Source: a virus
Length of the DNA stretch: 64,000 bases
Virus record (IMG/VR): IMGVR_UViG_3300009034_000001
Span: 1 to 64,000 of that record
Direction: 5' to 3' (one strand)
Shown: piece by piece, positions 1-64,000 of the stretch
How positions within the stretch are numbered: the stretch's first letter is position 1
Layout: each line of letters begins with the position of its first letter
The notes under the pieces: model-generated
Databases searched by the model: none
What the model was told of the DNA's origin: nothing
The model's input: only the letters and a program-made list of their open reading frames with translations
Position numbers and translations under genes: made by a program

Positions 1-1861
<1,861 letters not shown>

Positions 1862-1865
<4 letters not shown>

Positions 1866-2008
1866 TTCGTTACCTCCTTTACAGGCTGCTTCCTTCTTAA
1901 TATAATTTGTGTCTTACTATTTTTACAATTTTGATTAACACATAATTTCTTGCCAAATTGAGGATGAAATTCAAGTGTGAAATTCTCACAAGATTTACAA
2001 TACTCCAT
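1862..2008 (-). CDS. 48-residue zinc-ribbon peptide
   Basis: A short gene found by reading the gap. Two Cys pairs, MEYCKSC and CVNQNC, give a zinc-ribbon pattern. It has a strong GGGAGGTG ribosome site 9 bases before ATG, and its stop overlaps the start of the next gene as ATGA. A longer ORF in another frame over the same bases lacks these signals and is taken as a shadow. Confidence 0.75.
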
Positions 2009-2054
2009 TTCAATAGCACCTCCCTTTCCCAATCATCGAATATCTCATTTATCT

Positions 2055-2417
2055 TTACTTGTAACATAGGTACAATATAGCTATAACAGCTGCACCATAC
2101 AGCATACAATGTATAACCCTTTGCAAGACAGGTCTAATATCTATGACTTGAGGCATACTACTATACCCATGTATCATAATACGCTCTTTCTTCATTAATC
2201 TATTAATCATTTCCCTCCATCCTAACTTTTTCTTTTTATCCATATCCCCTACCCTCACTTGTAAAATTTTGCAATCTATCCACGGAGGAAACACGTCACA
2301 GGATTCTATAATCCTTCTTGCTTGCAATGATTTGCCTAAGAAGTCTGTAGATTTATAGGTCACAACAATATATTTACCTAAATCAAAAGTACTGCCTTTT
2401 CCATAAGTCTTGCACAT
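2055..2417 (-). CDS. Hypothetical protein with C-terminal membrane helix
   Basis: 120 residues, not recognised. GGAGG lies 9 bases before ATG. The body is mixed alpha/beta in composition and the last 20 residues (around LYGAAVIAILYLCY) are hydrophobic, so a C-terminal anchor is likely. An internal Met59 preceded by GGGG could be a second start. Confidence 0.7.
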   Translation of the reverse strand: MCKTYGKGSTFDLGKYIVVTYKSTDFLGKSLQARRIIESCDVFPPWIDCKILQVRVGDMDKKKKLGWREMINRLMKKERIMIHGYSSMPQVIDIRPVLQRVIHCMLYGAAVIAILYLCYK

Positions 2418-2441
2418 TAATTATAACCTCCAACTCAATAA

Positions 2442-2504
2442 TTACTTATGCTTCCTTCTGCGGAGCCACTTTTTACGTTTACCCCTTGTCTTCCAAACTG
2501 GCAT
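2442..2504 (-). CDS. 20-residue basic peptide
   Basis: MPVWKTRGKRKKWLRRRKHK is half Lys/Arg. AGGTGA, overlapping the stop of the gene upstream, sits 4 bases before ATG. The next gene follows 24 bases later. Position and ribosome site suggest it is translated, and charge suggests nucleic-acid binding, but length leaves real doubt. Confidence 0.45.
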   Translation of the reverse strand: MPVWKTRGKRKKWLRRRKHK

Positions 2505-2512
2505 AATCTCAC

Positions 2513-3121
2513 CTAAATACGAAACATCCTTTTAGTTTTCTCATAGTGATTCCTATCGCAATCTTGCTGAATTTCCGCGGCCCACTCCATATAACGCATT
2601 ATATCCTCTCGCTCCCACTCGGAATATGATCTGCCCGAGTCGTCCTGTAAGGGAACAACCTTTTCAATTCTGTCTCTTGATATACGTGGTGGTTCTGATG
2701 GTCGGTGAACTCTACACCCAACAATCCTGTTCCTCATAATCCTCCACCACCTTTCCAACTCGTTGGATTCCTCATAATAATTCACATCACAATTCCACTG
2801 CATTTCTGCAGCGAGTATCATGTACTCCACCAAATCCTCTCGCTCCTGTTCAGAGTACACTCTACTCGAACAATCCTCAAACGGGATAGCGTTCTGCATC
2901 CTGTCCCTGGTCAAAACCGACGACTTCTCCGGAACGTTCTCCTTACATTGGGCGCAAATTTTATCTAACTCATCATCGAGATTGCATTCACAACAGCTCC
3001 AAACATCATCCAATTTTCTTTTTCCGTAATGGCCTTGGCCTTCCGGGAGAGGCCTTGCATGAGTTACAGGACATATTTCACAACCTTGCCTTTTAATTAT
3101 ATCATACCATGTTTCTCTCAT
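2513..3121 (-). CDS. Protein with internally duplicated ~55-residue unit
   Basis: 202 residues. The N-terminus carries Cys pairs (CEIC, CCEC, CAQC) typical of a zinc site. The rest is a tandem duplication: unit one starts near residue 70 (LTRDRMQN...YSEQEREDLVEYM), unit two near 147 (ISRDRIEK...YSEWEREDIMRYM). Both end in a D-x-N-x-YE pattern. Function unknown. Confidence 0.8.
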   Translation of the reverse strand: MRETWYDIIKRQGCEICPVTHARPLPEGQGHYGKRKLDDVWSCCECNLDDELDKICAQCKENVPEKSSVLTRDRMQNAIPFEDCSSRVYSEQEREDLVEYMILAAEMQWNCDVNYYEESNELERWWRIMRNRIVGCRVHRPSEPPRISRDRIEKVVPLQDDSGRSYSEWEREDIMRYMEWAAEIQQDCDRNHYEKTKRMFRI

Positions 3122-3152
3122 CTTGTTCTCCTTCTTACTAGGTATAACTCTC

Positions 3153-3335
3153 TTACTCTACCTCCTTCAGTGCGCCATTGCCAACGCAAACAATCTTCTC
3201 AATATGAATTATTCTAATCTTCTCCTCGCCGTAAACCTGAACTCCAATACTATCTTTATAAAATCTTATTGCTAGTCCACCTTTGCCATCTTTCAACAAG
3301 ACAGGCCCATTACTTTCTATTTCATCTACTTTCAT
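3153..3335 (-). CDS. 60-residue hypothetical protein
   Basis: Good AGGGGATAGC-ATG start region. Sequence is beta-rich (GPVLLKDGKGGLAIRFYKD) and may form a small barrel. No family recognised. Confidence 0.7.
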   Translation of the reverse strand: MKVDEIESNGPVLLKDGKGGLAIRFYKDSIGVQVYGEEKIRIIHIEKIVCVGNGALKEVE

Positions 3336-3346
3336 GCTATCCCCTT

Positions 3347-3522
3347 CTATTTATTGATATAGTTAATTTCTTCTAGTATCTCAATCTCTTCTAGCTTCTG
3401 TTCAACAAGCCAAATTACAAGTTCTTTCAAACTACAATATGATCTCGCTTACCTGACAAATCAATTGCTTGTTTGGCTCTCTTTAGCTCTTCTAAACGAT
3501 CTTTTATTTGCCATCTCTCCAT
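3347..3522 (-). pseudogene. Possible frameshifted small helical gene
   Basis: Two abutting ORFs: a 31-codon one from ATG at 3522 (MERWQIKDRLEELKRA...) stopping at 3427, and 27 codons from a TTG at 3430 (LKELVIWLVEQKLEEI...) to 3347 in another frame. Both are helical and charged and read like one ~60-residue protein broken by a one-base shift. The TTG overlaps the TGA, so re-initiation is an alternative. Confidence 0.4.
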
Positions 3523-3538
3523 CAGTTCAACAGCCCCA

Positions 3539-3802
3539 TTAATAAATTCTGCCTACAATTAGCTTATTCCACATAGCCCAAAACTTATCGCCAAATGACT
3601 TCTTTTTGGAATAGTACTGGCACTTTCCATCTCTATTATCTACCTCTGGGTCCAGCTGTCTGTACGTATTAGCAAATGAGTTATCAGGTACATGTAAGGA
3701 ACACCATTCTATTACATAGTAACCACAATCTTCACAATACTTCTTACCTGGTTTCTTTATCTTCGGTAAGTGTCTAGGTTCCCATGCGCTTCCTTTTGCC
3801 AT
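3539..3802 (-). CDS. Small zinc-binding protein
   Basis: 87 residues with CEDC at 23-26, a further Cys-x-x-His (WCSLH) and Cys at 61, consistent with one structural zinc. AGGAGGTGAATTAGA precedes ATG. Not recognised further. Confidence 0.75.
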   Translation of the reverse strand: MAKGSAWEPRHLPKIKKPGKKYCEDCGYYVIEWCSLHVPDNSFANTYRQLDPEVDNRDGKCQYYSKKKSFGDKFWAMWNKLIVGRIY

Positions 3803-3838
3803 TCTAATTCACCTCCTATTTTTCCAGATTTCAACACA

Positions 3839-3997
3839 TCAAATATGATAAGCAGGATATTCTCTCAAACTGCCATTATCAAACCAAACGAAGAGAGTTC
3901 CATAATCAAATGGCAGGGCTTTGATCCTAAAGTAATACTTTACTTTCTTCAATACAATAACCCTACCTACGTCTTTGGGTATTAGTATTAGTTCCAT
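3839..3997 (-). CDS. 52-residue hypothetical protein
   Basis: Found in the gap. ATG follows GAGGTAGAAAGGT. The sequence alternates hydrophobic and charged residues (MELILIPKDVGRVIVLKK) as in a small beta barrel. It lies 6 bases after its upstream neighbour. Confidence 0.6.
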   Translation of the reverse strand: MELILIPKDVGRVIVLKKVKYYFRIKALPFDYGTLFVWFDNGSLREYPAYHI

Positions 3998-4003
3998 ACC
4001 TTT

Positions 4004-4267
4004 CTACCTCTTTAGCCTTCTCCGTCTAAGAAAGGCTTTCTTTGCTTCTAGCTTCGTATCGCAAATTGGAGATAAGTGTCTCTCCGCCTCCTCGCCAATT
4101 TTTATATCAGGTTTTATACATAAAAGGTCACTACCTGGTCCAGTCCAGTAACCATACGCCCACTTGTATGGCAGCGGACCGCCTCCACATCTCCAAAAGA
4201 CTGGCTTTACTTGTAATCCCTTTTTAGCTAATTGTGTAAACATAGCCTTACCTGTACATCTTTTCAT
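4004..4267 (-). CDS. 87-residue hypothetical protein
   Basis: Starts at ATG 4267, with in-frame GTG 4273 and TTG 4279 as alternatives. None has a clear ribosome site, so translation may be coupled to the gene ending at 4286. Ends in a basic helix (KKAFLRRRRLKR). Confidence 0.6.
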   Translation of the reverse strand: MKRCTGKAMFTQLAKKGLQVKPVFWRCGGGPLPYKWAYGYWTGPGSDLLCIKPDIKIGEEAERHLSPICDTKLEAKKAFLRRRRLKR

Positions 4268-4285
4268 AACCACAGTCAAATGGCT

Positions 4286-4462
4286 CTACAATGGCTTTAC
4301 TTCATATGTTGTAAGTAAAAGTTCATCTTGTTCTGTAAGTCTATTAACATTGATATCGGTTGGATGCCACCTTGTCAGGTGTTCCGCATGTTGCTTCGTG
4401 CCAGCTTCCACTAAATAAACTTTACAAATAGTGATTATCTCTCGGACTTTAAATTTTGGCAT
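4286..4462 (-). CDS. 58-residue hypothetical protein
   Basis: Found in the gap: ATG 10 bases after GAGGT. It overlaps the end of the upstream gene by 14 bases. Sequence starts MPKFKVREIITICKVYLVEAG, resembling a short beta-hairpin protein. Not recognised. Confidence 0.65.
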   Translation of the reverse strand: MPKFKVREIITICKVYLVEAGTKQHAEHLTRWHPTDINVNRLTEQDELLLTTYEVKPL

Positions 4463-4595
4463 GATCTACCTCACTTTTTGTATATCCTTTTGTGCGCCCC
4501 TTCTTCTTAGTTGACTTCTCAAGGAGTTCACCTCTGTTCCACCAAAAGCCTCCTACAAAATATGTTCTCCAATAAGTTGGTTTCCGATTAATCAT
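4449..4595 (-). CDS. 48-residue basic protein
   Basis: Found in the gap. AAGGAGGTG is present but 13 bases before the ATG. Trp/Tyr-rich N-terminus (PTYWRTYFVGGFWWN) and a Lys/Arg-rich tail. Not recognised. Confidence 0.55.
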   Translation of the reverse strand: MINRKPTYWRTYFVGGFWWNRGELLEKSTKKKGRTKGYTKSEVDHAKI

Positions 4596-4615
4596 CTCTT
4601 TACTTTTCACCTCCT

Positions 4616-4948
4616 TTAATCAACGGTAAACAATAGAACCGTTACATGTTCCACATCATTAAAATCTGGATACGCCCTTTTCATAGCGTGTAACAATCCC
4701 TTCATATTGCGGCAGGCTCGGTCATGCTCAACCGCTAGCCACTCAGAAGGAATAAGTATAAATGGTATAAGAGCTAAACCTACAACTTGCCCGGTTGCAA
4801 TTCTATATGAGGGATGATCCTCATAGCCAGTTTTAAATATTTCTAATGTGTCATTAAGTCTAGCTTGTTTAAACCATTTATCCCCTCTCCTGACCGTCAT
4901 ATTTAGTCCTTCTCGCAACTCTGGGTTTATAAATAAAAGTTTCATCAT
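4616..4948 (-). CDS. ASCH/PUA-like fold protein
   Basis: 110 residues. The pattern MTVRRGDKWFKQ...GQVVGLALIPF...EHDRACRNMKGLLHAMKRAYP...VTVLLF resembles small phage ASCH-type proteins (PUA-like fold, thought to bind RNA or modified bases). GGGAGG precedes ATG. The fold call comes from recalled family patterns, so the specific role is unknown. Confidence 0.6.
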   Translation of the reverse strand: MMKLLFINPELREGLNMTVRRGDKWFKQARLNDTLEIFKTGYEDHPSYRIATGQVVGLALIPFILIPSEWLAVEHDRACRNMKGLLHAMKRAYPDFNDVEHVTVLLFTVD

Positions 4949-4981
4949 AAGCCTCCCATATTGTTTTTTTAAACTATCTCC

Positions 4982-5278
4982 CTATATCCATTCCTCTCCT
5001 CGATCTTCAAACTCCTTCTTACATTCTTGATAGCGTTTTAAACCCATTTCTTCAAGTTTGAAATAATCAAGTTTTAGATCTCTTGAAAGTCTATAACTTT
5101 GATGAATAATATCAGCTAATTCAGTTTCAATAAACTCTAAAGAAGCATCCAGCCTATCCGTTTGACGAATATATTGAGTAATAGCTCCTGCAAGATTGCC
5201 AAACTGTCTGGCCATTAAAGCAATTCTTAATAGAAGTTTTCTCTCGTCAATAATATTATTCACTTCCTTTATCTTCAA
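4982..5278 (-). CDS. MazG-like helical protein (possible NTP pyrophosphatase)
   Basis: 98 residues, all helical. The segment ETELADIIHQSYRLSRDL followed by KRYQECKKEFEDRG has the spacing of MazG-type nucleotide pyrophosphatases, which hydrolyse NTPs or dNTPs. Only part of the usual E-x-x-E...E-x-x-D metal site is visible. The start is a TTG at 5278 or a GTG at 5263; it overlaps the upstream gene. Confidence 0.45.
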   Translation of the reverse strand: MKIKEVNNIIDERKLLLRIALMARQFGNLAGAITQYIRQTDRLDASLEFIETELADIIHQSYRLSRDLKLDYFKLEEMGLKRYQECKKEFEDRGEEWI

Positions 5279-5669
5279 TGACTATTTTCTTCACATCCCA
5301 AAAAGAAGTCAACCTTCCTAAATGAATCCACATTGGATCACATTCACACTTCTGGCAACCTTTTGGTTTTGGAATATGAACAATTCCCGACGTGAAGATT
5401 TCCTCAGAATCATAGCCTGGTAACGTAAGGACATAACCAATATCACAATCCAGGTTCTCGTCAAAATCAGGGTCTTCCCATTCATACGTCCAAAAGATTT
5501 TAACTCTGGAACCAGGACCTACCTTTTCAGCGTCACATTCTGTTTTTGACCAATCTTCTTCAAAATCAACGGTATACTCTCGCCTAACTATTATGCCACA
5601 AGAAAACAAGACATCCTCTATGAGTTCCTTCATGTCTTTATTGTTACAAAAATTTGCAACCGGTTTCAT
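5256..5669 (-). CDS. 137-residue hypothetical protein
   Basis: GGAGG precedes ATG. Acidic, with a central beta-rich part and Cys pair CQKCEC near residue 110. No family recognised. Overlaps the MazG-like gene, suggesting one operon. Confidence 0.7.
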   Translation of the reverse strand: MKPVANFCNNKDMKELIEDVLFSCGIIVRREYTVDFEEDWSKTECDAEKVGPGSRVKIFWTYEWEDPDFDENLDCDIGYVLTLPGYDSEEIFTSGIVHIPKPKGCQKCECDPMWIHLGRLTSFWDVKKIVIEDKGSE

Positions 5670-5712
5670 GACTTAGATTCCTCCTCTTCTGTCTAACATC
5701 ATCAAGTATAAT

Positions 5713-5904
5713 CTATCTCACCCGACTCTTCCTAGAGATGTGGATTTCCTTTAATCGATCATATAGTAATTCTAAACTGACTTTAGTATCAGAATCTTCC
5801 AATGTAGTCCAACCACGCACAGAATCTGCCCGATACAAAGCCAGGTGTGCCACTATACCTATGTAAAGAATTACCGCTACTCCTAAAATCCAAAGTTCAA
5901 ACAT
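5713..5904 (-). CDS. Single-pass membrane protein
   Basis: 63 residues. Residues 3-24 form a membrane helix (LWILGVAVILYIGIVAHLAL), followed by a soluble charged tail. AGGAG precedes ATG. Could be an inner-membrane or lysis accessory; nothing decides. Confidence 0.65.
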   Translation of the reverse strand: MFELWILGVAVILYIGIVAHLALYRADSVRGWTTLEDSDTKVSLELLYDRLKEIHISRKSRVR

Positions 5905-5924
5905 AAACTCTCCTTTATGGATTT

Positions 5925-6068
5925 TTAATTTATTTTTCGTATTATTCGTATTATTCGTATTATCTTTTCTACAGTCAAAATAATAGCGCCGGCAACAGCA
6001 AAGGCAAATTTTTCATACCACGTCCATTCCGCATAGTCCTTGAGCACTCTACGGGCTTCATTTTTCAT
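5925..6068 (-). CDS. 47-residue membrane peptide with Ile-Ile-Arg repeats
   Basis: Found in the gap: GGAGGTATT-ATG. One membrane helix around residues 19-33 (YEKFAFAVAGAIILTV) is followed by a tail made of three Ile-Ile-Arg units, encoded by a 9-base tandem repeat at 5938-5962. Not recognised. Confidence 0.6.
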   Translation of the reverse strand: MKNEARRVLKDYAEWTWYEKFAFAVAGAIILTVEKIIRIIRIIRKIN

Positions 6069-6108
6069 AATACCTCCTTCAAGGATAGTTCTAAACTATC
6101 ACTTTTAT

Positions 6109-6300
6109 TTAATCTAATGCCCAGTCGTTTTCTAACTCTGCTTTAGTAAGCACAAATCCTTTACGCGACACTTGTATAAGGATCTTGTCATTATGATAAA
6201 TCCTTAATATACTTCCAAACTGACTTCCATACTTTGCTACATGCCATTCTAACGCACGTGGACTGGTCTCTTTACATTTTATATGACATCCTTCCCACAT
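6109..6300 (-). CDS. 63-residue hypothetical protein
   Basis: Starts MWEGCHIKCKE, ends with an acidic helix. Compact, probably alpha/beta. No family recognised. Confidence 0.6.
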   Translation of the reverse strand: MWEGCHIKCKETSPRALEWHVAKYGSQFGSILRIYHNDKILIQVSRKGFVLTKAELENDWALD

Positions 6301-6327
6301 TTAGCTTGGCTCCTTTCTATGTTCATT

Positions 6328-6573
6328 CTAGCTTCCATCTGGACTAACTGAAGATCGTCGAAGTAGAAACTTCGGACATTCCCAAACAGGTAATGTTAAA
6401 TCCTCTGCAAGACAAACAGCATAAACCAAATTGGCAATGCGGCACTTCTTTTCTGGAACATCGTTTGGATCAAACCTAGCACAGCTATAGCATAAACAAT
6501 GGGTTCTATGTTTGCCTTTGAGTTCCGTTCTTACCCAAACCTTCTTTCTGTGGTGTTCATACTCTTCAAACAT
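6328..6573 (-). CDS. Conserved phage-type Cys-rich protein
   Basis: 81 residues with HCLCYSC, CRIA, CLAED and WECP, a pattern I know from small uncharacterised phage and metagenome proteins (KGKHR..CLCY.C...WECP). Six Cys suggest zinc binding. AGGTAATT precedes ATG. Function unknown. Confidence 0.7.
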   Translation of the reverse strand: MFEEYEHHRKKVWVRTELKGKHRTHCLCYSCARFDPNDVPEKKCRIANLVYAVCLAEDLTLPVWECPKFLLRRSSVSPDGS

Positions 6574-6582
6574 AATTACCTC

Positions 6583-7317
6583 CTATTTAGACTTTTTTTT
6601 CAAAAACATTTCCAGAGCAGCTTGTTTAATACATTTGGTATATCTCGACCACATACCTTCTTTCTTACAATAACTTCGTACTTTCTTGATGTTGTCATCC
6701 TTTACTAAATGATGCTCACATCCTATGCACTTCTTAATAATCCTTTTGTGTCGCCTAAGACTGGATTCCTTGCACATATTAACAAAGTTTTTGAATATTA
6801 CCGAGCCGCATTTACTAAGTTCCGGATGAAACTGAACACCATATATGGGTAATGTTTCATGTTTTATGCCGGCAATTTGGCAACGATGTGTCTTGGCTAT
6901 AATCATGAAACGTTTAGGCTTCGTCAAAATACTATCTCTATGAAACATCCATACCACTTCGGTCTTATTCAGTTCTTTAAAGAGTGGAACGTGTACTATC
7001 ATGGATACATCAACATAGCCATACTCAGCCCTTATTCCAACATGGCTGTGATGCATAACTGCAACCAATTGAGCACCTAAACAAATACCCAATACCGGAA
7101 CATTTAATTTAAAAATTTTATGGTCAATCAAATGAGGTTGAACACTTGGAATATCACCAAGACTACCGGACAGGATGAGTCCTGCAACGTGATGTGTATT
7201 TGACAAAGGTGCAACTGGGTCAACAATCATAGGTTTTCCGCCTGCATGAAAAACTCGTTCTGCTACTAATTGTGCATAAACATTTGCAAAGTTTAAGACC
7301 AAAATATGTTTCTGCAT
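6583..7317 (-). CDS. Class I glutamine amidotransferase with Cys/His tail
   Basis: 244 residues. The first ~190 are a GuaA-type glutaminase domain that releases ammonia from glutamine: nucleophile Cys79 in GICLGAQL, and His164 and Glu166 in VQFHPEL complete the triad. The ATP-pyrophosphatase half of GMP synthase is absent, so it must feed a separate synthetase. The last ~55 residues are basic with four Cys and two His (CIGCEHH...C...C), possibly a zinc site. It begins 13 bases after the MttB-like gene, implying joint function. Which molecule receives the nitrogen cannot be seen. Confidence 0.88.
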   Translation of the reverse strand: MQKHILVLNFANVYAQLVAERVFHAGGKPMIVDPVAPLSNTHHVAGLILSGSLGDIPSVQPHLIDHKIFKLNVPVLGICLGAQLVAVMHHSHVGIRAEYGYVDVSMIVHVPLFKELNKTEVVWMFHRDSILTKPKRFMIIAKTHRCQIAGIKHETLPIYGVQFHPELSKCGSVIFKNFVNMCKESSLRRHKRIIKKCIGCEHHLVKDDNIKKVRSYCKKEGMWSRYTKCIKQAALEMFLKKKSK

Positions 7318-7330
7318 ACTAGGCCACCAA

Positions 7331-8515
7331 TTAAGACCAATCCCAACACATTATATTTTGAGTAGTATGGTAGTCTTCCATATAATTTGGATCACTGCCT
7401 TTCCTAATAATTACATCACATGCTTGTTTATCTTCGGGTATTACAATCTCCCCTTCCTCTTTACCAAGTTTGTTCCTTTCCGCTTCGACATCTAAAACCA
7501 ACTTTTGAAACGAAAAGAAATTTGTGTTGTGTGTAGTACCAAAAGCGTGTCGCATCATATGGAATCCAACATGTCGCAAGAAAGCCCTACACTTTATTCC
7601 CTCTTCAAGTGATTCGGAATTTAAGTATGGCTGATGAGTACTACCTGCAGACTGCATAGCTGGAAGTTTGGTTACCTCCATATTTAGATGTGCCATCGCT
7701 GCATTCATCATTGCGTGCTGTATTGATCCAAACATCATATAATAATTCTTCGTGGGACAAGGAAAACCATAGTGAATACAAGTTACCTCCGGGCAGACCG
7801 TCTGAGCGACAACAATCATAAACAAGACTTCGGCATGGCAAAGAGTGAGAAGGCCCTCTGGCGTCTGCGGTGCGTTTGTCCCAGACATAGGCATAGTACT
7901 TAAACCCAGGTTAGCACCTAATCTTGCACTCCTAACAATGCCGCCCATCTTTTCTGGGATTTCAGTCAGCGGTGACTCAACGCCACAAAAGATATGAACC
8001 CAATCCGGACTAACAAATTGACTTACCTCTTTATCACCCATCTCTGCCATCGAAATACCTTTCAGGAAGTCATTTGGCAGGTTATCATGCATTATTCGAG
8101 CCATTCTATACAGGTTACCATTTGGCACTCCAATTGGGGTATGGCTAAATTTAATTACATCGGTATTATTAGCAATATAATCTACCGCCCATTTTAGATC
8201 TGTATAAGTCGCTGGACGAACTTCCTGATTTATAAAATAACCTTCTTCATGTATAGCAGGCTTCTCTTCAATCAATTGTAATCGACCACCAAGCCCAAAG
8301 GAGTTTCTGCCCGGATCAACTTTCAGTTTCTTTGGCGCTCGGTCTATACATTCCTGCGTATAATCTTTCAGTATATGGATGTGCCCCGTTTTCTCATCGT
8401 AGCCGGCCATACCAGTACCTTCTAAGATAGTTCTAATGTCCTTTGAGAACAGTTTGAAGCCTGCCTCTTCAAGGACTTTCTTTGCGTTACTGTGAATCCT
8501 TTCGTACGTTTGCAC
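7331..8515 (-). CDS. MttB-family (trimethylamine methyltransferase-like) protein
   Basis: 394 residues starting at GTG with GGAG ~10 bases upstream. MttB-family enzymes move a methyl group from a quaternary or tertiary amine to a corrinoid protein. The family is recognised from MPMSGTNAPQTPEGLLTLCHAEVL at about 208-231 and the following beta-strand pattern. It is shorter than typical members (about 480), mainly at the N-terminus, and has no in-frame TAG, so it is a non-pyrrolysine type. No corrinoid-binding protein or reactivase is in the window. It is coupled to the amidotransferase downstream. Substrate unknown; loss of catalysis is possible. Confidence 0.82.
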   Translation of the reverse strand: MQTYERIHSNAKKVLEEAGFKLFSKDIRTILEGTGMAGYDEKTGHIHILKDYTQECIDRAPKKLKVDPGRNSFGLGGRLQLIEEKPAIHEEGYFINQEVRPATYTDLKWAVDYIANNTDVIKFSHTPIGVPNGNLYRMARIMHDNLPNDFLKGISMAEMGDKEVSQFVSPDWVHIFCGVESPLTEIPEKMGGIVRSARLGANLGLSTMPMSGTNAPQTPEGLLTLCHAEVLFMIVVAQTVCPEVTCIHYGFPCPTKNYYMMFGSIQHAMMNAAMAHLNMEVTKLPAMQSAGSTHQPYLNSESLEEGIKCRAFLRHVGFHMMRHAFGTTHNTNFFSFQKLVLDVEAERNKLGKEEGEIVIPEDKQACDVIIRKGSDPNYMEDYHTTQNIMCWDWS

Positions 8516-8519
8516 TTGG

Positions 8520-8672
8520 CTACTCCGCTAACGACTTACAAAGTGTTACGAACTCCTGTTTCGTCTTTACCTTCTTAACAACCTCTTCTAACCTGTCACC
8601 AACCCAAGCTTGTAGATAAGCCTTGTGTTTTACAAGTTCTTTTATTTGTTTTGTGTCACAATGCTTTTCCAT
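8520..8672 (-). CDS. 50-residue helical protein
   Basis: The ATG at 8672 is chosen because GGAGGGAAAAG lies directly upstream; a longer reading to 8708 has no such site. Lys/Glu-rich, helical. It ends 5 bases before the GTG of the MttB-like gene, so the two are probably coupled. Confidence 0.65.
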   Translation of the reverse strand: MEKHCDTKQIKELVKHKAYLQAWVGDRLEEVVKKVKTKQEFVTLCKSLAE

Positions 8673-9009
8673 CTTTTCCCTCCATAAAGTTTTTAATTTC
8701 TTTAGCAATAATGTTAGCCTCTTCGTATGCCTGTTCGCCTTTTGATCGGCTTTTCAAAAGAAACTTCACTGGTGACATAGCACAATCCGTCAACACAAGA
8801 ACATCCCAGGTGAACCCAACATGGCAGGCATCACAATAATAAAGTAAAATGGGTAGATTATTAAGAAGATGAACATCCGCCCGAAAATAAATCGTAAAAG
8901 GTTTTACCCCATGGCCACGACAACTATTTTCTGTCTTTAGACCCGGGATTTCATTTATAGCATCACACAACCGGATACATTCGTTTTCCATATTATCATC
9001 ATAATCCAT
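8656..9009 (-). CDS. SCRGHG-family protein
   Basis: 117 residues. Motif ENSCRGHGVKPF near residue 29 places it with the adjacent 97-residue gene (SCCGHG) and the gene at 15510-15827 (SCCGHF). This is a phage family I recognise by motif only. The Cys/His cluster suggests a metal or catalytic site. Overlaps its paralogue by 11 bases. Confidence 0.7.
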   Translation of the reverse strand: MDYDDNMENECIRLCDAINEIPGLKTENSCRGHGVKPFTIYFRADVHLLNNLPILLYYCDACHVGFTWDVLVLTDCAMSPVKFLLKSRSKGEQAYEEANIIAKEIKNFMEGKDGKAL

Positions 9010-9292
9010 ACAGAAAGAACCACCCCTGTCCTTTAACGGAGTTAATCATTTTATCAACTACCTTATCAACCTTTCTTGCAACCTTATAATCAGGACAAAT
9101 TATAAGCTCCCTCCCATCCTCAAGTACGATATTTCCAGGACGTTTCCCATGGCCACAGCATGAAGCAACCGTCTTAATGCCTTTCCGATTCAAAGCTAAT
9201 ACCAATTCCGAAATACATCGATCCACATTATATAGCTTGCCTGACGAACTTACTAATACAGTATCTCCCCATTTACACATTTCCGTAAACAC
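8999..9292 (-). CDS. SCCGHG-family protein
   Basis: 97 residues. N-terminal VDRCISELVLALNRKGIKTVASCCGHGKRPG is followed by a beta hairpin (GNIVLEDGRELII) shared with the 15.5-kb paralogue. Function unknown. The arrangement suggests an old tandem duplication with the gene just downstream. Confidence 0.75.
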   Translation of the reverse strand: MFTEMCKWGDTVLVSSSGKLYNVDRCISELVLALNRKGIKTVASCCGHGKRPGNIVLEDGRELIICPDYKVARKVDKVVDKMINSVKGQGWFFLYGL

Positions 9293-9319
9293 CTGCCTCC
9301 TTTTAACTGGAACAAAGTT

Positions 9320-10081
9320 CTATATCTTGCTCAGAATCTCAACGCCGTTTTCTGTTATAGCAACACAATGCTCAAAATGAGCTGACAAATTGCTATCTTT
9401 GGTCACCACCGTCCAGCCATCGGAAAGTATCTCTACCTCGCTCGTGCCAACATTTGCCATGGGTTCAATAGCCAAAATCATTCCATACCTCAAACGTGGT
9501 CCGTGTCCGGGCTTACCAAAGTTTGGAATCTCGGGTGCTTCATGAAGTGACTTACCGATACCGTGGCCCACAAATTTTCTCACTACTGAAAATCCTTTAG
9601 ACTCTATGTATTCCTGAATAGCAAATGATATGTCAGAAACTCTATTGTTATCTACAGCCTTTTCGATACCTAAGTAAAGCGCCTGTTCGGTTGCCTCTAT
9701 TAAAAGAGCAGTCTCTTTTGAAACTACACCCACCGGTACGGTAATAGCGGCATCTCCAAAATATCCATCGTACAATACGCCAAAGTCAAGACTAATAATA
9801 TCTCCATCTTTTAATATTCGTTTAGAAGGTATACCATGTACCACCTCTTCGTTAACCGAAGTGCATAAACTATGAGAGTATCCCATGTAACCTTTAAATG
9901 CAGGAAACGCACTCATCTCCATGCAAAGCCTCTCACAACGATCATTTAATTCTATTGTTGTAACACCGGGCTTTACTAAAGATTTAATTGCGTCCAGTAT
10001 CTCTGCAACAATAGCATTACTTTTCCTCACCCTCTCAATCTCCGAAGGAGATTTTAAGATAATCAGTTTCTTGGTATCCAT
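9320..10081 (-). CDS. map: Type I methionine aminopeptidase
   Basis: 253 residues, full length for the family. Removes the initiator Met from new proteins. All metal ligands are visible: Asp99 (SLDFG), Asp110 (FGDAA), His173 (GHGIG), Glu206 (IEPM), Glu237 (FEHC), plus His82 and His180. The start has only a weak ribosome site. Higher G+C than nearby small genes suggests a bacterial origin. In a phage it may adjust N-termini of virion proteins when the host enzyme is limiting or inhibited; that is inference. Confidence 0.95.
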   Translation of the reverse strand: MDTKKLIILKSPSEIERVRKSNAIVAEILDAIKSLVKPGVTTIELNDRCERLCMEMSAFPAFKGYMGYSHSLCTSVNEEVVHGIPSKRILKDGDIISLDFGVLYDGYFGDAAITVPVGVVSKETALLIEATEQALYLGIEKAVDNNRVSDISFAIQEYIESKGFSVVRKFVGHGIGKSLHEAPEIPNFGKPGHGPRLRYGMILAIEPMANVGTSEVEILSDGWTVVTKDSNLSAHFEHCVAITENGVEILSKI

Positions 10082-10114
10082 AGGCTTATCACAACTCTTG
10101 TGTTATCTTTTTAC

Positions 10115-10312
10115 TTAAAAAACAAGCGATATCCAAACGGCTATAAGTATTGCACACACATAATAAGTCAAAGTTCGAATGCTAACACCTTTTGGTTCCA
10201 TTGGTTTGTACTGCTCTCCGCGTCTTCCATCACGGATAATATGTTTACCCTGAAACAATCTGGAATCATCTCCGTAAAGTCTATGGTTATAGTTTGGTCT
10301 TACTCTTCTCAT
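10115..10312 (-). CDS. Small C-terminally anchored membrane protein
   Basis: 65 residues: a basic, Arg/Tyr-rich first half and a membrane helix at 48-64 (TYYVCAILIAVWISLVF). ATG overlaps the stop of the upstream gene (ATGA). Not recognised. Confidence 0.65.
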   Translation of the reverse strand: MRRVRPNYNHRLYGDDSRLFQGKHIIRDGRRGEQYKPMEPKGVSIRTLTYYVCAILIAVWISLVF

Positions 10313-10488
10313 TTTCCGAGCTCCATGACCGTAATCCCTTTATCATATAACTTATTATCCGCGTCAGTATGTACATTAAAATAATCATACAAAGCTAACT
10401 TTAGAGTTGATAGACTAAACCAACCCTGATGTGCGGAGTCATAAAATTTTTCTGCATCAACCAAAACTAAAAACGCTCTTGTTTTCAT
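10309..10488 (-). CDS. 59-residue hypothetical protein
   Basis: Found in the gap. AGGAGAACAAAA-ATG, with the ATG overlapping the TGA of the heptose adenylyltransferase gene and its own TGA overlapping the next ATG. Starts MKTRAFLVLVDAEKFYDSA, probably alpha/beta. The double coupling supports real translation. Confidence 0.7.
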   Translation of the reverse strand: MKTRAFLVLVDAEKFYDSAHQGWFSLSTLKLALYDYFNVHTDADNKLYDKGITVMELGK

Positions 10489-10970
10489 TTTTGTTCTCCT
10501 TTAGAACAACTTTGTTCGATAATGCTAGTGGTGGAAGCTCCCTTTACATAATGTAAGCTTATAACCTCGCCGCCATGATTCTTAACAACGTCGGCTCCAA
10601 TAATGTTCTCCACTGACCAGTCGCCACCTTTCACCAGCACATGAGGTACAAGCGACTCAACCACTCTCAGGGGATCCAATTCATCAAAAATTACCACACT
10701 GTCAACACATTGAAGTGCAGCCAATACCTCTGCCCGCTCATCTTGAGGAACCAAGGGTCTTCCCTCGCCTTTTATGGCTCTTGCGGAGCTATCACTATTT
10801 ATGGCTACAATCAGATGATCACCACAGGTCTTAGCTTCTGCAAGATATCGAACATGGCCTACATGTAAAATATCAAAGCAGCCATTGGTAAGAACGACGT
10901 GCTTTCCCTCACCCTTGAGTTGGACAACTAAACGTTTCAACTCTTCTAAGCTTTTAATCTTCTTTCTCAT
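10485..10970 (-). CDS. hldE2/rfaE2: D-glycero-beta-D-manno-heptose 1-phosphate adenylyltransferase
   Basis: 161 residues, the stand-alone nucleotidyltransferase form. Transfers AMP from ATP to heptose 1-phosphate, giving ADP-heptose for LPS-type glycans. Seen: NGCFDILHVGHV with HxGH at 36-39, VAINSD, KGGDW and GASTTSII at the end, all typical. The kinase partner is 8 kb away at 18909-19862, so the usual HldE fusion is split. Two upstream steps and the epimerase are not in the window. Composition resembles ligA and map more than its neighbours. Confidence 0.93.
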   Translation of the reverse strand: MRKKIKSLEELKRLVVQLKGEGKHVVLTNGCFDILHVGHVRYLAEAKTCGDHLIVAINSDSSARAIKGEGRPLVPQDERAEVLAALQCVDSVVIFDELDPLRVVESLVPHVLVKGGDWSVENIIGADVVKNHGGEVISLHYVKGASTTSIIEQSCSKGEQK

Positions 10971-11005
10971 AATCTGAACAATAACCTCTTACACTTTTCA
11001 CACTT

Positions 11006-11170
11006 TTAAATTTTCCAAAACATGCGACGGCGTATTAGCCATTTCCATTTAGAAACTCGCATGCTAGTTCCTGGCTCAGTTGACCCACGTTGTCTCATTC
11101 TATAACGAATTGCAAGTCCTCTATCCTGTGTAAGTTTGTCCTGACAAATGACGGTTCGATGAGTTGTAAT
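11006..11170 (-). pseudogene. Small basic gene split by a one-base frameshift
   Basis: Frame A runs from an ATT at 11170, with GGAGG 7 bases upstream, through TTHRTVICQDKLTQDR and soon stops. Frame B continues GLAIRYRMRQRGSTEPGTSM to the TAA at 11006. Joined they read as one ~54-residue basic protein; one extra G near 11118 would restore it. Only the 30-codon end (ATG 11098) is open with a normal start. Either a real mutation, a sequence error or recoding. Confidence 0.45.
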
Positions 11171-11333
11171 TAGACTTCCTCCTCAGTATGCCTGTGGAAG
11201 AAGTTTTATTGTCAACCTTATACCAACAGAATAAAAGTAGTCGACAAAGCCACCATTTCCACTTAGGCACAACATGATTATCAATGCAGTAAACAAAGTC
11301 ATATCCAACAAATTCAGGTTCACCTAAGCTCAT
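11121..11333 (-). CDS. 70-residue protein with hydrophobic centre
   Basis: ATG overlaps the upstream stop (ATGA). The middle (KWKWWLCRLLLFCWYKV) is hydrophobic and aromatic, and the tail is basic and polar. Not recognised. Its end overlaps the frameshifted small gene. Confidence 0.55.
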   Translation of the reverse strand: MSLGEPEFVGYDFVYCIDNHVVPKWKWWLCRLLLFCWYKVDNKTSSTGILRRKSNYNSSNRHLSGQTYTG

Positions 11334-11587
11334 ATCTCATTTCCTCCATTTTTAGTGCTAGTGTGAGCGCTTTTTACAACGACCTTGTGATTCTTTATAA
11401 AGAAATGAATCACATCATTACATTTAGCACACTTAAAACTAATCCTTGTGAAGTCACCATTCATGTCACACGAGAATGGAATTAGAAAGCCTTTGCATGT
11501 AAATGGTGGCTTCCTCTCCACTATCCTCTCACAGACAGCATGATAGTAGTAAGTGTTCTCAACACTTTTTATGGGTTTGAAGTACAT
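11330..11587 (-). CDS. Small zinc-ribbon protein
   Basis: 85 residues. FKCAKCNDVIHFF near residue 53, with Cys31 and Cys40 further upstream, gives a ribbon-like pattern. Coupled to the next gene. Function unknown. Confidence 0.7.
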   Translation of the reverse strand: MYFKPIKSVENTYYYHAVCERIVERKPPFTCKGFLIPFSCDMNGDFTRISFKCAKCNDVIHFFIKNHKVVVKSAHTSTKNGGNEI

Positions 11588-11617
11588 TTCTACATGCCTC
11601 CTTTATAATCAATGGTC

Positions 11618-11827
11618 TTATCTCAACTTTAGTTTAATAAGCCAGAACGGAACAACAATTGGCCACAGAAGAGGAATCAGTCCGAAGAATACAATTTTAA
11701 AACCTAACCTAAGATCGCCCGGACCAAGTGCTCCCCAGAGTATATAAAACAATAACAAGCAGCCCAAGGTCACGCAAACTCCGATACCATAGACAATTCC
11801 GCCTAAGAACAGTAAAGTTTCAAACAT
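11618..11827 (-). CDS. Two-helix membrane protein
   Basis: 69 residues with hydrophobic stretches at about 4-31 and 44-65, divided by a short loop (GPGDLRLG). Size and shape would suit a holin-like or inner-membrane protein, but no lysin lies nearby. Confidence 0.65.
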   Translation of the reverse strand: MFETLLFLGGIVYGIGVCVTLGCLLLFYILWGALGPGDLRLGFKIVFFGLIPLLWPIVVPFWLIKLKLR

Positions 11828-11831
11828 TCCG

Positions 11832-12005
11832 TTAATTCTCCTTTCGTTTACGACGCGTTCTTTTATCTTTTGAAACAGACCGCCCGGTAGAGAAATCCTT
11901 CAATGCACTAAGATCAGCCTGACGATAAAGATAATTACTTGAATTTATATCATCCCAAGTCAAATCCGTTGGACCTGGTTTTCTAACTATAAAGAATCTA
12001 ATCAT
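11832..12005 (-). CDS. 57-residue protein with basic tail
   Basis: Found in the gap: GGAGG 9 bases before ATG, overlapping the end of the radical SAM gene by 8 bases. Ends KDKRTRRKRKEN. Not recognised. Confidence 0.65.
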   Translation of the reverse strand: MIRFFIVRKPGPTDLTWDDINSSNYLYRQADLSALKDFSTGRSVSKDKRTRRKRKEN

Positions 12006-12747
12006 GACCAACAGCCTCCTTTAGATCTATACTTAGTCTATCCATGGTTACAAAGTACTCTCTTAAACAGTTGCCACAATGCCGACAGGCTGTTGTACCT
12101 AGTGCACCTTCCATCTTACCACATGAGTAAACCCATTTATTAAACTTATATCTCGACATCACACGTTCCCATGCCTTGGTTGTAATTGCCCAATAAGAAT
12201 TTAAAGTACGTTTACGGAATGTATAATTCCTTTTATGCCTAGCAGGAATAGTTTGAGTAAAGTAAGCCATAAAGGTAAGTATAATAGGTACTCCTAATAT
12301 GCCGTAGTAGCTTACTACCATGTCAACTAAATGTAAATTCCAAGTATTAGTTCTTACTCTAACAAACATTAAGTTCTTTGGAGGAACAACATAGTAAGCT
12401 TCACTATCGGTCATCTCCCCCGGGTTAACTGTAAGAACTACAGGTGCATCAAACTTGTCAAGGAAAAGAGGGATTGCAGTATTGTAGAATTTTTGAGGAA
12501 AGTGTGAAACATCCTTCATTACAAGATGCATATTAACAGAACTATCATTGCCATCATTCACTCTAACGACTCTATGTCCTACTTGTTCTAATGTTGGCAT
12601 GTTAGGTAAGTTTTCTGTAAGTGGTTCAAGGTAAGATCGTCCTGACTGAAAGAAACAATCTTCACACTTATTTGGACATGTTCCCTTTTGAGGAATACAA
12701 CAAATAATTCCACTGTCTACAGTCTTTGGATTCACTTTATAAGCCAT
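11998..12747 (-). CDS. Radical SAM-like protein with second Cys cluster
   Basis: 249 residues. CPNKCEDC at about 24-31 is the CxxxCxxC motif that binds the [4Fe-4S] cluster splitting S-adenosylmethionine. VLTVNPGEMTDSE further on fits the barrel. Near the C-terminus CRHCGNC plus CGK form another possible metal site. Shorter than most family members. Similar phage proteins exist but the substrate is unknown. It shares a reading block with small Cys-rich genes. Modification of a peptide, RNA base or sugar are all open. Confidence 0.75.
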   Translation of the reverse strand: MAYKVNPKTVDSGIICCIPQKGTCPNKCEDCFFQSGRSYLEPLTENLPNMPTLEQVGHRVVRVNDGNDSSVNMHLVMKDVSHFPQKFYNTAIPLFLDKFDAPVVLTVNPGEMTDSEAYYVVPPKNLMFVRVRTNTWNLHLVDMVVSYYGILGVPIILTFMAYFTQTIPARHKRNYTFRKRTLNSYWAITTKAWERVMSRYKFNKWVYSCGKMEGALGTTACRHCGNCLREYFVTMDRLSIDLKEAVGHD

Positions 12748-12752
12748 AGTTC

Positions 12753-13166
12753 TTAATACCTCCTCTTCTTACAACCTTTACACGGCTTCTTTTTCTGAGC
12801 GTCAACTGCGGAAACATCCTCAATCAGATCTTGTTTTTCTAGTTCCTGTATGGATTCCTGCCCATGGTTAAAAACATTAACAGTAGTAGACGCTTTTCTT
12901 ATGCCTTCTACTACAGCTGATGTTATTAACTCACAAAGTTCTTCCTTTCCACATGCAAACTTATACTCAAACGTTCGACCCCCTGAAACATTGTAAGGCT
13001 TACTTGTAGGCGGTTGAGGCCGCGGATAATATTTTTGTAAATCACATTTGCTACAAGCTTGGGTTTGTAAACAACATTGTCTTCGAAAGTATCCTAGCAA
13101 CTTAGGTCTACTTTCCGAAAGACAGCTACCACTAACACCAAGATAGATACAGTTAATTCTTCTCAT
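12753..13166 (-). CDS. Cys-rich protein upstream of radical SAM gene
   Basis: 137 residues. Cys clusters at the start (CCLQTQACSKC) and end (CKGCKKRRY). Middle is ordinary helix. Six bases separate it from the radical SAM gene, so it could be a partner or substrate; that is only a context argument. Confidence 0.65.
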   Translation of the reverse strand: MRRINCIYLGVSGSCLSESRPKLLGYFRRQCCLQTQACSKCDLQKYYPRPQPPTSKPYNVSGGRTFEYKFACGKEELCELITSAVVEGIRKASTTVNVFNHGQESIQELEKQDLIEDVSAVDAQKKKPCKGCKKRRY

Positions 13167-13455
13167 CGATATTCACCCCCGTTGGATTTCTGTCAATTAC
13201 TTTACTTACTACAACGGTCCTTCCAACATTTTCAAGTGGCATTAGAGGTAAGTTTATCAACAGGTTATCCTTATCTTCATCAATTACAATTACCTGTATG
13301 GCGTCTTCAAAACTCTTCGGTCCCCTACGGATCAACTTGGAGTACCGAGGAACGAAAAATGAAACCATACCATCATTTACGGTTGATATGGAAACGGCGT
13401 ACTCCTCTGGAAACTGACCGGAAGTAATTACACACCCTATCCAACTTTTTCTCAT
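13153..13455 (-). CDS. 100-residue hypothetical protein
   Basis: Start at ATG 13455 because GGAGG lies 9 bases upstream and the longer ORF to 13605 would overlap the membrane protein gene. Beta-rich sequence (MRKSWIGCVITSGQFPEEY). Overlaps the next gene by 14 bases. Not recognised. Confidence 0.7.
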   Translation of the reverse strand: MRKSWIGCVITSGQFPEEYAVSISTVNDGMVSFFVPRYSKLIRRGPKSFEDAIQVIVIDEDKDNLLINLPLMPLENVGRTVVVSKVIDRNPTGVNIDEKN

Positions 13456-13468
13456 ACAAAAAAACCTC

Positions 13469-13864
13469 CTAAGCGGGGGGACCGGAACTGTTGATACCCT
13501 CGAACGTATTGGATACTTTAAAGTTTGATCTTTCACCAATTCCAGGTTTAGACTCAAAAACTGACCTGACTTTCTTAACGACGGATCGGAACGCACATTT
13601 GCCAAGTGGAAGGAGTAACAACAACATAGTTACGCCTGTTATTATCATGAAGTATTCAAGATACAACATGGTATAATAAACCTCCGCATGAGCATACACA
13701 TAATCCGCGCCCGGATAAAACTTTGGAAGGTTCCAAAACCATGCTCCCCACTGAGATGCAGATACCCTTGCACCTGTAATGCCATAATGACAAAAGGGCG
13801 GGAAAATAGTGGCAGCAAAAAGTGGCGCTAAGTAAGCTAAAATAGCTAGTATTAATTTCTTCAC
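13469..13864 (-). CDS. Membrane protein, two or three helices
   Basis: 131 residues. Helix at 3-25 (possibly a signal), another at 68-88 (LEYFMIITGVTMLLLLLPLG), then a polar tail. A Trp/Tyr-rich loop between them probably faces the periplasm. Not recognised. Confidence 0.7.
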   Translation of the reverse strand: MKKLILAILAYLAPLFAATIFPPFCHYGITGARVSASQWGAWFWNLPKFYPGADYVYAHAEVYYTMLYLEYFMIITGVTMLLLLLPLGKCAFRSVVKKVRSVFESKPGIGERSNFKVSNTFEGINSSGPPA

Positions 13865-13875
13865 TTCATCACCTC

Positions 13876-14142
13876 CTAAACAATTCCTTTATACCCTTCA
13901 GTAGCAAAGTACTTATGTTTAACTTTCCAAATTGCTTTAACTAGTTCATCACACGCAGGCTTGTTGGGACAGCCTTTACAGAAGTCGGGTGCCTTGCCAA
14001 TGTAAAATTCTCCGGCCAAGCACTTCAACAACTTCTTAAGCTTAGTGCTCTGACTTGGCCTACGGGGCTTAAGAACTCTCTCAGCCGTCATACAAGCTTC
14101 TTCACATTCTTCAATTAGTTGCTCATCTAATAGCTCATCCAT
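13876..14142 (-). CDS. Hypothetical protein with Cys-x2-Cys
   Basis: 88 residues from ATG 14142 (a GTG precedes it). Acidic start, Cys near CKGCPNKPAC in the second half, which resembles a small zinc or iron-sulphur binding loop. Not recognised. Confidence 0.65.
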   Translation of the reverse strand: MDELLDEQLIEECEEACMTAERVLKPRRPSQSTKLKKLLKCLAGEFYIGKAPDFCKGCPNKPACDELVKAIWKVKHKYFATEGYKGIV

Positions 14143-14186
14143 CACTTAATAGCCTTTTCCTTAATTAATTGAGTTGCCATCGTCAA

Positions 14187-14405
14187 TCATGGTTCCAACC
14201 TTCGAATGTGATCGGCAACGATATCAGCTAACTCATCAAACGAGATGCCAAAGTGTACAGTCAAATCCTTAAAGGTCATCTCAAGACTATGAATGTGACC
14301 ACATAGAACTTCGCCAAAATCGAAACTCCTACAGCCAATAACAGGTATTAAACAATTTCCATGTTCTTTTACAATTCTTTTTCTAAGTTTATCAACTCGT
14401 TTCAT
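14187..14405 (-). CDS. 72-residue hypothetical protein
   Basis: Mixed alpha/beta with His-rich centre. The ATG overlaps the upstream gene by 14 bases. Not recognised. Confidence 0.6.
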   Translation of the reverse strand: MKRVDKLRKRIVKEHGNCLIPVIGCRSFDFGEVLCGHIHSLEMTFKDLTVHFGISFDELADIVADHIRRLEP

Positions 14406-14673
14406 GTTTGATATCAGTTACATGCAACAAGGCATCACAGTAGATTTTCTGCAACCTTATTTTAATTGGACAACCTTTCAAGTGTGTGTTGAAGTGAATG
14501 CAACACTTCAAAGTTTCAAGTGAATCAATGGTACGCCTTCCTTCATAAACACTACAATTAAAGATTCTTCCAGCACCAATATGTGCTAAACATGTTGCAC
14601 GCCCATGATCGTCTTGATATGTACCTGGCAATTCACAATACCAACAGAATGCAGCTGCTATTTTGTTATCCAT
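14392..14673 (-). CDS. Cys/His-rich protein
   Basis: 93 residues from ATG 14673, chosen for GGAGGAGTAAATAT directly upstream. Contains CWYCELPG, a His/Cys segment (CLAHIG) and CCIHFNTH, suggesting metal binding. Function unknown. Confidence 0.65.
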   Translation of the reverse strand: MDNKIAAAFCWYCELPGTYQDDHGRATCLAHIGAGRIFNCSVYEGRRTIDSLETLKCCIHFNTHLKGCPIKIRLQKIYCDALLHVTDIKHETS

Positions 14674-14677
14674 ATAT

Positions 14678-15049
14678 TTACTCCTCCTTAGCATGCAGCC
14701 TTAACAATATATTTAAAAATTTAACGCCTTTAGCAAAGGAATAAGTGACAATATTACTTATTTCTTCAGCAAACTTGAGGTACTTATCATCCTTTTCATT
14801 AACGAAAATGATGAATTTTCCTTTAGCCTCCGCTCGGCTAATTTCAATACAAAGGCCATAGCCACCTGGATTTGACTTTTCCAAGTATGCAAATAAGATG
14901 TCACATTCATCAACACCCTTTAAATCCTTCCTGAAAAAATTACCTGATTGCCATGACCGAGGATCCAGAAAAATACAACCGGGAACAGCTGTCATAACAA
15001 CATCTTGCCAATTTGAATGTAACCCGCCCGACAAGAAAACCTTTTTCAT
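14678..15049 (-). CDS. Nucleoside 2-deoxyribosyltransferase-like protein
   Basis: 123 residues. MKKVFLSGG start, DECDILFAYLEKSNPGGYGLCIEIS and GKFIIFV follow the order of the small Rossmann-like deoxyribosyltransferase fold (DUF4406-type), whose members act on nucleosides or nucleotides. The Glu in IEIS is at the expected catalytic place. GGAGG precedes ATG. Exact reaction not determinable. Confidence 0.6.
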   Translation of the reverse strand: MKKVFLSGGLHSNWQDVVMTAVPGCIFLDPRSWQSGNFFRKDLKGVDECDILFAYLEKSNPGGYGLCIEISRAEAKGKFIIFVNEKDDKYLKFAEEISNIVTYSFAKGVKFLNILLRLHAKEE

Positions 15050-15070
15050 TTGTAACCTCCCATACGTAGA

Positions 15071-15247
15071 TTAGTCTGACCTTCCGGCTTGGTTCAATGA
15101 TTCTCCAATATAGGTAATTCCCAATAAATTAGCGGCCAAAGCTACGGTTAGACTCCAAAACTGCCAACTACCCATACTCATAGTTCCCCACACGGTAGCA
15201 ACAAGAACAGTAGACACGACAGTCAGCATTAAAGTTCCTGTGTTCAT
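15071..15247 (-). CDS. Two-helix membrane protein
   Basis: 58 residues from ATG 15247, selected for GAGGAGGTTTGAT upstream. Hydrophobic helices at about 5-22 and 26-44 with a short Gly/Ser loop. Could be holin-like; unproven. Confidence 0.6.
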   Translation of the reverse strand: MNTGTLMLTVVSTVLVATVWGTMSMGSWQFWSLTVALAANLLGITYIGESLNQAGRSD

Positions 15248-15261
15248 ATCAAACCTCCTCA

Positions 15262-15510
15262 TTAAATAGACAAAATTTGATCCCAAAAACTATCGGACTT
15301 TTCTCCAAGTAACTTTTGGACTTTCTCACAGATCTCTAAGATATACTCCTTTGGTACATCTTCCCCCCTAAGCATTTTCCACAGCATTAGGTCACCTCTT
15401 AATACCTTTGATGCTCTTAGGTCATCCGGATCTCCCGAACGTTCTGCCTTTGCAATAAACATTAAGAGCTGCTGACTTAACTGTACTCTAATTTTATATG
15501 GAATTTCCAT
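15262..15510 (-). CDS. 82-residue helical protein
   Basis: AGGAGAAAAGGTA precedes ATG. Helical, charged. Adjoins the SCCGH-family gene. Not recognised. Confidence 0.6.
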   Translation of the reverse strand: MEIPYKIRVQLSQQLLMFIAKAERSGDPDDLRASKVLRGDLMLWKMLRGEDVPKEYILEICEKVQKLLGEKSDSFWDQILSI

Positions 15511-15827
15511 TACCTTTTCTCCTCCTTAACCCCTTGTAGTATATATTTGAGAATCGATGTGTCACACGTCTTTTCTTTATAATATACATCTGAAGTCTCT
15601 TTATCTAAAATAAGAAGTGTGCGTCCATCTTGCAACATTATATCTCCCTCCTGTACAAAGTGACCACAGCAAGAACCCCGCATGTCAATTCCAGATTTCT
15701 GCAAAGCACAAACAATATCTGCAATACAACTATCTACCTTTGCGTCCTTCCAACGGTCCTTACCGGTACATGACAAATCGGCTGGCACCTTAACTCTTAC
15801 CGGTTTTATAGTTCCACACTTACACAT
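15510..15827 (-). CDS. SCCGH-family protein (third copy)
   Basis: 105 residues. MRGSCCGHFVQEGDIMLQDGRTLLI aligns with the 9.0-kb copy, preceded by the same CI-x-x-IV-x-AL helix. GGAGG precedes ATG. It lies 6.5 kb from the other two. Confidence 0.7.
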   Translation of the reverse strand: MCKCGTIKPVRVKVPADLSCTGKDRWKDAKVDSCIADIVCALQKSGIDMRGSCCGHFVQEGDIMLQDGRTLLILDKETSDVYYKEKTCDTSILKYILQGVKEEKR

Positions 15828-15829
15828 GG

Positions 15830-16084
15830 CTACTCTAACCTCCTGGGGGTCACTTTCCTGGTTATTGAATCAAAGGTCATTTCATACTCCGGGATCGGAC
15901 CGGAACCATTGTATTCCTCAAATTTGTTCCAGGTTGCAATATAAAACAACAAATCGTTCGGAAAACAAAAATGTAAAAATCTTTCAATAACTGAAATGCC
16001 ATTTTCCTCCAATATCTTTTCAAGTTCGTTGCCGCTTCCGTGAGTCAGAAAACACATGGAAACCTTAAATTTGCCAATTTTCAT
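15830..16084 (-). CDS. 84-residue hypothetical protein
   Basis: AGGAGTTGTAAA-ATG. Starts MKIGKFKVSMCFLTHGSG; alpha/beta. Not recognised. Confidence 0.6.
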   Translation of the reverse strand: MKIGKFKVSMCFLTHGSGNELEKILEENGISVIERFLHFCFPNDLLFYIATWNKFEEYNGSGPIPEYEMTFDSITRKVTPRRLE

Positions 16085-16098
16085 TTTACAACTCCTCT

Positions 16099-16371
16099 TT
16101 AGCTCTTCTCACGTTTGAGCAAATACTGTAACTTTGCAATACGTTTGAGCATACTGGTGAATTCTCTAATTACTTCCGGATAGTGCGTTATGAGTTCTGA
16201 AGCAATTCGACGTGCTTCACAAACGTTCTTGACATGATCAAGTGACAAGGATTGTTCCTTGCTCGCCTTGAACCTTGCTAGTGTACAGGCAATAATTTTA
16301 ATCAAAATTGGCTGATCTGACCAAAGTTCCGCATGATTTTTGTTAAGCACAATGGTGACACCTCTCTTCAA
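16099..16371 (-). CDS. 90-residue hypothetical protein
   Basis: TTG start overlapping the TGA upstream (TTGA); a GTG at 16350 with AGGT 9 bases upstream is an equally good start. Helical, basic C-terminus. Not recognised. Confidence 0.55.
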   Translation of the reverse strand: MKRGVTIVLNKNHAELWSDQPILIKIIACTLARFKASKEQSLSLDHVKNVCEARRIASELITHYPEVIREFTSMLKRIAKLQYLLKREKS

Positions 16372-16643
16372 CTTTTGTACAAATAGGCTTTCCTAGTACA
16401 GAAACAATGCTTTGAACATGAATAATAAATTTCCGTATCGGCAAAAAAGCTGTAAACGCCGCCTCGCCAGTTGAGTTTCCGCTTTAACACGGGACTACAA
16501 TACGCATAGCATTCATTAAGACAACAAAAGCACCATTTTTCCCATCGCCAGTGGAAGTTTTTTCCTATACACTGCTTAAATAAAGTTGGAAAGTACTTCC
16601 GTAAAACTCGTTGCCATTTTGGTGTGTAGCCACTACAACCCAT
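16368..16643 (-). CDS. Cys-rich protein
   Basis: 91 residues with nine Cys, including CFCCLNECYAYC and CSKHCFC, plus many aromatic residues. AAGGAGGTAAACAT-ATG is a strong start. Probably zinc-binding. Not recognised. Confidence 0.65.
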   Translation of the reverse strand: MGCSGYTPKWQRVLRKYFPTLFKQCIGKNFHWRWEKWCFCCLNECYAYCSPVLKRKLNWRGGVYSFFADTEIYYSCSKHCFCTRKAYLYKS

Positions 16644-16687
16644 ATGTTTACCTCCTTATTAACACTCTGAGACTTAAGACTTAACCA

Positions 16688-16933
16688 TTAATCAATACAA
16701 ACAATACGACGACGTGATTCTTCAGCTTCCCTAACGCTTTCATTATGTTTATGATGTTCATACATCCGATTAGTATGATCTTTTTCTTCCTTAAGTAAGT
16801 GTTTAAGTGCGCTTATTCTCTGTTCAAGTTGTAAACATCGTTTATCTTTTTCTTCCTTAAGTAAGTGTTTAAGTTCTCTTATTCTCTGTTCAAGCTTTAA
16901 ACAACGTTTACAATTACTGTCTTTCATATCCAT
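16688..16933 (-). CDS. Coiled-coil protein with a 22-residue repeat
   Basis: 81 residues from ATG 16933, which overlaps the TAA of the glycosyltransferase gene (TAATG). Two 22-residue units (CLKLEQRIRELKHLLKEEKD and its near copy) form a leucine-based coiled coil. The DNA repeat has a 66-base period. Probably oligomeric. Function unknown. Confidence 0.65.
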   Translation of the reverse strand: MDMKDSNCKRCLKLEQRIRELKHLLKEEKDKRCLQLEQRISALKHLLKEEKDHTNRMYEHHKHNESVREAEESRRRIVCID

Positions 16934-18168
16934 TACCACCTTTCTAATAAGTAAGACTTTTCTTTCTCAAAGATTAAACATTCATCTTCAACAAACTCTT
17001 CCACCTGCTGAACTGACATACGACAAGTAGCATTAACGAAATGTAAGGTTTTTCCTAAGTACAACGGAATGAGCGAATTAGTAATATCTGTACGACTCAT
17101 TAAGTCTTTCTTGTAAGCAATGGCAAAATCAAACAATATTTTTGCCCACAAGGTTGTTGGGAAATTAAAACGCTTAAGAAGCCCCTTTATCTTTAATAAC
17201 TCATTATAATTGTTGGAATCAATCACCGTCGACCAAGTGTTCTCGAAATCGGCAAACCCTTGAACAAACTTCTTGAGTAAAATTTCCTTATCTACCTTCA
17301 CAACAGGGGGCCGTTCAATTTGGCCAAGTCCAAAACCAAAGATGGGCGTTGGCTTACTGGATTTAACCTGTTTCCAAACGTCCTCAAAGTGAGTCATTAA
17401 ATTAAAAAGCGTTCCTACCACCTCTTGGAACATAGCGCCTAAATGCAAGCCTGGATCCTTTGTATTATGAATCTTTGGTCTGCCTAAGAAAGTTTGACAA
17501 ACTTTTGCCCCTTTGTTAATAGCTAATGTGGTCATCCAAATATCAATTCCAAACTTTGAAACTCTTTCATTCCAACATCCCACCGAATGATCATCCAATC
17601 GGCACTCATTTACAAAGGCTTTAACAAGGTTCCCTGAGAAACCGAAGTCGCCAGCAATAGGTTGTCTGACTCTCATTCCATATAACATTCGAGTTAACGG
17701 ATAAGCAAGGTTATTTGTAATTGTGCCATCATACTTATGTCTAACATAAATTGGTATAACATAATCAAAACCGGAAAATAGTGGTCCACCTAAGTATTGT
17801 ATCCACCTGGGCATAATGCTCATTAGATCTGCATCAATCACAATTACAGCCTTAGCCTGTAACATATGTGCTTGAAAAAATAAGTTCTTCAGATTTATTC
17901 CTTTACCTTTAACCCCGGACTTTGTTGATAGATAAATCTTGGGGGTCTTTGTAGCTACTTTCAAGAACACGTCCTTAGTATTATCAAGCGAACAGTTATC
18001 ACAGTTAATAATAACAGCAGATTTGTCACCAAAGAATCTAACTAGGCCATCATCCACTCGTTTGGTTGGAAACCCTATTTTGTCAGCCTCATTAAATGAA
18101 GGTATGCCAACAACCAACTCAGCACATTCAATACCACTTGGATTTTCAATGTAATCCATATCATTCAT
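16933..18168 (-). CDS. Glycosyltransferase, mannosylglycerate-synthase-like (GT2/GT78/GT81 type)
   Basis: 411 residues. N-terminal GT-A fold: VVGIPSFNEADKI, INCDNCSLDNTK, KGKGINLKNLF and the metal-binding VIDADL near residue 112. QPIAGDFGFSG and FGIDIWMTT follow, as in glucosyl- or mannosyl-glycerate synthases. The C-terminal ~150 residues are helical, as in that group. The usual donor is a nucleotide sugar and the product in those relatives is a small glycoside, but the acceptor here is unknown. Downstream neighbour is a coiled-coil protein. Confidence 0.8.
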   Translation of the reverse strand: MNDMDYIENPSGIECAELVVGIPSFNEADKIGFPTKRVDDGLVRFFGDKSAVIINCDNCSLDNTKDVFLKVATKTPKIYLSTKSGVKGKGINLKNLFFQAHMLQAKAVIVIDADLMSIMPRWIQYLGGPLFSGFDYVIPIYVRHKYDGTITNNLAYPLTRMLYGMRVRQPIAGDFGFSGNLVKAFVNECRLDDHSVGCWNERVSKFGIDIWMTTLAINKGAKVCQTFLGRPKIHNTKDPGLHLGAMFQEVVGTLFNLMTHFEDVWKQVKSSKPTPIFGFGLGQIERPPVVKVDKEILLKKFVQGFADFENTWSTVIDSNNYNELLKIKGLLKRFNFPTTLWAKILFDFAIAYKKDLMSRTDITNSLIPLYLGKTLHFVNATCRMSVQQVEEFVEDECLIFEKEKSYLLERW

Positions 18169-18184
18169 GTCAGTTCACCTCAAC

Positions 18185-18337
18185 TTAAAGGAACCATTTA
18201 ATAAATTTAACCGCATAGTAAAAAATACAGCAACAGGTTACAAAAGCGGCAGAAAGAAGACAAACAAACTTAAAGACCAATCGTGGATCCGATTTACATA
18301 ACTCTTTATATCTTCTTTCCTCCTCAGACTTTTTCAC
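18185..18337 (-). CDS. 50-residue single-pass membrane protein
   Basis: Found in the gap. GTG start with AGGA upstream, 3 bases after the preceding stop. Charged N-terminus, then a helix at about 21-43 (VFKFVCLLSAAFVTCCCIFY). Confidence 0.6.
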   Translation of the reverse strand: MKKSEEERRYKELCKSDPRLVFKFVCLLSAAFVTCCCIFYYAVKFIKWFL

Positions 18338-18340
18338 TTC

Positions 18341-18571
18341 CTATGGTACCTTCCAAACGCTTGTGTCAATACAATGTGCACCATACTCAATCAAGTTCAT
18401 TACAAAAATTTGACATAGCCAACTATCGTCACAATGTTTACACTTCTCTAAGCCAATTAAATCTTCCGATTCTATCATATATTTGACGCACTCAGTAAAG
18501 CAATCTTTTTTTTCCAAAAACGACTCCAGGCCTTGCTTCAAACAATATCTTCTAAATTCCTTACCTTCCAT
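18341..18571 (-). CDS. 76-residue hypothetical protein
   Basis: GGGGGTGTGTGACAT-ATG. Contains several Cys (CLK, CFTEC, CKHCDDSWLC) that might bind zinc. Not recognised. Confidence 0.6.
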   Translation of the reverse strand: MEGKEFRRYCLKQGLESFLEKKDCFTECVKYMIESEDLIGLEKCKHCDDSWLCQIFVMNLIEYGAHCIDTSVWKVP

Positions 18572-18606
18572 ATGTCACACACCCCCGTCTGACAAAGTGA
18601 AATGAC

Positions 18607-18852
18607 CTACCAGCCATGAAATTCCTCCAAAGGGTTGTCACGTTTAAACTCTTTCCCTTTGGTATGAGACTTTTTCTTAAGCACTACTAAGATACAATAA
18701 TTGATACTACCACAAGATAACATACATCTGTCGAAACGTAAAGCCACAATATTCCAATCACTTTTTAATTTAGCCAATTCAGACGCTGCAATACCCGGTA
18801 CTGTAGATTCAATTATACGTATATCATCAAAAGCAAAACCGTCACTGGACAT
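18607..18852 (-). CDS. 81-residue hypothetical protein
   Basis: ATG 18852 preferred over a TTG at 18882 because GGGGG lies about 6 bases upstream. Alpha/beta, with basic C-terminus. Not recognised. Confidence 0.6.
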   Translation of the reverse strand: MSSDGFAFDDIRIIESTVPGIAASELAKLKSDWNIVALRFDRCMLSCGSINYCILVVLKKKSHTKGKEFKRDNPLEEFHGW

Positions 18853-18908
18853 AAAGAACCCCCTGATTATACTAATATGCAAATAAAAAAACTTGACTGA
18901 ATAGACAA

Positions 18909-19862
18909 TTAACCTACGGGTTTGAATCGTTGGTGCTCTAATGCTTCCTCTAATTCATTTTGAAACACAACAGACGTCATACCTTTCAATACCGCCAAAC
19001 TACCAGCCACAACTGCAATCTTAGTGGCATCACTTAAACTCTTTCCTGAGCCAATACTCAAAGCTAATGCAGCAACAACAACATCACCTGCGCCACAAAC
19101 GTTTGTAACCTCACTTGTAATAGATGGAAAATGTTTCGGATTGAAATTTGATTTCTCATGTAGATACAAACCATCCGCATTTGCCTTGACAATAACAGCA
19201 TCTAAACCCAACATTTCAATCAGAGCTTTCGGATTTGAAAACCCTTCAGAACAGGCAACAGTCAACTCTTTCCGATTCGGTGTCAACAAGTTAGCATTGG
19301 CATATTTGCTAAACTCAACTTTAGGGTCCACAATTACAAAATTGTTATTTCGTCTTGCACGCGTTGATGTATTAAAGCAGACATCTCTTGTGACTACGCC
19401 TTTGGCATAATCCGACACAACTACAATACCATCATTTATCATGTAATCCTCAACGCGTTGCAACATTTGTTCCTCTTCCGCTTCGGTCAGTACGCCGGGA
19501 CTCTCTTGATCAACACGGAGCAGTTGTTGCTGACGTGCTACAAATCTTAACTTACGGGTGGTCTTTCTGGTTGGACTGATAACACATCGGTCTACAATTT
19601 CACCATCATTTAGTAAACCTTTTAAAAGTTCTCCGTCGTCATCCGGACCCCTTAATCCAATCAGTTCAACTGACTCCGCACCAAGAGATATTAAATTTGC
19701 AGCAACATTTGCAGCTCCACCTAACATATAAAGTTGTGACTTTTCCCGGAAGACGGGCACCGGCGCTTCGGGAGAAATTCGATTCACTAATCCAAACGCC
19801 CAATGATCCAACATACAATCTCCAAGACACAACACTTTAATATTTTTCCTAAACAAACTCAT
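18909..19862 (-). CDS. hldE1/rfaE1: D-glycero-beta-D-manno-heptose-7-phosphate kinase
   Basis: 317 residues, the length of a stand-alone RfaE1. Phosphorylates heptose 7-phosphate at C1, the step before phosphatase and adenylyltransferase. Ribokinase fold: GDCMLDHW at the start, GGAANVAANL at 48-57, VSDYAKG, and GAGD at 257-260 with catalytic Asp260. Its partner is at 10485-10970. Base composition is nearer to the phage average than that of the partner, so the two may have different histories. Follows the RNase HII gene by 14 bases. Confidence 0.93.
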   Translation of the reverse strand: MSLFRKNIKVLCLGDCMLDHWAFGLVNRISPEAPVPVFREKSQLYMLGGAANVAANLISLGAESVELIGLRGPDDDGELLKGLLNDGEIVDRCVISPTRKTTRKLRFVARQQQLLRVDQESPGVLTEAEEEQMLQRVEDYMINDGIVVVSDYAKGVVTRDVCFNTSTRARRNNNFVIVDPKVEFSKYANANLLTPNRKELTVACSEGFSNPKALIEMLGLDAVIVKANADGLYLHEKSNFNPKHFPSITSEVTNVCGAGDVVVAALALSIGSGKSLSDATKIAVVAGSLAVLKGMTSVVFQNELEEALEHQRFKPVG

Positions 19863-19876
19863 AACTTATACCTCCC

Positions 19877-20506
19877 TTATCCTCTATAACCAAGTTTCTT
19901 TAACGTTTTCCAACTCTTACGCACAAAGTAGGGTAAAGGCTTACCCATGTTTATTTGATCCTGTAGCCACGTCCTAGTCAATGGACTGGAAGGATAACCA
20001 GAGCCAAAGTCACCATAACGTTTATGTAGGTTTTCAACAATTGAATCGCGCGTTGTCTTTGCAAGGATAGAAGCGGCAGAAACAACAGGATACGTGTTAT
20101 CAGCGTTACTTTCAGCAACAATTTCCACATCAATATCAGACGGAAATAAAGATTCAAGCACGATCTTAAACCTTTTCGGATTGCCAGGAGCATCGATAAA
20201 GACTTTATCGGGTCTTAAAAAATAAATTATGCTTGACATAATCTGGGCTTCAAGTAAGTCCAACTGATGTTGTCTTACGAAATTATCAATCACAACAGGC
20301 CACACTGGTAGTATAATACTACCATCAGCAATCAATTCAATTTCTCCCCGCAAACTAGTTCTTCGTTTACGTGATAGTCGTTTTGAATCCCGGACGCCAA
20401 GTTTAACTAACTTTGATTCATCTTTAATATTTAAAAATACTCCAGACACGACTAACGGACCCAATACTGGACCACGTCCCGCTTCATCAATACCGCATAT
20501 AATCAT
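19877..20506 (-). CDS. rnhB: Ribonuclease HII
   Basis: 209 residues, full length. Cuts RNA in RNA-DNA hybrids and single ribonucleotides. The DEDD catalytic residues appear as Asp7, Glu8 (GIDEAGRGP), Asp105 (FIDAPG) and Asp136 in the NADNTYPVVSAASILAK segment. ATG overlaps the upstream TGA. A replication gene within a glycan region; probably acts in primer removal. Confidence 0.96.
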   Translation of the reverse strand: MIICGIDEAGRGPVLGPLVVSGVFLNIKDESKLVKLGVRDSKRLSRKRRTSLRGEIELIADGSIILPVWPVVIDNFVRQHQLDLLEAQIMSSIIYFLRPDKVFIDAPGNPKRFKIVLESLFPSDIDVEIVAESNADNTYPVVSAASILAKTTRDSIVENLHKRYGDFGSGYPSSPLTRTWLQDQINMGKPLPYFVRKSWKTLKKLGYRG

Positions 20507-20856
20507 TTTTGGTGTCCTTTCTTGTACCTATCAGGTACTTTTCTTTCAGAAATGCCCCGATTAATTTTTGCACAAAAGTTATTATAAGTATCCTTATAAA
20601 CCCACGCGTCATCAAATCCATACATTTCTAAGAAAGATTTCACCTTATTGTAGTTTGAACACATTACCTTCCAGAAAAATTGAACATGTTTGGGAGGTAC
20701 TTTGTCAAACCAGGCATAAATACTTAAGTTACCTTGTGAAGCAAACCGGACGGAATCTTCAAATTGAGCAAACTTAAAATACTTTACTTTTGCCCATTTA
20801 GAACATTTACTATCTGGTTTAGTTGTAATAATGTTTGAATCTTCTTTATCAGTCAT
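20503..20856 (-). CDS. 117-residue hypothetical protein
   Basis: Aromatic, basic (KYFKFAQFEDSVRFASQ). Coupled to rnhB by an ATGA overlap, hinting at a nucleic-acid role. Not recognised. Confidence 0.65.
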   Translation of the reverse strand: MTDKEDSNIITTKPDSKCSKWAKVKYFKFAQFEDSVRFASQGNLSIYAWFDKVPPKHVQFFWKVMCSNYNKVKSFLEMYGFDDAWVYKDTYNNFCAKINRGISERKVPDRYKKGHQK

Positions 20857-20906
20857 AAAATTAACCTTATAATTTCAGGGACTTCAAACTTGGAAAGTTT
20901 ATACAC

Positions 20907-21134
20907 TTAGCCCCTACCCGTCACTTGCCTATTTGGTAAACCGGGTGACAAGACCGAAATAAGACGTTTCTGGAAGTACAACACTGATAACAACACAGAA
21001 ATTATCATGTCGTCTTTGTCAAAATCCTGCCCACCTGAACAAACATGCTGCATAGCTTCCTCATATTCAGCATTCATTAATCTCCCACATCGCCAGCATC
21101 TAACCTTCTGTGTTGAAAAGCTTTTGGGTGCCAT
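20907..21134 (-). CDS. Zinc-finger protein with hydrophobic helix
   Basis: 75 residues. VRCWRCGR near residue 12 with a later HVC could bind zinc. Residues 44-62 are hydrophobic. AAGGAGG precedes ATG. Confidence 0.65.
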   Translation of the reverse strand: MAPKSFSTQKVRCWRCGRLMNAEYEEAMQHVCSGGQDFDKDDMIISVLLSVLYFQKRLISVLSPGLPNRQVTGRG

Positions 21135-21165
21135 AAACTTATCCTCCTTATGTGCAAACCTTTTT

Positions 21166-23454
21166 CTATGCTTCCATCAGTCTTGACAATTGATCAATCA
21201 ACATTTTAAGTGACGTCCTCAGAGGGTGTCCCTCTGGCAACATGTCAATTGTAACTTCGAAGTATTGTCTACTTAACCTTAAGTAATAAAAGCCCAGCTC
21301 TTTGGCGGGGGCGTAAAATTGAGACTCCAAGCCTAATGCTTTCTTTAATAACTTCTCCGCTTCCGGGTCAAGCGAATTTTGTTCAATTAAATGTACGGCC
21401 ATGGAAAACCAAGGACGTGGATCCTTGGGAGACTTTTCGGCCATTTTCTGATACATGGACCAATAGTGATCAAGTTTCTTCCCAACGTCCACCTTCGGCT
21501 TGAGATATCCAAAATGATCCACCACCGTTCTTGATCGATGCACATCCAAATTCAACTTATGCGCGCAGTAGTCAACTGTTTCATGAACGTGGCCAGTATA
21601 TTCCATCTTTTGTGGATTCCTCATGAGCCTAATTGTTTCCGAAAAGGATGGCTTACTTGCTTGAGGTATCCAATTGTGTACACTGAAACAGAAACAATCT
21701 ACGTGTGGATTATCCAATTGTCGATTCAATATTCTTAAATCGTGTATCCGTTCGTCGATATCAAGATGCTGAAACCATGGAGTTGAAACCTCCTTAAGAA
21801 TTTTATTACGACAAACGTCAAAGCCATCATCAATTGATCCAGTTAAAATCCTTACATTGTATAATTGTGCTAACTCGATGGAGCCATCTGTACTTCCCGT
21901 ATCTAACAGAATAACTTCGTCAAAGAAAGCAGACGCAATTTTTAAATATTCATCAAGGATGCCAACTTCATTTTTCATTACCGATCCAACAGTACATTGA
22001 GCATCTTCCGAGAAGTGTGAAATTTTAACATCTGTATCAATCAAGAACTTGTAATCTTTATCTCCCGCCAACATTGGATCAGGATTTGGATCGAGCTTTG
22101 TATAAAAGTCAAATTTCTTCCTCCTCATTTCCTCGGTCAAGTATCCAAAATGTTTAATTCTAATTGAACTTTGTGCATGATACTCAATAGGATAATAAGG
22201 CACATTTCCTACGTGTATCTTTGTATTCTTGTGACCTCGGTCCTTCCACCAATCAATTTTACATCCTTTATACACTTTACAAATACGAGGCATATCTGCA
22301 AAACCAAAGTGCTTATCGGTTCGATAGTTATTTTCATCATTCCACATTGTATAATACTGTAACCTTAAACAAAGCGTCTCCGGCGAAAGTTTCCTTAACA
22401 TCTGTTCAATATACATTCGGTCAACCTTATCCTCAGGAATTTCATCTGCATCTATCGACCATAACCAATTGCAACTATGCTGAATAGTAGCCAAATCAAC
22501 CAAATCCTGCCGTTGATCAAGTTCATCTTTCCTTTCCTTATCCTTATAGTAGATAATATTATCATATCTCCGGAGGACCAAGGTGATATCTAATGGAGAA
22601 TCATCATCCAAGATAAATATCCAATCTCCAATTTGTGACATCTTTTTAATCGATTTGTCAAACAACTTCAACTCATCTTGGTCTTCAATCCTGACGCGGT
22701 ACATAACACCTAATACTAAAGGTTCTTCTTTAACCTTCTGTCTCCAACGTTTTAAAAACGGAATTCTTGAACTACCACCAATCATATCCCACTGTGGTGG
22801 CAATGCCACACCGCGCCTAAACACATATCCATCGGAACATACGTAGGAATGGAAACCAGCAAGGTATAAACGTAAAATGAAATCCACATCCTCAACACCT
22901 TCATAAAGTTCTTCAACGAAACCGTTAACAGCATCAAAAGCTGACTTCTTAACAAACATACAAAAACTGGTTAAGTAACCCACTTCCCAAAAACGAGGAA
23001 AGCCCTTTGAATGTAGCTTGTCCTGAACCGATTGCACATTATCTGCAGTTGCACCTCTCAAATCAAGTCGTTGCTGACCAGGTACGTTGTTGCACAACGG
23101 TCCTATTGCTCCAACGGGAGCACGTAGCTGCAAACCGACGTCTTCAATAGCCATTTCCAATTGTTCAACAATGCCGCTAGGAAGTACAATATCATCAGCA
23201 AGAAACAAAATGTATTCGCCTTGTGCCTCTTTCGCACCGGCATTACAAGCTCCAGCCCTATTAAGGTTGGTTGCTTTTATAACCTTACCATCCGGAAGTG
23301 TGCTTACAAGTGTTTCAATAACCTTAACATTGTCAGGAGTACAATCAGCACAAACTACAATAACCTCCGCGGATGTAGACTTTAAACTCTCCAAACACTG
23401 AGTTAAGTGTGAAACGTTGTTACATGTTGGAACTACAATCGACGTTTGATTCAT
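21166..23454 (-). CDS. Triple-domain glycosyltransferase with TPR tail
   Basis: 762 residues. Domain 1 (1-230) is a GT2 fold: SIVVPTCNNVSHL, then LADDIVLPSG as the DxD-type site. Domain 2 (about 245-460) is a second GT-A-like unit: WIFILDDDSP and WLWSIDADEIPED. Domain 3 (about 480-640) resembles SunS-like enzymes: VGSVMKNEVGILDEYL, LLDTGSTDGS, DIDERIHDL. The last ~110 residues look like TPR helices (PWFSMAVHLIEQN, EKLLKKALGL). Such fusions can add sugars in sequence or on protein acceptors. Donors and acceptor unknown. GGGGG precedes ATG. Confidence 0.85.
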   Translation of the reverse strand: MNQTSIVVPTCNNVSHLTQCLESLKSTSAEVIVVCADCTPDNVKVIETLVSTLPDGKVIKATNLNRAGACNAGAKEAQGEYILFLADDIVLPSGIVEQLEMAIEDVGLQLRAPVGAIGPLCNNVPGQQRLDLRGATADNVQSVQDKLHSKGFPRFWEVGYLTSFCMFVKKSAFDAVNGFVEELYEGVEDVDFILRLYLAGFHSYVCSDGYVFRRGVALPPQWDMIGGSSRIPFLKRWRQKVKEEPLVLGVMYRVRIEDQDELKLFDKSIKKMSQIGDWIFILDDDSPLDITLVLRRYDNIIYYKDKERKDELDQRQDLVDLATIQHSCNWLWSIDADEIPEDKVDRMYIEQMLRKLSPETLCLRLQYYTMWNDENNYRTDKHFGFADMPRICKVYKGCKIDWWKDRGHKNTKIHVGNVPYYPIEYHAQSSIRIKHFGYLTEEMRRKKFDFYTKLDPNPDPMLAGDKDYKFLIDTDVKISHFSEDAQCTVGSVMKNEVGILDEYLKIASAFFDEVILLDTGSTDGSIELAQLYNVRILTGSIDDGFDVCRNKILKEVSTPWFQHLDIDERIHDLRILNRQLDNPHVDCFCFSVHNWIPQASKPSFSETIRLMRNPQKMEYTGHVHETVDYCAHKLNLDVHRSRTVVDHFGYLKPKVDVGKKLDHYWSMYQKMAEKSPKDPRPWFSMAVHLIEQNSLDPEAEKLLKKALGLESQFYAPAKELGFYYLRLSRQYFEVTIDMLPEGHPLRTSLKMLIDQLSRLMEA

Positions 23455-23466
23455 ATTACATCCCCC

Positions 23467-23709
23467 TTAGTCTTGATAGTCCGTAGGGTGTTCTATAACT
23501 TCCAACACCACACGTTTCTTGAAAATTTTCATGATTTGTTTTTCGGGATTTCTAGCCGCCCAACTGCCAAGAGTACTTAACGAGTCGAATACATAGTAAC
23601 ACTGTTCCGAACCTGAACACTTATAGTATACCAAGTACTCCCATGTACTCAGGGGCCAGAAAACAAACATCCAGCATAGAAGTAAAGAGATTAAAAGGTT
23701 CTTAATCAT
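23467..23709 (-). CDS. Signal-anchored small protein
   Basis: 80 residues. N-terminal helix 4-22 (NLLISLLLCWMFVFWPLS), then a polar domain with two Cys (CSGSEQC). AAGGAGG precedes ATG. Likely inner membrane with the tail outside the cytoplasm. Confidence 0.6.
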   Translation of the reverse strand: MIKNLLISLLLCWMFVFWPLSTWEYLVYYKCSGSEQCYYVFDSLSTLGSWAARNPEKQIMKIFKKRVVLEVIEHPTDYQD

Positions 23710-23723
23710 TTTTTCCTCCTTGT

Positions 23724-23966
23724 CTATAGGTTCTTTGCTTTTTTGATCACTTCGTAAAGTTCTTTTCTTGTGGAAATCATCTGTGGATGTTCTGCCAAGA
23801 CCAATTTAACCATCTTGCCAAACACATCGTAATGTGGAATTCTTTTTGCTTGAAACCACACTCGTTTCAAACCAACACGTTGTGCAAACGCATGTAACTC
23901 GTTTAAACTTTCATCAGATAAAAGGTGGATACCATCAAAATAAATTGACATATATTGTATTGTCAC
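23724..23966 (-). CDS. DUF4031-like protein
   Basis: 80 residues from a GTG. ELHAFAQRVGLKRVWFQ and HYDVFG match the DUF4031 pattern of small bacterial and phage proteins of unknown function. An ATG at 23951 is an alternative start. Neither has a clear ribosome site. It is the first gene after a predicted promoter. Confidence 0.65.
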   Translation of the reverse strand: MTIQYMSIYFDGIHLLSDESLNELHAFAQRVGLKRVWFQAKRIPHYDVFGKMVKLVLAEHPQMISTRKELYEVIKKAKNL

Positions 23967-24023
23967 TAACTTATTAGTAGTTTATACTTGGATTATGTAC
24001 CCTAAATTAGTACTGTAGTGGAA

Positions 24024-24090
24024 TTTAAACTAGTTTTTTTAGTCTACCTTTATGGTAGAGTTAATTTTAACACTCTATAGCTAGTTTAAA
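24024..24090. repeat. 10-bp inverted repeat with nested hairpin in promoter leader
   Basis: Arms TTTAAACTAG (24024-24033) and CTAGTTTAAA (24081-24090) are perfect inverted copies 47 bases apart. Inside lies CTACC-TTTAT-GGTAG (24044-24058). The right arm overlaps the predicted -10 box, so protein binding or RNA folding here could affect the promoter. No U-run follows on the minus strand, so it is not a simple terminator. Confidence 0.5.
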
Positions 24091-24111
24091 CTCTTCTGAT
24101 AAATTTGTCAA
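24083..24111 (-). promoter_or_regulatory. sigma70-like promoter, second glycan unit
   Basis: On the minus strand TTGACA (24111-24106), 17 bases, then TAAACT (24088-24083). The -35 is perfect, the -10 matches 4 of 6. It lies in the one sizeable gap (145 bases) of the glycan island and would drive the DUF4031-like gene onward. Confidence 0.55.
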
Positions 24112-24696
24112 TTACTTTTTACAACATAATTTGGAAAATGCCAATAACTTCCTTTTGTAAACGTAGCGTGTACCTCCATCGTGCCACAGCTGATAGTCTA
24201 ATTTGAAAGTTGGAGAACCAAATACCGAAACTGCGTATGAAAACTCAACATCATTCATATCTACTAAAAGAATTCCATCCATTTCCAAACGTTCTTCGAC
24301 CATCCCTTTCAAGAACGAATCGACAAACAAACCTTTTACCAATCCTAATATTAAGATCACATTGAATGTATAATGTTCAAAATTGCAATCTTCAATTCGG
24401 CCGACATTAATCCTTACTGAACTATCCAAAAGTGCTGAGTAACTACATATAAATTGTTTTGCCGCGGTTTTTGATACATCGTTGTACATATAAAGTTTGA
24501 CGTCAGATTTAATAAGTGGAAGTATTGCCCCGGTACCTCCGGCAACATCCAAAACACGTAAAGGCTTTTTACAAACCCTGTTAATGAAAAAGTGGCACAA
24601 GTTAAACTTAATAGTAACAAAATCTGTTTTCAAATAGTCATATGCACCTCCAGACCACATCCTCTCCTGTGCCTTTACGTCACGCCACATTTTCAT
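24112..24696 (-). CDS. Class I SAM-dependent methyltransferase
   Basis: 194 residues. Motif I LDVAGGTGAI near 51-60, then acidic YNDVS and a hydrophobic strand VILILG. Probably methylates a sugar or small molecule, judged only from its place between glycosyltransferases. ATG overlaps the stop of the upstream methyltransferase. Last gene before a promoter-bearing gap. Confidence 0.8.
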   Translation of the reverse strand: MKMWRDVKAQERMWSGGAYDYLKTDFVTIKFNLCHFFINRVCKKPLRVLDVAGGTGAILPLIKSDVKLYMYNDVSKTAAKQFICSYSALLDSSVRINVGRIEDCNFEHYTFNVILILGLVKGLFVDSFLKGMVEERLEMDGILLVDMNDVEFSYAVSVFGSPTFKLDYQLWHDGGTRYVYKRKLLAFSKLCCKK

Positions 24697-25367
24697 TTTA
24701 ATTTCCTTATAAGTGAGAAACCTGCTTTCCCCGGAAAACGTATTATATCATAACAATTTAAAGCCTTACGTAGTTGATGTACCAACCGCGGTTCGTGATA
24801 CTGATCATCTTGAGCTGTATCATGAACCAAGATGAAACCACCTGGTTTTACAAACTTACCAATTTTTTTAAAATCAAACTCCACATCATCTTTTTTATCA
24901 GAACCATCAATAAAAAGTAAATCAATTTCTGGCGGAGCTTTACACAGTTCACTTTTTTTAAAGAACTCCCGGTTTGTAAGTTTGTAATGTGTAATCCAAT
25001 TTGTATTTAAGCCAACAGACTCAAACCGCTCCTTAACCTTGTGAGGATCAGACCAACAATCACTGCGGTGATAAGATGGATCAACGAAGTGGACACGGCC
25101 AACGTTGTTGTCTCTTGCAGCTAAAGCTAAGCACATTGGAACAAATCCAAAGCCACTACCAATACAAACAATCACTCGTGGTTTGTAAATTCGTACGATT
25201 CCGTAATAAAAATAGCCGTATCCCAAATTGTCAGTGTCACATTCATAACCCGGCTTCTCCGTTTCGGTTAATTGATTATATCTATATTTAGGTACACCCG
25301 TCTGATGGCAAAACGGACCACCAATATCCAAAAGTTTTAAACACGCCTCTTTGTCAAACAATTTCAT
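24693..25367 (-). CDS. Class I methyltransferase (Methyltransf_24 type), copy A
   Basis: 224 residues from ATG 25367 (AGGTGAT upstream; a GTG at 25376 is the longer choice). VIVCIGSGFGFVP is motif I, VHFVDPSY the acidic loop, DLLFIDGS and GGFILVHDT complete the fold. Relatives O-methylate sugars in O-antigen or glycan synthesis. Ends AGFSLIRK, matching CGLSLIRK of the gene at 29998-30513, its paralogue. Follows a GT7C-type gene as that copy does. Confidence 0.85.
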   Translation of the reverse strand: MKLFDKEACLKLLDIGGPFCHQTGVPKYRYNQLTETEKPGYECDTDNLGYGYFYYGIVRIYKPRVIVCIGSGFGFVPMCLALAARDNNVGRVHFVDPSYHRSDCWSDPHKVKERFESVGLNTNWITHYKLTNREFFKKSELCKAPPEIDLLFIDGSDKKDDVEFDFKKIGKFVKPGGFILVHDTAQDDQYHEPRLVHQLRKALNCYDIIRFPGKAGFSLIRKLK

Positions 25368-25382
25368 ATTTATCACCTTGAC

Positions 25383-26306
25383 TTACACAGGTAAAATCTC
25401 CGACTTTTTCAAAATACGAACCTTTGTTTTCCTTCCCTTCTTCTTCTTTTTCTTTTTTACGCCATTTTCAAACGCAATCCCAACAACGGGTTTGGGTTCC
25501 TTCGATATTTTTTTAGCTGTTTCAACATAATCAACACAATTAACATAATCAGTATAGAAAGTTTCTGGAATCCTATCAACAGACCCCCAAATAGGGTACT
25601 TAATATGATAGTCCTTCCACTGATCTTTTTTCCACTTTAACATATTTGAGGCTAATTGTGCATGTTTGCTACGTGGCGTAGTTCGGGGATGCCACATGTG
25701 AAACAAATCACACTTCGAAATACATTGAAAAGGCCAGCCCCAAGCTCGTAGTTTTGACCAGAGTCCATTATCCTCGCCACCCCAACCTTCAAAGATTTCA
25801 GGAAAACCTTGAACCTCAACGAAAACCTGTCTTGGAACAACTATAACACCGCCAGCCGCACTACCCGGAGTAGGTATCTTAAATTTACTGGTCCTAGAAC
25901 AATTCTTTGTATCAAAGTAAATTTTATTCTCGCTTTGTGACCAGACATAAATCTGACTCCATCCCGCTTTTGGAACCGTTGTTTCGCGAACCTTTGATAT
26001 ATAGTTTGTTGGAAAAATCAAATCTGCATCTGCAAGTACCAACCATTCCCTATTGGCAAGAAGTTGAACAGCAACGTTAAAGGCCCATCCTCGGTTAAAT
26101 AAGCCCGTTGACTTTACAAACTTATATCTAAAGGTGGTACAACCTTGTGGAATTGGAACATTATGTAACTCACGTTTTGGACCAATTTCAAGCAAACAAA
26201 ATTGTGCCCAGTCATTACCTGTAAAATGTAAACTGTCAATTGATGCCTTCAACAAAGGTAACCGAGTTTCATGATGTTGATAAATCATTACGAATGACAT
26301 ATCCAT
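25383..26306 (-). CDS. Glycosyltransferase with GT7-C-like domain, copy A
   Basis: 307 residues. FVMIYQHHETRLPLL start, LADADLIFP with the DxD metal site, and FPEIFEGWGGEDN, the acceptor/catalytic signature of the galactosyltransferase-C family. The last ~35 residues are a Lys-rich tail missing from copy B at 30529-31239. GGAGG lies 10 bases before ATG. Probably adds a hexose or hexosamine; sugar unknown. Confidence 0.88.
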   Translation of the reverse strand: MDMSFVMIYQHHETRLPLLKASIDSLHFTGNDWAQFCLLEIGPKRELHNVPIPQGCTTFRYKFVKSTGLFNRGWAFNVAVQLLANREWLVLADADLIFPTNYISKVRETTVPKAGWSQIYVWSQSENKIYFDTKNCSRTSKFKIPTPGSAAGGVIVVPRQVFVEVQGFPEIFEGWGGEDNGLWSKLRAWGWPFQCISKCDLFHMWHPRTTPRSKHAQLASNMLKWKKDQWKDYHIKYPIWGSVDRIPETFYTDYVNCVDYVETAKKISKEPKPVVGIAFENGVKKKKKKKGRKTKVRILKKSEILPV

Positions 26307-26321
26307 AAAAAATCCACCTCC

Positions 26322-27416
26322 TTATAATTGGCGACCTTGTGATTCCTCAATGTTTAAATCTGAAATAGTACCTAAAAGATGATTAGTAAATTTGGTTATA
26401 AATGATACGTGGAAATCATGTTTAATTTCAAACATTGGATCTCTTCCGATGACTTTACAAATTTCGTTTAGAAACTGTTTTGCACGTACTTCCATTGAAT
26501 GATACTTATGGATAAATTCCATTCCATTTAATACAATTCGTTCACGCTCTTTATCATGTGCTAACCACCATTCAACCTGCTCGGCAATATTCCTAACATC
26601 AAGACAAACCATATTCTCCTGAGGATCAAATCCAAGTATTCTTAACTCCGGAAACCAATCACCAATTAATAACGTATTACACGCCGGAATCTCAAAGTAC
26701 TTTAAAACTGGATAATGTAATTTACTTCCGGTTGTGGTACAAATCTTCGAGGAACTTAACAATTTTGCATACTGTCTACCTCTATAACTATTTGATCCGC
26801 GTTTACTTGGGTCCTCAGAAGGTCTGTCAACTGTATAAAAGTACGATTTACCCTGGAGATATCTAATAATTTGTTGTCGCATGGGGTAGTAAACCGGACT
26901 AGCAACCCCTGTATGTAGAACCTCTATACTTTTCCCTAGGCCGTAATCTTTAAATACGTCCATGTCTACAGCGTGAGGCAACCAGAAACACTTATGTCCC
27001 TTGCAAATAGTAGGATGGAAGGTTTGTAATGGAAGTTTGTACCTATGGAACACAACATCAAAATTAAACTCCTTTATCATCTCCACCTGCCACTTGACAA
27101 TAGGCCCATGTAAATCCTCAAGTAGTACACCTTTTGGACATCTGATTTCATCCCAGCCGTCATTTATAAATCCAAAGAGGGCATCAGTAAACACAAAATC
27201 AAATTCCTCTTTCGAACTTCTCAAATACGACAGCATTGTTTGTTTACGCCTTATATTTCCAGACATTGCCTGCCGACTAAACTGGCCAGCTTCTAAACCT
27301 TCCGTGGACTGTCGAATACATATCACATCAGTCAACCTTGACGCAGCATTTTGGAAGGCATCAAAGTGTTGTGCAACACGTGAACTTCTATCAATCGTAA
27401 GCCAAAGAATCTTCAT
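26322..27416 (-). CDS. Glycosyltransferase, GT-B, CgeB/DUF3880-like
   Basis: 364 residues. Two-lobed GT-B layout: N-terminal MKILWLTIDRSS, LEDLHGPIVKW, central HAVDMDVFKDYG, then VLHTGVAS, SKICTTTGSKLHYPVLKYFEIPACNTLLI and a C-terminal domain typical of glycosyl transferases group 1-like CgeB proteins. No metal site, as expected. Lies between a membrane protein and the GT7-C copy A gene. Confidence 0.8.
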   Translation of the reverse strand: MKILWLTIDRSSRVAQHFDAFQNAASRLTDVICIRQSTEGLEAGQFSRQAMSGNIRRKQTMLSYLRSSKEEFDFVFTDALFGFINDGWDEIRCPKGVLLEDLHGPIVKWQVEMIKEFNFDVVFHRYKLPLQTFHPTICKGHKCFWLPHAVDMDVFKDYGLGKSIEVLHTGVASPVYYPMRQQIIRYLQGKSYFYTVDRPSEDPSKRGSNSYRGRQYAKLLSSSKICTTTGSKLHYPVLKYFEIPACNTLLIGDWFPELRILGFDPQENMVCLDVRNIAEQVEWWLAHDKERERIVLNGMEFIHKYHSMEVRAKQFLNEICKVIGRDPMFEIKHDFHVSFITKFTNHLLGTISDLNIEESQGRQL

Positions 27417-27420
27417 TCAA

Positions 27421-27852
27421 CTACTTCCAACAATTACAAATTTTTGTATCCATATTGTTAAAGTTCCAGCCTCTTCTCATTCCCAACGTAAAGCCAAAAA
27501 ATAGTGGTAGATAAACATACCATATAGGATATGCCAAAAACGAAGACAAATTAACTAACGTCAAGCCAAGGGTGTACTCATAGCCCATGAAGTGTTCCCA
27601 CTTCCCATTTATTGTGTTCTTTGTAAGCGGGAACGGTAACCCAACTCCACACCAACGTTTAATATGATGTAATATACATCCTACACCCAGCAATAAAGAT
27701 GTTACAGACACAATTATCCTCCAAGCAGGGAAGTCAGCAACAAAAATGTTGGAAAATGTTGCTAGTATCATGCCAAGTAAAATAAAGCTTGCAGAAGTAA
27801 TCAACTTGGCCTTTGATGTTGATTCCAAATACTTTAATAAAGCTGATTTCAT
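27421..27852 (-). CDS. Membrane protein within glycan island
   Basis: 143 residues with about four hydrophobic helices (near 17-38, 44-62, 92-110, 112-126). Not recognised. Spaced 4 and 9 bases from flanking glycosyltransferases. Could anchor a glycan-lipid intermediate or transfer complex; inference only. Confidence 0.7.
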   Translation of the reverse strand: MKSALLKYLESTSKAKLITSASFILLGMILATFSNIFVADFPAWRIIVSVTSLLLGVGCILHHIKRWCGVGLPFPLTKNTINGKWEHFMGYEYTLGLTLVNLSSFLAYPIWYVYLPLFFGFTLGMRRGWNFNNMDTKICNCWK

Positions 27853-27861
27853 CTCTTCCTC

Positions 27862-28674
27862 CTAATTTGGTGGGAAACCCCACTTTTGTATAAAATAGTC
27901 ACGACTACGTTGAGTAATATTTCTGTTGTACCGCGTCTTCATATACTCAGGAGGGCCGCCGCCATCATTCCAAGCATTTAATTGTGGAATTGACAAAATT
28001 GCACTTTTCCAACGAGCCTCTTTCATTTGAAGACAAAAATCAAAATCGCCCCATCCAATATAGTAATTCTGGTCAAGTTCGCAGGTATCAAAAACTTCAC
28101 GCCTCGTCAACTTTGTGGCTGATCCCATCGTGACTACATAATCTAATGGCCCTTTAATTGATCTACTGACAAGTCTGCCGTTAAATAAATTACATGCCAT
28201 AGGTGTTGGAGTACAACTTAACGAAACAGCCCCGAGCTCCTTATGCTGTTCCAACAATGTTACTAACGCTTCCAAGCCTCCACGTGGTACAATCATATCA
28301 CTATCAAGTGTCCATACATACGGAGTATCAAACTTTGTCAACGCCCTTTCAACAATATCATGTCGTGGTTTACCGGTACCAAGATTACCCATTGTAAATT
28401 GAATGTCACAAACGTGAAATTTTTGACCTAGATCCACAATTCGATCTTTATATTTCTCATCTAGACATTCTCGGCCCTGAACTCGCAAACACAAATTTAT
28501 AGGAATTTCAACGGCGGAAAGCGTTTTACCCAACGTCCTTACAAGTTTTTCGGGCCTTAACCAGGATAACATTGCAATCGTTACAAAAGGTGTCTTTGTT
28601 GAAAGTACCCTATCAAGTACTTCAACGTTAAACCCATCCCACAAGCCAGACAAGTATTTCGTTAGCTCATCCAT
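27862..28674 (-). CDS. Glycosyltransferase family 2
   Basis: 270 residues. FVTIAMLSWLRPEKLVRTL, a helix-strand series, then VWTLDSDMIVPRGG with the DxD metal site and WGDFDFCLQMKEA. GT-A inverting enzyme. The ATG directly abuts the stop of the upstream methyltransferase. Confidence 0.85.
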   Translation of the reverse strand: MDELTKYLSGLWDGFNVEVLDRVLSTKTPFVTIAMLSWLRPEKLVRTLGKTLSAVEIPINLCLRVQGRECLDEKYKDRIVDLGQKFHVCDIQFTMGNLGTGKPRHDIVERALTKFDTPYVWTLDSDMIVPRGGLEALVTLLEQHKELGAVSLSCTPTPMACNLFNGRLVSRSIKGPLDYVVTMGSATKLTRREVFDTCELDQNYYIGWGDFDFCLQMKEARWKSAILSIPQLNAWNDGGGPPEYMKTRYNRNITQRSRDYFIQKWGFPPN

Positions 28675-29286
28675 CTACCGCTTCCTCCATATACCAAGTC
28701 TTTGAAACTCAAGCCGGTCATGACCTAACTCTCTTATTTGTTCCCAAGTTGAAGGAATACTAAAATTGGAAAAGTTGCGTACTATAAAGTGTCCTCGTTC
28801 AGAGCCGACGTACTCGTTATTGGAACGTAAAAATGACAACGCTATGCCTCTCGATGAGCCGTTAAACAACCAATAAAGAAACCTTTGGCACAATTCATCT
28901 TCCACAATGTGAAATATAACATCGAAGCAGAGAAACATGTCAAAACGTGTATTAATATCAGACTTCACAAGGTCTGAGATCTTCATACCTACAAAATTTA
29001 TATCGGGAAACTTTACCTTACACATAGAAATGATTTCCTCGGAGCCATCCAAACCCGAATAACTAAACTCCCGATCTTTAAACGTTTTACAAGAAGAAAT
29101 CACTGACAAGTCACCACAGCCTATGTCAAGTAGTGTTTTGAAACCAATTGTGTCCCACGCAATCCTCAGCGCGTTGCACTTTTGTTCAGCCCACTGACCG
29201 AAGGAACCCCAACCACAATGACCATCCCGCTTATATCTTTGAGTCCAATACCTCAAGGCTTCATTTTCATTTTTTATCTTTTGCAT
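28675..29286 (-). CDS. Class I SAM-dependent methyltransferase
   Basis: 203 residues. LLDIGCGDLSVIS at about 52-64 is motif I, SGLDGSEE the acidic loop, FDMFLCFDVIFHI motif II region. ATG overlaps the GT32 gene by 20 bases. Probably modifies a sugar of the same glycan. Confidence 0.85.
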   Translation of the reverse strand: MQKIKNENEALRYWTQRYKRDGHCGWGSFGQWAEQKCNALRIAWDTIGFKTLLDIGCGDLSVISSCKTFKDREFSYSGLDGSEEIISMCKVKFPDINFVGMKISDLVKSDINTRFDMFLCFDVIFHIVEDELCQRFLYWLFNGSSRGIALSFLRSNNEYVGSERGHFIVRNFSNFSIPSTWEQIRELGHDRLEFQRLGIWRKR

Positions 29287-30001
29287 ATGGGAACCTTGAA
29301 AACACTCGTTTGCACAACTTTGTTAAAATTGAATTTGGATATCGTAAAAGCCAGCTTTCATCAATATGTAACCGATGTGTCATATTTCCAAAATAATGGA
29401 TTGAAAAGGAGTTTGGGAACACGTCGCCATCGTTTAGCAAAATTGGAATACCCCTTGTCTTTAAATTTTGTGAATTTTGTCCGCAGGAAAAGGGATGAAA
29501 AACTTCCTTTGGATGTGTTAATCCCAATCCATATCTTTTACAGGCATTGGTAAAGACATTGACGTTGTTCCACCCTGGCTTCCAATTTGCAATACACTCT
29601 TTAAATATGAGGTGGCCCTTAGGGGCTTTAATTATGCCTATAGCAAACATTCCCTCCTCGTCTTCTGAGTCCCTTGAAATTATCCATTCCATATTAGGGA
29701 AAGCTTTTAAAGCAATTAGATCGGTATCACAATATAAACCGCCACACTCATACAAAAATGTAAACTGCCATAAGTCAGATAGTGTTCTAACATTACCACC
29801 ACGTTGCAAGAAGCTGTCATCAACTATTGTGTGTGCATCAACAATTTCAACACCCTCATTATCATCGATCCAATACTTACTTTCTGGCGTTTGACCAGAC
29901 AACCAAACCTTTACACCATGGCCCGCCACTAAGTGACTCAAGATTGAAAGGCGATTTAAAAATTGAAAATCATCTCCATGCCAGAAAAAGTTGACTATCA
30001 T
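29267..30001 (-). CDS. GT32-type glycosyltransferase (DxD sugar-binding)
   Basis: 244 residues from ATG 30001, chosen for GGAGGAAGT upstream and ATGA overlap with the preceding gene. SDLWQFTFLYECGGLYCDTDLIA contains the GT32 DxD site near residue 97-99. Retaining GT-A enzyme acting on nucleotide sugars. HYFGNMTHR near the end is typical of the family. Confidence 0.85.
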   Translation of the reverse strand: MIVNFFWHGDDFQFLNRLSILSHLVAGHGVKVWLSGQTPESKYWIDDNEGVEIVDAHTIVDDSFLQRGGNVRTLSDLWQFTFLYECGGLYCDTDLIALKAFPNMEWIISRDSEDEEGMFAIGIIKAPKGHLIFKECIANWKPGWNNVNVFTNACKRYGLGLTHPKEVFHPFSCGQNSQNLKTRGIPILLNDGDVFPNSFSIHYFGNMTHRLHIDESWLLRYPNSILTKLCKRVFSRFPYAKDKK

Positions 30002-30513
30002 ACTTCCTCCAAACATAACTGCTTCTTTGACTTCCTTATCAACGACAGACCGCATTGTGGACCGGGTAACGTTACTATTTCAAACATGACCCTGTACTTA
30101 GGATTCACCCTTATTTCCCAAGCAGCTTCCCAAGCGTTTGAACATCGATCATCCTGTAACATAAATTCGGACATAGGGCAGGTGTCGTGTATTGCAATTA
30201 ATCCACTACCCTCCCTAACAAACCTTGAAAAATTGTCAAAGTCCATCAAAACTTGTTCCTTCCGGTGATCCGCATCGATAAATAGGAAATCAATGGGATC
30301 CGACCAAACTTCGGCAAATTTATCAGTACTCATTTTGTACATTTCGACGTGAGGTAAGTCTACAATATTTGAATGCTTTATATCAACCGCAACCGCCCTT
30401 TCTACGAGAGGTGCAATTCGGTTGAAGGTCACGCCTCCAAGGATACCAAGCTCCACGTAGGTATGCGGTTTCTGAATCTTAACAAGTAATTCTAAGAAAG
30501 CGGTATATTCCAA
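29998..30513 (-). CDS. Class I methyltransferase (Methyltransf_24 type), copy B
   Basis: 171 residues. YVELGILGGVTFNRI motif I, AVDIKHS acidic loop, DFLFIDADHRKEQVL and LIAIHDTCPM. Shorter than copy A at 24693-25367 but same order and same tail. Lies 15 bases downstream of GT7-C copy B, as copy A does relative to its own partner. Confidence 0.85.
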   Translation of the reverse strand: MEYTAFLELLVKIQKPHTYVELGILGGVTFNRIAPLVERAVAVDIKHSNIVDLPHVEMYKMSTDKFAEVWSDPIDFLFIDADHRKEQVLMDFDNFSRFVREGSGLIAIHDTCPMSEFMLQDDRCSNAWEAAWEIRVNPKYRVMFEIVTLPGPQCGLSLIRKSKKQLCLEEV

Positions 30514-30528
30514 ATGTGACCTCCAATG

Positions 30529-31239
30529 TCACTTGGGCACGGAACCCCAATCCTTGATAAAATCCAACCAAATTGACTTTGGCCACGCCGACATCTTAAA
30601 TGCATCATATCTATTTGACGCTTTTGGCCCCGTTTCCGGATGCCAAAGGTGCCAAAGTTCGGAGTTTATAAATTTGAAAGGGTAACCGAACGACTGCAAC
30701 TTCCACCAGAAAAGGTTGTCTTCACCACCCCATCCTTCGAACATCTCTGGGAACCCTTTAATTTCATAATAAACTTCCCTTGGAATTATACTAACCCCGC
30801 CACATGCACTTCTAGGCATAGGCATCCAAGTGTAATCCCCGTTACCAAGTTGACCAGAAGTAAGATATTCTTCAGTTTCCTTCCTTGTTAAACAATGAAG
30901 TTTCCTCCAACCGATAACAGGATAATCAATCTGTTTGACCACTTCAAGCCAATCGCGTGGAAATATCAAATCGGCGTCAGATAGAATGAGTTGTGCGCCG
31001 TTAGACAATTGAGTAACGCCTACATTCATTAGCCAACCTCTATTAAACGCCCGAGTCGTCGGGATAAACAAATACTTAAATCGTTTAATGAAATCAAACT
31101 CAAAAATTGTTTGAGTTTCGCCAACTTCAACTATACATAACTCAAGCTCATCAAGTGGTAGTGTCTTCAACATTGCTATTAGTAGTGGTAGACGTTTTGG
31201 ATGATGTTGATATGGTACTACAAATGAATATTTTAGCAT
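30529..31239 (-). CDS. Glycosyltransferase with GT7-C-like domain, copy B
   Basis: 236 residues. YSFVVPYQHHPKRLPLL, LSDADLIFP, and FPEMFEGWGGEDN correspond one for one to copy A at 25383-26306. First gene of the glycan island. Begins 9 bases after the last tail-region gene with no visible terminator, so it is probably on the late transcript. Confidence 0.88.
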   Translation of the reverse strand: MLKYSFVVPYQHHPKRLPLLIAMLKTLPLDELELCIVEVGETQTIFEFDFIKRFKYLFIPTTRAFNRGWLMNVGVTQLSNGAQLILSDADLIFPRDWLEVVKQIDYPVIGWRKLHCLTRKETEEYLTSGQLGNGDYTWMPMPRSACGGVSIIPREVYYEIKGFPEMFEGWGGEDNLFWWKLQSFGYPFKFINSELWHLWHPETGPKASNRYDAFKMSAWPKSIWLDFIKDWGSVPK

Positions 31240-31248
31240 AATACTGCC

Positions 31249-31626
31249 TTAATGTATAAGTTCTGTAATATATGCAACAGACTTGGAAAACGTTCCGTTG
31301 GTTGCAACACTAACCAAAAGTGAAACAACGCCCATTATAACGGCAATAACAATACCAACTTTCAACCGCTTTGAAATATCCTTCTTATCATTTATCCAAT
31401 CGCAAATGACTTTTTGTTTCGTTTCCAACCTTGCAATTGTTTCACCATGCTTTCCAACAATGTCATTACAATGATCAAACTTTTTGAATAACCGATGTTG
31501 AATTCGAGCGGTGTCCTTCGTGAAGGTAGTATAAGCCTTAAGATGTGCAACCAGCTTTTCTTCAAGCCTAGCAGCAATTATCTTTGTCTCCATAATTTCT
31601 TTAAGAATCTTTTCTGAATTATCCAT
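31249..31626 (-). CDS. Coiled-coil protein with C-terminal membrane helix (XhlA-like?)
   Basis: 125 residues: helical coiled coil to about 85, then a membrane helix (VGIVIAVIMGVVSLLVSVA). Shape resembles hemolysin XhlA/holin-associated proteins, but sequence evidence is thin. GGGGAGG precedes ATG. Sits at the end of the tail genes, where lysis genes often are; no endolysin was found beside it. Confidence 0.6.
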   Translation of the reverse strand: MDNSEKILKEIMETKIIAARLEEKLVAHLKAYTTFTKDTARIQHRLFKKFDHCNDIVGKHGETIARLETKQKVICDWINDKKDISKRLKVGIVIAVIMGVVSLLVSVATNGTFSKSVAYITELIH

Positions 31627-31641
31627 TCAAGCACCTCCCCA

Positions 31642-32625
31642 TTAAGGCCACAACATTCCTCCAACAGAAACTGAGAAACCACCTTTCTTCTTTATATCAT
31701 AATAAGCTAAAAGATCCTTTATCTTCCAAACAGTATACCAAGCCTCTGAAGCACTCCAAGCACCCCAGGTTGGTTCTGGGTCAATAAACTTCCGTGCATA
31801 CACCCAATCCAATTTGAAATCACTTGCGTCATTTTCTGTTCCAACAAATGTCAAATACTTAGCATCTGCAATCGCCGAACCATGAGATTTACTTATCACT
31901 TCAGCACCGGCCATTGTTAAAATTTTCCAGGTATAATTAGTTGTTGTGTTTATCCATTTAACAATGTACCAAGTACTCAAACTAAGATTAAAACCTGTGT
32001 TACCATTCCAATATATTTCTGGACTGAAGATACCATAGTCGTAACCTGTCGGAGAACCGCCACTAAATGCTGTTGTTAGATATAACCGATTCCGGTATCT
32101 ACTAGGATGTTGATACTTTGCTTCAACAATAAAAGGCTCCACTACGTTCATTGCATCTTTTGTGGCAATTTCAGCGTCACTCCCTGATCTATCAAGTGTT
32201 ACAATACTCCCAGCTACAGATACCAATCCGGAAGGAGTCCACTTCGTCAAATCTAAACTAACACCTTCGAAGTCATCAAAGAATCGAAACGTAGCATCTC
32301 CATTACTTTCACTAACTGCTCCACTTTTACGATAGTACATATAAATTTTGGCAGTTCCAGGTGAAATAGGTATACTCGGGGCCTCAATCCAAACTTTAAT
32401 TGGATCGGCGGCTTTGTCTTCTATCCAGAAGTCAATTTCCGTGGCTCCGTCTGCGGAAGTAAAGGCAATATCCTCAGGGAAATTAAAACACTCCCCATCA
32501 CAATGAACATCACCGCCAGCGGATGCGCCGACCTCTAGTAACATTTGATAGTTTGAAACAGGGTCTGTTACACTCCCGGTAATATTAACGTTTTTTCGAT
32601 AAGAGTAATCTGTTAGCCAATTCAT
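31642..32625 (-). CDS. DUF2341/LamG-like tail adhesin
   Basis: 327 residues. Residues 5-110 fit DUF2341 (YRKNVNITGSV...IDFWIEDK...KIYMYYRKSG). Residues 110-290 look like a concanavalin-type sandwich (FFDDFEGVSLDLTKW, WYIVKWINTTTNYTW). Such pairs bind carbohydrate in tail fibres or surface proteins. C-terminus WSASEAWYTVWKIKDLL. Likely receptor-binding. Confidence 0.7.
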   Translation of the reverse strand: MNWLTDYSYRKNVNITGSVTDPVSNYQMLLEVGASAGGDVHCDGECFNFPEDIAFTSADGATEIDFWIEDKAADPIKVWIEAPSIPISPGTAKIYMYYRKSGAVSESNGDATFRFFDDFEGVSLDLTKWTPSGLVSVAGSIVTLDRSGSDAEIATKDAMNVVEPFIVEAKYQHPSRYRNRLYLTTAFSGGSPTGYDYGIFSPEIYWNGNTGFNLSLSTWYIVKWINTTTNYTWKILTMAGAEVISKSHGSAIADAKYLTFVGTENDASDFKLDWVYARKFIDPEPTWGAWSASEAWYTVWKIKDLLAYYDIKKKGGFSVSVGGMLWP

Positions 32626-32628
32626 CTC

Positions 32629-33582
32629 TTAACTTATCCTTTGTCCCCAAACTTTATATGTAATTGATAGCCACTTAAACCTAAAGGCGTTGTCGCACTG
32701 AGCATTATCATTCCTTAAGTGCATTTGAATGGACTTACCTACATCAGCTGCAGCAAACAATGTTTGTCCAGTAAACTTTTGAATTATATAATCATCGGCC
32801 GTGCCACTGTCAAGTTGAACATCCAAGGTAACCGTACTGTGTGCCTGGTCTTGAACATCATCATCACCGTAAGCTTTATATCCCAGAATCAAACGGTTGT
32901 CGCCCGTCATAGTAGGGGCAACGCCACACACCACTATATCCACAGTACCTCCATCATAATTCTCCGGAAGCATGAACTCCATCCAATCATCATGTTTATC
33001 GGAACCAGCGGGGAACTCAAGATAGACAGTTGATTCATTAGTACCTTCAGTTTCAACCTTCGTTGGCTTGTTTGTATCAATTTGTAATGCAGAAGCGGCA
33101 AGTAACTGTATGGTCTGGTCAACTTTCGAACCAGTTAATTCAATCCCGCCAACAGGTAAAATGTAAGCTTCAGTGGCAGTTTTTGCAAAGCAAGCAATTT
33201 GTGCAAAGTCGGAGGGTTTTGCAGATGTTAAACCGCCCGGTGTTATGTCCGAAATATAATACCACATGCCAGGAATTAAACCTGAAAGACCAGTCATCCT
33301 ACCCGCAATTTGACCATAACCAGTATTGCCAACTGTCACATCGTCTCGAACAATTCCGAACGCGGGCATCGTTGAAGCTGAATCTGACTTTGCTTTGTAT
33401 GCCTTTTGGTCTGTAGTTTTAATGTAAAACCACTCATGCTGATCCAAATCTTCGCCCGCGGTAAAAGGGATACAAGTCGGAAGTTCATTTACCAACTTTG
33501 CAAGTAGATCGTTGAACACAGGACACCAATTACGAAGACCAGTGTCTATTTCCTCGAATCCATATGGTGGTAAAAAAACCAT
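32629..33582 (-). CDS. Distal tail structural protein
   Basis: 317 residues, beta-rich, Thr/Gly-rich. A short N-terminal helix is followed by a small barrel-like segment (FTAGEDLDQHEWFYIK) and a jelly-roll-like second half ending RFKWLSITYKVWG. No family recognised. Position between tip protein and adhesin implies a fibre or tip part. Confidence 0.65.
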   Translation of the reverse strand: MVFLPPYGFEEIDTGLRNWCPVFNDLLAKLVNELPTCIPFTAGEDLDQHEWFYIKTTDQKAYKAKSDSASTMPAFGIVRDDVTVGNTGYGQIAGRMTGLSGLIPGMWYYISDITPGGLTSAKPSDFAQIACFAKTATEAYILPVGGIELTGSKVDQTIQLLAASALQIDTNKPTKVETEGTNESTVYLEFPAGSDKHDDWMEFMLPENYDGGTVDIVVCGVAPTMTGDNRLILGYKAYGDDDVQDQAHSTVTLDVQLDSGTADDYIIQKFTGQTLFAAADVGKSIQMHLRNDNAQCDNAFRFKWLSITYKVWGQRIS

Positions 33583-33609
33583 TACCTAACACCTCCTATT
33601 TACTAAATT

Positions 33610-36003
33610 TTATATTTTTTGAGCAAGGAATTCAACATAAGGTCCGGTATAAGTGCCAACTTGATAAATACGTAATTTGAATGATACGGTCAAGCCGTCT
33701 GTCACTCTATCAGCATTAAGATAAGTCCATGTAGGATCGGTCGTGTAGTATGTATTTTTCACGACATTACCTACCGTAAGTGCTTCAATTTTAAATTGAG
33801 TAATCTCCCTTTCATTTTCATTACACGCTCTTGTACAAGAAAAGTCTAAACCAGCACCGCCAATCCTCGTTGTCTCACGCCAATTAAATGTTAAATCAGG
33901 ACTACCTGAAAAGGTATTATCATATCCTTGACTACCAATTTGAATATTCTGTACCGGTAATGGTGAATACTTAAGAGCTTGGTAGTTCAACGTTTTAGTA
34001 TCAATATGATCGTTATCAGGTTGTGGAAATCCACTATACATATGATAAGGTAAAATTTCAATATCAAGTGTACATGGCGCAAGTGATTCCGGATCTAACA
34101 AAGTGGCCTCGGCAAATATTCCAAGAAACTGAACACTCTTACCTGTGGAATGAGCAGAATTTGTTGTCCATTCACGCCCTCTAATCAAATTGGTAAATTC
34201 ATAACGATCGGAAAAAACTGTAACATCTTTACAATAAATAATTTCGCCGTCAATCCATAAAGCCAGTGAGCCCGAATACCAGCCCCACTTATTGGTTGAA
34301 GTAATTTCAATAGTATCAATGTTCCTAAGTACGGTAATAGTAGTTGTAGTATCAACTAAACCTGGACTCTGGGGAAGATCAAACTTTAAAGTACCCAACA
34401 CATTAGGAGGTAGATATTGTTGCTCGCTAAGTAAAATGTCATTGTAGTAAACGCCTGGAGCAATAGAGGCCAACTGTGGGTTAATATCTGACTTTTCAAT
34501 TGCAAGTTGAATACCTCTCAAGTAACCCTCCCAGACCTCAACGGGAACGTAATCAGTCACGAATACATCAGCATATTTAGGTATTTCAGGAGCTACAAAA
34601 TCGGCTACACCAGTTGAGTAAATTTCTTCAACTAATTGTAAATCCAGTACATCTTCTTCATGTTTAAGTTCAATGATTCTAAAATTGCGATTAATGTTCA
34701 TAGTAGTGTATTGAACGGTCACCACTTGTCCCTTACGTACATCCAACTTATCGGTCTTCAAACGCAATATGCCACGCGGACAACTAATTTCAAACAGTAC
34801 CCGAGGAGCAATCTTTTTGATTGTATCAAGGTCGGTGGACAAGCCAAACTGTATTCGTTGTATCCTTTCCGTTCCAGCAAGTTCATATGCAGCAGGGTCA
34901 TCAAGATAGTAAGCCACTCTATCATAACGTTTTTCAGCACTGTCGTATTCAATTATCAATGAAGTATAAGTTTTCATGTATGTTGGCCGACTTATTTGTA
35001 CACTCCCGGCCACAATTCTACTGTTAGGAATTGTATCCGATGCAGCTTCTTCACGTTTTATGCCCATTGAGTATTTACCATCGGAAGTCAATTCTGAATA
35101 ACCGCCAATAAAATCCAAAAGTAACTTAATTGCATCTAACAGATTTGCAGCACCTTCTCTGAGTGTTAATGAACAACCTAAACCTTCGGAACCTATAGTT
35201 TGGGCAACAGTTGTGATACCTGACGTGTCGACTTTGGTAACATCTAATCCAATTAACCTCTCATTTGTAACCACATCATAAATAATTTCAACAGGATTAG
35301 CATGTCTTCCAATTACATGTGAAACGCCATAAAGAAGTTGTGGGTACTTTTGTACAACCATAGTTATTGGACCCGGCGTCGTTTGTGCCGATAAATCCTG
35401 TCTATGTGCAAAATAACAAATATTTCTATAGGCAGGCGTCTCAGCTGTGTGCATTGCATCCAGGAGTGAATCAACAGTTTGTGTTTGTGTACCCCAATAG
35501 AAAGTACCCTGTCTAATCCCTTTGATCCAATCGTCACCAACATCCCACTTTGGTGAAGGTTTTGTGGTCTCGGCAGGAGGGATTTCTCCTGCATCCAAAA
35601 TTGGCTCTTTAACCCAGTCAGCTAAATCGGGAAGTGTAAGTGCTACGCCAGAGCGTTTATAATTCACAGCCTTATCCGATTGACCAAATCGTAGCCATAC
35701 TAATTTGTCTACAGGTCCAAGGCACACCATTGCAGCCATATCAATGGTATATGTATGCCAAACATACACCGGTCCCTTCTTACCTTTTGGTCTTCTTACA
35801 TGTTCTTCAGTTCGAAAGTTTCCCATTTCCAAGTACAAAGGTTGTACCAGTTGCTCGCCCCAAATTACTGGTATTGGTGTACCGTAATTAACCTTCGAAA
35901 ACTTAAATTCCGCAGGTTCAAAGGTAGTCTTCTGTCTCCTTCTGCCAATAAGGTTTGTCAGCATACTGACGCCAAACATTATTATTGGGAACCATGCAAC
36001 CAC
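33610..36003 (-). CDS. Tail tip / host-specificity protein (gpJ-like, GTA gp15 position)
   Basis: 797 residues from GTG. Hydrophobic start (FPIIMFGVSMLTNLIG), then YGTPIPVIWGEQLVQP and later regions typical of the phage tip attachment protein central domain. C-terminal part is fibronectin-like (FNWRETTRIGG...ITQFKIEAL). Follows NlpC/P60 and DUF2163-type genes in the order known from gene transfer agents and related siphophages. Forms the distal tail hub. Confidence 0.8.
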   Translation of the reverse strand: MVAWFPIIMFGVSMLTNLIGRRRQKTTFEPAEFKFSKVNYGTPIPVIWGEQLVQPLYLEMGNFRTEEHVRRPKGKKGPVYVWHTYTIDMAAMVCLGPVDKLVWLRFGQSDKAVNYKRSGVALTLPDLADWVKEPILDAGEIPPAETTKPSPKWDVGDDWIKGIRQGTFYWGTQTQTVDSLLDAMHTAETPAYRNICYFAHRQDLSAQTTPGPITMVVQKYPQLLYGVSHVIGRHANPVEIIYDVVTNERLIGLDVTKVDTSGITTVAQTIGSEGLGCSLTLREGAANLLDAIKLLLDFIGGYSELTSDGKYSMGIKREEAASDTIPNSRIVAGSVQISRPTYMKTYTSLIIEYDSAEKRYDRVAYYLDDPAAYELAGTERIQRIQFGLSTDLDTIKKIAPRVLFEISCPRGILRLKTDKLDVRKGQVVTVQYTTMNINRNFRIIELKHEEDVLDLQLVEEIYSTGVADFVAPEIPKYADVFVTDYVPVEVWEGYLRGIQLAIEKSDINPQLASIAPGVYYNDILLSEQQYLPPNVLGTLKFDLPQSPGLVDTTTTITVLRNIDTIEITSTNKWGWYSGSLALWIDGEIIYCKDVTVFSDRYEFTNLIRGREWTTNSAHSTGKSVQFLGIFAEATLLDPESLAPCTLDIEILPYHMYSGFPQPDNDHIDTKTLNYQALKYSPLPVQNIQIGSQGYDNTFSGSPDLTFNWRETTRIGGAGLDFSCTRACNENEREITQFKIEALTVGNVVKNTYYTTDPTWTYLNADRVTDGLTVSFKLRIYQVGTYTGPYVEFLAQKI

Positions 36004-36429
36004 TTATATTCCTCCAACCCTTAAATAGTACCTAATTCTGTCTTTATGGTCTTGTGTGAATACCGACGTATGACAACCAGCACCAAACGAACAAGAAAAG
36101 AGTTCATCTTTGTCAAGCAGTATTGCAAAAGTCACTCTACTTCTCTTGCCTCTGCCGAAGATAAAGACGCAAAGGTCGCCTGGTTCAGGGGTATCAACAA
36201 AGGTCAAATCATAATGTTCTAATACCCATTTACTAGCTTCCTCAGGCGTTCTGTTCAAAATTTCATCAAAACTAGGGTGTTTCAGTTCCGGTTTGACTAC
36301 CTTGAAGATCTCAATTACAACGTTGCCACAATCTCCGCCAACGCCCTTTTTACATTGGCCAAACCAAAATGGAGTACCCTTCCAGGATTCCGCTTCCATT
36401 CTAATTTTCTGAAGATTGCCCTCAGTCAT
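36004..36429 (-). CDS. NlpC/P60-type tail peptidase with altered active site
   Basis: 141 residues. GKGTPFWFG-like start and GGDCGNVVIEIF supply the Cys of the NlpC/P60 fold; PGDLCVF and the following strands fit. Where the family has the catalytic His (usually in HVGI), this one reads SRVTFAIL, so hydrolysis is doubtful unless a nearby His serves. In relatives it helps the tail tip through peptidoglycan. Context (DUF2163 before, tip after) supports the call. Confidence 0.8.
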   Translation of the reverse strand: MTEGNLQKIRMEAESWKGTPFWFGQCKKGVGGDCGNVVIEIFKVVKPELKHPSFDEILNRTPEEASKWVLEHYDLTFVDTPEPGDLCVFIFGRGKRSRVTFAILLDKDELFSCSFGAGCHTSVFTQDHKDRIRYYLRVGGI

Positions 36430-37257
36430 TTACTTCTTTTTGCCCTCCTTCATGTAGCTCTCTCTTCCTACAAATACTTGGTCCTCGTAGGGCGCCCAGG
36501 GGAAACCGATAAAGTTATCTGCGTTGCTAAACTTATTTTTACATGTATCGATTTTCTTATCACAACCGGCATAAAACACAATGCCATCGCCAACCTCAAC
36601 AGAAATAAACGGCCAAAACAATGTGATCTTACCCGAATTATCCTGACTAACAATCATACGAGCCTCGCCTCGGTCAGCAACTTTGGCAAAGCCATACTTA
36701 AACCAATCCGTTGTAGAATACCAAGGGTCAGGAACTTGGATTCCTTTTCCTGCCAGTGTTATTGTTAACTCCTTCTTGTTTGTATCAATCCAACTTACAA
36801 CTCCAGAAACAAAATAGTCAGCCCTACTAAGCGCACAACGGGTACTGAACAATCGTAAGGTACAATTTGGTGTGGCAACGTGACCGACAACAGATAGTGC
36901 TCTTTCTGCCGTTTCAGCCAACACACTTACCGAAACGTCTAAATCATCAGCCGTTACTTCGGAAACAACACCTCTGAACAAATCTTCTTCCGTCGCTGCA
37001 TACGGATCAACAAGCTTAACCTCTACATCAAATTTGTTGCCAAAAAAGTGGATAGCGTAATCCGATAAAAACTGTACAAACTTTCTTTGACATTTAAACG
37101 AGAATTCATCCCGGTCTTCCAACTCACTTAACTCCAGTGCACCAAGATCAATCTTAACTGGTTCGTAAGTTATAGCACCTACCGTAACCTGGATATTGGT
37201 ATTAATTATGGCCTTTACTTCACTTCCATATCTAAATATGATTCCAAAGACTTTCAT
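36430..37257 (-). CDS. DUF2163 / phage BR0599-family baseplate protein
   Basis: 275 residues. C-terminal half has the Cys signatures of the family: CTLRLFSTRCALSRADY and GCDKKIDTCKNKFSNADNFIGFP. It corresponds to gene transfer agent gp13, a baseplate hub part. ATG overlaps the upstream stop (TAATG). Confidence 0.88.
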   Translation of the reverse strand: MKVFGIIFRYGSEVKAIINTNIQVTVGAITYEPVKIDLGALELSELEDRDEFSFKCQRKFVQFLSDYAIHFFGNKFDVEVKLVDPYAATEEDLFRGVVSEVTADDLDVSVSVLAETAERALSVVGHVATPNCTLRLFSTRCALSRADYFVSGVVSWIDTNKKELTITLAGKGIQVPDPWYSTTDWFKYGFAKVADRGEARMIVSQDNSGKITLFWPFISVEVGDGIVFYAGCDKKIDTCKNKFSNADNFIGFPWAPYEDQVFVGRESYMKEGKKK

Positions 37258-39110
37258 TAGTTTTCAATTAACCTCGCAATTATATTACAAACAGGAGATA
37301 ACTTGAAATCAAGTTCCAATGTGTCTTCCACAAAGTACCCTGACACTTTAAAATGAATCTGTAAACTACTCGTCACCGCTTTTGTTAATCCAGCGGAAAG
37401 TTGTAGTCTCAAGTAAGTTGTGAAATCTGATACATTGGTAACGGTCACCACTTGTTGCGTCCTTCTATCATGTTGGATTATTAATGTTGGATAGGTAGAC
37501 CAAACATCCTTGTACCATGTTGGAGTGACATCAAGGAACGTACTTCCAATAAGAGCATTAGAATGTACACGCAACTCACCGCGCCATGTACAAAACTTTA
37601 CAGTGCCACCATGCACAGAAGTAAAAAATGCATTTCTAATATTCCTCCAACTATTTACATCTATAAGTTGAAACTCAAGTTCAGAAATTACAGGTGGCCT
37701 TAATCTATAAGTAACTTGAGATGAAATACCATACTCTTTTCCCTTTCTCCTCACTGTAGACATTAGACCGCCGCCAGTTCTTGGACCAGTGGCTATAATA
37801 TTTGAAATATCCACTTCGCTAGCAGGTTGTGTAAAGGACGTTACAACATTCTCTAAACAGTCAATTTCAAGAACGTCTACTGTGCCAACAAGTGTAGGAA
37901 GTTGTTTTACAGTAGCAAAAGTACTAATTGCAGGTATAATCCATGTGTCAGATTGGACATAGCTCTTATCTAACCTCCTAGCAAGTGTAATCTTATTTCC
38001 CAAAATTGAAAAAATTCGTCTCACTTCCCATCGACGCAATCTGCGTTCCCACACTGCAACGAGATTTTCAACCTCAAATTCCGTAATATCATCCACATCA
38101 ATTTCAAGTGCATAACTAGGATCGGTAGTTGGATTTGCATACAGTGGCCAGATTGGCACTATTACAGCCTTGACTGCTGTATCAATAAATGTATTAAAAT
38201 CCTGACGTCCCTCGACGGCATCACAGACGGTATAAGAGATTTGTCGAACCGGACGTGCAGTGTGTAGGAATCTCTTTGTAGTTCCATCCGCAAGTAATCT
38301 TCGCTTTGTTTGTGCAGCGTATTTAATCTTTAGTCGAGTGGATGGAATGTTATATAACAGCCAATGAAGGAAAACTGAAAAAACCGCGGTACATGTAAGA
38401 GTTTTGGTAACCGGAGAAAACGGCGCCGGTGGAGTCACGCCTGCATCCATCGTTTCGCTGACTTCAACTCCTTCCGGAAGTACAACAGTAGGAATTAAGG
38501 CAAACTCTTCCGATGGAGCAAGTGTGTAAGGAAGTGCCGGAATTTGCATATTAAAGATCGTTCCCTGAGTAGCAGCAGTCCAACTTACAGATTCGTCATA
38601 TCGATTTATCAAGTATGACTGTTCTTGATCACCCATTATGGCATATCCAAAGTCAACTAAAGCGGGAACAATGTAAATTCCCCAATAGTAAAACGAAACC
38701 GGTCGTCTTTCCAACACTCCACCCCAGGTGTACATGTAATAAGAGGGATTGGCCCAAGCAAACGGTCCACACGGTGGACAATCACAAAACCGGAAGTCGT
38801 TGGTATGTCTAAAACAAACAATCACACCTTTATCTAGGCCTCTTCCAGTCATAACATTTGAGCCAGGATCCATAAACCAAGAGAAGTCCACACCTGTTGG
38901 AGGCCCAAGTTTTGCATTGACTTCCCCTTCATCAACATCATCCCAAAGTGGTATCCACCAATCAGGATGTGCAAAGATACCAAGTTTTGAAACAATACTG
39001 TAGCCGGCTTGTAATACAACACGAATAGCATCAAGGATAGCATAATCCGCTTCGAAATCCTTACGAATCGTTACTATAGCATAGTTTGCTTGTAGTTCCT
39101 TGTTAGCCAT
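37257..39110 (-). CDS. Baseplate / distal tail protein
   Basis: 617 residues. N-terminus holds three similar segments (QANYAIV, EADYAIL, QAGYSIV). Middle includes a Cys-rich loop (FRFCDCPPCGPF). C-terminal 150 residues (RLRPPVISELEFQLID...GTVKFCTWRGEL) resemble baseplate hub domains. It occupies the DUF2460 position of gene transfer agents but I cannot confirm that family. Confidence 0.65.
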   Translation of the reverse strand: MANKELQANYAIVTIRKDFEADYAILDAIRVVLQAGYSIVSKLGIFAHPDWWIPLWDDVDEGEVNAKLGPPTGVDFSWFMDPGSNVMTGRGLDKGVIVCFRHTNDFRFCDCPPCGPFAWANPSYYMYTWGGVLERRPVSFYYWGIYIVPALVDFGYAIMGDQEQSYLINRYDESVSWTAATQGTIFNMQIPALPYTLAPSEEFALIPTVVLPEGVEVSETMDAGVTPPAPFSPVTKTLTCTAVFSVFLHWLLYNIPSTRLKIKYAAQTKRRLLADGTTKRFLHTARPVRQISYTVCDAVEGRQDFNTFIDTAVKAVIVPIWPLYANPTTDPSYALEIDVDDITEFEVENLVAVWERRLRRWEVRRIFSILGNKITLARRLDKSYVQSDTWIIPAISTFATVKQLPTLVGTVDVLEIDCLENVVTSFTQPASEVDISNIIATGPRTGGGLMSTVRRKGKEYGISSQVTYRLRPPVISELEFQLIDVNSWRNIRNAFFTSVHGGTVKFCTWRGELRVHSNALIGSTFLDVTPTWYKDVWSTYPTLIIQHDRRTQQVVTVTNVSDFTTYLRLQLSAGLTKAVTSSLQIHFKVSGYFVEDTLELDFKLSPVCNIIARLIEN

Positions 39111-39130
39111 GTATAAAGAAAATCTCCAAT

Positions 39131-39835
39131 TTATGCATTTTCAAATGCTAACTTGAAGTAGTCTGATGGATATCCTGCACCGGCAGCTGTCACAACTCTC
39201 TTAATCCAAATTGCGGCAAACTCATCCGGACCTAAAGTTCCACAATCCAATACATCACCATGTACTTTCGAACTTGGCTGTACAAAGGTACACTGATCAA
39301 TACCTGCAACTTTACCCGCGGCAGTTGCATTGGTTGTGCCTAAGTAATTTGATGCAAGATACAGAAGTGTAACACCAATAATACTTTGTATTTTAACAGC
39401 ATCGCCTTCAACGTCATCGGTAGAATTAAAAATTTTCTCGCCCTTGGCAAGTTCGGTTATGAAATCAGTACCATTTCCAATTACAACCGTGGAGCCATTT
39501 TGGAAATTCAATAAGCCCGTCAATTGAACAGGCTCGCTTGTTGTACTTTTTGTTCCACCTCTCAGGATCGAAATTTCATCATTTGGAGCCGGCGTAAATT
39601 CTGAAATCCAACACTTTACGTTGGACCACGTAGCCGACGGGTTCTTATTTGCGATATAAATTTTACGATATTCAGTATCACCAGCTTGACGTTCAGCATC
39701 ACTTACATCATCAAAAACGTTTTCGTCAATACCACTTGTAATCTCATCAGACCAGTCAATTCCGCCACCGTGAGTATCACCTTCCGGCCAGACTACACAC
39801 TCGTAAAATTTTAATAAACTAGGATCAACAGGCAT
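39131..39835 (-). CDS. Tail structural protein
   Basis: 234 residues, acidic, beta-rich with many Gly/Thr. GGAGGTGTAAG-ATG. No family recognised; placed among baseplate genes. Confidence 0.6.
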   Translation of the reverse strand: MPVDPSLLKFYECVVWPEGDTHGGGIDWSDEITSGIDENVFDDVSDAERQAGDTEYRKIYIANKNPSATWSNVKCWISEFTPAPNDEISILRGGTKSTTSEPVQLTGLLNFQNGSTVVIGNGTDFITELAKGEKIFNSTDDVEGDAVKIQSIIGVTLLYLASNYLGTTNATAAGKVAGIDQCTFVQPSSKVHGDVLDCGTLGPDEFAAIWIKRVVTAAGAGYPSDYFKLAFENA

Positions 39836-39846
39836 CTTACACCTCC

Positions 39847-40761
39847 TTATTCATAATTCCTTATAATATACCACCGTGAATACTCATCCGTCAAGGCATC
39901 AGGAAAAGCAATATACGCTTTTGTATCAATGGTCACAATATCTTCAGCACTTAAACCCTTACCTTGCGTTTTCCATATCCACTTATAAGCACCTCTCATT
40001 CCATGTGGCTTCTCTTCGCCCAACATTAGTGGAAAGAGTGTATACTTATCGTTAACATTTCTTTCAAAATAATTACAATATGGCATAAACCACACCGAAC
40101 CCCTTCCCGAACTTGGCTCATCTTCATTGACATAATACCTCCGGCCAAACTTCCAAGCGGTACCGTCATACAAGCACTGAGGTCCACCCACACTAGTATT
40201 AGACCCAAAAGCAATCTGTTCGCTCGAGAACGCATAAGAAGCAGGCTGGTCACGTTTTCCAGAGCCATCAACTAACATTGGATAGGGATCTTGGGTTCTC
40301 AACGCAAACCTTCTAATTAGTCCGGCATAGAATGCAGGATATGAAGATACAACTCTTATCACGGCAATAATTACATCTTTATCACCAAAGAACCAATATT
40401 TCATATTGCTATCGTGGAGACCAGCGTAAGGTACATTTACATATGCACCGTTGACTACAGATGGAATAAATGAAATCGCTCCAGGTTGATCTTCAAATCC
40501 GTTCCCAGCCAAGTAACCGGTATATCCATTAACTTGGATCCCACAAATATCTGTATTGCCTGTCAAATACTTCGTTATACCAAGATAAATTTCTTCCTGA
40601 GCAGATTCACCAGTAGAATAGTATATTACATACTCTTGACCATTGGTTCCAGTTCCAACTTTCTTCTGCGTCCACCCAACCGTGGTGTTAATAAATGTCT
40701 TCAACTTTGTAAATAAATCACCCAAATCTGTTGCAGTTGAAGCTTCTTTTTTAAAAGCCAT
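39847..40761 (-). CDS. Virion protein, tandem paralogue 2
   Basis: 304 residues, paralogous to the gene just upstream. Shared blocks: DLGDLFTKLKTFI, GWTQKK, STGESAQEEIYLGI, NGYTGYLAG, FEDQPGAISF, YWFFGDKDVIIA, then DPYPM. Aromatic- and Gly-rich, as in tail surface proteins. Not otherwise recognised. Confidence 0.7.
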   Translation of the reverse strand: MAFKKEASTATDLGDLFTKLKTFINTTVGWTQKKVGTGTNGQEYVIYYSTGESAQEEIYLGITKYLTGNTDICGIQVNGYTGYLAGNGFEDQPGAISFIPSVVNGAYVNVPYAGLHDSNMKYWFFGDKDVIIAVIRVVSSYPAFYAGLIRRFALRTQDPYPMLVDGSGKRDQPASYAFSSEQIAFGSNTSVGGPQCLYDGTAWKFGRRYYVNEDEPSSGRGSVWFMPYCNYFERNVNDKYTLFPLMLGEEKPHGMRGAYKWIWKTQGKGLSAEDIVTIDTKAYIAFPDALTDEYSRWYIIRNYE

Positions 40762-40773
40762 CTCAATCCTCCT

Positions 40774-41724
40774 TTAAGGTTCCTTTACAGCAACCCCTCC
40801 ATTGTAGACAACGGGACGATGATCAGGAAAAGCTCTGTAGAAATCGCCCCAAACTTCAATTTGTTGAGCTGGTGCTAGACCATAAGTACTCACACTATAT
40901 ATATATTTTAATGAGCCTCTAATTTCTGCGTTTACATCTGCAATAACTATGGGACTTAAGATGTAACCACCCGATCGTGAATTAGGCTGATTTTCCAACA
41001 AATTTATTTCATATAATCCAAAGCACCCAGACTGTATTGGATAATAGTTTATCAACGCATTTGAGCCCATACCTTGTAGCCAACCATCGTTAGTGTGCTT
41101 CCGGATAAAGTAAGCACTTTTCTTACCGCCATAGGTAGGCCAACCACTTATAGCAAAGTATGGACAAGGTCGTGCCCAACCGGTTCCACCAAAGTCATAA
41201 TATGCAGATAAACTGGGGCCATATAAATGATTCATACCCAAACCGATCATTGGATATGGATCACTATCCAAGTAACTTGAAAACTTACCAAGATAGAATG
41301 GCATGTGGTAAGTACTAACCTTAACGAAACCCATAATTACATCTTTACTACCAAACAGCCAATACGATAAACTTAAAGTCTTTGCTAACCGGATAGCCGG
41401 GAGAAAGTAAGAATTGGCATTTGGACTACACTCAAAACAGAAAGCACCTGGTTGATCAATAAAATCCTTCCCAACATCAATACCTGTATAACAGTTAAAT
41501 TCTAAACCACAATGATTGTCATCATTATAATACTCATGGACTCCAATATATAAATTTTCGGCAGCCGATTCGCCTGTTGAGTGAAAACACGAATATGATC
41601 CACCCGCCGTTGGATCAACTCCGGAGTGTTGCTGCGTCCATCCACATGTAAGAATAAATGCAACAAGAGCTGCATACAAATCATCTAAATTGGTCACCGT
41701 CCCGTACGACTTTTGATATGACAT
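40774..41724 (-). CDS. Virion protein, tandem paralogue 1
   Basis: 316 residues. Same architecture as its neighbour: DLYAALVAFI, GWTQQH, STGESAAENLYIG, NCYTGIDVG, FIDQPGAFCFE, YWLFGSKDVIMG, DPYPM. Lies directly after the tape measure, so probably attached to the distal tail. Duplication is old: similarity is clear but not close. Confidence 0.7.
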   Translation of the reverse strand: MSYQKSYGTVTNLDDLYAALVAFILTCGWTQQHSGVDPTAGGSYSCFHSTGESAAENLYIGVHEYYNDDNHCGLEFNCYTGIDVGKDFIDQPGAFCFECSPNANSYFLPAIRLAKTLSLSYWLFGSKDVIMGFVKVSTYHMPFYLGKFSSYLDSDPYPMIGLGMNHLYGPSLSAYYDFGGTGWARPCPYFAISGWPTYGGKKSAYFIRKHTNDGWLQGMGSNALINYYPIQSGCFGLYEINLLENQPNSRSGGYILSPIVIADVNAEIRGSLKYIYSVSTYGLAPAQQIEVWGDFYRAFPDHRPVVYNGGVAVKEP

Positions 41725-41744
41725 CTTACTTAAAACCTCCTTCT

Positions 41745-44700
41745 TTAAATCATTCTACGTACTAACTTCTTTCCAATATTGTTAGCAACGATTTCACCGT
41801 ATTTTTTTGATCCGAAATATTGATCAAGTTGTTGTTCATCAAAAATATTCACAACAGTTAACTTTGGAGGTTCAACTCCTCTACCTGGCACTATCCCACC
41901 TTCTTGGAAGAATTGGCCTAATGGCGATAGCTGCGTTGATACAGATTGTAGATTTGATACATAACCACCAAGTTGTCTTGAGATGAATTCAGATACAGGC
42001 ATTAAGCCCTGATTAAGGGAACTTAGAAACGCTAAGCCATACTTTCTTACCGCCCGAGACTGTAATACATACTCGCCTTCATGTAATATTGCAGGTACTT
42101 CGCCACCTCTTTGGAAACCTTTTGCACCTGTGAGGCCTTTAAATAATCCCCCAAAGACACCGCCAACCAAATTCTGAAGTAACTGAAGTATGGATCCTAA
42201 GCCTCCGCCCGCGGTTCCACCAAGTGTACCTAAAATGTTGCCAAAGAAACCTTTTTGTGCACCTTTTGGTTCGCCAATAATGCCCTTAAACAATGAACCA
42301 AACAACGTTTCCATGCCACGTAATGGGAACCCAAGCCCCTTACCAAACAAGCCTGCTCCACCACCTAACAAAGTTGGCAAGAGCGACACAAGTCCACCAA
42401 GTTGAAACCTTGATACATATCCACCTTTAGCGCCTCCAAATAAGCCTTTTAACCCACCAGCTATTTGTTCAAATCCACCTTTCATGAAGCTACCTAACTG
42501 CTGTATTCCGCCAAATGCTTTTGTTATAAGTCCATATAAGAAATTAAATGGTCCCATCATTGACGACCATTGTTTCTGTCTCAACCCAAGTGTTGCAGCC
42601 TCTTTAAATTCTTCGGGTGCCTTCTGCCATACCGGAGGAGCTTGTTCACCTCCAGAGGTAGTTCCCGTTCCAAACATGCCGCCAACACCTTTAAGTAATC
42701 CCATTGCTGGTCCAACAAATTTCAAAGCGGTCAATACGCCGCCTATCCAGAAACTAGGAGAGCCAATTGTCTTGAAAAGATGTACTAACTGTGACGAGCC
42801 TGTTTTTGCAATTAAGCCGCCGTGTTCAAGTCCACCAATTGCTTGTAAGAAGGCTGTAGGCGCACCACCAAGGCCGCCACCACCTTTTCCGCCGCCTAAC
42901 ATTGCACCGAGTCCCCAACCTTTTAAACCGCCTCCAAGTTTTCCAGCCCAATCTAATAACTTACCCCACCACATAGGTGTAAAACCTTTCTTTGCAAACA
43001 ACACTCCACCAAGTTTTTCTAATAAACCTTCTGGACCAAGTGCACCTCCCGCGAAGAGTGGCAAAAGTGCGCCCAATACGGGTCCACCAAGTTGATACTT
43101 TCTGACTGAACCGCCTACTTGATGCCGTAATGGAACCAAGCCCGAATTTAGCGAATCAAAGAACGACTTACCATACTTACTAACGGCCTGTTTCTTCATA
43201 ACAAATTCGCCTGCATGTACAATTGCTGGTACCGCACCACCTTTTTGGAAACCAAATAAACCTTTGACCGCACCAAACAATCCCCCTAATTTGCCTAATC
43301 CGCCTAATATTTTACCGCCCAACCATTGTGAAGACAGCCAAGTTTCCCGACCTAACCATTTGAACCCGCCGGTAATTTCACCGGGTATTCTTTGTAAAAA
43401 ACCTAACGTTCTTGACCAAAGTCCAGGTCCCGCAGCCCCAACGGGTGCCACACCAGGAGCCACACCAGGAGCCACACCAGGAACACCGGTCACAACACCA
43501 GAGACGCCGGGACGGTACCCAGCAGCAGCAAGCTTCTTTGCAATATTAAGTTTAATATAATCAAGAGTTAGGCCTTGAACTTGCTTCCTTTCCTCTTTCA
43601 CCGTTGCAACAGTATCTTTCATGAAGTCAAGACCCAGGGCTTCTAATGCCTTTGTAACAGCCCAACGCGTTGCAATGGTAACCAATGCCTTTACAAATTC
43701 AAATTTGAAGCGTTTTATAATATCACGCCATCTTAATTCAAAGTTTTCACCATACACGATCCACCTAGCAACCGCATCTCCTACTTCTGAGGTTAGATCA
43801 TTCCACACTTGTGATATCAGTTCACCAGCTTTAACTGCAAAGTCTTGAACTGCTGCCCAAGCGCCACGGGAATAATCAACCATCCAATCAGATGACGTCT
43901 TGACTTTCGCCATTAAGATATCCCAGAAACTGTGCTGTGACTTCATGCCCGCTTCAGCTTCTTTAACAATGTTTTCCCACATTTCCTTCTGGACTGAAAC
44001 AACCGCTTCAGAGTAAGCACGATGATATTGTTGCGACGTTCTACTAAGTTTCAGTTCGTGAACCAAATAGTCATCAATTTGTTTCATCCGAGCTTGGAAA
44101 TACTCTTTGTTATACTTTCCACTTAACCTTAATCTTTCAACTTCCTCTTCAAGCATCTTCTTCCAAGATTCTCGTAATCTTACATAAACGGCTTCGCCTA
44201 ATTTCACAAGTCCTTCTACTTCTTCCGCGTGTTCTCTTACTTTTTCATTAGTACTTGCAAGATCTGCTTGATGTGCCCTCAGCCAAACGCCCGCTGCTTC
44301 TAACGAGCCCATTAAATCGTCCTCAGAACCTACAAATCCAATATTTGCTTCCGTCAATGCAGCAACAACTTTCCTTGCGCGTTCTTGAGCGTTTCCATAA
44401 ACTAAAGTTGCTTCGCCAACGTCCACCAACCTTTTATCAACTTCCAGCAATGTTTCCTCGAGCGCAAACTGTTTCTCCAACCACTCTAATGTAGACAGAC
44501 CCGTGTCTTTTAAAGTCTTGTTATAGTTCCGTGTTTCTGTTGTCACGATTACAAGTCGGTTGATTAATTCTGTAAGTACCTTTTGCTGGGCTTCTGTAAG
44601 TTTGTTCCAATCGATATGAGTTTGAATTAACTCTTTTATTCTTTCCGGCGTGGTTTTAATGGAAATGTTTAAATCATCAATTATCGTCCTCAACGTTGAG

Positions 44701-47700
44701 TCTGACTTCCTCATTTTGTCTATCCATTCAGTTGCATGCTCCTGCGCTGCAACTAAATCCTTAAGTTTATCATCTTCGTCCTTAAGGGCTTTAACCACTT
44801 CAATTTTCCAGTCAACCAATTCCATATGTTTCGAAATCAATTCATCTAAACCTTTTATATTCTTATCCTGAGAAGCAGTGTAGTTGTCCAAACTGCTACT
44901 TAATAAATCGATCCAGAATAGCAGTTTTGCAGCAACTTCACCGCCTGTTTCCCTTGCCACATTGAGTTTGTCTTGTAACTGAACTTGAGTCATACTTTTT
45001 ACTTCAAGTTCTGGATATAACTGATGAACTACAAATCGAAGTACTCTCAAATACCCTTCCAATGCAGACTTTTGTCTCTTCTTAGCTTCAACATCCTTAT
45101 CTCCAGCTGCCAAAAGTTTGTCAAAGAACGACGCTTCCTTATCTTGAATGGCTATCACGGCCTTTGACAGGTTAATTCTTTTGGTATTTGCATCGGTAAA
45201 GGCTTTCACATCTGCGTCGGTTGCTGCAACTTTTTCATCAATCAACTCGGTATACAAATCGGTGGATCTCTGTTCCCAATAGTCACGAGCCTTAATCATT
45301 TCTTCTAACGTGGCCGTTCCCATTGCATATCTTAATTCAAACCTTTCCATATCAGACAACAGACCTTCAAATGTGTCCCCCGTTCTCTTTGCCATCTTTT
45401 CGGCTGCGTCGCCAACATCTCCCGTCCCAGTTTTCACTATATTTTTAATCCGTGACCAAGAGTCCTTATGAATTGCATGAATGTCAACCAATGTATCAGC
45501 AACGCTATCGGCAAATTCCTCATATCGTTTTGCGGTCTCCTTATGAGCTTCGCCAATTATTGGAAGCAAACCAATCAACTCGTGATACATTTGCATAAGT
45601 TTTGCCATTCCCCACGAAACCAAAGCAATAGCGCCAGCAAACGCGGTCAAAGCAATGATTGTTGCTTCAATAGCAACGTTTAAAACCCCGACTAATACAA
45701 GACCCGCAGTTCCAAAGGCCCGTGAAAGTAAACTTACAAGGTTTGCGTGTTCTTTTAGCCAATTGTTGACAACAGCCAAAACACGTGAAAATACATTAAA
45801 ACGTTGTTCCAACTTGGATACTGCTTCTACAAGGAGGTAAATTAAAATTAGAGGCCAAACTCGTTGTAGGACGAGAAATGCAGTACGTAACGCTCTGGTA
45901 GCACCAGCTAAGGTAAACAACGACCCGGCAGCCATAACAGCAGACACAGCCATTCGACCTAGCCACATTCCAAAGCCCTTAAGCGCGGCGATTGTAGTTG
46001 CCAATATTGCACGCAATATAACCAATGACTCAACAACTAAAACTTTCAAAAACCGTCCAAGTATAACAACAGCTCCGCCAGTGCCTCGAGCCGTCTTTCC
46101 AAGTTTGAACAACAAGAGGTACAAAGGAAACGATACTTTCGACACCCACTGCATAGTCCGAGCCAAATACTTGTATACACCAGATAAGTGAGCGGTAGAG
46201 GCCAATGAAAGTACCATGGCCTTGTTTAATGCAGTAAGTAATATTGTAAGACCCTGAATTGAAATCCGGACTGAAATTACCGTTGCGGCCAATACCAATA
46301 ACTTCCCTATCCATGTAAGCGTCAAACCAGTTATAAATACCATAACGCCAGCTAATGCTGTCACCTGTTGACCTAAGAATAATGTCGCCTGTGCTTTTGT
46401 ATATAACAGTTTAATAACAGGTTCTAAACCCCGCTTTATATACTCACCCAGTTGTTTTTGGTAAACGAATGTTAAAACTTGAATTCGCCGTAGCGTACCA
46501 CCATAGGAATCCATAAATTTATTTACTTGTTCAACACGAGGTCCCAACACTTCAAATGTAGAACTAAGTCTTGCCATTGTTAACGCTTGTCGTTGCTGAA
46601 TAGGGTTCATTTCGTCGGTTACTTTTAACAGGCCTTTTGATTCAAGAGCGTCCTTTCTTACTTCAATACCATAACGTCTTGCTGCACGAACGTTACCGGA
46701 AATTGCGGCCTCTAACGATTGTGCTACCTCAGTCACAGAACGACCTTCTGCAGCAAACGATAAAATTCCTTCCACAAATTCCATAACTTGTTCTTCAGCA
46801 ACGCCCATAACGCCCAAGAAGTCAACAATAGGACTAATAGCATGAATTACTGTAGGTGGTAAAATTCCAAATTGAACAGATAACTCATCCACAGCCTTCG
46901 TCCACTGTGCTGTAGTCCAAATAGCTTTTGCGTTAACTGTTCTATAAACCTCAATTGCTGCAACTAATAAATATGCGGATCTTTCCATTTCGACAGAAGC
47001 ATGAACCCACCTGCCCGCAGCCTGGACCAAACCTATTCCAATGGCTTCAATTAATCTACCAACACCAGCAAATAACCGTGCCCAAACAAGTTCAACAAGG
47101 ATTGCAGACGTTGTAACTCTTCTCAGTGCTGGAACCATTCCTCTGTTAAGCGCTTGTGATGCTTGTCCCGTAGCTGCAGTAAATCCTTTCAAACCCGTTG
47201 ACACTTTTGCCGTTGCAGAACCAGCACCTGCCATTGCTCTTCCAACTCTACCGCTAACTCCAGCAAGGTCTTGCATTACGGCAGAACCTGTGATTGTAGC
47301 CCGGCGTAAACCTTTAATGCCAACGCCAAATCTATCTAGTATGCCACCGGCATGGTAGAGGCCACGTGAAAGCATTGAAAAGACGCCAACACCGCCCGAT
47401 ACCGTTCCAAAGAACCTGGCAAAGCCACGTGAAATACTAGCGGTACTGGTCAGTACCAAACCAAAGACTTTTGCAAGTTTTAAACCTGTTTCGCCAAGTG
47501 TGCCCGTTCCCAACATTAAATCGCGAACCATTAGTTTTGCTGTTGCCATGACGGGGGCCAGCTTTGCAACAACAGCTGTATATGTCGCAGTATTCCTAAT
47601 AGCAGATGCAATTCCGACGCCCACACCGGCAAAGGCAATTCCTACGGCTTTAACAATACCTATGGTGTTCATCCAAACAGCATTAAGAGCACTTGAAGAC

Positions 47701-48257
47701 CTCGCGGTAGCTCTGAAAGCTCTACCAACCGAAGCGCCGGCGATTCCAATTTCCATAAAAGCAGGTATCAATCTCCGATATAAAATTTGTGATTGCACTA
47801 CTATCGTACGACCAAGGACGGTAAATGCCTCGCGGAGTTCCGCTGTTTGTTTATATCCTGATCTTACATGACGACCCATGACAACAATAGCTTTAACAAA
47901 ATCGGTGCCAACGACTTTACTGACATCCCTAACAGCTACTCCCATCAGTCCAACTTGAGTCACGAATGTTTTGGTAAGTTTACCTACTTCGGGTGCTAGT
48001 CTTTTTATGGTGGAATGTATATCACGCCAATGTCTAACAACAAGGGCCAAGCCTGCGGCCGCTGTGGTAACCTTTACAATGGTGCCAATATAGCTTTTTG
48101 TAGCTTGTACGGCGCGATCAGTTTCCAATTGTGCTTGTTTAAACGTAGCCTGGATCTTCGGCTGCAACTGGGCACATTGAGTCTCAACTTTCTGCAAACC
48201 TTGACGGATCTGACTAAGATCCCATTCTACAGAAATACTATAAGTTTCTAGTGGAAT
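41745..48257 (-). CDS. Tape measure protein
   Basis: 2170 residues from an ATT at 48257-48255, with GGAGG 9 bases upstream; a TTG at 48197 is the first ordinary start but has no ribosome site. Sets tail length: at about 0.15 nm per residue, roughly 320 nm. Long helical N-terminal region, several hydrophobic stretches, and a Gly-rich C-terminal third with two copies of a VPAI-x-H-x-GE module. GTAGLVLVGVLNVAIEATIIAL is among the membrane-like segments. Follows DUF3326 with a single-base gap. Confidence 0.92.
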   Translation of the reverse strand: MPLETYSISVEWDLSQIRQGLQKVETQCAQLQPKIQATFKQAQLETDRAVQATKSYIGTIVKVTTAAAGLALVVRHWRDIHSTIKRLAPEVGKLTKTFVTQVGLMGVAVRDVSKVVGTDFVKAIVVMGRHVRSGYKQTAELREAFTVLGRTIVVQSQILYRRLIPAFMEIGIAGASVGRAFRATARSSSALNAVWMNTIGIVKAVGIAFAGVGVGIASAIRNTATYTAVVAKLAPVMATAKLMVRDLMLGTGTLGETGLKLAKVFGLVLTSTASISRGFARFFGTVSGGVGVFSMLSRGLYHAGGILDRFGVGIKGLRRATITGSAVMQDLAGVSGRVGRAMAGAGSATAKVSTGLKGFTAATGQASQALNRGMVPALRRVTTSAILVELVWARLFAGVGRLIEAIGIGLVQAAGRWVHASVEMERSAYLLVAAIEVYRTVNAKAIWTTAQWTKAVDELSVQFGILPPTVIHAISPIVDFLGVMGVAEEQVMEFVEGILSFAAEGRSVTEVAQSLEAAISGNVRAARRYGIEVRKDALESKGLLKVTDEMNPIQQRQALTMARLSSTFEVLGPRVEQVNKFMDSYGGTLRRIQVLTFVYQKQLGEYIKRGLEPVIKLLYTKAQATLFLGQQVTALAGVMVFITGLTLTWIGKLLVLAATVISVRISIQGLTILLTALNKAMVLSLASTAHLSGVYKYLARTMQWVSKVSFPLYLLLFKLGKTARGTGGAVVILGRFLKVLVVESLVILRAILATTIAALKGFGMWLGRMAVSAVMAAGSLFTLAGATRALRTAFLVLQRVWPLILIYLLVEAVSKLEQRFNVFSRVLAVVNNWLKEHANLVSLLSRAFGTAGLVLVGVLNVAIEATIIALTAFAGAIALVSWGMAKLMQMYHELIGLLPIIGEAHKETAKRYEEFADSVADTLVDIHAIHKDSWSRIKNIVKTGTGDVGDAAEKMAKRTGDTFEGLLSDMERFELRYAMGTATLEEMIKARDYWEQRSTDLYTELIDEKVAATDADVKAFTDANTKRINLSKAVIAIQDKEASFFDKLLAAGDKDVEAKKRQKSALEGYLRVLRFVVHQLYPELEVKSMTQVQLQDKLNVARETGGEVAAKLLFWIDLLSSSLDNYTASQDKNIKGLDELISKHMELVDWKIEVVKALKDEDDKLKDLVAAQEHATEWIDKMRKSDSTLRTIIDDLNISIKTTPERIKELIQTHIDWNKLTEAQQKVLTELINRLVIVTTETRNYNKTLKDTGLSTLEWLEKQFALEETLLEVDKRLVDVGEATLVYGNAQERARKVVAALTEANIGFVGSEDDLMGSLEAAGVWLRAHQADLASTNEKVREHAEEVEGLVKLGEAVYVRLRESWKKMLEEEVERLRLSGKYNKEYFQARMKQIDDYLVHELKLSRTSQQYHRAYSEAVVSVQKEMWENIVKEAEAGMKSQHSFWDILMAKVKTSSDWMVDYSRGAWAAVQDFAVKAGELISQVWNDLTSEVGDAVARWIVYGENFELRWRDIIKRFKFEFVKALVTIATRWAVTKALEALGLDFMKDTVATVKEERKQVQGLTLDYIKLNIAKKLAAAGYRPGVSGVVTGVPGVAPGVAPGVAPVGAAGPGLWSRTLGFLQRIPGEITGGFKWLGRETWLSSQWLGGKILGGLGKLGGLFGAVKGLFGFQKGGAVPAIVHAGEFVMKKQAVSKYGKSFFDSLNSGLVPLRHQVGGSVRKYQLGGPVLGALLPLFAGGALGPEGLLEKLGGVLFAKKGFTPMWWGKLLDWAGKLGGGLKGWGLGAMLGGGKGGGGLGGAPTAFLQAIGGLEHGGLIAKTGSSQLVHLFKTIGSPSFWIGGVLTALKFVGPAMGLLKGVGGMFGTGTTSGGEQAPPVWQKAPEEFKEAATLGLRQKQWSSMMGPFNFLYGLITKAFGGIQQLGSFMKGGFEQIAGGLKGLFGGAKGGYVSRFQLGGLVSLLPTLLGGGAGLFGKGLGFPLRGMETLFGSLFKGIIGEPKGAQKGFFGNILGTLGGTAGGGLGSILQLLQNLVGGVFGGLFKGLTGAKGFQRGGEVPAILHEGEYVLQSRAVRKYGLAFLSSLNQGLMPVSEFISRQLGGYVSNLQSVSTQLSPLGQFFQEGGIVPGRGVEPPKLTVVNIFDEQQLDQYFGSKKYGEIVANNIGKKLVRRMI

Positions 48258-48258
48258 A

Positions 48259-49545
48259 TTACTTCACCTCCGTGGTTACACGAGTATAACAAATTGGTCT
48301 ACGGACCGATTGTGTCGTCACCCCGGCTTTAAGTGCTTGTATTACTCCCGCAGCTTCTATGTAAGTATTCACTACAAAGAGTTTACCATCTTTAAATGGC
48401 AGATCTTCTAAAGTATTCTTCATTAAATTCTTATTCTCTTTAACAGCAATCACCGGAATACCTTGTTCAAGACAAGCCAATGTTGGTAGTCCAACGCATC
48501 CATAAGGAATAACTAAACATGAAATATCCTCTACACTGAGACCAAATTTGTGATTCACTATCCTTGGACTCCGGTATAAACCTCTTAGTATACAATGTAA
48601 ATAAGTAATTGATGACGATTCCGGAGCCTTACGTGGCTCAACAATGCCCACTTCTAATTCCATAACTTCCCTTGATGCCATCATCGGAGCGTGAGCACAC
48701 GGAATTTGATAAACTTCAGCTATACTATGCGTCAGCATCGCTTCAATTCCGCCCCATGGGTTAACCATATCATTTTCGTCATTAAAGTATTCCTTGTGAA
48801 AATGTTCAGGAACTTGAATGAAAGTTGACAAGCCAACAGCATCATATTGAGCTTTATATTTATCTATTATTTTAAATAGTCTTTCCAAATGATTCACGGT
48901 ACCAATAGCCCTCCCTGATTTAGCATATAACGATGCCATTTCCATAATATTTTCCATGTGCACAACATCACAATCTAAACCTAAGGTCACACGCGCTGAA
49001 GAAACGGCATTAACTATCTCATTGTTAAAAAAGTTGTCAGGGTGTTTATCAGCTAGCATAAGAACCCTGTTTGATCTCACTTTCTGTAAACCTAACTGTC
49101 CCATTAACAGCCTAGTAATTATACTCCCTTCAACATATAATCCATTTTCCGGTAACGTGTTAATATCAGAAGCATTTACTACGTTAGGATGTGTAATTAG
49201 TGCATCACACGAACTTGCCATCAACCTCGCAACCGCGTTTCCATCTCCACAATGTCCACCAAGTTCTGCCCCAATACCGGTTGGTATCAAAAGGACGGTT
49301 GTAAACTTGTCCGTATGCTCATATTCACGTTGACGGAAGTTGAAAATTGAACCCAAAGCAAGATCGTAGCCACTACCAGCAGGATCAAGAAAGTCTACTT
49401 CACAGTTATGCCCTGCCGGGAAAGTTTCAGTAATAACAAAACGGATAGGTTGTGCACGAATGGATTCAAGACGCAATGCGTTAACGGACCCATTAAGTTC
49501 CAACTTACCCGTTGGTAAAAAGATTTCCTTCGTATATACCCTCAT
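48259..49545 (-). CDS. DUF3326 protein
   Basis: 428 residues. LIPTGIGAELGGHCGD, ITHPNVVNASDINTLPENG, LYVEGSIITRLLMGQLGL and MVNPWGGIEAML match the DUF3326 family of bacteria and plants, whose function is unknown. Enzyme-like, with conserved Asp/His/Asn loops. ATG overlaps the TGA of the SpeD-like gene (ATGA), so the pair is translated together. Neither belongs to a tail by known biology, yet both lie between chaperone and tape measure. Confidence 0.85.
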   Translation of the reverse strand: MRVYTKEIFLPTGKLELNGSVNALRLESIRAQPIRFVITETFPAGHNCEVDFLDPAGSGYDLALGSIFNFRQREYEHTDKFTTVLLIPTGIGAELGGHCGDGNAVARLMASSCDALITHPNVVNASDINTLPENGLYVEGSIITRLLMGQLGLQKVRSNRVLMLADKHPDNFFNNEIVNAVSSARVTLGLDCDVVHMENIMEMASLYAKSGRAIGTVNHLERLFKIIDKYKAQYDAVGLSTFIQVPEHFHKEYFNDENDMVNPWGGIEAMLTHSIAEVYQIPCAHAPMMASREVMELEVGIVEPRKAPESSSITYLHCILRGLYRSPRIVNHKFGLSVEDISCLVIPYGCVGLPTLACLEQGIPVIAVKENKNLMKNTLEDLPFKDGKLFVVNTYIEAAGVIQALKAGVTTQSVRRPICYTRVTTEVK

Positions 49546-49913
49546 AGTCTCTCAATTACATGCTTAGAAATCACTTTGCCTCCAAACCATCCAACAGAAA
49601 GTTCTGTGGCAACATCTGCATCAAACACGCCGCATGCAAATATATTCAAATAAACTCTCTTTAAAGTTTCCAGAGTATGAATTGTAACGTTACTAGTTGT
49701 AATAAACTGTACAGCAGTCACACCTCTTAAATGTGGAGGAGAAGTCTTGTACTCCTCCGGTTGACCATGATAATCCCACCAAACCAATTTTTCCCTTACC
49801 ATATTTATTTGGTCACAAAGTGCTTTGAAGTAAGCTTTAATGCACTTCCTGTTAAAGGTTGCTGGATTACAACCGTGTAAATCAAGAATTAACTCCATGC
49901 CGTAAGTTTTCAT
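49542..49913 (-). CDS. speD-like: S-adenosylmethionine decarboxylase-like (SpeD class 1B) protein
   Basis: 123 residues from ATG 49913; two upstream in-frame ATGs exist, one with GGAG only 2 bases away. Class 1B enzymes self-cleave to form a pyruvoyl group and decarboxylate S-adenosylmethionine for spermidine synthesis. YGMELILDLHGC, TAVQFITTSNVTIHT (Ser74 at the pyruvoyl position, His79) and IFACGVFDADVA (Cys94) fit. The residue before Ser74 is Thr where Glu is usual, so processing or substrate may differ. SpeD is a known auxiliary gene in some marine phages. Confidence 0.82.
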   Translation of the reverse strand: MKTYGMELILDLHGCNPATFNRKCIKAYFKALCDQINMVREKLVWWDYHGQPEEYKTSPPHLRGVTAVQFITTSNVTIHTLETLKRVYLNIFACGVFDADVATELSVGWFGGKVISKHVIERL

Positions 49914-49990
49914 CTCGAACCCCCCACTAATTGAGCTCCGTTTCATATCTCCTTCCCAACTGTGCAACAGCAACATTTTACTTCCAACAT

Positions 49991-50028
49991 CAAATAGAGA
50001 GAGGTAATTAAAAACCTCTCTCTATTTG
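49991..50028. repeat. 15-bp perfect hairpin spanning the chaperone stop codon
   Basis: CAAATAGAGAGAGGT (49991-50005) and its exact inverse (50014-50028) with an 8-base loop. On the minus strand the first arm contains the TAG stop of the frameshifted chaperone. The T-run lies on the plus-strand side (50029-50036), so as written it would terminate plus-strand transcripts; on the minus strand it may be a processing or pausing site between chaperone and SpeD. Confidence 0.75.
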
Positions 50029-50752
50029 TCTTTTTTCTTTGATACGCCAACGGTCTCCATCAAGCCTTTCTTACTAAGTGAATCGAGTGTTCGTTCAACA
50101 TCGTATTGCTTACGTGGTTGAGTACTTGGTACACCTTTCAACTTTTGACCATGTAAGCTTGCTTCAAATTCGCGGTCTAGCCGTAACCTTCTTGTAGCAG
50201 CTTCCATCAGAAACTTTAATTGATCAAGTGGTAAATCAAGTATCTGATCAACCGACCAACCGTAATTATTGGCAAAGAAGTCAACTACTTCTGAGAGGCT
50301 GGTTTCACCGCGATATTGAACTTGGCCTTTATCAACTCGCCATACGTCTTGAAGAAAGGGACTAGAATTTCAATTAAATCCTCCAGTACCACGTTTTCTT
50401 CAACCCACTTTTCATCCTTATCCAAAATTAAACCACCAATTTCCACAATTGCATCTGGAACCTCAGTTAGAATATCCGGTAGAACGGTAACAACATCTTT
50501 CCAGGTGAAAGCATCAATATTGATGTCTTTAACCTCTTTTAAATCTTTTAACGTCTGTCCAACTTTCTTGATAATCTGAATTTGCTTCTTCAGTCCAGGC
50601 TTCTTAATAGCAATAGTGTCACCGTTGTCAAGTGTAAAGTCGTTCCCGAAGAAAGCCTGTTGTTCAGCCGACTCCTTAGGAGTTGGTTTAGCAGCTACCT
50701 CAGTTTTTACCTCTGGCTTTGGAGTTACTTCCTCCTTTTTCTTTTCGGTCAT
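50022..50752 (-). CDS. Tail assembly chaperone, -1 frameshift product (G-GT type)
   Basis: About 243 residues: codons 1-133 of the shorter chaperone, then a -1 shift at CCCTTTC and 110 further codons to the TAG at 50022. The downstream part reads GETSLSEVVDFFANNYGW then SVDQILDLPLDQLKFLMEAATRR, typical of the T domain of such chaperones, which binds the tape measure. A separate 61-codon ORF from ATG 50207 is part of this frame. Confidence 0.8.
50285..50752 (-). CDS. Tail assembly chaperone, unshifted product (G type)
   Basis: 155 residues. Lys/Glu/Pro-rich first 40, then a compact helical domain (DNGDTIAIKKPGLKKQIQII...DIDAFTWKDVVTVLPDIL). Coats the tape measure and delivers it to tail tube subunits. 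AGGAGGTTTTATC-ATG. Position after tail tube and before tape measure is canonical. Confidence 0.8.
   Translation of the reverse strand: MTEKKKEEVTPKPEVKTEVAAKPTPKESAEQQAFFGNDFTLDNGDTIAIKKPGLKKQIQIIKKVGQTLKDLKEVKDINIDAFTWKDVVTVLPDILTEVPDAIVEIGGLILDKDEKWVEENVVLEDLIEILVPFFKTYGELIKAKFNIAVKPASQK
50354..50360 (-). promoter_or_regulatory. -1 ribosomal frameshift slippery heptamer
   Basis: Minus strand reads C CCT TTC in the chaperone frame (codons 131-133), an exact X XXY YYZ. Shifting here joins the long -1 reading frame that carries the T domain. No pseudoknot was evaluated. Confidence 0.75.
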
Positions 50753-50815
50753 GATAAAACCTCCTCATAGAATTTTGTCCCGCGTGTTTGTTTTAAAAAA
50801 CTGGTCAGAATCATA

Positions 50816-50838
50816 AATGTCAAATCCCACTTGACATT
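50816..50838. repeat. 8-bp inverted repeat before the chaperone gene
   Basis: AATGTCAA and TTGACATT flank a 7-base loop, just after the stop of the lipoprotein-like gene. A T6 run lies about 14 bases further along the minus strand. Terminator-like, processing or operator site; undecided. Confidence 0.5.
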
Positions 50839-50843
50839 CCCCC

Positions 50844-51227
50844 TTAATGTTTATCTTTTATCTCACTCTTTTTATAGTACCACACTTCAGTGCCACATAA
50901 ACGACCCCCCGAATAAATAGTCTTTATTTCCACAACCACAATATCTTTCCGGCTTACAAATGCTTGAACTCTTCCGGTAAACTTTTTTGGTATTTCAAGT
51001 AAACCCATGGAAAAAATCTCAAGATGTGGAACGCCTTCAACATGACCGGAAATTTCGTTCTTAGAGGTTGTTAATGTAGTTACAGGTTCAGAACAGGCAA
51101 AAAATAGTATAAGAACTAAACATATCGAAGCGGTTAAAATAATACTTGATTTAAGAGATGATTTAAGAAGGGAAGCGTTAAGGCGGGGAAGTTTGTCTTT
51201 GTTTATGTTAAACCGTTGAAACGTCAT
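50844..51227 (-). CDS. Putative lipoprotein or signal-anchored protein
   Basis: 127 residues. Basic N-terminus, then a hydrophobic helix ending LILFFACSEP at about 45, a weak lipobox. The rest is a small beta domain. Unusual between tail tube and chaperone; could act in superinfection exclusion, but no known family was seen. Confidence 0.6.
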   Translation of the reverse strand: MTFQRFNINKDKLPRLNASLLKSSLKSSIILTASICLVLILFFACSEPVTTLTTSKNEISGHVEGVPHLEIFSMGLLEIPKKFTGRVQAFVSRKDIVVVEIKTIYSGGRLCGTEVWYYKKSEIKDKH

Positions 51228-51246
51228 AGCACTTCATTCTTTCCTT

Positions 51247-51858
51247 TTAACTAGGTGTATATCTGGTTATTCTAAAGATGTCTTTCCCACTTGGTAAAGC
51301 TGCACAATCCCAGTTCACAGTTGCAGTTAGCGCTCTAAACACGAATGGGAACTCAGAAAGATCGTCACCAAAGGTAACTGTAAGTTCCGCTGCACCCTGC
51401 GCTCTCCATATCCTAATAGCAATTGTGTGTCCAGCAGGTGTTTCGTGCACAAACAGTACGCCAACTTCATCGATGTCCAATGCGCCACCAAAGTCAAATG
51501 TTTCAGGCGGACCTGAATCTTGTATACCAGAGCCAAGCACGTACTTTAAATTAGTCAGATTCCATTCAATTCCTGTTACGGTTAACTGAACGGATTCCAT
51601 AGTAACGTACTGTTTAACTAGCGTTCTAGGAGAACCTTGAAAGACTTCAAGTCTCTCTCTGGTAATTGCAAATTCAGCACCAGATCTTACTGCACCAACA
51701 TCAAAGAAGTCACCATAAGAGCCACCAGCATCGCCTTTAATAGGTAATGTTGGGGAACCTTCACTTGGGCAAGGTAACTTGTCAGCTGGGCAAAGAAGCA
51801 GTACACCAGGACCGAAACTAAAGTTGTCCGTATCGTATACCGGCATGTTCCAGGGCAT
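51247..51858 (-). CDS. Major tail tube protein
   Basis: 203 residues. Beta-rich, with DVGAVRSGAEFAITRERLEVFQG and the C-terminal domain LTATVNWDCA typical of siphophage tube proteins. GGAGGTGAAAACGA-ATG. No sheath gene seen, so the tail is probably non-contractile. Confidence 0.8.
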   Translation of the reverse strand: MPWNMPVYDTDNFSFGPGVLLLCPADKLPCPSEGSPTLPIKGDAGGSYGDFFDVGAVRSGAEFAITRERLEVFQGSPRTLVKQYVTMESVQLTVTGIEWNLTNLKYVLGSGIQDSGPPETFDFGGALDIDEVGVLFVHETPAGHTIAIRIWRAQGAAELTVTFGDDLSEFPFVFRALTATVNWDCAALPSGKDIFRITRYTPS

Positions 51859-51919
51859 TCGTTTTCACCTCCTCTTCGTTTATTTTATTCTATTCAATCC
51901 TTAATGCTCACTTGTTCAC

Positions 51920-52957
51920 TTAGTCTGGCAAAACAAGTGATTTGAATATGCGGTCATATACACCTACAACAGCGATCCCGTTGTCAACGCCAACTATTAC
52001 GCGTATCTCTTTAACTGTTGGAATAGTCCAGTCAAAATTTGTCACATCAGACCATGTTAGTCCAAAGTCGGTTGATCGTTTTAGCGTGCTGCCATAACCA
52101 CCAGCAAGCACAACGCCAAAATCAAGATAAGAAAGAGCGTAAAATCCACCTTCACCTACCGTAACACCAAGATCGGTCCATGTTGTTCCATAGTCGATTG
52201 ATCTCAATAATTTGATCGGATTTATTGTGGCAGCGATAACAATTCCACCTTCCACATACGTAAGCGCGTATATACGTTGTACTCCAGCTTGTTGACCAAG
52301 ATCGGTCCAAGTCGCACCGTAGTCGGTTGATCTCAGAATCTTGCCATTGAAACCCGTTCCGGCCAAAGTGATGCCATTCCCGAGATAACAAAATGAAAAG
52401 ATCTGAGTCTCGCCTGCTTGTTGACCAAGATCGGTCCAGGTCTTGCCATAGTCGGTTGACCTCAAGATTCTACCGCTCATTGTTTCACCGGTTCCAGCTA
52501 AGGCGATTCCTTTCTCAAGATAAGCAAGTGACGTAATGGGTTCCGCGACAGGTGAGCCAAGATCGGTCCAAGTCGCACCGTAGTCGGTTGACCTTAGAAT
52601 TTTGCCTGGGCCTTTACATCCCGCCAGCACAATACCATGCTCACAATAGGTCATTGAATCTGCTCCCACTGGTCCAGCTTGTTGACCAAGATTTGTCCAC
52701 GTTTGGCCATAGTCGGTTGACCTAAAGATCAGTCCCCCACCTATACCGGCAAGTACGACGCCTTTAGTACAATACGCAAGCGATATTATAAGATTGGTTG
52801 AAGATAAAACCCCACAATCCTTATATGCCTTACCTGCTAGAGCCCTATGGATCCAAGCTTCTCTAATCTCGACAAACAAGTTGCCAAGCTTGTAACCCCA
52901 AGGTGACTGCCAATCCATATTTAAACATTCTATAATACGTCTTGGAAGTTTTCTCAT
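51920..52957 (-). CDS. Six-repeat BNR/Ycf48-like beta-propeller protein
   Basis: 345 residues. Six copies of a blade signature, RST-D-YG-x-TW-T-DLG, at roughly 45-50 residue spacing, as in sialidase-type or Ycf48 propellers. N-terminal 50 residues are separate. Could be a tail decoration or a carbohydrate-binding part. Catalytic residues of sialidase were not seen. Confidence 0.8.
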   Translation of the reverse strand: MRKLPRRIIECLNMDWQSPWGYKLGNLFVEIREAWIHRALAGKAYKDCGVLSSTNLIISLAYCTKGVVLAGIGGGLIFRSTDYGQTWTNLGQQAGPVGADSMTYCEHGIVLAGCKGPGKILRSTDYGATWTDLGSPVAEPITSLAYLEKGIALAGTGETMSGRILRSTDYGKTWTDLGQQAGETQIFSFCYLGNGITLAGTGFNGKILRSTDYGATWTDLGQQAGVQRIYALTYVEGGIVIAATINPIKLLRSIDYGTTWTDLGVTVGEGGFYALSYLDFGVVLAGGYGSTLKRSTDFGLTWSDVTNFDWTIPTVKEIRVIVGVDNGIAVVGVYDRIFKSLVLPD

Positions 52958-52983
52958 CTAAATTAGTACTCTCCACTTATAGT

Positions 52984-53187
52984 CTAAAATCCAAATTTCT
53001 TATCTTTCCAAAACTCTAACCGTTCGAGAAGCATCTGATTAGAAGGTGACTTTAACAAGGCACGGGTTATTCTCCGGATTTTGTTTCTGGCAGTTCTAAC
53101 CTCCTGTCTTCGGTACTTGCCAGTTTGGAGATTGTGCTCTTGCTGTCTTTCCTTCTTAGAGCCTCTCTTCCTATGTTGTCTAGTCAT
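52984..53187 (-). CDS. Basic 67-residue protein
   Basis: About 40% Lys/Arg/Gln in the first 45 residues (RQHRKRGSKKERQQEHN). Probably binds nucleic acid. Not recognised. Confidence 0.6.
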   Translation of the reverse strand: MTRQHRKRGSKKERQQEHNLQTGKYRRQEVRTARNKIRRITRALLKSPSNQMLLERLEFWKDKKFGF

Positions 53188-53230
53188 TACGCCATCATAA
53201 CTAGACCTCCTATTGAGTTAGAATTTTCCT

Positions 53231-53359
53231 TTAAATAAAAGGTATTATATCTCTAATAAAATCTTTCAAATAAGTCAAAGTTCGTTTTACGAATGCGGGA
53301 TCCGTAATAAGTATCCAAATAACAACGCCAACTCCAAGTGTACAAGCTACTAATTCCAT
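53231..53359 (-). CDS. 42-residue membrane protein
   Basis: ATG 53359 is taken because the longer frame upstream belongs to the gene ending at 53370. Membrane helix at 2-20 (ELVACTLGVGVVIWILI), then a charged amphipathic tail. Weak ribosome site. Confidence 0.5.
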   Translation of the reverse strand: MELVACTLGVGVVIWILITDPAFVKRTLTYLKDFIRDIIPFI

Positions 53360-53369
53360 TAGAAGTTGT

Positions 53370-53594
53370 TTAGCCTTTCTTTTTTCCTTTGGCAGCCCAA
53401 ATAGCTTTATGTTGAGCCAATGCCTTTTTATAAGTTGGGAAACAGGCAATAACTGTACCTTTCTTTGGCCCACGGTGATGAATTGTACACCATTTATTAC
53501 CGCGCTTCTCAATCTTACGGCCTAACATCTCGCCAACGGCGAGTGATAACTTAATAGCAATTCACCTAAGTTGTTTCTTTAATTGTTCATCCAT
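53370..53594 (-). pseudogene. Small phage protein with in-frame TGA at codon 11
   Basis: From an ATG overlapping the upstream TAA (TAATG) the frame reads MDEQLKKQLR, TGA, then 63 codons incl. IEKRGNKWCTIHHRGPKKG and ALAQHKAIWAAKG, a known-looking small phage motif. Downstream starts exist: ATT 53555 with AGGTG 7 bases upstream, and ATG 53528. So it may be a nonsense-broken gene, a readthrough gene, or leader peptide plus 61-codon gene. Confidence 0.65.
53529..53543. promoter_or_regulatory. Hairpin covering the start of the internal ATG 53528
   Basis: CTCGCC-AAC-GGCGAG, 6-bp perfect stem with 3-base loop, ending directly at ATG 53528 on the minus strand. If that ATG is used, the stem hides its purine-rich ribosome site. 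Confidence 0.45.
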
Positions 53595-53776
53595 TATTCT
53601 TTCTTTTCCTTAAACTCCTTTGGAACCTCATCGGTTTCATAAACACAAGTTTCCAAAATTGTAAACATCTTCTTCTTATTCACTTCTAACTTACAAAGGT
53701 TACATTCCATAATGGGAGTACGAAGAATCTCCTTCATAAGCTTGATGTTATTGTCTGAAATTAGCAAAAATTTCAT
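53594..53776 (-). CDS. 60-residue protein with Cys-x2-Cys
   Basis: MKFLLISDNN start, CNLC near residue 25, charged tail. Coupled by TAATG to the interrupted ORF downstream. Not recognised. Confidence 0.6.
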   Translation of the reverse strand: MKFLLISDNNIKLMKEILRTPIMECNLCKLEVNKKKMFTILETCVYETDEVPKEFKEKKE

Positions 53777-53817
53777 CTTCTATACCTATTTTGATCTTGC
53801 CATCTTACGGACCTCTT

Positions 53818-54081
53818 TTATAAAACTTCCAGAGGCGTTTCCGGTTGAGGCTGACCATTCGCTATGGTGTTGGTTGCGCCACAATTGCGACAAACTCTTG
53901 ATACAACACCGTTGAGAACGGACACATACAAGTCCTTGTATTTTATGCGAAGTACCTTCTTCTCACGGTCCGTAAATCCCAAAATGGCCCTGCACTCCCT
54001 ACAACGCCATACCTGATCTTCAGGTAAGAGTGACTGTCCTTTTGACTTCTTTGTAGCCTTTCCAAAGTCTTGCTTTTTCAC
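53818..54081 (-). CDS. Zinc-finger protein, Com-like
   Basis: 87 residues from GTG with AAGGAGG upstream. CRECRAILGF and CRNCGATN give two CxxC pairs 40 residues apart, resembling Com of phage Mu, an mRNA-binding translation activator. Lysine-rich N-terminus. Resemblance is to pattern only. Confidence 0.65.
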   Translation of the reverse strand: MKKQDFGKATKKSKGQSLLPEDQVWRCRECRAILGFTDREKKVLRIKYKDLYVSVLNGVVSRVCRNCGATNTIANGQPQPETPLEVL

Positions 54082-54216
54082 ATTAGACCTCCTTAACAGT
54101 CAGTTTATACTTCCGTCCATTCAGAACAGAAAAATTCTCCTTACGCCGAAACTAAAAGTCCTAGCTAAATAAATTATATGAAATCTTCCCTATAAAGTCA
54201 TCACCATTAAACACCT
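54082..54216. other. Gap with remnant-like reading frame
   Basis: 135 bases after the tail terminator gene. One minus frame reads GDDFIGKISYNLFS, TAG, two codons, TAG, then FSVLNGRKYKLTVKEV and ends in the ribosome site of the next gene. Could be a decayed gene or chance. No clear promoter or terminator seen. Confidence 0.35.
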
Positions 54217-54594
54217 TTATGTACTCTTCTTGACGCACTGCGCCTTCACATCCAAAATGGTATAGTAAGCACTTAGTTCTGCGTCAAACAAATTTGGTCC
54301 AGGTCCTTTCACGTCCTTACAAACAAGGTTAACAACCGAATTTTCGTACCTCCGTTGATGAAGAGTGGTGTGTACTTCCTCAGCTAAACTGAACAATTCA
54401 TCAGGACTAGAATGCCAAATCCAAACACGAAGTACTCCCGAAATATAATCATACTCGCGTTCCCTTGGCATGTACTTAACGGTTATTACAGGCACATCAG
54501 GATCTTCAAATTCACTGACCTCTCCAACCCGGGTGGGCACCAAAGTTGCATTTGTTAGTTCTTTAACAGCTATTGACAATAACTCATTTATCAT
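54217..54594 (-). CDS. Tail terminator protein (probable)
   Basis: 125 residues. N-terminal helix, then PVITVKYMPRE strands and a helix EEVHTTLHQRRY, as in small tail terminator proteins that cap the tube at the head. Order (connector, stopper, gp10-like, terminator, tube) is standard. Confidence 0.65.
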   Translation of the reverse strand: MINELLSIAVKELTNATLVPTRVGEVSEFEDPDVPVITVKYMPREREYDYISGVLRVWIWHSSPDELFSLAEEVHTTLHQRRYENSVVNLVCKDVKGPGPNLFDAELSAYYTILDVKAQCVKKST

Positions 54595-54605
54595 GTCGAA
54601 AACCT

Positions 54606-54935
54606 TTACCTCTTATGTTTAGCGCCGAGCTCACTTTCAATGATTTTTTCTATATCATCTTCAACTAAAATCAATGCTCGAGTTATAAAATCGTTAGAAG
54701 ACATCTTCCGCGTTCCAAATACAACATATCCAACGTAGTGTACTTTGTCTTCATCCACTCCAATACGGGTGATGAGTTTAGAACCGTCTTGGACCGTCTC
54801 CCTCTCAACCTTTTTACGCATGTAACCCGAATCCACAGGGCACTCTTCTTCCATTTTCAACTCCAACATACCTGTTGCCTTCTCTGTAGCTTTTAACAAC
54901 CTTTTAATTACCGCCTTTTCAAACTTCTTAAACAT
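54606..54935 (-). CDS. HK97 gp10-like head-tail protein
   Basis: 109 residues. CPVDSGYMRKKV, followed by a beta stretch and VVFGTRKM, is the hallmark of the HK97 gp10 family (neck/tail completion). Confidence 0.8.
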   Translation of the reverse strand: MFKKFEKAVIKRLLKATEKATGMLELKMEEECPVDSGYMRKKVERETVQDGSKLITRIGVDEDKVHYVGYVVFGTRKMSSNDFITRALILVEDDIEKIIESELGAKHKR

Positions 54936-54947
54936 ATCTAACCACTA

Positions 54948-55514
54948 TTATATATTATGAATTCCGGATTTAACTATAAGGACCTTTGTTTCATAATGAT
55001 GCACTCCGTTTTTATCAAATCCCATATTAACCACCGACGCGGAATACATCTCCCCTTCAAACTCAATCACATCACCCGGTAATATCTCATCCCTAGACAT
55101 TATAACTCCATCTGCGGGAATAAACTCTCCTGCTTGTGTTAATATACGAGCCTTGTCTGACTTATAGAAAAATACCTTAATACTGTCAAAAACTTTCTGA
55201 CTATCCGGCTTTGTATGTCCTAGTCGATCAGCAGCTAAGATAGTCACAGTTAAACCACCAGTTACAACTTCATCAATATTGTCAAAATCCTTCGCTCCAA
55301 GTCTGGAGCCAGCTTTAGAAAAAACGAAGTCTTCCGTAACGGTAGCCCCAACGTTTTTAACTGTAATGGTGCCAGCACCAGAGGCTTTTACGGATAGTAA
55401 CTTACTTTCCGAAAAGGTTATGCCAAGTGGCGAAGCGCCATCTCCGGCGGGGCCGTAGGCTTGACTTGCGTCTCTATATACATCAATAGTATGCTTTAAC
55501 CAAGCATCAAACAT
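54948..55514 (-). CDS. Head closure (stopper-like) protein
   Basis: 188 residues. MFDAWLKHTIDVYRD start is usual for stoppers, and the C-terminus (LPGDVIEFEGEMYSASVVNM) forms the barrel edge. A Gly/Ala-rich insertion in the first half makes it longer than most. Confidence 0.65.
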   Translation of the reverse strand: MFDAWLKHTIDVYRDASQAYGPAGDGASPLGITFSESKLLSVKASGAGTITVKNVGATVTEDFVFSKAGSRLGAKDFDNIDEVVTGGLTVTILAADRLGHTKPDSQKVFDSIKVFFYKSDKARILTQAGEFIPADGVIMSRDEILPGDVIEFEGEMYSASVVNMGFDKNGVHHYETKVLIVKSGIHNI

Positions 55515-55554
55515 GTTGTCCTACCAAATTAGTTTGTGATAAGTGCGCTTAGTT

Positions 55555-55570
55555 AGCGTCATAACGCTAT
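55555..55570. repeat. Short hairpin between head genes
   Basis: TAGCGT-CATA-ACGCTA, 6-bp perfect stem. No T-run follows on the minus strand. May be a processing signal. Confidence 0.4.
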
Positions 55571-55573
55571 ACA

Positions 55574-55873
55574 TTATGGACAAACTAGTTGATTGATATA
55601 ACCACTTAGCTCTATTTCGGTCAACAGTGGACATGTGTGTTTGTCCATCAGTTCAATTTCAGCTGCATCAAGATCCGTACAGTTTTGGATCTTTGTGCCA
55701 AGTTTAACATGAGAACATGGTCCACAAGTACAATTGTCTAGTAACTCAACCTGTCTGTTAGTTAAACCCCCGCCAGTTCCAACATTCAAAAGGTTGCCCA
55801 TCTTACAATCTGAAAACACAGGACAACATCCAATATTTAAGAGTTCCTTTTCACGATCAGTAAGCGTTAACAT
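55574..55873 (-). CDS. Three-repeat Cys-Pro protein
   Basis: 99 residues made of three ~30-residue units: LTDREKELLN...CCPV, LTNRQVELLD...CGPC, LDAAEIELMD...CPLL. The same unit occurs at the C-terminus of the kelch-like adhesin, e.g. LTDAERELLNQGTCPL. May be a binding partner or capsid decoration. Not a family I know. Confidence 0.7.
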   Translation of the reverse strand: MLTLTDREKELLNIGCCPVFSDCKMGNLLNVGTGGGLTNRQVELLDNCTCGPCSHVKLGTKIQNCTDLDAAEIELMDKHTCPLLTEIELSGYINQLVCP

Positions 55874-55889
55874 CTAATTTACCGCCCCC

Positions 55890-56699
55890 TTAAATTACCT
55901 TCCTATAATATTTGAGGATTGTCAAAACCTCTTGTTCTTGTTCCTTAACGCTTTGAAGACTGTACGAATAACTCAAAATTCTTTCAGAAGATAATCCCTC
56001 ATTCTTCTTCTTGTTCCACAACATAGCCCCAATCTTTAAACAACTTATTCTCAAATCCTCCGGTAACGCAGTAAATCCAGCCTGATAGGTAATGTCAATT
56101 GGCGTTGCTTCGTTGGTTAGTGACGATTCAAATGAAACTAAACCAGTAGCCGGATCATACCATTCTACCTCAAAGACAGTTTCCGTAACCCTATGTTTCA
56201 CTGTTGGCGTGGTAACAATTGGATAGTTCTGAAGAAAGAAGTGTTTATGCGGACCTAATAGCTGAACTTCTGAATATGATTCAATATTAAACCTTCGCTT
56301 GCAAAAGGAACTTACAAAATCGGTCACGCCCTGTGTCAAAATATTTAGTATATACTCATTCCCGGAAACTGAAATCCCAATCCAATCTGCAAGTTCTTGG
56401 TTGTCAATATATCTCAGGTCATATGGATATTCAATTACCTTGAAGGATTTTGAACTGTTAGCAAAGACTTGATTGCCAGCTTTCAATCCACTGGCAATAG
56501 TGAAGAAGTTATAGCCAACTTTAAATTCAACAGGAGATGTATCAACCTGTGCTGTATATTCTGTTGCAGTAATTTTGGTAAGCGAAACCGTGCAAACTAG
56601 AGTGCGGGCAATATCAAAAACAGTAGCAAATGGACTTGAGGGTTCGTTTAGGAAAGAGAAATCAAGTAGGATATTTTGTCCCTTAACAACTTGTCGCAT
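55890..56699 (-). CDS. Head-tail connector with N-terminal extension
   Basis: 269 residues. Residues 105-265 follow the gp6-like connector fold (ILNILTQGVTDFVSSFCKRR, YPIVTTPTVKHRV, ALPEDLRISCLKIGAML). The first ~95 residues look like an Ig-like beta domain fused in front. Connects portal and stopper. Confidence 0.75.
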   Translation of the reverse strand: MRQVVKGQNILLDFSFLNEPSSPFATVFDIARTLVCTVSLTKITATEYTAQVDTSPVEFKVGYNFFTIASGLKAGNQVFANSSKSFKVIEYPYDLRYIDNQELADWIGISVSGNEYILNILTQGVTDFVSSFCKRRFNIESYSEVQLLGPHKHFFLQNYPIVTTPTVKHRVTETVFEVEWYDPATGLVSFESSLTNEATPIDITYQAGFTALPEDLRISCLKIGAMLWNKKKNEGLSSERILSYSYSLQSVKEQEQEVLTILKYYRKVI

Positions 56700-56723
56700 A
56701 TCTCCGATCCCCTATCAAACAAA

Positions 56724-56939
56724 CTACTCTCCTAATTTTCTGGCCTGTTCCCAAACCTTTTCAATTTGATCATCTGGGACTTCTCTTAAGAATTTATATC
56801 CAATTAATTGAAGGTTCTTAACTGATTGTTCGTTTTTACAAACAGCAATACCGTTTAAGACCGGAACCCTTTCAAAATAACAATCTTCTTCAAACTCACC
56901 AATCAGTTTATGCTGTGTAAAACCTAGCACATAAGCCAT
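56724..56939 (-). CDS. 71-residue protein after capsid
   Basis: MAYVLGFTQHKLIGEFEEDCYF; compact alpha/beta. Good GGAGG start. A capsid decoration protein or small connector is possible by position. Not recognised. Confidence 0.6.
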   Translation of the reverse strand: MAYVLGFTQHKLIGEFEEDCYFERVPVLNGIAVCKNEQSVKNLQLIGYKFLREVPDDQIEKVWEQARKLGE

Positions 56940-56989
56940 AATAATTTGACCTCCTTGGACCTTAATATAGCCTTAATAGACACTAAAAG

Positions 56990-57003
56990 CCGGGACGCCC
57001 CGG
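56990..57003 (-). terminator. Possible terminator after capsid gene
   Basis: CCGGG-GCGT-CCCGG on the minus strand, followed by CTTTT. Short but GC-rich. A T8 run (57025-57032) with only a weak stem lies just upstream. Strong capsid expression relative to downstream genes would fit partial termination. Confidence 0.45.
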
Positions 57004-57072
57004 AATATCTTTTATCTTTCTTTGAAAAAAAACCCAGCCTCAAAAGACTTCATCCATAAGGTAATTTTACAA

Positions 57073-58044
57073 TTAGGCAATCTTTACGTTGATTATCCTA
57101 ACAACAGCCTGAGGATCTCGGCTAACCATAGTTTCATCACAGAAGATGTCAAATGCATCAAACTGTGAAGAAGTCTTAGCCAATGGCTGTACTGTTAGTT
57201 TAGTCAACTCACCAACAAAGACCTTTGTAGTGTCAATCACAAAAAGCACAGTTGTGTCTCCACCAGTCATGCCTGTAATGTTGGTTCCATTGGAAGTCAA
57301 CACATTAGAAATGTTGCTGGACACATAGATAGGCACGTCATTGTAGGCAGGAAGTTTGAAACCTCCTTTAACCTCCGTAACGTTCACCCACCTCTGCAGT
57401 GATTGTAACAACCCAATGATCGATCTGCGACAAGACTTAGAGCAAATGACCATATCAGGATTGCCTCCCCGCAAAGTGTCAATGGCTTCGTCCAACTTTG
57501 CTCTTGTCAGAGCAACACCGCCCATGTCTATGGTAAGACCGGCAAGTGCATTTAAGCCGTCAAATGCCTTTGCGTTCTTTGCTGGTTCACTGGCGTTGGT
57601 GTAGTTACCCCAAATGTAAGCATAATCCTCCTTGTCCTTAAACTCCATGGTCTTGTTCTCAATTACCTGAGCAAGCAAGTTACCGAAAGTCTGGCCTACG
57701 GCCTGAGCCTTTCTTGTAACCTTACCCTGGCAACCAATTGTTCTGTATGGAAAAGCATACTGATCATAAGAACCAGTACTTTCCTCCAAATCTTCGATGT
57801 CGTTAACAAATACACACGGGGTTTCGGATGGAGTCTTTCTTACGAGGTACCAAGCATCACCGCTACCGGGTCTCCTTGGAAGGTTAACTCTCAACGGATT
57901 AAGATACTCAACTAATTCAGTTACAACACGATCAATCTGTGGCTGCATTTTGGCGAAATGACCAGACAGGCCTTCACCAGTTGCTGGCCAATCAGGCATC
58001 TTAACCGCACGGATGACCTCTCTCAAGTTCTCTTTTGGATCCAC
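57073..58044 (-). CDS. Major capsid protein, HK97 fold
   Basis: 323 residues from GTG with AAGGAGG upstream. PYRTIGCQGKVTRKAQAVGQ, GLNALAG, AIDTLRGGNPDMVICSKSCRRSI, and PVYV-like VPIYVSSNIS match HK97-type capsids of this size. Follows the protease-scaffold gene by 55 bases. Confidence 0.93.
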   Translation of the reverse strand: MDPKENLREVIRAVKMPDWPATGEGLSGHFAKMQPQIDRVVTELVEYLNPLRVNLPRRPGSGDAWYLVRKTPSETPCVFVNDIEDLEESTGSYDQYAFPYRTIGCQGKVTRKAQAVGQTFGNLLAQVIENKTMEFKDKEDYAYIWGNYTNASEPAKNAKAFDGLNALAGLTIDMGGVALTRAKLDEAIDTLRGGNPDMVICSKSCRRSIIGLLQSLQRWVNVTEVKGGFKLPAYNDVPIYVSSNISNVLTSNGTNITGMTGGDTTVLFVIDTTKVFVGELTKLTVQPLAKTSSQFDAFDIFCDETMVSRDPQAVVRIINVKIA

Positions 58045-58099
58045 TCAAAATCACCTCCTTCTATAGAAAATATTATGACCAAACGGTCTTCAAAAAAAA

Positions 58100-59797
58100 T
58101 TACTTAATCACCTGACAGAGCCTATTAAGCTTCTCAATCGGATTCATCTTCTGATAGTCAGCATCGTCTTCCAACCTAGGGATTTCCTCTTCCTTTTCAA
58201 CAAAAACACCTCGTTTAACAATGCCTTCAGAAAGAGTCTTGAGTAACCCAGCAACTTCATCCCACTGAGTAGTCAATCTTTCGATTTCATCAGCAACCCA
58301 GCCTCTTAGAGAATCGATATCCTCTTTCTTTGCTAGATCATCTGGGATGGCTTCAATTACTTCCTCTTCCTTAGGTTCCTCAGTCTTTTCCTCTTCCTTA
58401 GGTTCCTCTACTTTTTCCTCTTCCTTAGGTTCCTCTACTTTTTCCTCTTCCTTAGGTTCCTCAGCTTCACGTTTCTTTTCAGGAGCAGGATATGGATACT
58501 CACCAGCCAAAAGCGCGGACACCTTTTCTTTAATTTTCTGAATTATAGATTTTGCCTCTTCAGAGCCAACAACCTTAAGTAACCCATCAACCATTTTGAT
58601 TATACCCTTTAGCTGTTCCACTGTAGAAGCCTGTCTGTCAACTGCTTCAATCTTTTCTTCTTCCTTAGGTTCCTCGACTTCCTCGACTGGGATTGCACTA
58701 ATACCAAGCGCGTCTAGCTTGTCATTAAGAGCTTTCACCTGCTCAATCAATTCAGATGTTGATAAATCAATTTTCTCCTCCTTGGGTTCCTCGACTTTTT
58801 CCTCTTCCTTAGGTTCCTCGACTTTTTCCTCTTCCTTAGGTTCCTCGACTTTTTCCTCTTCAGGCTCGGTTATCCTCTTTACCTTTTTCCACTCTTTAGC
58901 ACACTCTGTCATGGATGTACCTTTTCCCATACACTCAGACATAAACTTTTGATAATCAGTCTTGGCTTGTGCAATAACTTCGTCAAGTCCTTCAAGAGGT
59001 TCTTCGCGCTCGACTTTTTCCTCTTCCTTAGGTTCCTCGACTTTTTCCTCTTCCTTAGGTTCCTCGCGTTCGATTACTTCCTCTTCTTTAGGCTCCTCAG
59101 TCTTTTCCTCTTCCTTCTTAGGTTCCTCTACTTTTTCCTCTTCCTTAGGTTCCTCAAGGGATTTCGACTTTTGGAGTACCTCCTTGACTTTCTTCACTTC
59201 CAAATCACCTCCTTCTTCAATAAGATCAAAATCTTCAACGAGATCCAACAATTCCTCTAATTGAGCATCTCGTTCAATCCACCAATCTATAATATCAGCC
59301 TGCCAAACACCAGGCACAGACACTAATGAACATTCTAACAGCAACAGTTTTGAAGCAACAGTAATCTGTTTGTTATATTCCTTACTCCACTTTGACTTCC
59401 TGTCAAGAATTTTACCACGGATTGAAAATTTAGAAATGACTCCTTCAGTGACCTTCTCCCAAATTTCCATCTCCGCGCATGAAATAAGAGCCTTAACCCA
59501 CAAGCCTTTTTCTCGAGCCTCAACTTCAATAACTCTGCCAATTGGTCTATCCGGATTGTGATTGAATAGCAATGTAGGACGATTTAACAGATCTTGAGCA
59601 GCTTCCTCCAGAGCCTCTTTCGTAATAATAATATCGTCAACCCCAAGATCAACAGTTGTCGCGAATCCTGACACAAACCACTTCGGCTTCTTTTCATCAT
59701 CAGGCTCCGCTTGTCTCTCAATTATATCAATTGGAAAAGTAAAACACTTTTCTCCATTACAAATCAGTTCAAAATCGTTTAACTGATCCAAAGACAT
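58100..59797 (-). CDS. Prohead protease fused to acidic scaffold
   Basis: 565 residues. Residues 1-190 are an HK97-family (S78) protease: VSGFATTVDLG, FNHNPDRPIG with the catalytic His, FSIRG, and LLECSLVSVPG near the Ser. The remainder is scaffold: long Glu/Lys/Pro runs of the type EEPKEEEKV, in four clusters encoded by a 27-base repeat, separated by helices. The protease cuts scaffold and capsid during maturation. Acidic repeat length may vary among relatives. Confidence 0.88.
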   Translation of the reverse strand: MSLDQLNDFELICNGEKCFTFPIDIIERQAEPDDEKKPKWFVSGFATTVDLGVDDIIITKEALEEAAQDLLNRPTLLFNHNPDRPIGRVIEVEAREKGLWVKALISCAEMEIWEKVTEGVISKFSIRGKILDRKSKWSKEYNKQITVASKLLLLECSLVSVPGVWQADIIDWWIERDAQLEELLDLVEDFDLIEEGGDLEVKKVKEVLQKSKSLEEPKEEEKVEEPKKEEEKTEEPKEEEVIEREEPKEEEKVEEPKEEEKVEREEPLEGLDEVIAQAKTDYQKFMSECMGKGTSMTECAKEWKKVKRITEPEEEKVEEPKEEEKVEEPKEEEKVEEPKEEKIDLSTSELIEQVKALNDKLDALGISAIPVEEVEEPKEEEKIEAVDRQASTVEQLKGIIKMVDGLLKVVGSEEAKSIIQKIKEKVSALLAGEYPYPAPEKKREAEEPKEEEKVEEPKEEEKVEEPKEEEKTEEPKEEEVIEAIPDDLAKKEDIDSLRGWVADEIERLTTQWDEVAGLLKTLSEGIVKRGVFVEKEEEIPRLEDDADYQKMNPIEKLNRLCQVIK

Positions 59798-59846
59798 ACC
59801 TCCTTAATAAAAAGACAAATGCGGCGTTTACGCCACCTTGTTTTCT

Positions 59847-59875
59847 ATTTTAACACCTTGCAGGGCACCTGTCAA
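59847..59875 (-). promoter_or_regulatory. sigma70-like promoter for head operon
   Basis: TTGACA (59875-59870), 17 bases, TAAAAT (59852-59847); matches 6/6 and 5/6 of consensus. The leader holds a small hairpin GGCGT-AA-ACGCC and then AAGGAGGT-ATG of the protease gene. It lies in a 109-base gap. Confidence 0.75.
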
Positions 59876-59906
59876 CCCCAAAACAACACCATAACTCCTT
59901 TTAGGA

Positions 59907-60107
59907 CTACAAAAGGCCTCTGTTCCTCATTACCGCGGTGAAAACATCGGGCCACCAATCTCGATTGAAGTTCGCTTTCCCGTTGCAGGATCTACAGATC
60001 GTAATTAGATTGGTTGGAACACAATACATTGGATTATTGGGGCCTTTTATCTTGTCAGACCTTTTACGTTTGTGTTCTTCAGTTTGTCTGTAACCTTTAC
60101 GTGACAA
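59907..60107 (-). pseudogene. HNH endonuclease remnant with NUMOD3 motif
   Basis: 66 residues from a TTG with AGGGTG 7 bases upstream (a frame to 60218 overlaps the phosphoesterase). RKGYRQTEEHKRKRSDKIKG is a NUMOD3 DNA-binding unit of homing endonucleases; LITICRSCNGKANFNRDWW is the end of an HNH nuclease. The HNH core with its paired His is missing, so this is probably a worn-down homing nuclease. Confidence 0.65.
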
Positions 60108-60118
60108 TTTGTAACACC

Positions 60119-61411
60119 CTAAACGCTTTGTTCGCCAAGTGTTAAATCTGCGTTGTACTGGTATCGAATGTCTTCTTTCCCGATATTTACGAACTTCAAA
60201 TTTATTGGGAACCGCCAAGAAACACCTACTCTCTTGTGGATGCCCATGAACACCTGCTTCGGCTCTGCAGATGTAAACATTTTACCGAGGGAGTATTCGT
60301 TTCCACCGATGAAAGACCCGTTAATGATCTTTTCCCCTTTCACTCGATCGAGAAATGCGGTATTGTGAAAGTGGCCCATTGCGACATACTCGAAGAACTC
60401 ACCTTGACTAGCCAGCAGCTCCGATAAACGATGCACAGCCCTATCGATCCCGTACCACGGAATCCCTGCCCAACCTCTGATGTTATCTCCATGCAATATT
60501 AAAAACTTATGTCCATTAATTTCGCGTACACGGTAGAAACACTTCGGAAGATCAAACTTAACGTTTGATTGATCTTTTAGAGCCAATGTTAACATTTGGT
60601 ACAAGACATGGTCCCAGTTCACATATTGATTCTTATAACGTATCTCCTTTGTCATCCTCCCGTGATTACCAACCACGCCAACAAACTCAACCTCTTCGAA
60701 GTTTGCAGCCATATCTCTAATGAACTGTGAAATGACAGTTGCGCCACCAAGACACCATTCCATTACAGTTGTGTGTGAAGATTCAATTAACTCATTGTGA
60801 ATTGTTCCACAGACAAAATCTCCTAAACCTAAAATCCACAGTTTAGGAAGGTTGTAGTTCTTCAGATGTGTTCGTTTCAATTTTATTATGGTGTCTGCCA
60901 AAAACTGCAATCGTCGAACGAACTCACCAAAGTTGTAGTTGTTAATTCCGCCCACCTGTTCAAAACTGACGTCTTCACCAATATGAGGGTCGCCAAAGAG
61001 TAGTACCGAATGTTCCATTTCAACTGTCCTATCAACCGTTTGTATCGGAACGTATGGAGCAACCGGTAACACTTTCATACCATCACGTAACGTTTCCGTA
61101 ATTCGATCCTGCAGTGCCAGACGTTTAAATGCTTCCCTCAACTTTCTACGTGTTTGAACTAAATCTGCATTCAGCCGGAAGATTTCCGCCTCGAAGTCAA
61201 TAGATGTTGAATCGTTAGTAGTAGGATGAATAAAGGTTGACTTTGCCTTAGCGCGTTTAAACTCATTTAGATTAATTAGCCATATTCCCGGCTTCTCCGG
61301 ATCCTGTTGCATACTAACGTTATGTCGTTTTGCATACCTGACGATACTACTCTGATTAGCATAAGGATACAGCTCCATTAGTTGTTTTGAAGTTACCCAA
61401 ATTGGTTCCAT
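60119..61411 (-). CDS. Calcineurin-like metallophosphoesterase with N-terminal HTH
   Basis: 430 residues. The first ~60 (WVTSKQLMELYPYANQ...) look like a helix-turn-helix, followed by a coiled segment. Phosphoesterase motifs are complete: FGDPHIG, GLGDFVCG, VGNHGR, ILHGDN, GHFHN. Two-metal hydrolase acting on phosphoesters, possibly DNA or nucleotides. Similar genes occur near head genes of several phages. AGGAGG precedes ATG. Confidence 0.88.
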   Translation of the reverse strand: MEPIWVTSKQLMELYPYANQSSIVRYAKRHNVSMQQDPEKPGIWLINLNEFKRAKAKSTFIHPTTNDSTSIDFEAEIFRLNADLVQTRRKLREAFKRLALQDRITETLRDGMKVLPVAPYVPIQTVDRTVEMEHSVLLFGDPHIGEDVSFEQVGGINNYNFGEFVRRLQFLADTIIKLKRTHLKNYNLPKLWILGLGDFVCGTIHNELIESSHTTVMEWCLGGATVISQFIRDMAANFEEVEFVGVVGNHGRMTKEIRYKNQYVNWDHVLYQMLTLALKDQSNVKFDLPKCFYRVREINGHKFLILHGDNIRGWAGIPWYGIDRAVHRLSELLASQGEFFEYVAMGHFHNTAFLDRVKGEKIINGSFIGGNEYSLGKMFTSAEPKQVFMGIHKRVGVSWRFPINLKFVNIGKEDIRYQYNADLTLGEQSV

Positions 61412-61509
61412 TTGGTACCTCCTATTTGGTTATTTTTGCGAAACGGTTTATTACACAGAATTTGTAAGTTTCCAATATATATAGAATTAAAATCATCACA
61501 ATGGTAATA

Positions 61510-61547
61510 ACGGAATGGCGGATCATTTACTGTTTCCACCATTCCGT
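61510..61547. terminator. 12-bp stem-loop after adhesin gene
   Basis: ACGGAATGGTGG pairs with CCGCCATTCCGT on the minus strand (one G-T wobble), loop of 14. Lies 18 bases after the adhesin stop. T-run is weak, so it may need a factor or act as a barrier to exonucleases. Confidence 0.55.
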
Positions 61548-61564
61548 ATTAATTAAATCTTAAC

Positions 61565-63904
61565 TTAATCACCAATACATTCTTCAATCATATCGCCTAA
61601 TTGACATTCTGTAGCAAGAGGACATGTACCTTGATTAAGCAATTCTCTCTCTGCATCGGTAAGTTTAACTTTATTTTTGATTTTCTGCCCAAGTTTCATG
61701 TTGGCAACTACCGGACAACTACCACAATCGAGTTCTAAAGCAGAAGCATCTTTCAATTCGGCATCTCCATCCAGCATATCATCAACCACTAACATATTAG
61801 CAATTGGGCAACCTGTCATTTTATCCTTTTTCTTGTGTGCACCTGCTTTCTTAAAATCAGGAACAAAATCATATTCCTGACTGATTTCGTCCACGACAGG
61901 TGTAGAACCGGGTTCGAATGTACACTCCAACTTAAGCCAACGTCCAATTCGTCTCACATCAACGGGGAAAGTTTCGTGGTAACCGTCTTTTGGTGTCCAC
62001 TGTACTTTATCAAAGTTCTTCTGTAATTGCGTTGTCTTAACTCTAACCTTGAGATTGGAATTGCCTCGTTCCGTACCAGTCACATTTAGAGTACCCCAAC
62101 GAGTATATGGTTTATCCGCTTTAAATTCAACGGTCCAAGTACCGGTATTGAAGTTACCTTCTTCAGTAATTGGCTGATAGTTTGCACCTAAGCCGTAATG
62201 CCATCCGCCAAAGCTTAAACCAGCGCCCTGAATCCCAGCACCAGCTAGTTGGTATCTAGATACATTTAAGTCGCCAATGTACAACCACGAAGTACCATCA
62301 AATTCCTCCGTCCAATAATGATACTTCGCAAGATATTCATATCCTCCGAAAGCTAGACCTGCATTTTGAGTGCCACAACCGGCTAAGTACGCACGAGCAG
62401 CAATTAAATTACCTCCAGCCGACCAAGAAGTTCCGTCATACGTCTCCGTAGTATTCAAAATTTGAATAGCGATGTCGTCCCAACCACCAAAGCTTAAGCC
62501 TGCATTCTGAGTTCCGCAACCAGCTAGCCCATATCGAAATTTATTAAGGTTGTTGCTAGCAGTCCATACCGCACCATCATATTCTTCAGTGAAACCAACA
62601 CGTGCGGATACATAACCACCAAAGCTCAAACCTGCATTTTGTACACCGCAACCCGCGAGGGTCCAACGAGCTGTATTAAGATTGCCCCCTAAAGACCAAT
62701 TTGTACCATCATATTCTTCTGCGGGCTGGGCCGGCGCACCAATAGAATATCCGCCAAAAGCCAAGCCTGCATTCTGAGTTCCGCAACCAGCACAAGCTTC
62801 CCGAGCAACGTTTAAATTCCCGCCAGGCAACCAACCTGTTCCGTCATACTCTTCAGTTGTTACGGAACGACCAGTACTTTCGACGCCACCAAAACTCAAA
62901 CCTGCATTTTGTAGGCCACAGCCAGCAAGGCCTCGACGAGCTGTATTAAGGTTGCCTCCTAAAGTCCAAACGTGCATTCCTCTTAAACTACCTGCTAAAA
63001 TTGGTTCCAGACCGGTATGAGGAGCATATTCTTCAGTTGTTCCTAAAATATTCAGTGTCGCATCATCGTGACCACCAAAGGATAAACCAGCTTGTGTGGT
63101 ACCGCACCCGGCTAAAGATGAACGTGCAACATTGAGATTGACCGAGCTGGTCCAACTTGCGCCGTCATATTCCTCCGTGGTTCCCATCGGGCCATAACCA
63201 CCAAAGGAGAGACCGGCATTTTGTGTGCCACAGCCAGCTAATCTGTTTCGAGCAGTATTCAAACTTCCACCAAGAGACCAGGTTGCGCCATCGTATTCTT
63301 CCGTTGTTGCCAACCATGATCCACCAAAACTAAGCCCCGCGTTCTGACTACCGCAACCGGCTAATGAGTCACGTGGTTGATTTAGGCTGCCACCAACGGT
63401 CCAAGTTGCGCCGTTATATTCCTCCGTGGCTCCCGACAAAGTGGCGCCATCCCAACCGCCAAAGGAAAGACCTGCACTTTGAGTTCCAGCTCCAGCTAGA
63501 TATCCACGGCCAGTATTGAGATTACCACCTAGTGACCATACTGAGCCGTCGTATTCCTCGGATAATGGGGAAATGCCGTTTGTATATCCGCCAAAGGAAA
63601 GACCAGCGACTTGGGTGCCACAACCGGCTAGAAACCTTTTTTTGTTGTTTAAGTTACCGCCTACAGCCCAAGAAGCTCCATTATATTCTTCCGTGTCCTT
63701 CACAAGAGTATATGCTGGGTATTCTCCACCAAAGGAGAGACCGGCATTTTGTGTGCCACATCCTGCGAGCCACTTACGCGCTTTATTCAAATTGCCACCA
63801 AGTGTCCAACCACCAACTATGTAACCAGTAGCTTTAAAATCAAGGTTATTTAAAACACCCTCATTAAAGTCTTCAATTTCTGTCCAAGTTTTTGTTTGAA
63901 TCAT
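61565..63904 (-). CDS. Kelch-like 12-repeat adhesin
   Basis: 779 residues. Twelve repeats of about 45-55 residues, each with NLN-x-AR-x-LAGCG-TQNAGLSFGG followed by TEEYDGxSW, which should form one or two beta-propellers. Residues ~615-690 form another beta domain, and the last ~90 contain three CP repeats like those of the 55.6-kb protein (TDAERELLNQGTCPL). Probably a surface-exposed virion protein for carbohydrate or receptor binding. AAGGAGGTGATTTAAGAT-ATG. Repeats may recombine. Confidence 0.85.
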   Translation of the reverse strand: MIQTKTWTEIEDFNEGVLNNLDFKATGYIVGGWTLGGNLNKARKWLAGCGTQNAGLSFGGEYPAYTLVKDTEEYNGASWAVGGNLNNKKRFLAGCGTQVAGLSFGGYTNGISPLSEEYDGSVWSLGGNLNTGRGYLAGAGTQSAGLSFGGWDGATLSGATEEYNGATWTVGGSLNQPRDSLAGCGSQNAGLSFGGSWLATTEEYDGATWSLGGSLNTARNRLAGCGTQNAGLSFGGYGPMGTTEEYDGASWTSSVNLNVARSSLAGCGTTQAGLSFGGHDDATLNILGTTEEYAPHTGLEPILAGSLRGMHVWTLGGNLNTARRGLAGCGLQNAGLSFGGVESTGRSVTTEEYDGTGWLPGGNLNVAREACAGCGTQNAGLAFGGYSIGAPAQPAEEYDGTNWSLGGNLNTARWTLAGCGVQNAGLSFGGYVSARVGFTEEYDGAVWTASNNLNKFRYGLAGCGTQNAGLSFGGWDDIAIQILNTTETYDGTSWSAGGNLIAARAYLAGCGTQNAGLAFGGYEYLAKYHYWTEEFDGTSWLYIGDLNVSRYQLAGAGIQGAGLSFGGWHYGLGANYQPITEEGNFNTGTWTVEFKADKPYTRWGTLNVTGTERGNSNLKVRVKTTQLQKNFDKVQWTPKDGYHETFPVDVRRIGRWLKLECTFEPGSTPVVDEISQEYDFVPDFKKAGAHKKKDKMTGCPIANMLVVDDMLDGDAELKDASALELDCGSCPVVANMKLGQKIKNKVKLTDAERELLNQGTCPLATECQLGDMIEECIGD

Positions 63905-64000
63905 ATCTTAAATCACCTCCTTTTCAAAACGATTTATGCAAATTATAAGTTTCTTGACGTTTTAACCGCAGTCATATGCGTTGGCATCTTAATGAACATA

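Follow-up and report, generated by a model that had tools for sequence, protein, structure and literature searches.

A gene for a small SpeD-like pyruvoyl decarboxylase and a gene for a DUF3326 protein, found side by side in the tail region of one viral genome, are coupled in many other phages; the link is genuine and extends well beyond one phage. The best explanation that we can offer, and one that we hold tentatively, is that the two genes form a portable module with which tailed phages make an amine while the virion genes are expressed, and in which DUF3326 would be an enzyme of the same pathway as the decarboxylase. This reading builds on the conserved pairing, on intact catalytic residues, on the S-adenosylmethionine decarboxylase (AdoMetDC) fold of the protein model, on the exchange of the decarboxylase partner and on the structural-operon context.

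Organization of the locus

The window, i.e. the whole stretch of 64,000 nucleotides that was analysed, is part of a viral record of 241,415 bases (IMGVR_UViG_3300009034_000001), so that the phage genome measures 241 kb or more. Another assembly of this virus, IMGVR_UViG_3300009034_000002, matches it with 99.99% identity across 13.3 kb. The stop codon of the SpeD-like gene (TGA, 49544-49542) and the start codon of the DUF3326 gene (ATG, 49545-49543) share an ATGA overlap (Table 1). The tape measure gene lies directly downstream, and two ORFs just upstream (50285-50752 and 50022-50207) are presumed from their size, order and overlapping frames to be the tail chaperone pair, a PHROG search having matched neither; genes for a head-tail adaptor, a major head protein and a head protease are located farther upstream. 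Pfam scores and coordinates agree with the sequence-only reading, which had described the two genes as overlapping by ATGA in the tail operon and had placed them between tail chaperone and tape measure; the operon is a late structural one. This slot is peculiar to the window phage, the pair elsewhere adjoining portal, terminase, capsid or other genes. Between the head-tail genes and the tail chaperone, the window also encodes a BNR/Asp-box repeat protein (51920-52957; sialidase or YCF48-like propeller). The tape measure protein is very long and would imply a tail of about 300 nm, in a long-tailed phage with a genome of more than 240 kb.

Table 1 Features of the SpeD-DUF3326 locus in the window.
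Feature	Position	Strand	Evidence
SpeD-like pyruvoyl decarboxylase, 123 aa	49542..49913	-	PF02675 E=7e-13; AlphaFold2 model pLDDT 96; TM 0.75-0.79 vs T. maritima AdoMetDC
SpeD-like residues Ser74 (codon 49694-49692), His79, Cys94	within 49542..49913	-	
DUF3326 protein, 428 aa	48259..49545	-	PF11805 E=2e-84; AlphaFold2 model pLDDT 92, pTM 0.92
N-terminal extension of DUF3326, residues 1-80, three strands	49306..49545	-	only in the window's clade
ATGA overlap, SpeD stop/DUF3326 start	49542..49545	-	same -4 overlap in 18/47 directly adjacent pairs
Tape measure protein, 2150 aa (context)	41745..48197	-	PHROG tape measure matches
Presumed tail assembly chaperone ORF pair (context)	50022..50752	-	size, order, overlapping frames

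Distribution of the pair among phages

Searching with the window's SpeD-like protein retrieved an unrelated phage contig (L010) in which the pair overlaps by GTGA and lies between the portal and a Mu F-like gene. Searches with small alignments returned 73 DUF3326 loci and 17 SpeD loci, and a third DUF3326 search brought in more diverged members, again mostly accompanied by SpeD. Among the 69 distinct DUF3326 proteins surveyed from IMG/VR contigs, 54 have a SpeD-like gene, which is directly upstream in 47, separated by inserted genes in six and in reverse order in one; the remaining 15 lack such a gene on their own strand. In the SpeD-seeded search, DUF3326 was found within 3 kb of 40 of 54 distinct SpeD genes; the 14 genes with no DUF3326 nearby include some on short contigs. 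Clustering of 1,267 neighbouring ORFs from 75 loci, called with a simple greedy gene caller, recovered DUF3326 in 71 loci and SpeD in 56, the next family being present in eight. The proposal that the two genes belong together is thereby borne out by their repeated adjacency, and a pair so conserved among other phages cannot be put down to chance.

The genes that adjoin the pair encode portals of several types, subunits of terminase, capsid proteins, Mu F and DNA-replication and nucleotide functions, and the phages carrying it are diverse, given how varied these neighbours are. The pair lies repeatedly, though not always, among packaging, head and tail genes, and the recurrence of such structural neighbours upholds the late expression that had been suggested from the window alone. 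It is kept despite re-ordering in L055, and a GNAT acetyltransferase gene separates SpeD from DUF3326 in L087. The two proteins co-diverge weakly (Mantel r=0.22, p=0.009). DUF3326 was detected in none of 50,697 GenBank phage records and in none of 72,556 plasmids, and the pair was missed in reference genomes because it is found only in uncultured phages. A single genome scan for bacterial DUF3326 yielded nothing but a C-terminal piece with about 55% identity to the window protein, at 223-792 of a 3.5-kb Nitrospinota MAG contig (L003, JADFGI010000350.1); 76 other Nitrospinota genomes contained no DUF3326 and, as the sole case among 77, this contig is perhaps viral or foreign.

DUF3326 and its exchangeable partners

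We know of no function for DUF3326 in any organism, cyanobacteria included, and a literature search found no description of its function or of the SpeD-DUF3326 pair. The window protein scores 283.8 bits against PF11805 (cut-off 25), covering profile positions 1-336 of 337, and all 65 aligned members match this family. Its confident AlphaFold2 model had no fold relatives in PDB and BFVD at E<=0.001, and a profile search of PDB sequences gave no match; LacI/binding-protein and lumazine-synthase candidates were set aside as local Rossmann-like matches with low TM. Twenty-nine columns are invariant across the 65 sequences, and Asn, Glu, His and Tyr are frequent among them, as would be expected for an enzyme.

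The tree of these 65 proteins separates 49 short forms, 47 of them with SpeD, from a clade of 16 (support 100/100) that includes the window protein and is distinguished by an 80-residue N-terminal extension. The idea that this extension is a degenerate SpeD half was rejected (profile comparison probability 0.7%). The partners within the extended clade are SpeD in five cases, a phosphatidylserine-decarboxylase-like (PSD-like) protein in nine, an ornithine-cyclodeaminase (OCD)/mu-crystallin protein in one and none in one. The nine PSD-like partners (L029-L040) are above the PF02666 cut-off of 22 bits (40 to 64 bits in the four scanned), and eight have a WGSQT motif at the expected cleavage site. 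They fall below every NCBIfam PSD equivalog cut-off (L038, best 56.8 vs 307 bits; L029, 80 vs 183), and a true lipid substrate seems doubtful. Both SpeD-like and PSD-like proteins belong to pyruvoyl-dependent decarboxylase families and are not detectably homologous (profile comparison probability 0.9%). This exchange of SpeD for a non-homologous pyruvoyl decarboxylase is the strongest evidence for a role of DUF3326 in an amino-acid-decarboxylase pathway: as an enzyme of other descent but like chemistry can stand in for SpeD, DUF3326 probably acts in the same amino-acid-to-amine pathway, and its function is narrowed to one reaction class.

Some other neighbours hint at amine metabolism. The PSD-like gene of L029 overlaps DUF3326 by ATGA and is preceded by a protein with a weak arginine-dihydrolase match (E=0.0022); L039, another of the nine phages with a PSD-like partner instead of SpeD, carries beside the pair a GNAT gene and an agmatinase-like gene scoring just below the TIGR01230 cut-off (163 vs 174 bits). 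In L026, the OCD/mu-crystallin gene is located three bases upstream of DUF3326, and an OCD neighbour is also present in two truncated relatives. A glutamate-dehydrogenase-type gene (L128:4179-5429) precedes an N-extended DUF3326 on a contig that also has a clamp-loader-like ATPase gene and is possibly from an archaeal virus. No decarboxylase was found beside DUF3326 in L041, L059 and L093. These three loci, the L128 neighbour, the 14 SpeD genes with no DUF3326 nearby, the weak co-divergence and the failure to recognise any DUF3326 relative of known function or fold count against the pathway-enzyme reading. Proteins of the same PSD-like family occur in L100, L101 and L105, whose records contain no DUF3326.

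The main rival to a pathway enzyme is that DUF3326 helps pyruvoyl decarboxylases to mature or regulates them, in the way of PanZ for PanD or prozyme for trypanosome AdoMetDC. We consider this unlikely. A helper would explain why pyruvoyl partners come from two unrelated families, and translational coupling through ATGA also speaks for it, but a single helper for two different folds would be unusual, the 14 SpeD genes with no DUF3326 nearby would have to do without it, and DUF3326 also adjoins OCD- and glutamate-dehydrogenase-type enzymes, which have no pyruvoyl group. The active-site-like appearance of its conserved Asn, Glu, His and Asp likewise argues against a helper.

Two further possibilities are improbable. 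Two useful genes might share one mobile cassette with no functional link, a view favoured by the great diversity of the phages that carry them, by the weak co-divergence and by the homing endonucleases (HNH or GIY-YIG) that in L013, L048, L053 and L131 have entered precisely between the two genes. Insertion of homing endonucleases at conserved phage genes is a frequent pattern, and the pair outlasts both such insertion and the re-ordering in L055; if the two genes had no function in common, it would be difficult to account for a different pyruvoyl decarboxylase taking the place of SpeD at the same site. We give as little credence to the amine not being a free polyamine, DUF3326 attaching it instead to a DNA base, lipid, surface sugar or protein. 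PSD-type enzymes normally act on a carrier-linked amino acid, and these PSD-type partners, together with a DUF3326 protein of no known fold, would suit such a reaction; the AdoMetDC-type and agmatinase-type neighbours nevertheless indicate free amino acids or amines, and no carrier gene is common to the loci.

In a fuller version of the pathway-enzyme reading, DUF3326 may be an enzyme that has so far escaped recognition, lacks known relatives in fold and feeds or completes a pyruvoyl-decarboxylase pathway. Many tailed-phage lineages would carry the module so that an amine is made while virions assemble, and would exchange the decarboxylase for a non-homologous one but keep DUF3326. We regard this fuller version as a serious possibility, a shade less secure than the module itself.

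The SpeD-like protein and its likely substrate

With 49.3 bits against PF02675 (cut-off 25), the SpeD-like protein belongs to the class 1b AdoMetDC/SpeD superfamily, and its model has the AdoMetDC fold (Foldseek E=1e-8 to 1vr7/1tlu and 2iii). Matches to PDB sequences hinting at an immunoglobulin relative were judged to be chance matches. Among 57 aligned family members, the pyruvoyl Ser74 and His79 are both kept in 57 and Cys94 in 56, the three residues of the window protein aligning with S63, H68 and C83 of T. maritima AdoMetDC. The residue before the pyruvoyl Ser is Thr, where T. maritima AdoMetDC has Glu62. The sequence-only reading had singled out this replacement, which is genuine; it is not a defect of the window gene, however, since Thr occupies the position in 49 of the 57 members. 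In L084 (4122-5975) and L129 (2306-6016), the SpeD domain is fused to the C-terminal end of long ORFs (617 and 1,236 aa), and DUF3326 still comes after it.

A Pro residue is invariant in bona fide AdoMetDC (PMC10407285). In the inferred column of this residue, which follows the catalytic His (WPE in T. maritima), the window protein has Glu and 50 of the 57 members have Asp or Glu, Pro being retained in four and missing from 53. The AdoMetDC equivalog TIGR03330 was not reached either (28.2 vs 75.65 bits). The SpeD-derived ornithine decarboxylases (SpeDC) are diagnosed by Gln, Thr, Phe and Tyr (PMC10407285 Fig. 8); compared by residue type, the family has Gln69 in 56 of 57 members, Thr73 in 49 and Tyr or Phe at 88 in 51, with Thr (41/57) rather than the SpeDC Phe at position 80, after the catalytic His. 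Phage SpeD homologues of 117-122 aa decarboxylate ornithine and some arginine (PMC9992855), and phage homologues have been proven elsewhere to be ornithine (ODC) or arginine (ADC) decarboxylases (PMC9992855, PMC10407285). As the family lacks the Pro of true AdoMetDC, ornithine or arginine appears a likelier substrate than SAM, which, from the missing Pro, the SpeDC-type residues and the phage ODC and ADC proteins of the same length, would be the least likely of the three.

The proposal of polyamine or SAM metabolism made from the window alone therefore survives in part: the amine link is sustained by two unrelated pyruvoyl families and by the agmatinase and GNAT neighbours, and the SAM link is not, given the missing Pro, the TIGR03330 score and a search of 21 large records in which no spermidine synthase (SpeE, PF01564) was found. 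That the protein nonetheless acts on SAM, the pair making or removing decarboxylated SAM for spermidine synthesis or for SAM depletion against host restriction, would fit PF02675 membership, the AdoMetDC fold and the activity of other phage SpeD proteins on SAM (PMC9992855) but, on those same three counts against SAM, is the least probable reading of all.

Proposed pathway

In the scheme that follows we infer the substrate, the reaction of DUF3326 and the step at which it acts, and the purpose that the amine serves. The SpeD-like protein would self-cleave at Ser74 to generate its pyruvoyl cofactor and would then decarboxylate not SAM but a basic amino acid, with L-ornithine (or L-arginine) as the likeliest candidate. 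DUF3326 may catalyse another step of this short pathway, and a step that provides the amino acid is more likely than one that consumes the amine; supply fits slightly better because its partners, the decarboxylases and the OCD-type and glutamate-dehydrogenase-type (L128) enzymes, consume amino acids. The product, putrescine or a relative, may serve late infection, e.g. as a counter-ion for packaged DNA. In some phages packaged DNA is neutralised by polyamines, which would explain production late in infection. As the 21-25 large records searched contained neither SpeE nor a deoxyhypusine-synthase-type SpeY gene (PF01916), a diamine, or a product processed by the host, is the more likely outcome, and any higher polyamine would need host enzymes. 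If true, the scheme extends the known viral polyamine genes, SpeD-derived ODC and ADC, to a module of more than one enzyme whose expression accompanies that of packaging and tail genes, and with two small genes the function of DUF3326 is now directly testable.

Comparison with known systems

The closest known systems are SpeDC and SpeDA, the AdoMetDC-derived pyruvoyl ODC and ADC (PMC9992855, PMC10407285), with which the window family shares the class 1b AdoMetDC fold, the Ser/His/Cys residues, carriage by phages and a size of about 120 aa. Gln69, Thr73 and Tyr/Phe88 match three of the four SpeDC diagnostic residue types, whereas the residue after the catalytic His, Phe in the phiN3 protein, is mostly Thr. 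Unlike SpeDC and SpeDA, the family is coupled to DUF3326, unmentioned in PMC9992855 and PMC10407285, and it lacks a SpeE or SpeY-type gene in the phage records searched (21-25). The speD-speD-speE-speB cluster of Microcystis phage MaAM05 is likewise a phage polyamine cluster with SpeD homologues, but has no DUF3326 and encodes its own SpeE and agmatinase. The phosphatidylserine decarboxylase family PF02666 provides the DUF3326 partner in nine related phages, although these partners score below the equivalog cut-offs of true PSD. Finally, cyanobacterial PF11805 proteins, encoded in a fed3-DUF-DUF3326 gene cluster (PMC4284462), belong to the same Pfam family as the phage form, which scores far above its cut-off; in contrast to the cyanobacterial genes, whose neighbours differ, the phage forms are paired with decarboxylases, and the clade of the window adds its own N-terminal extension of 80 residues.
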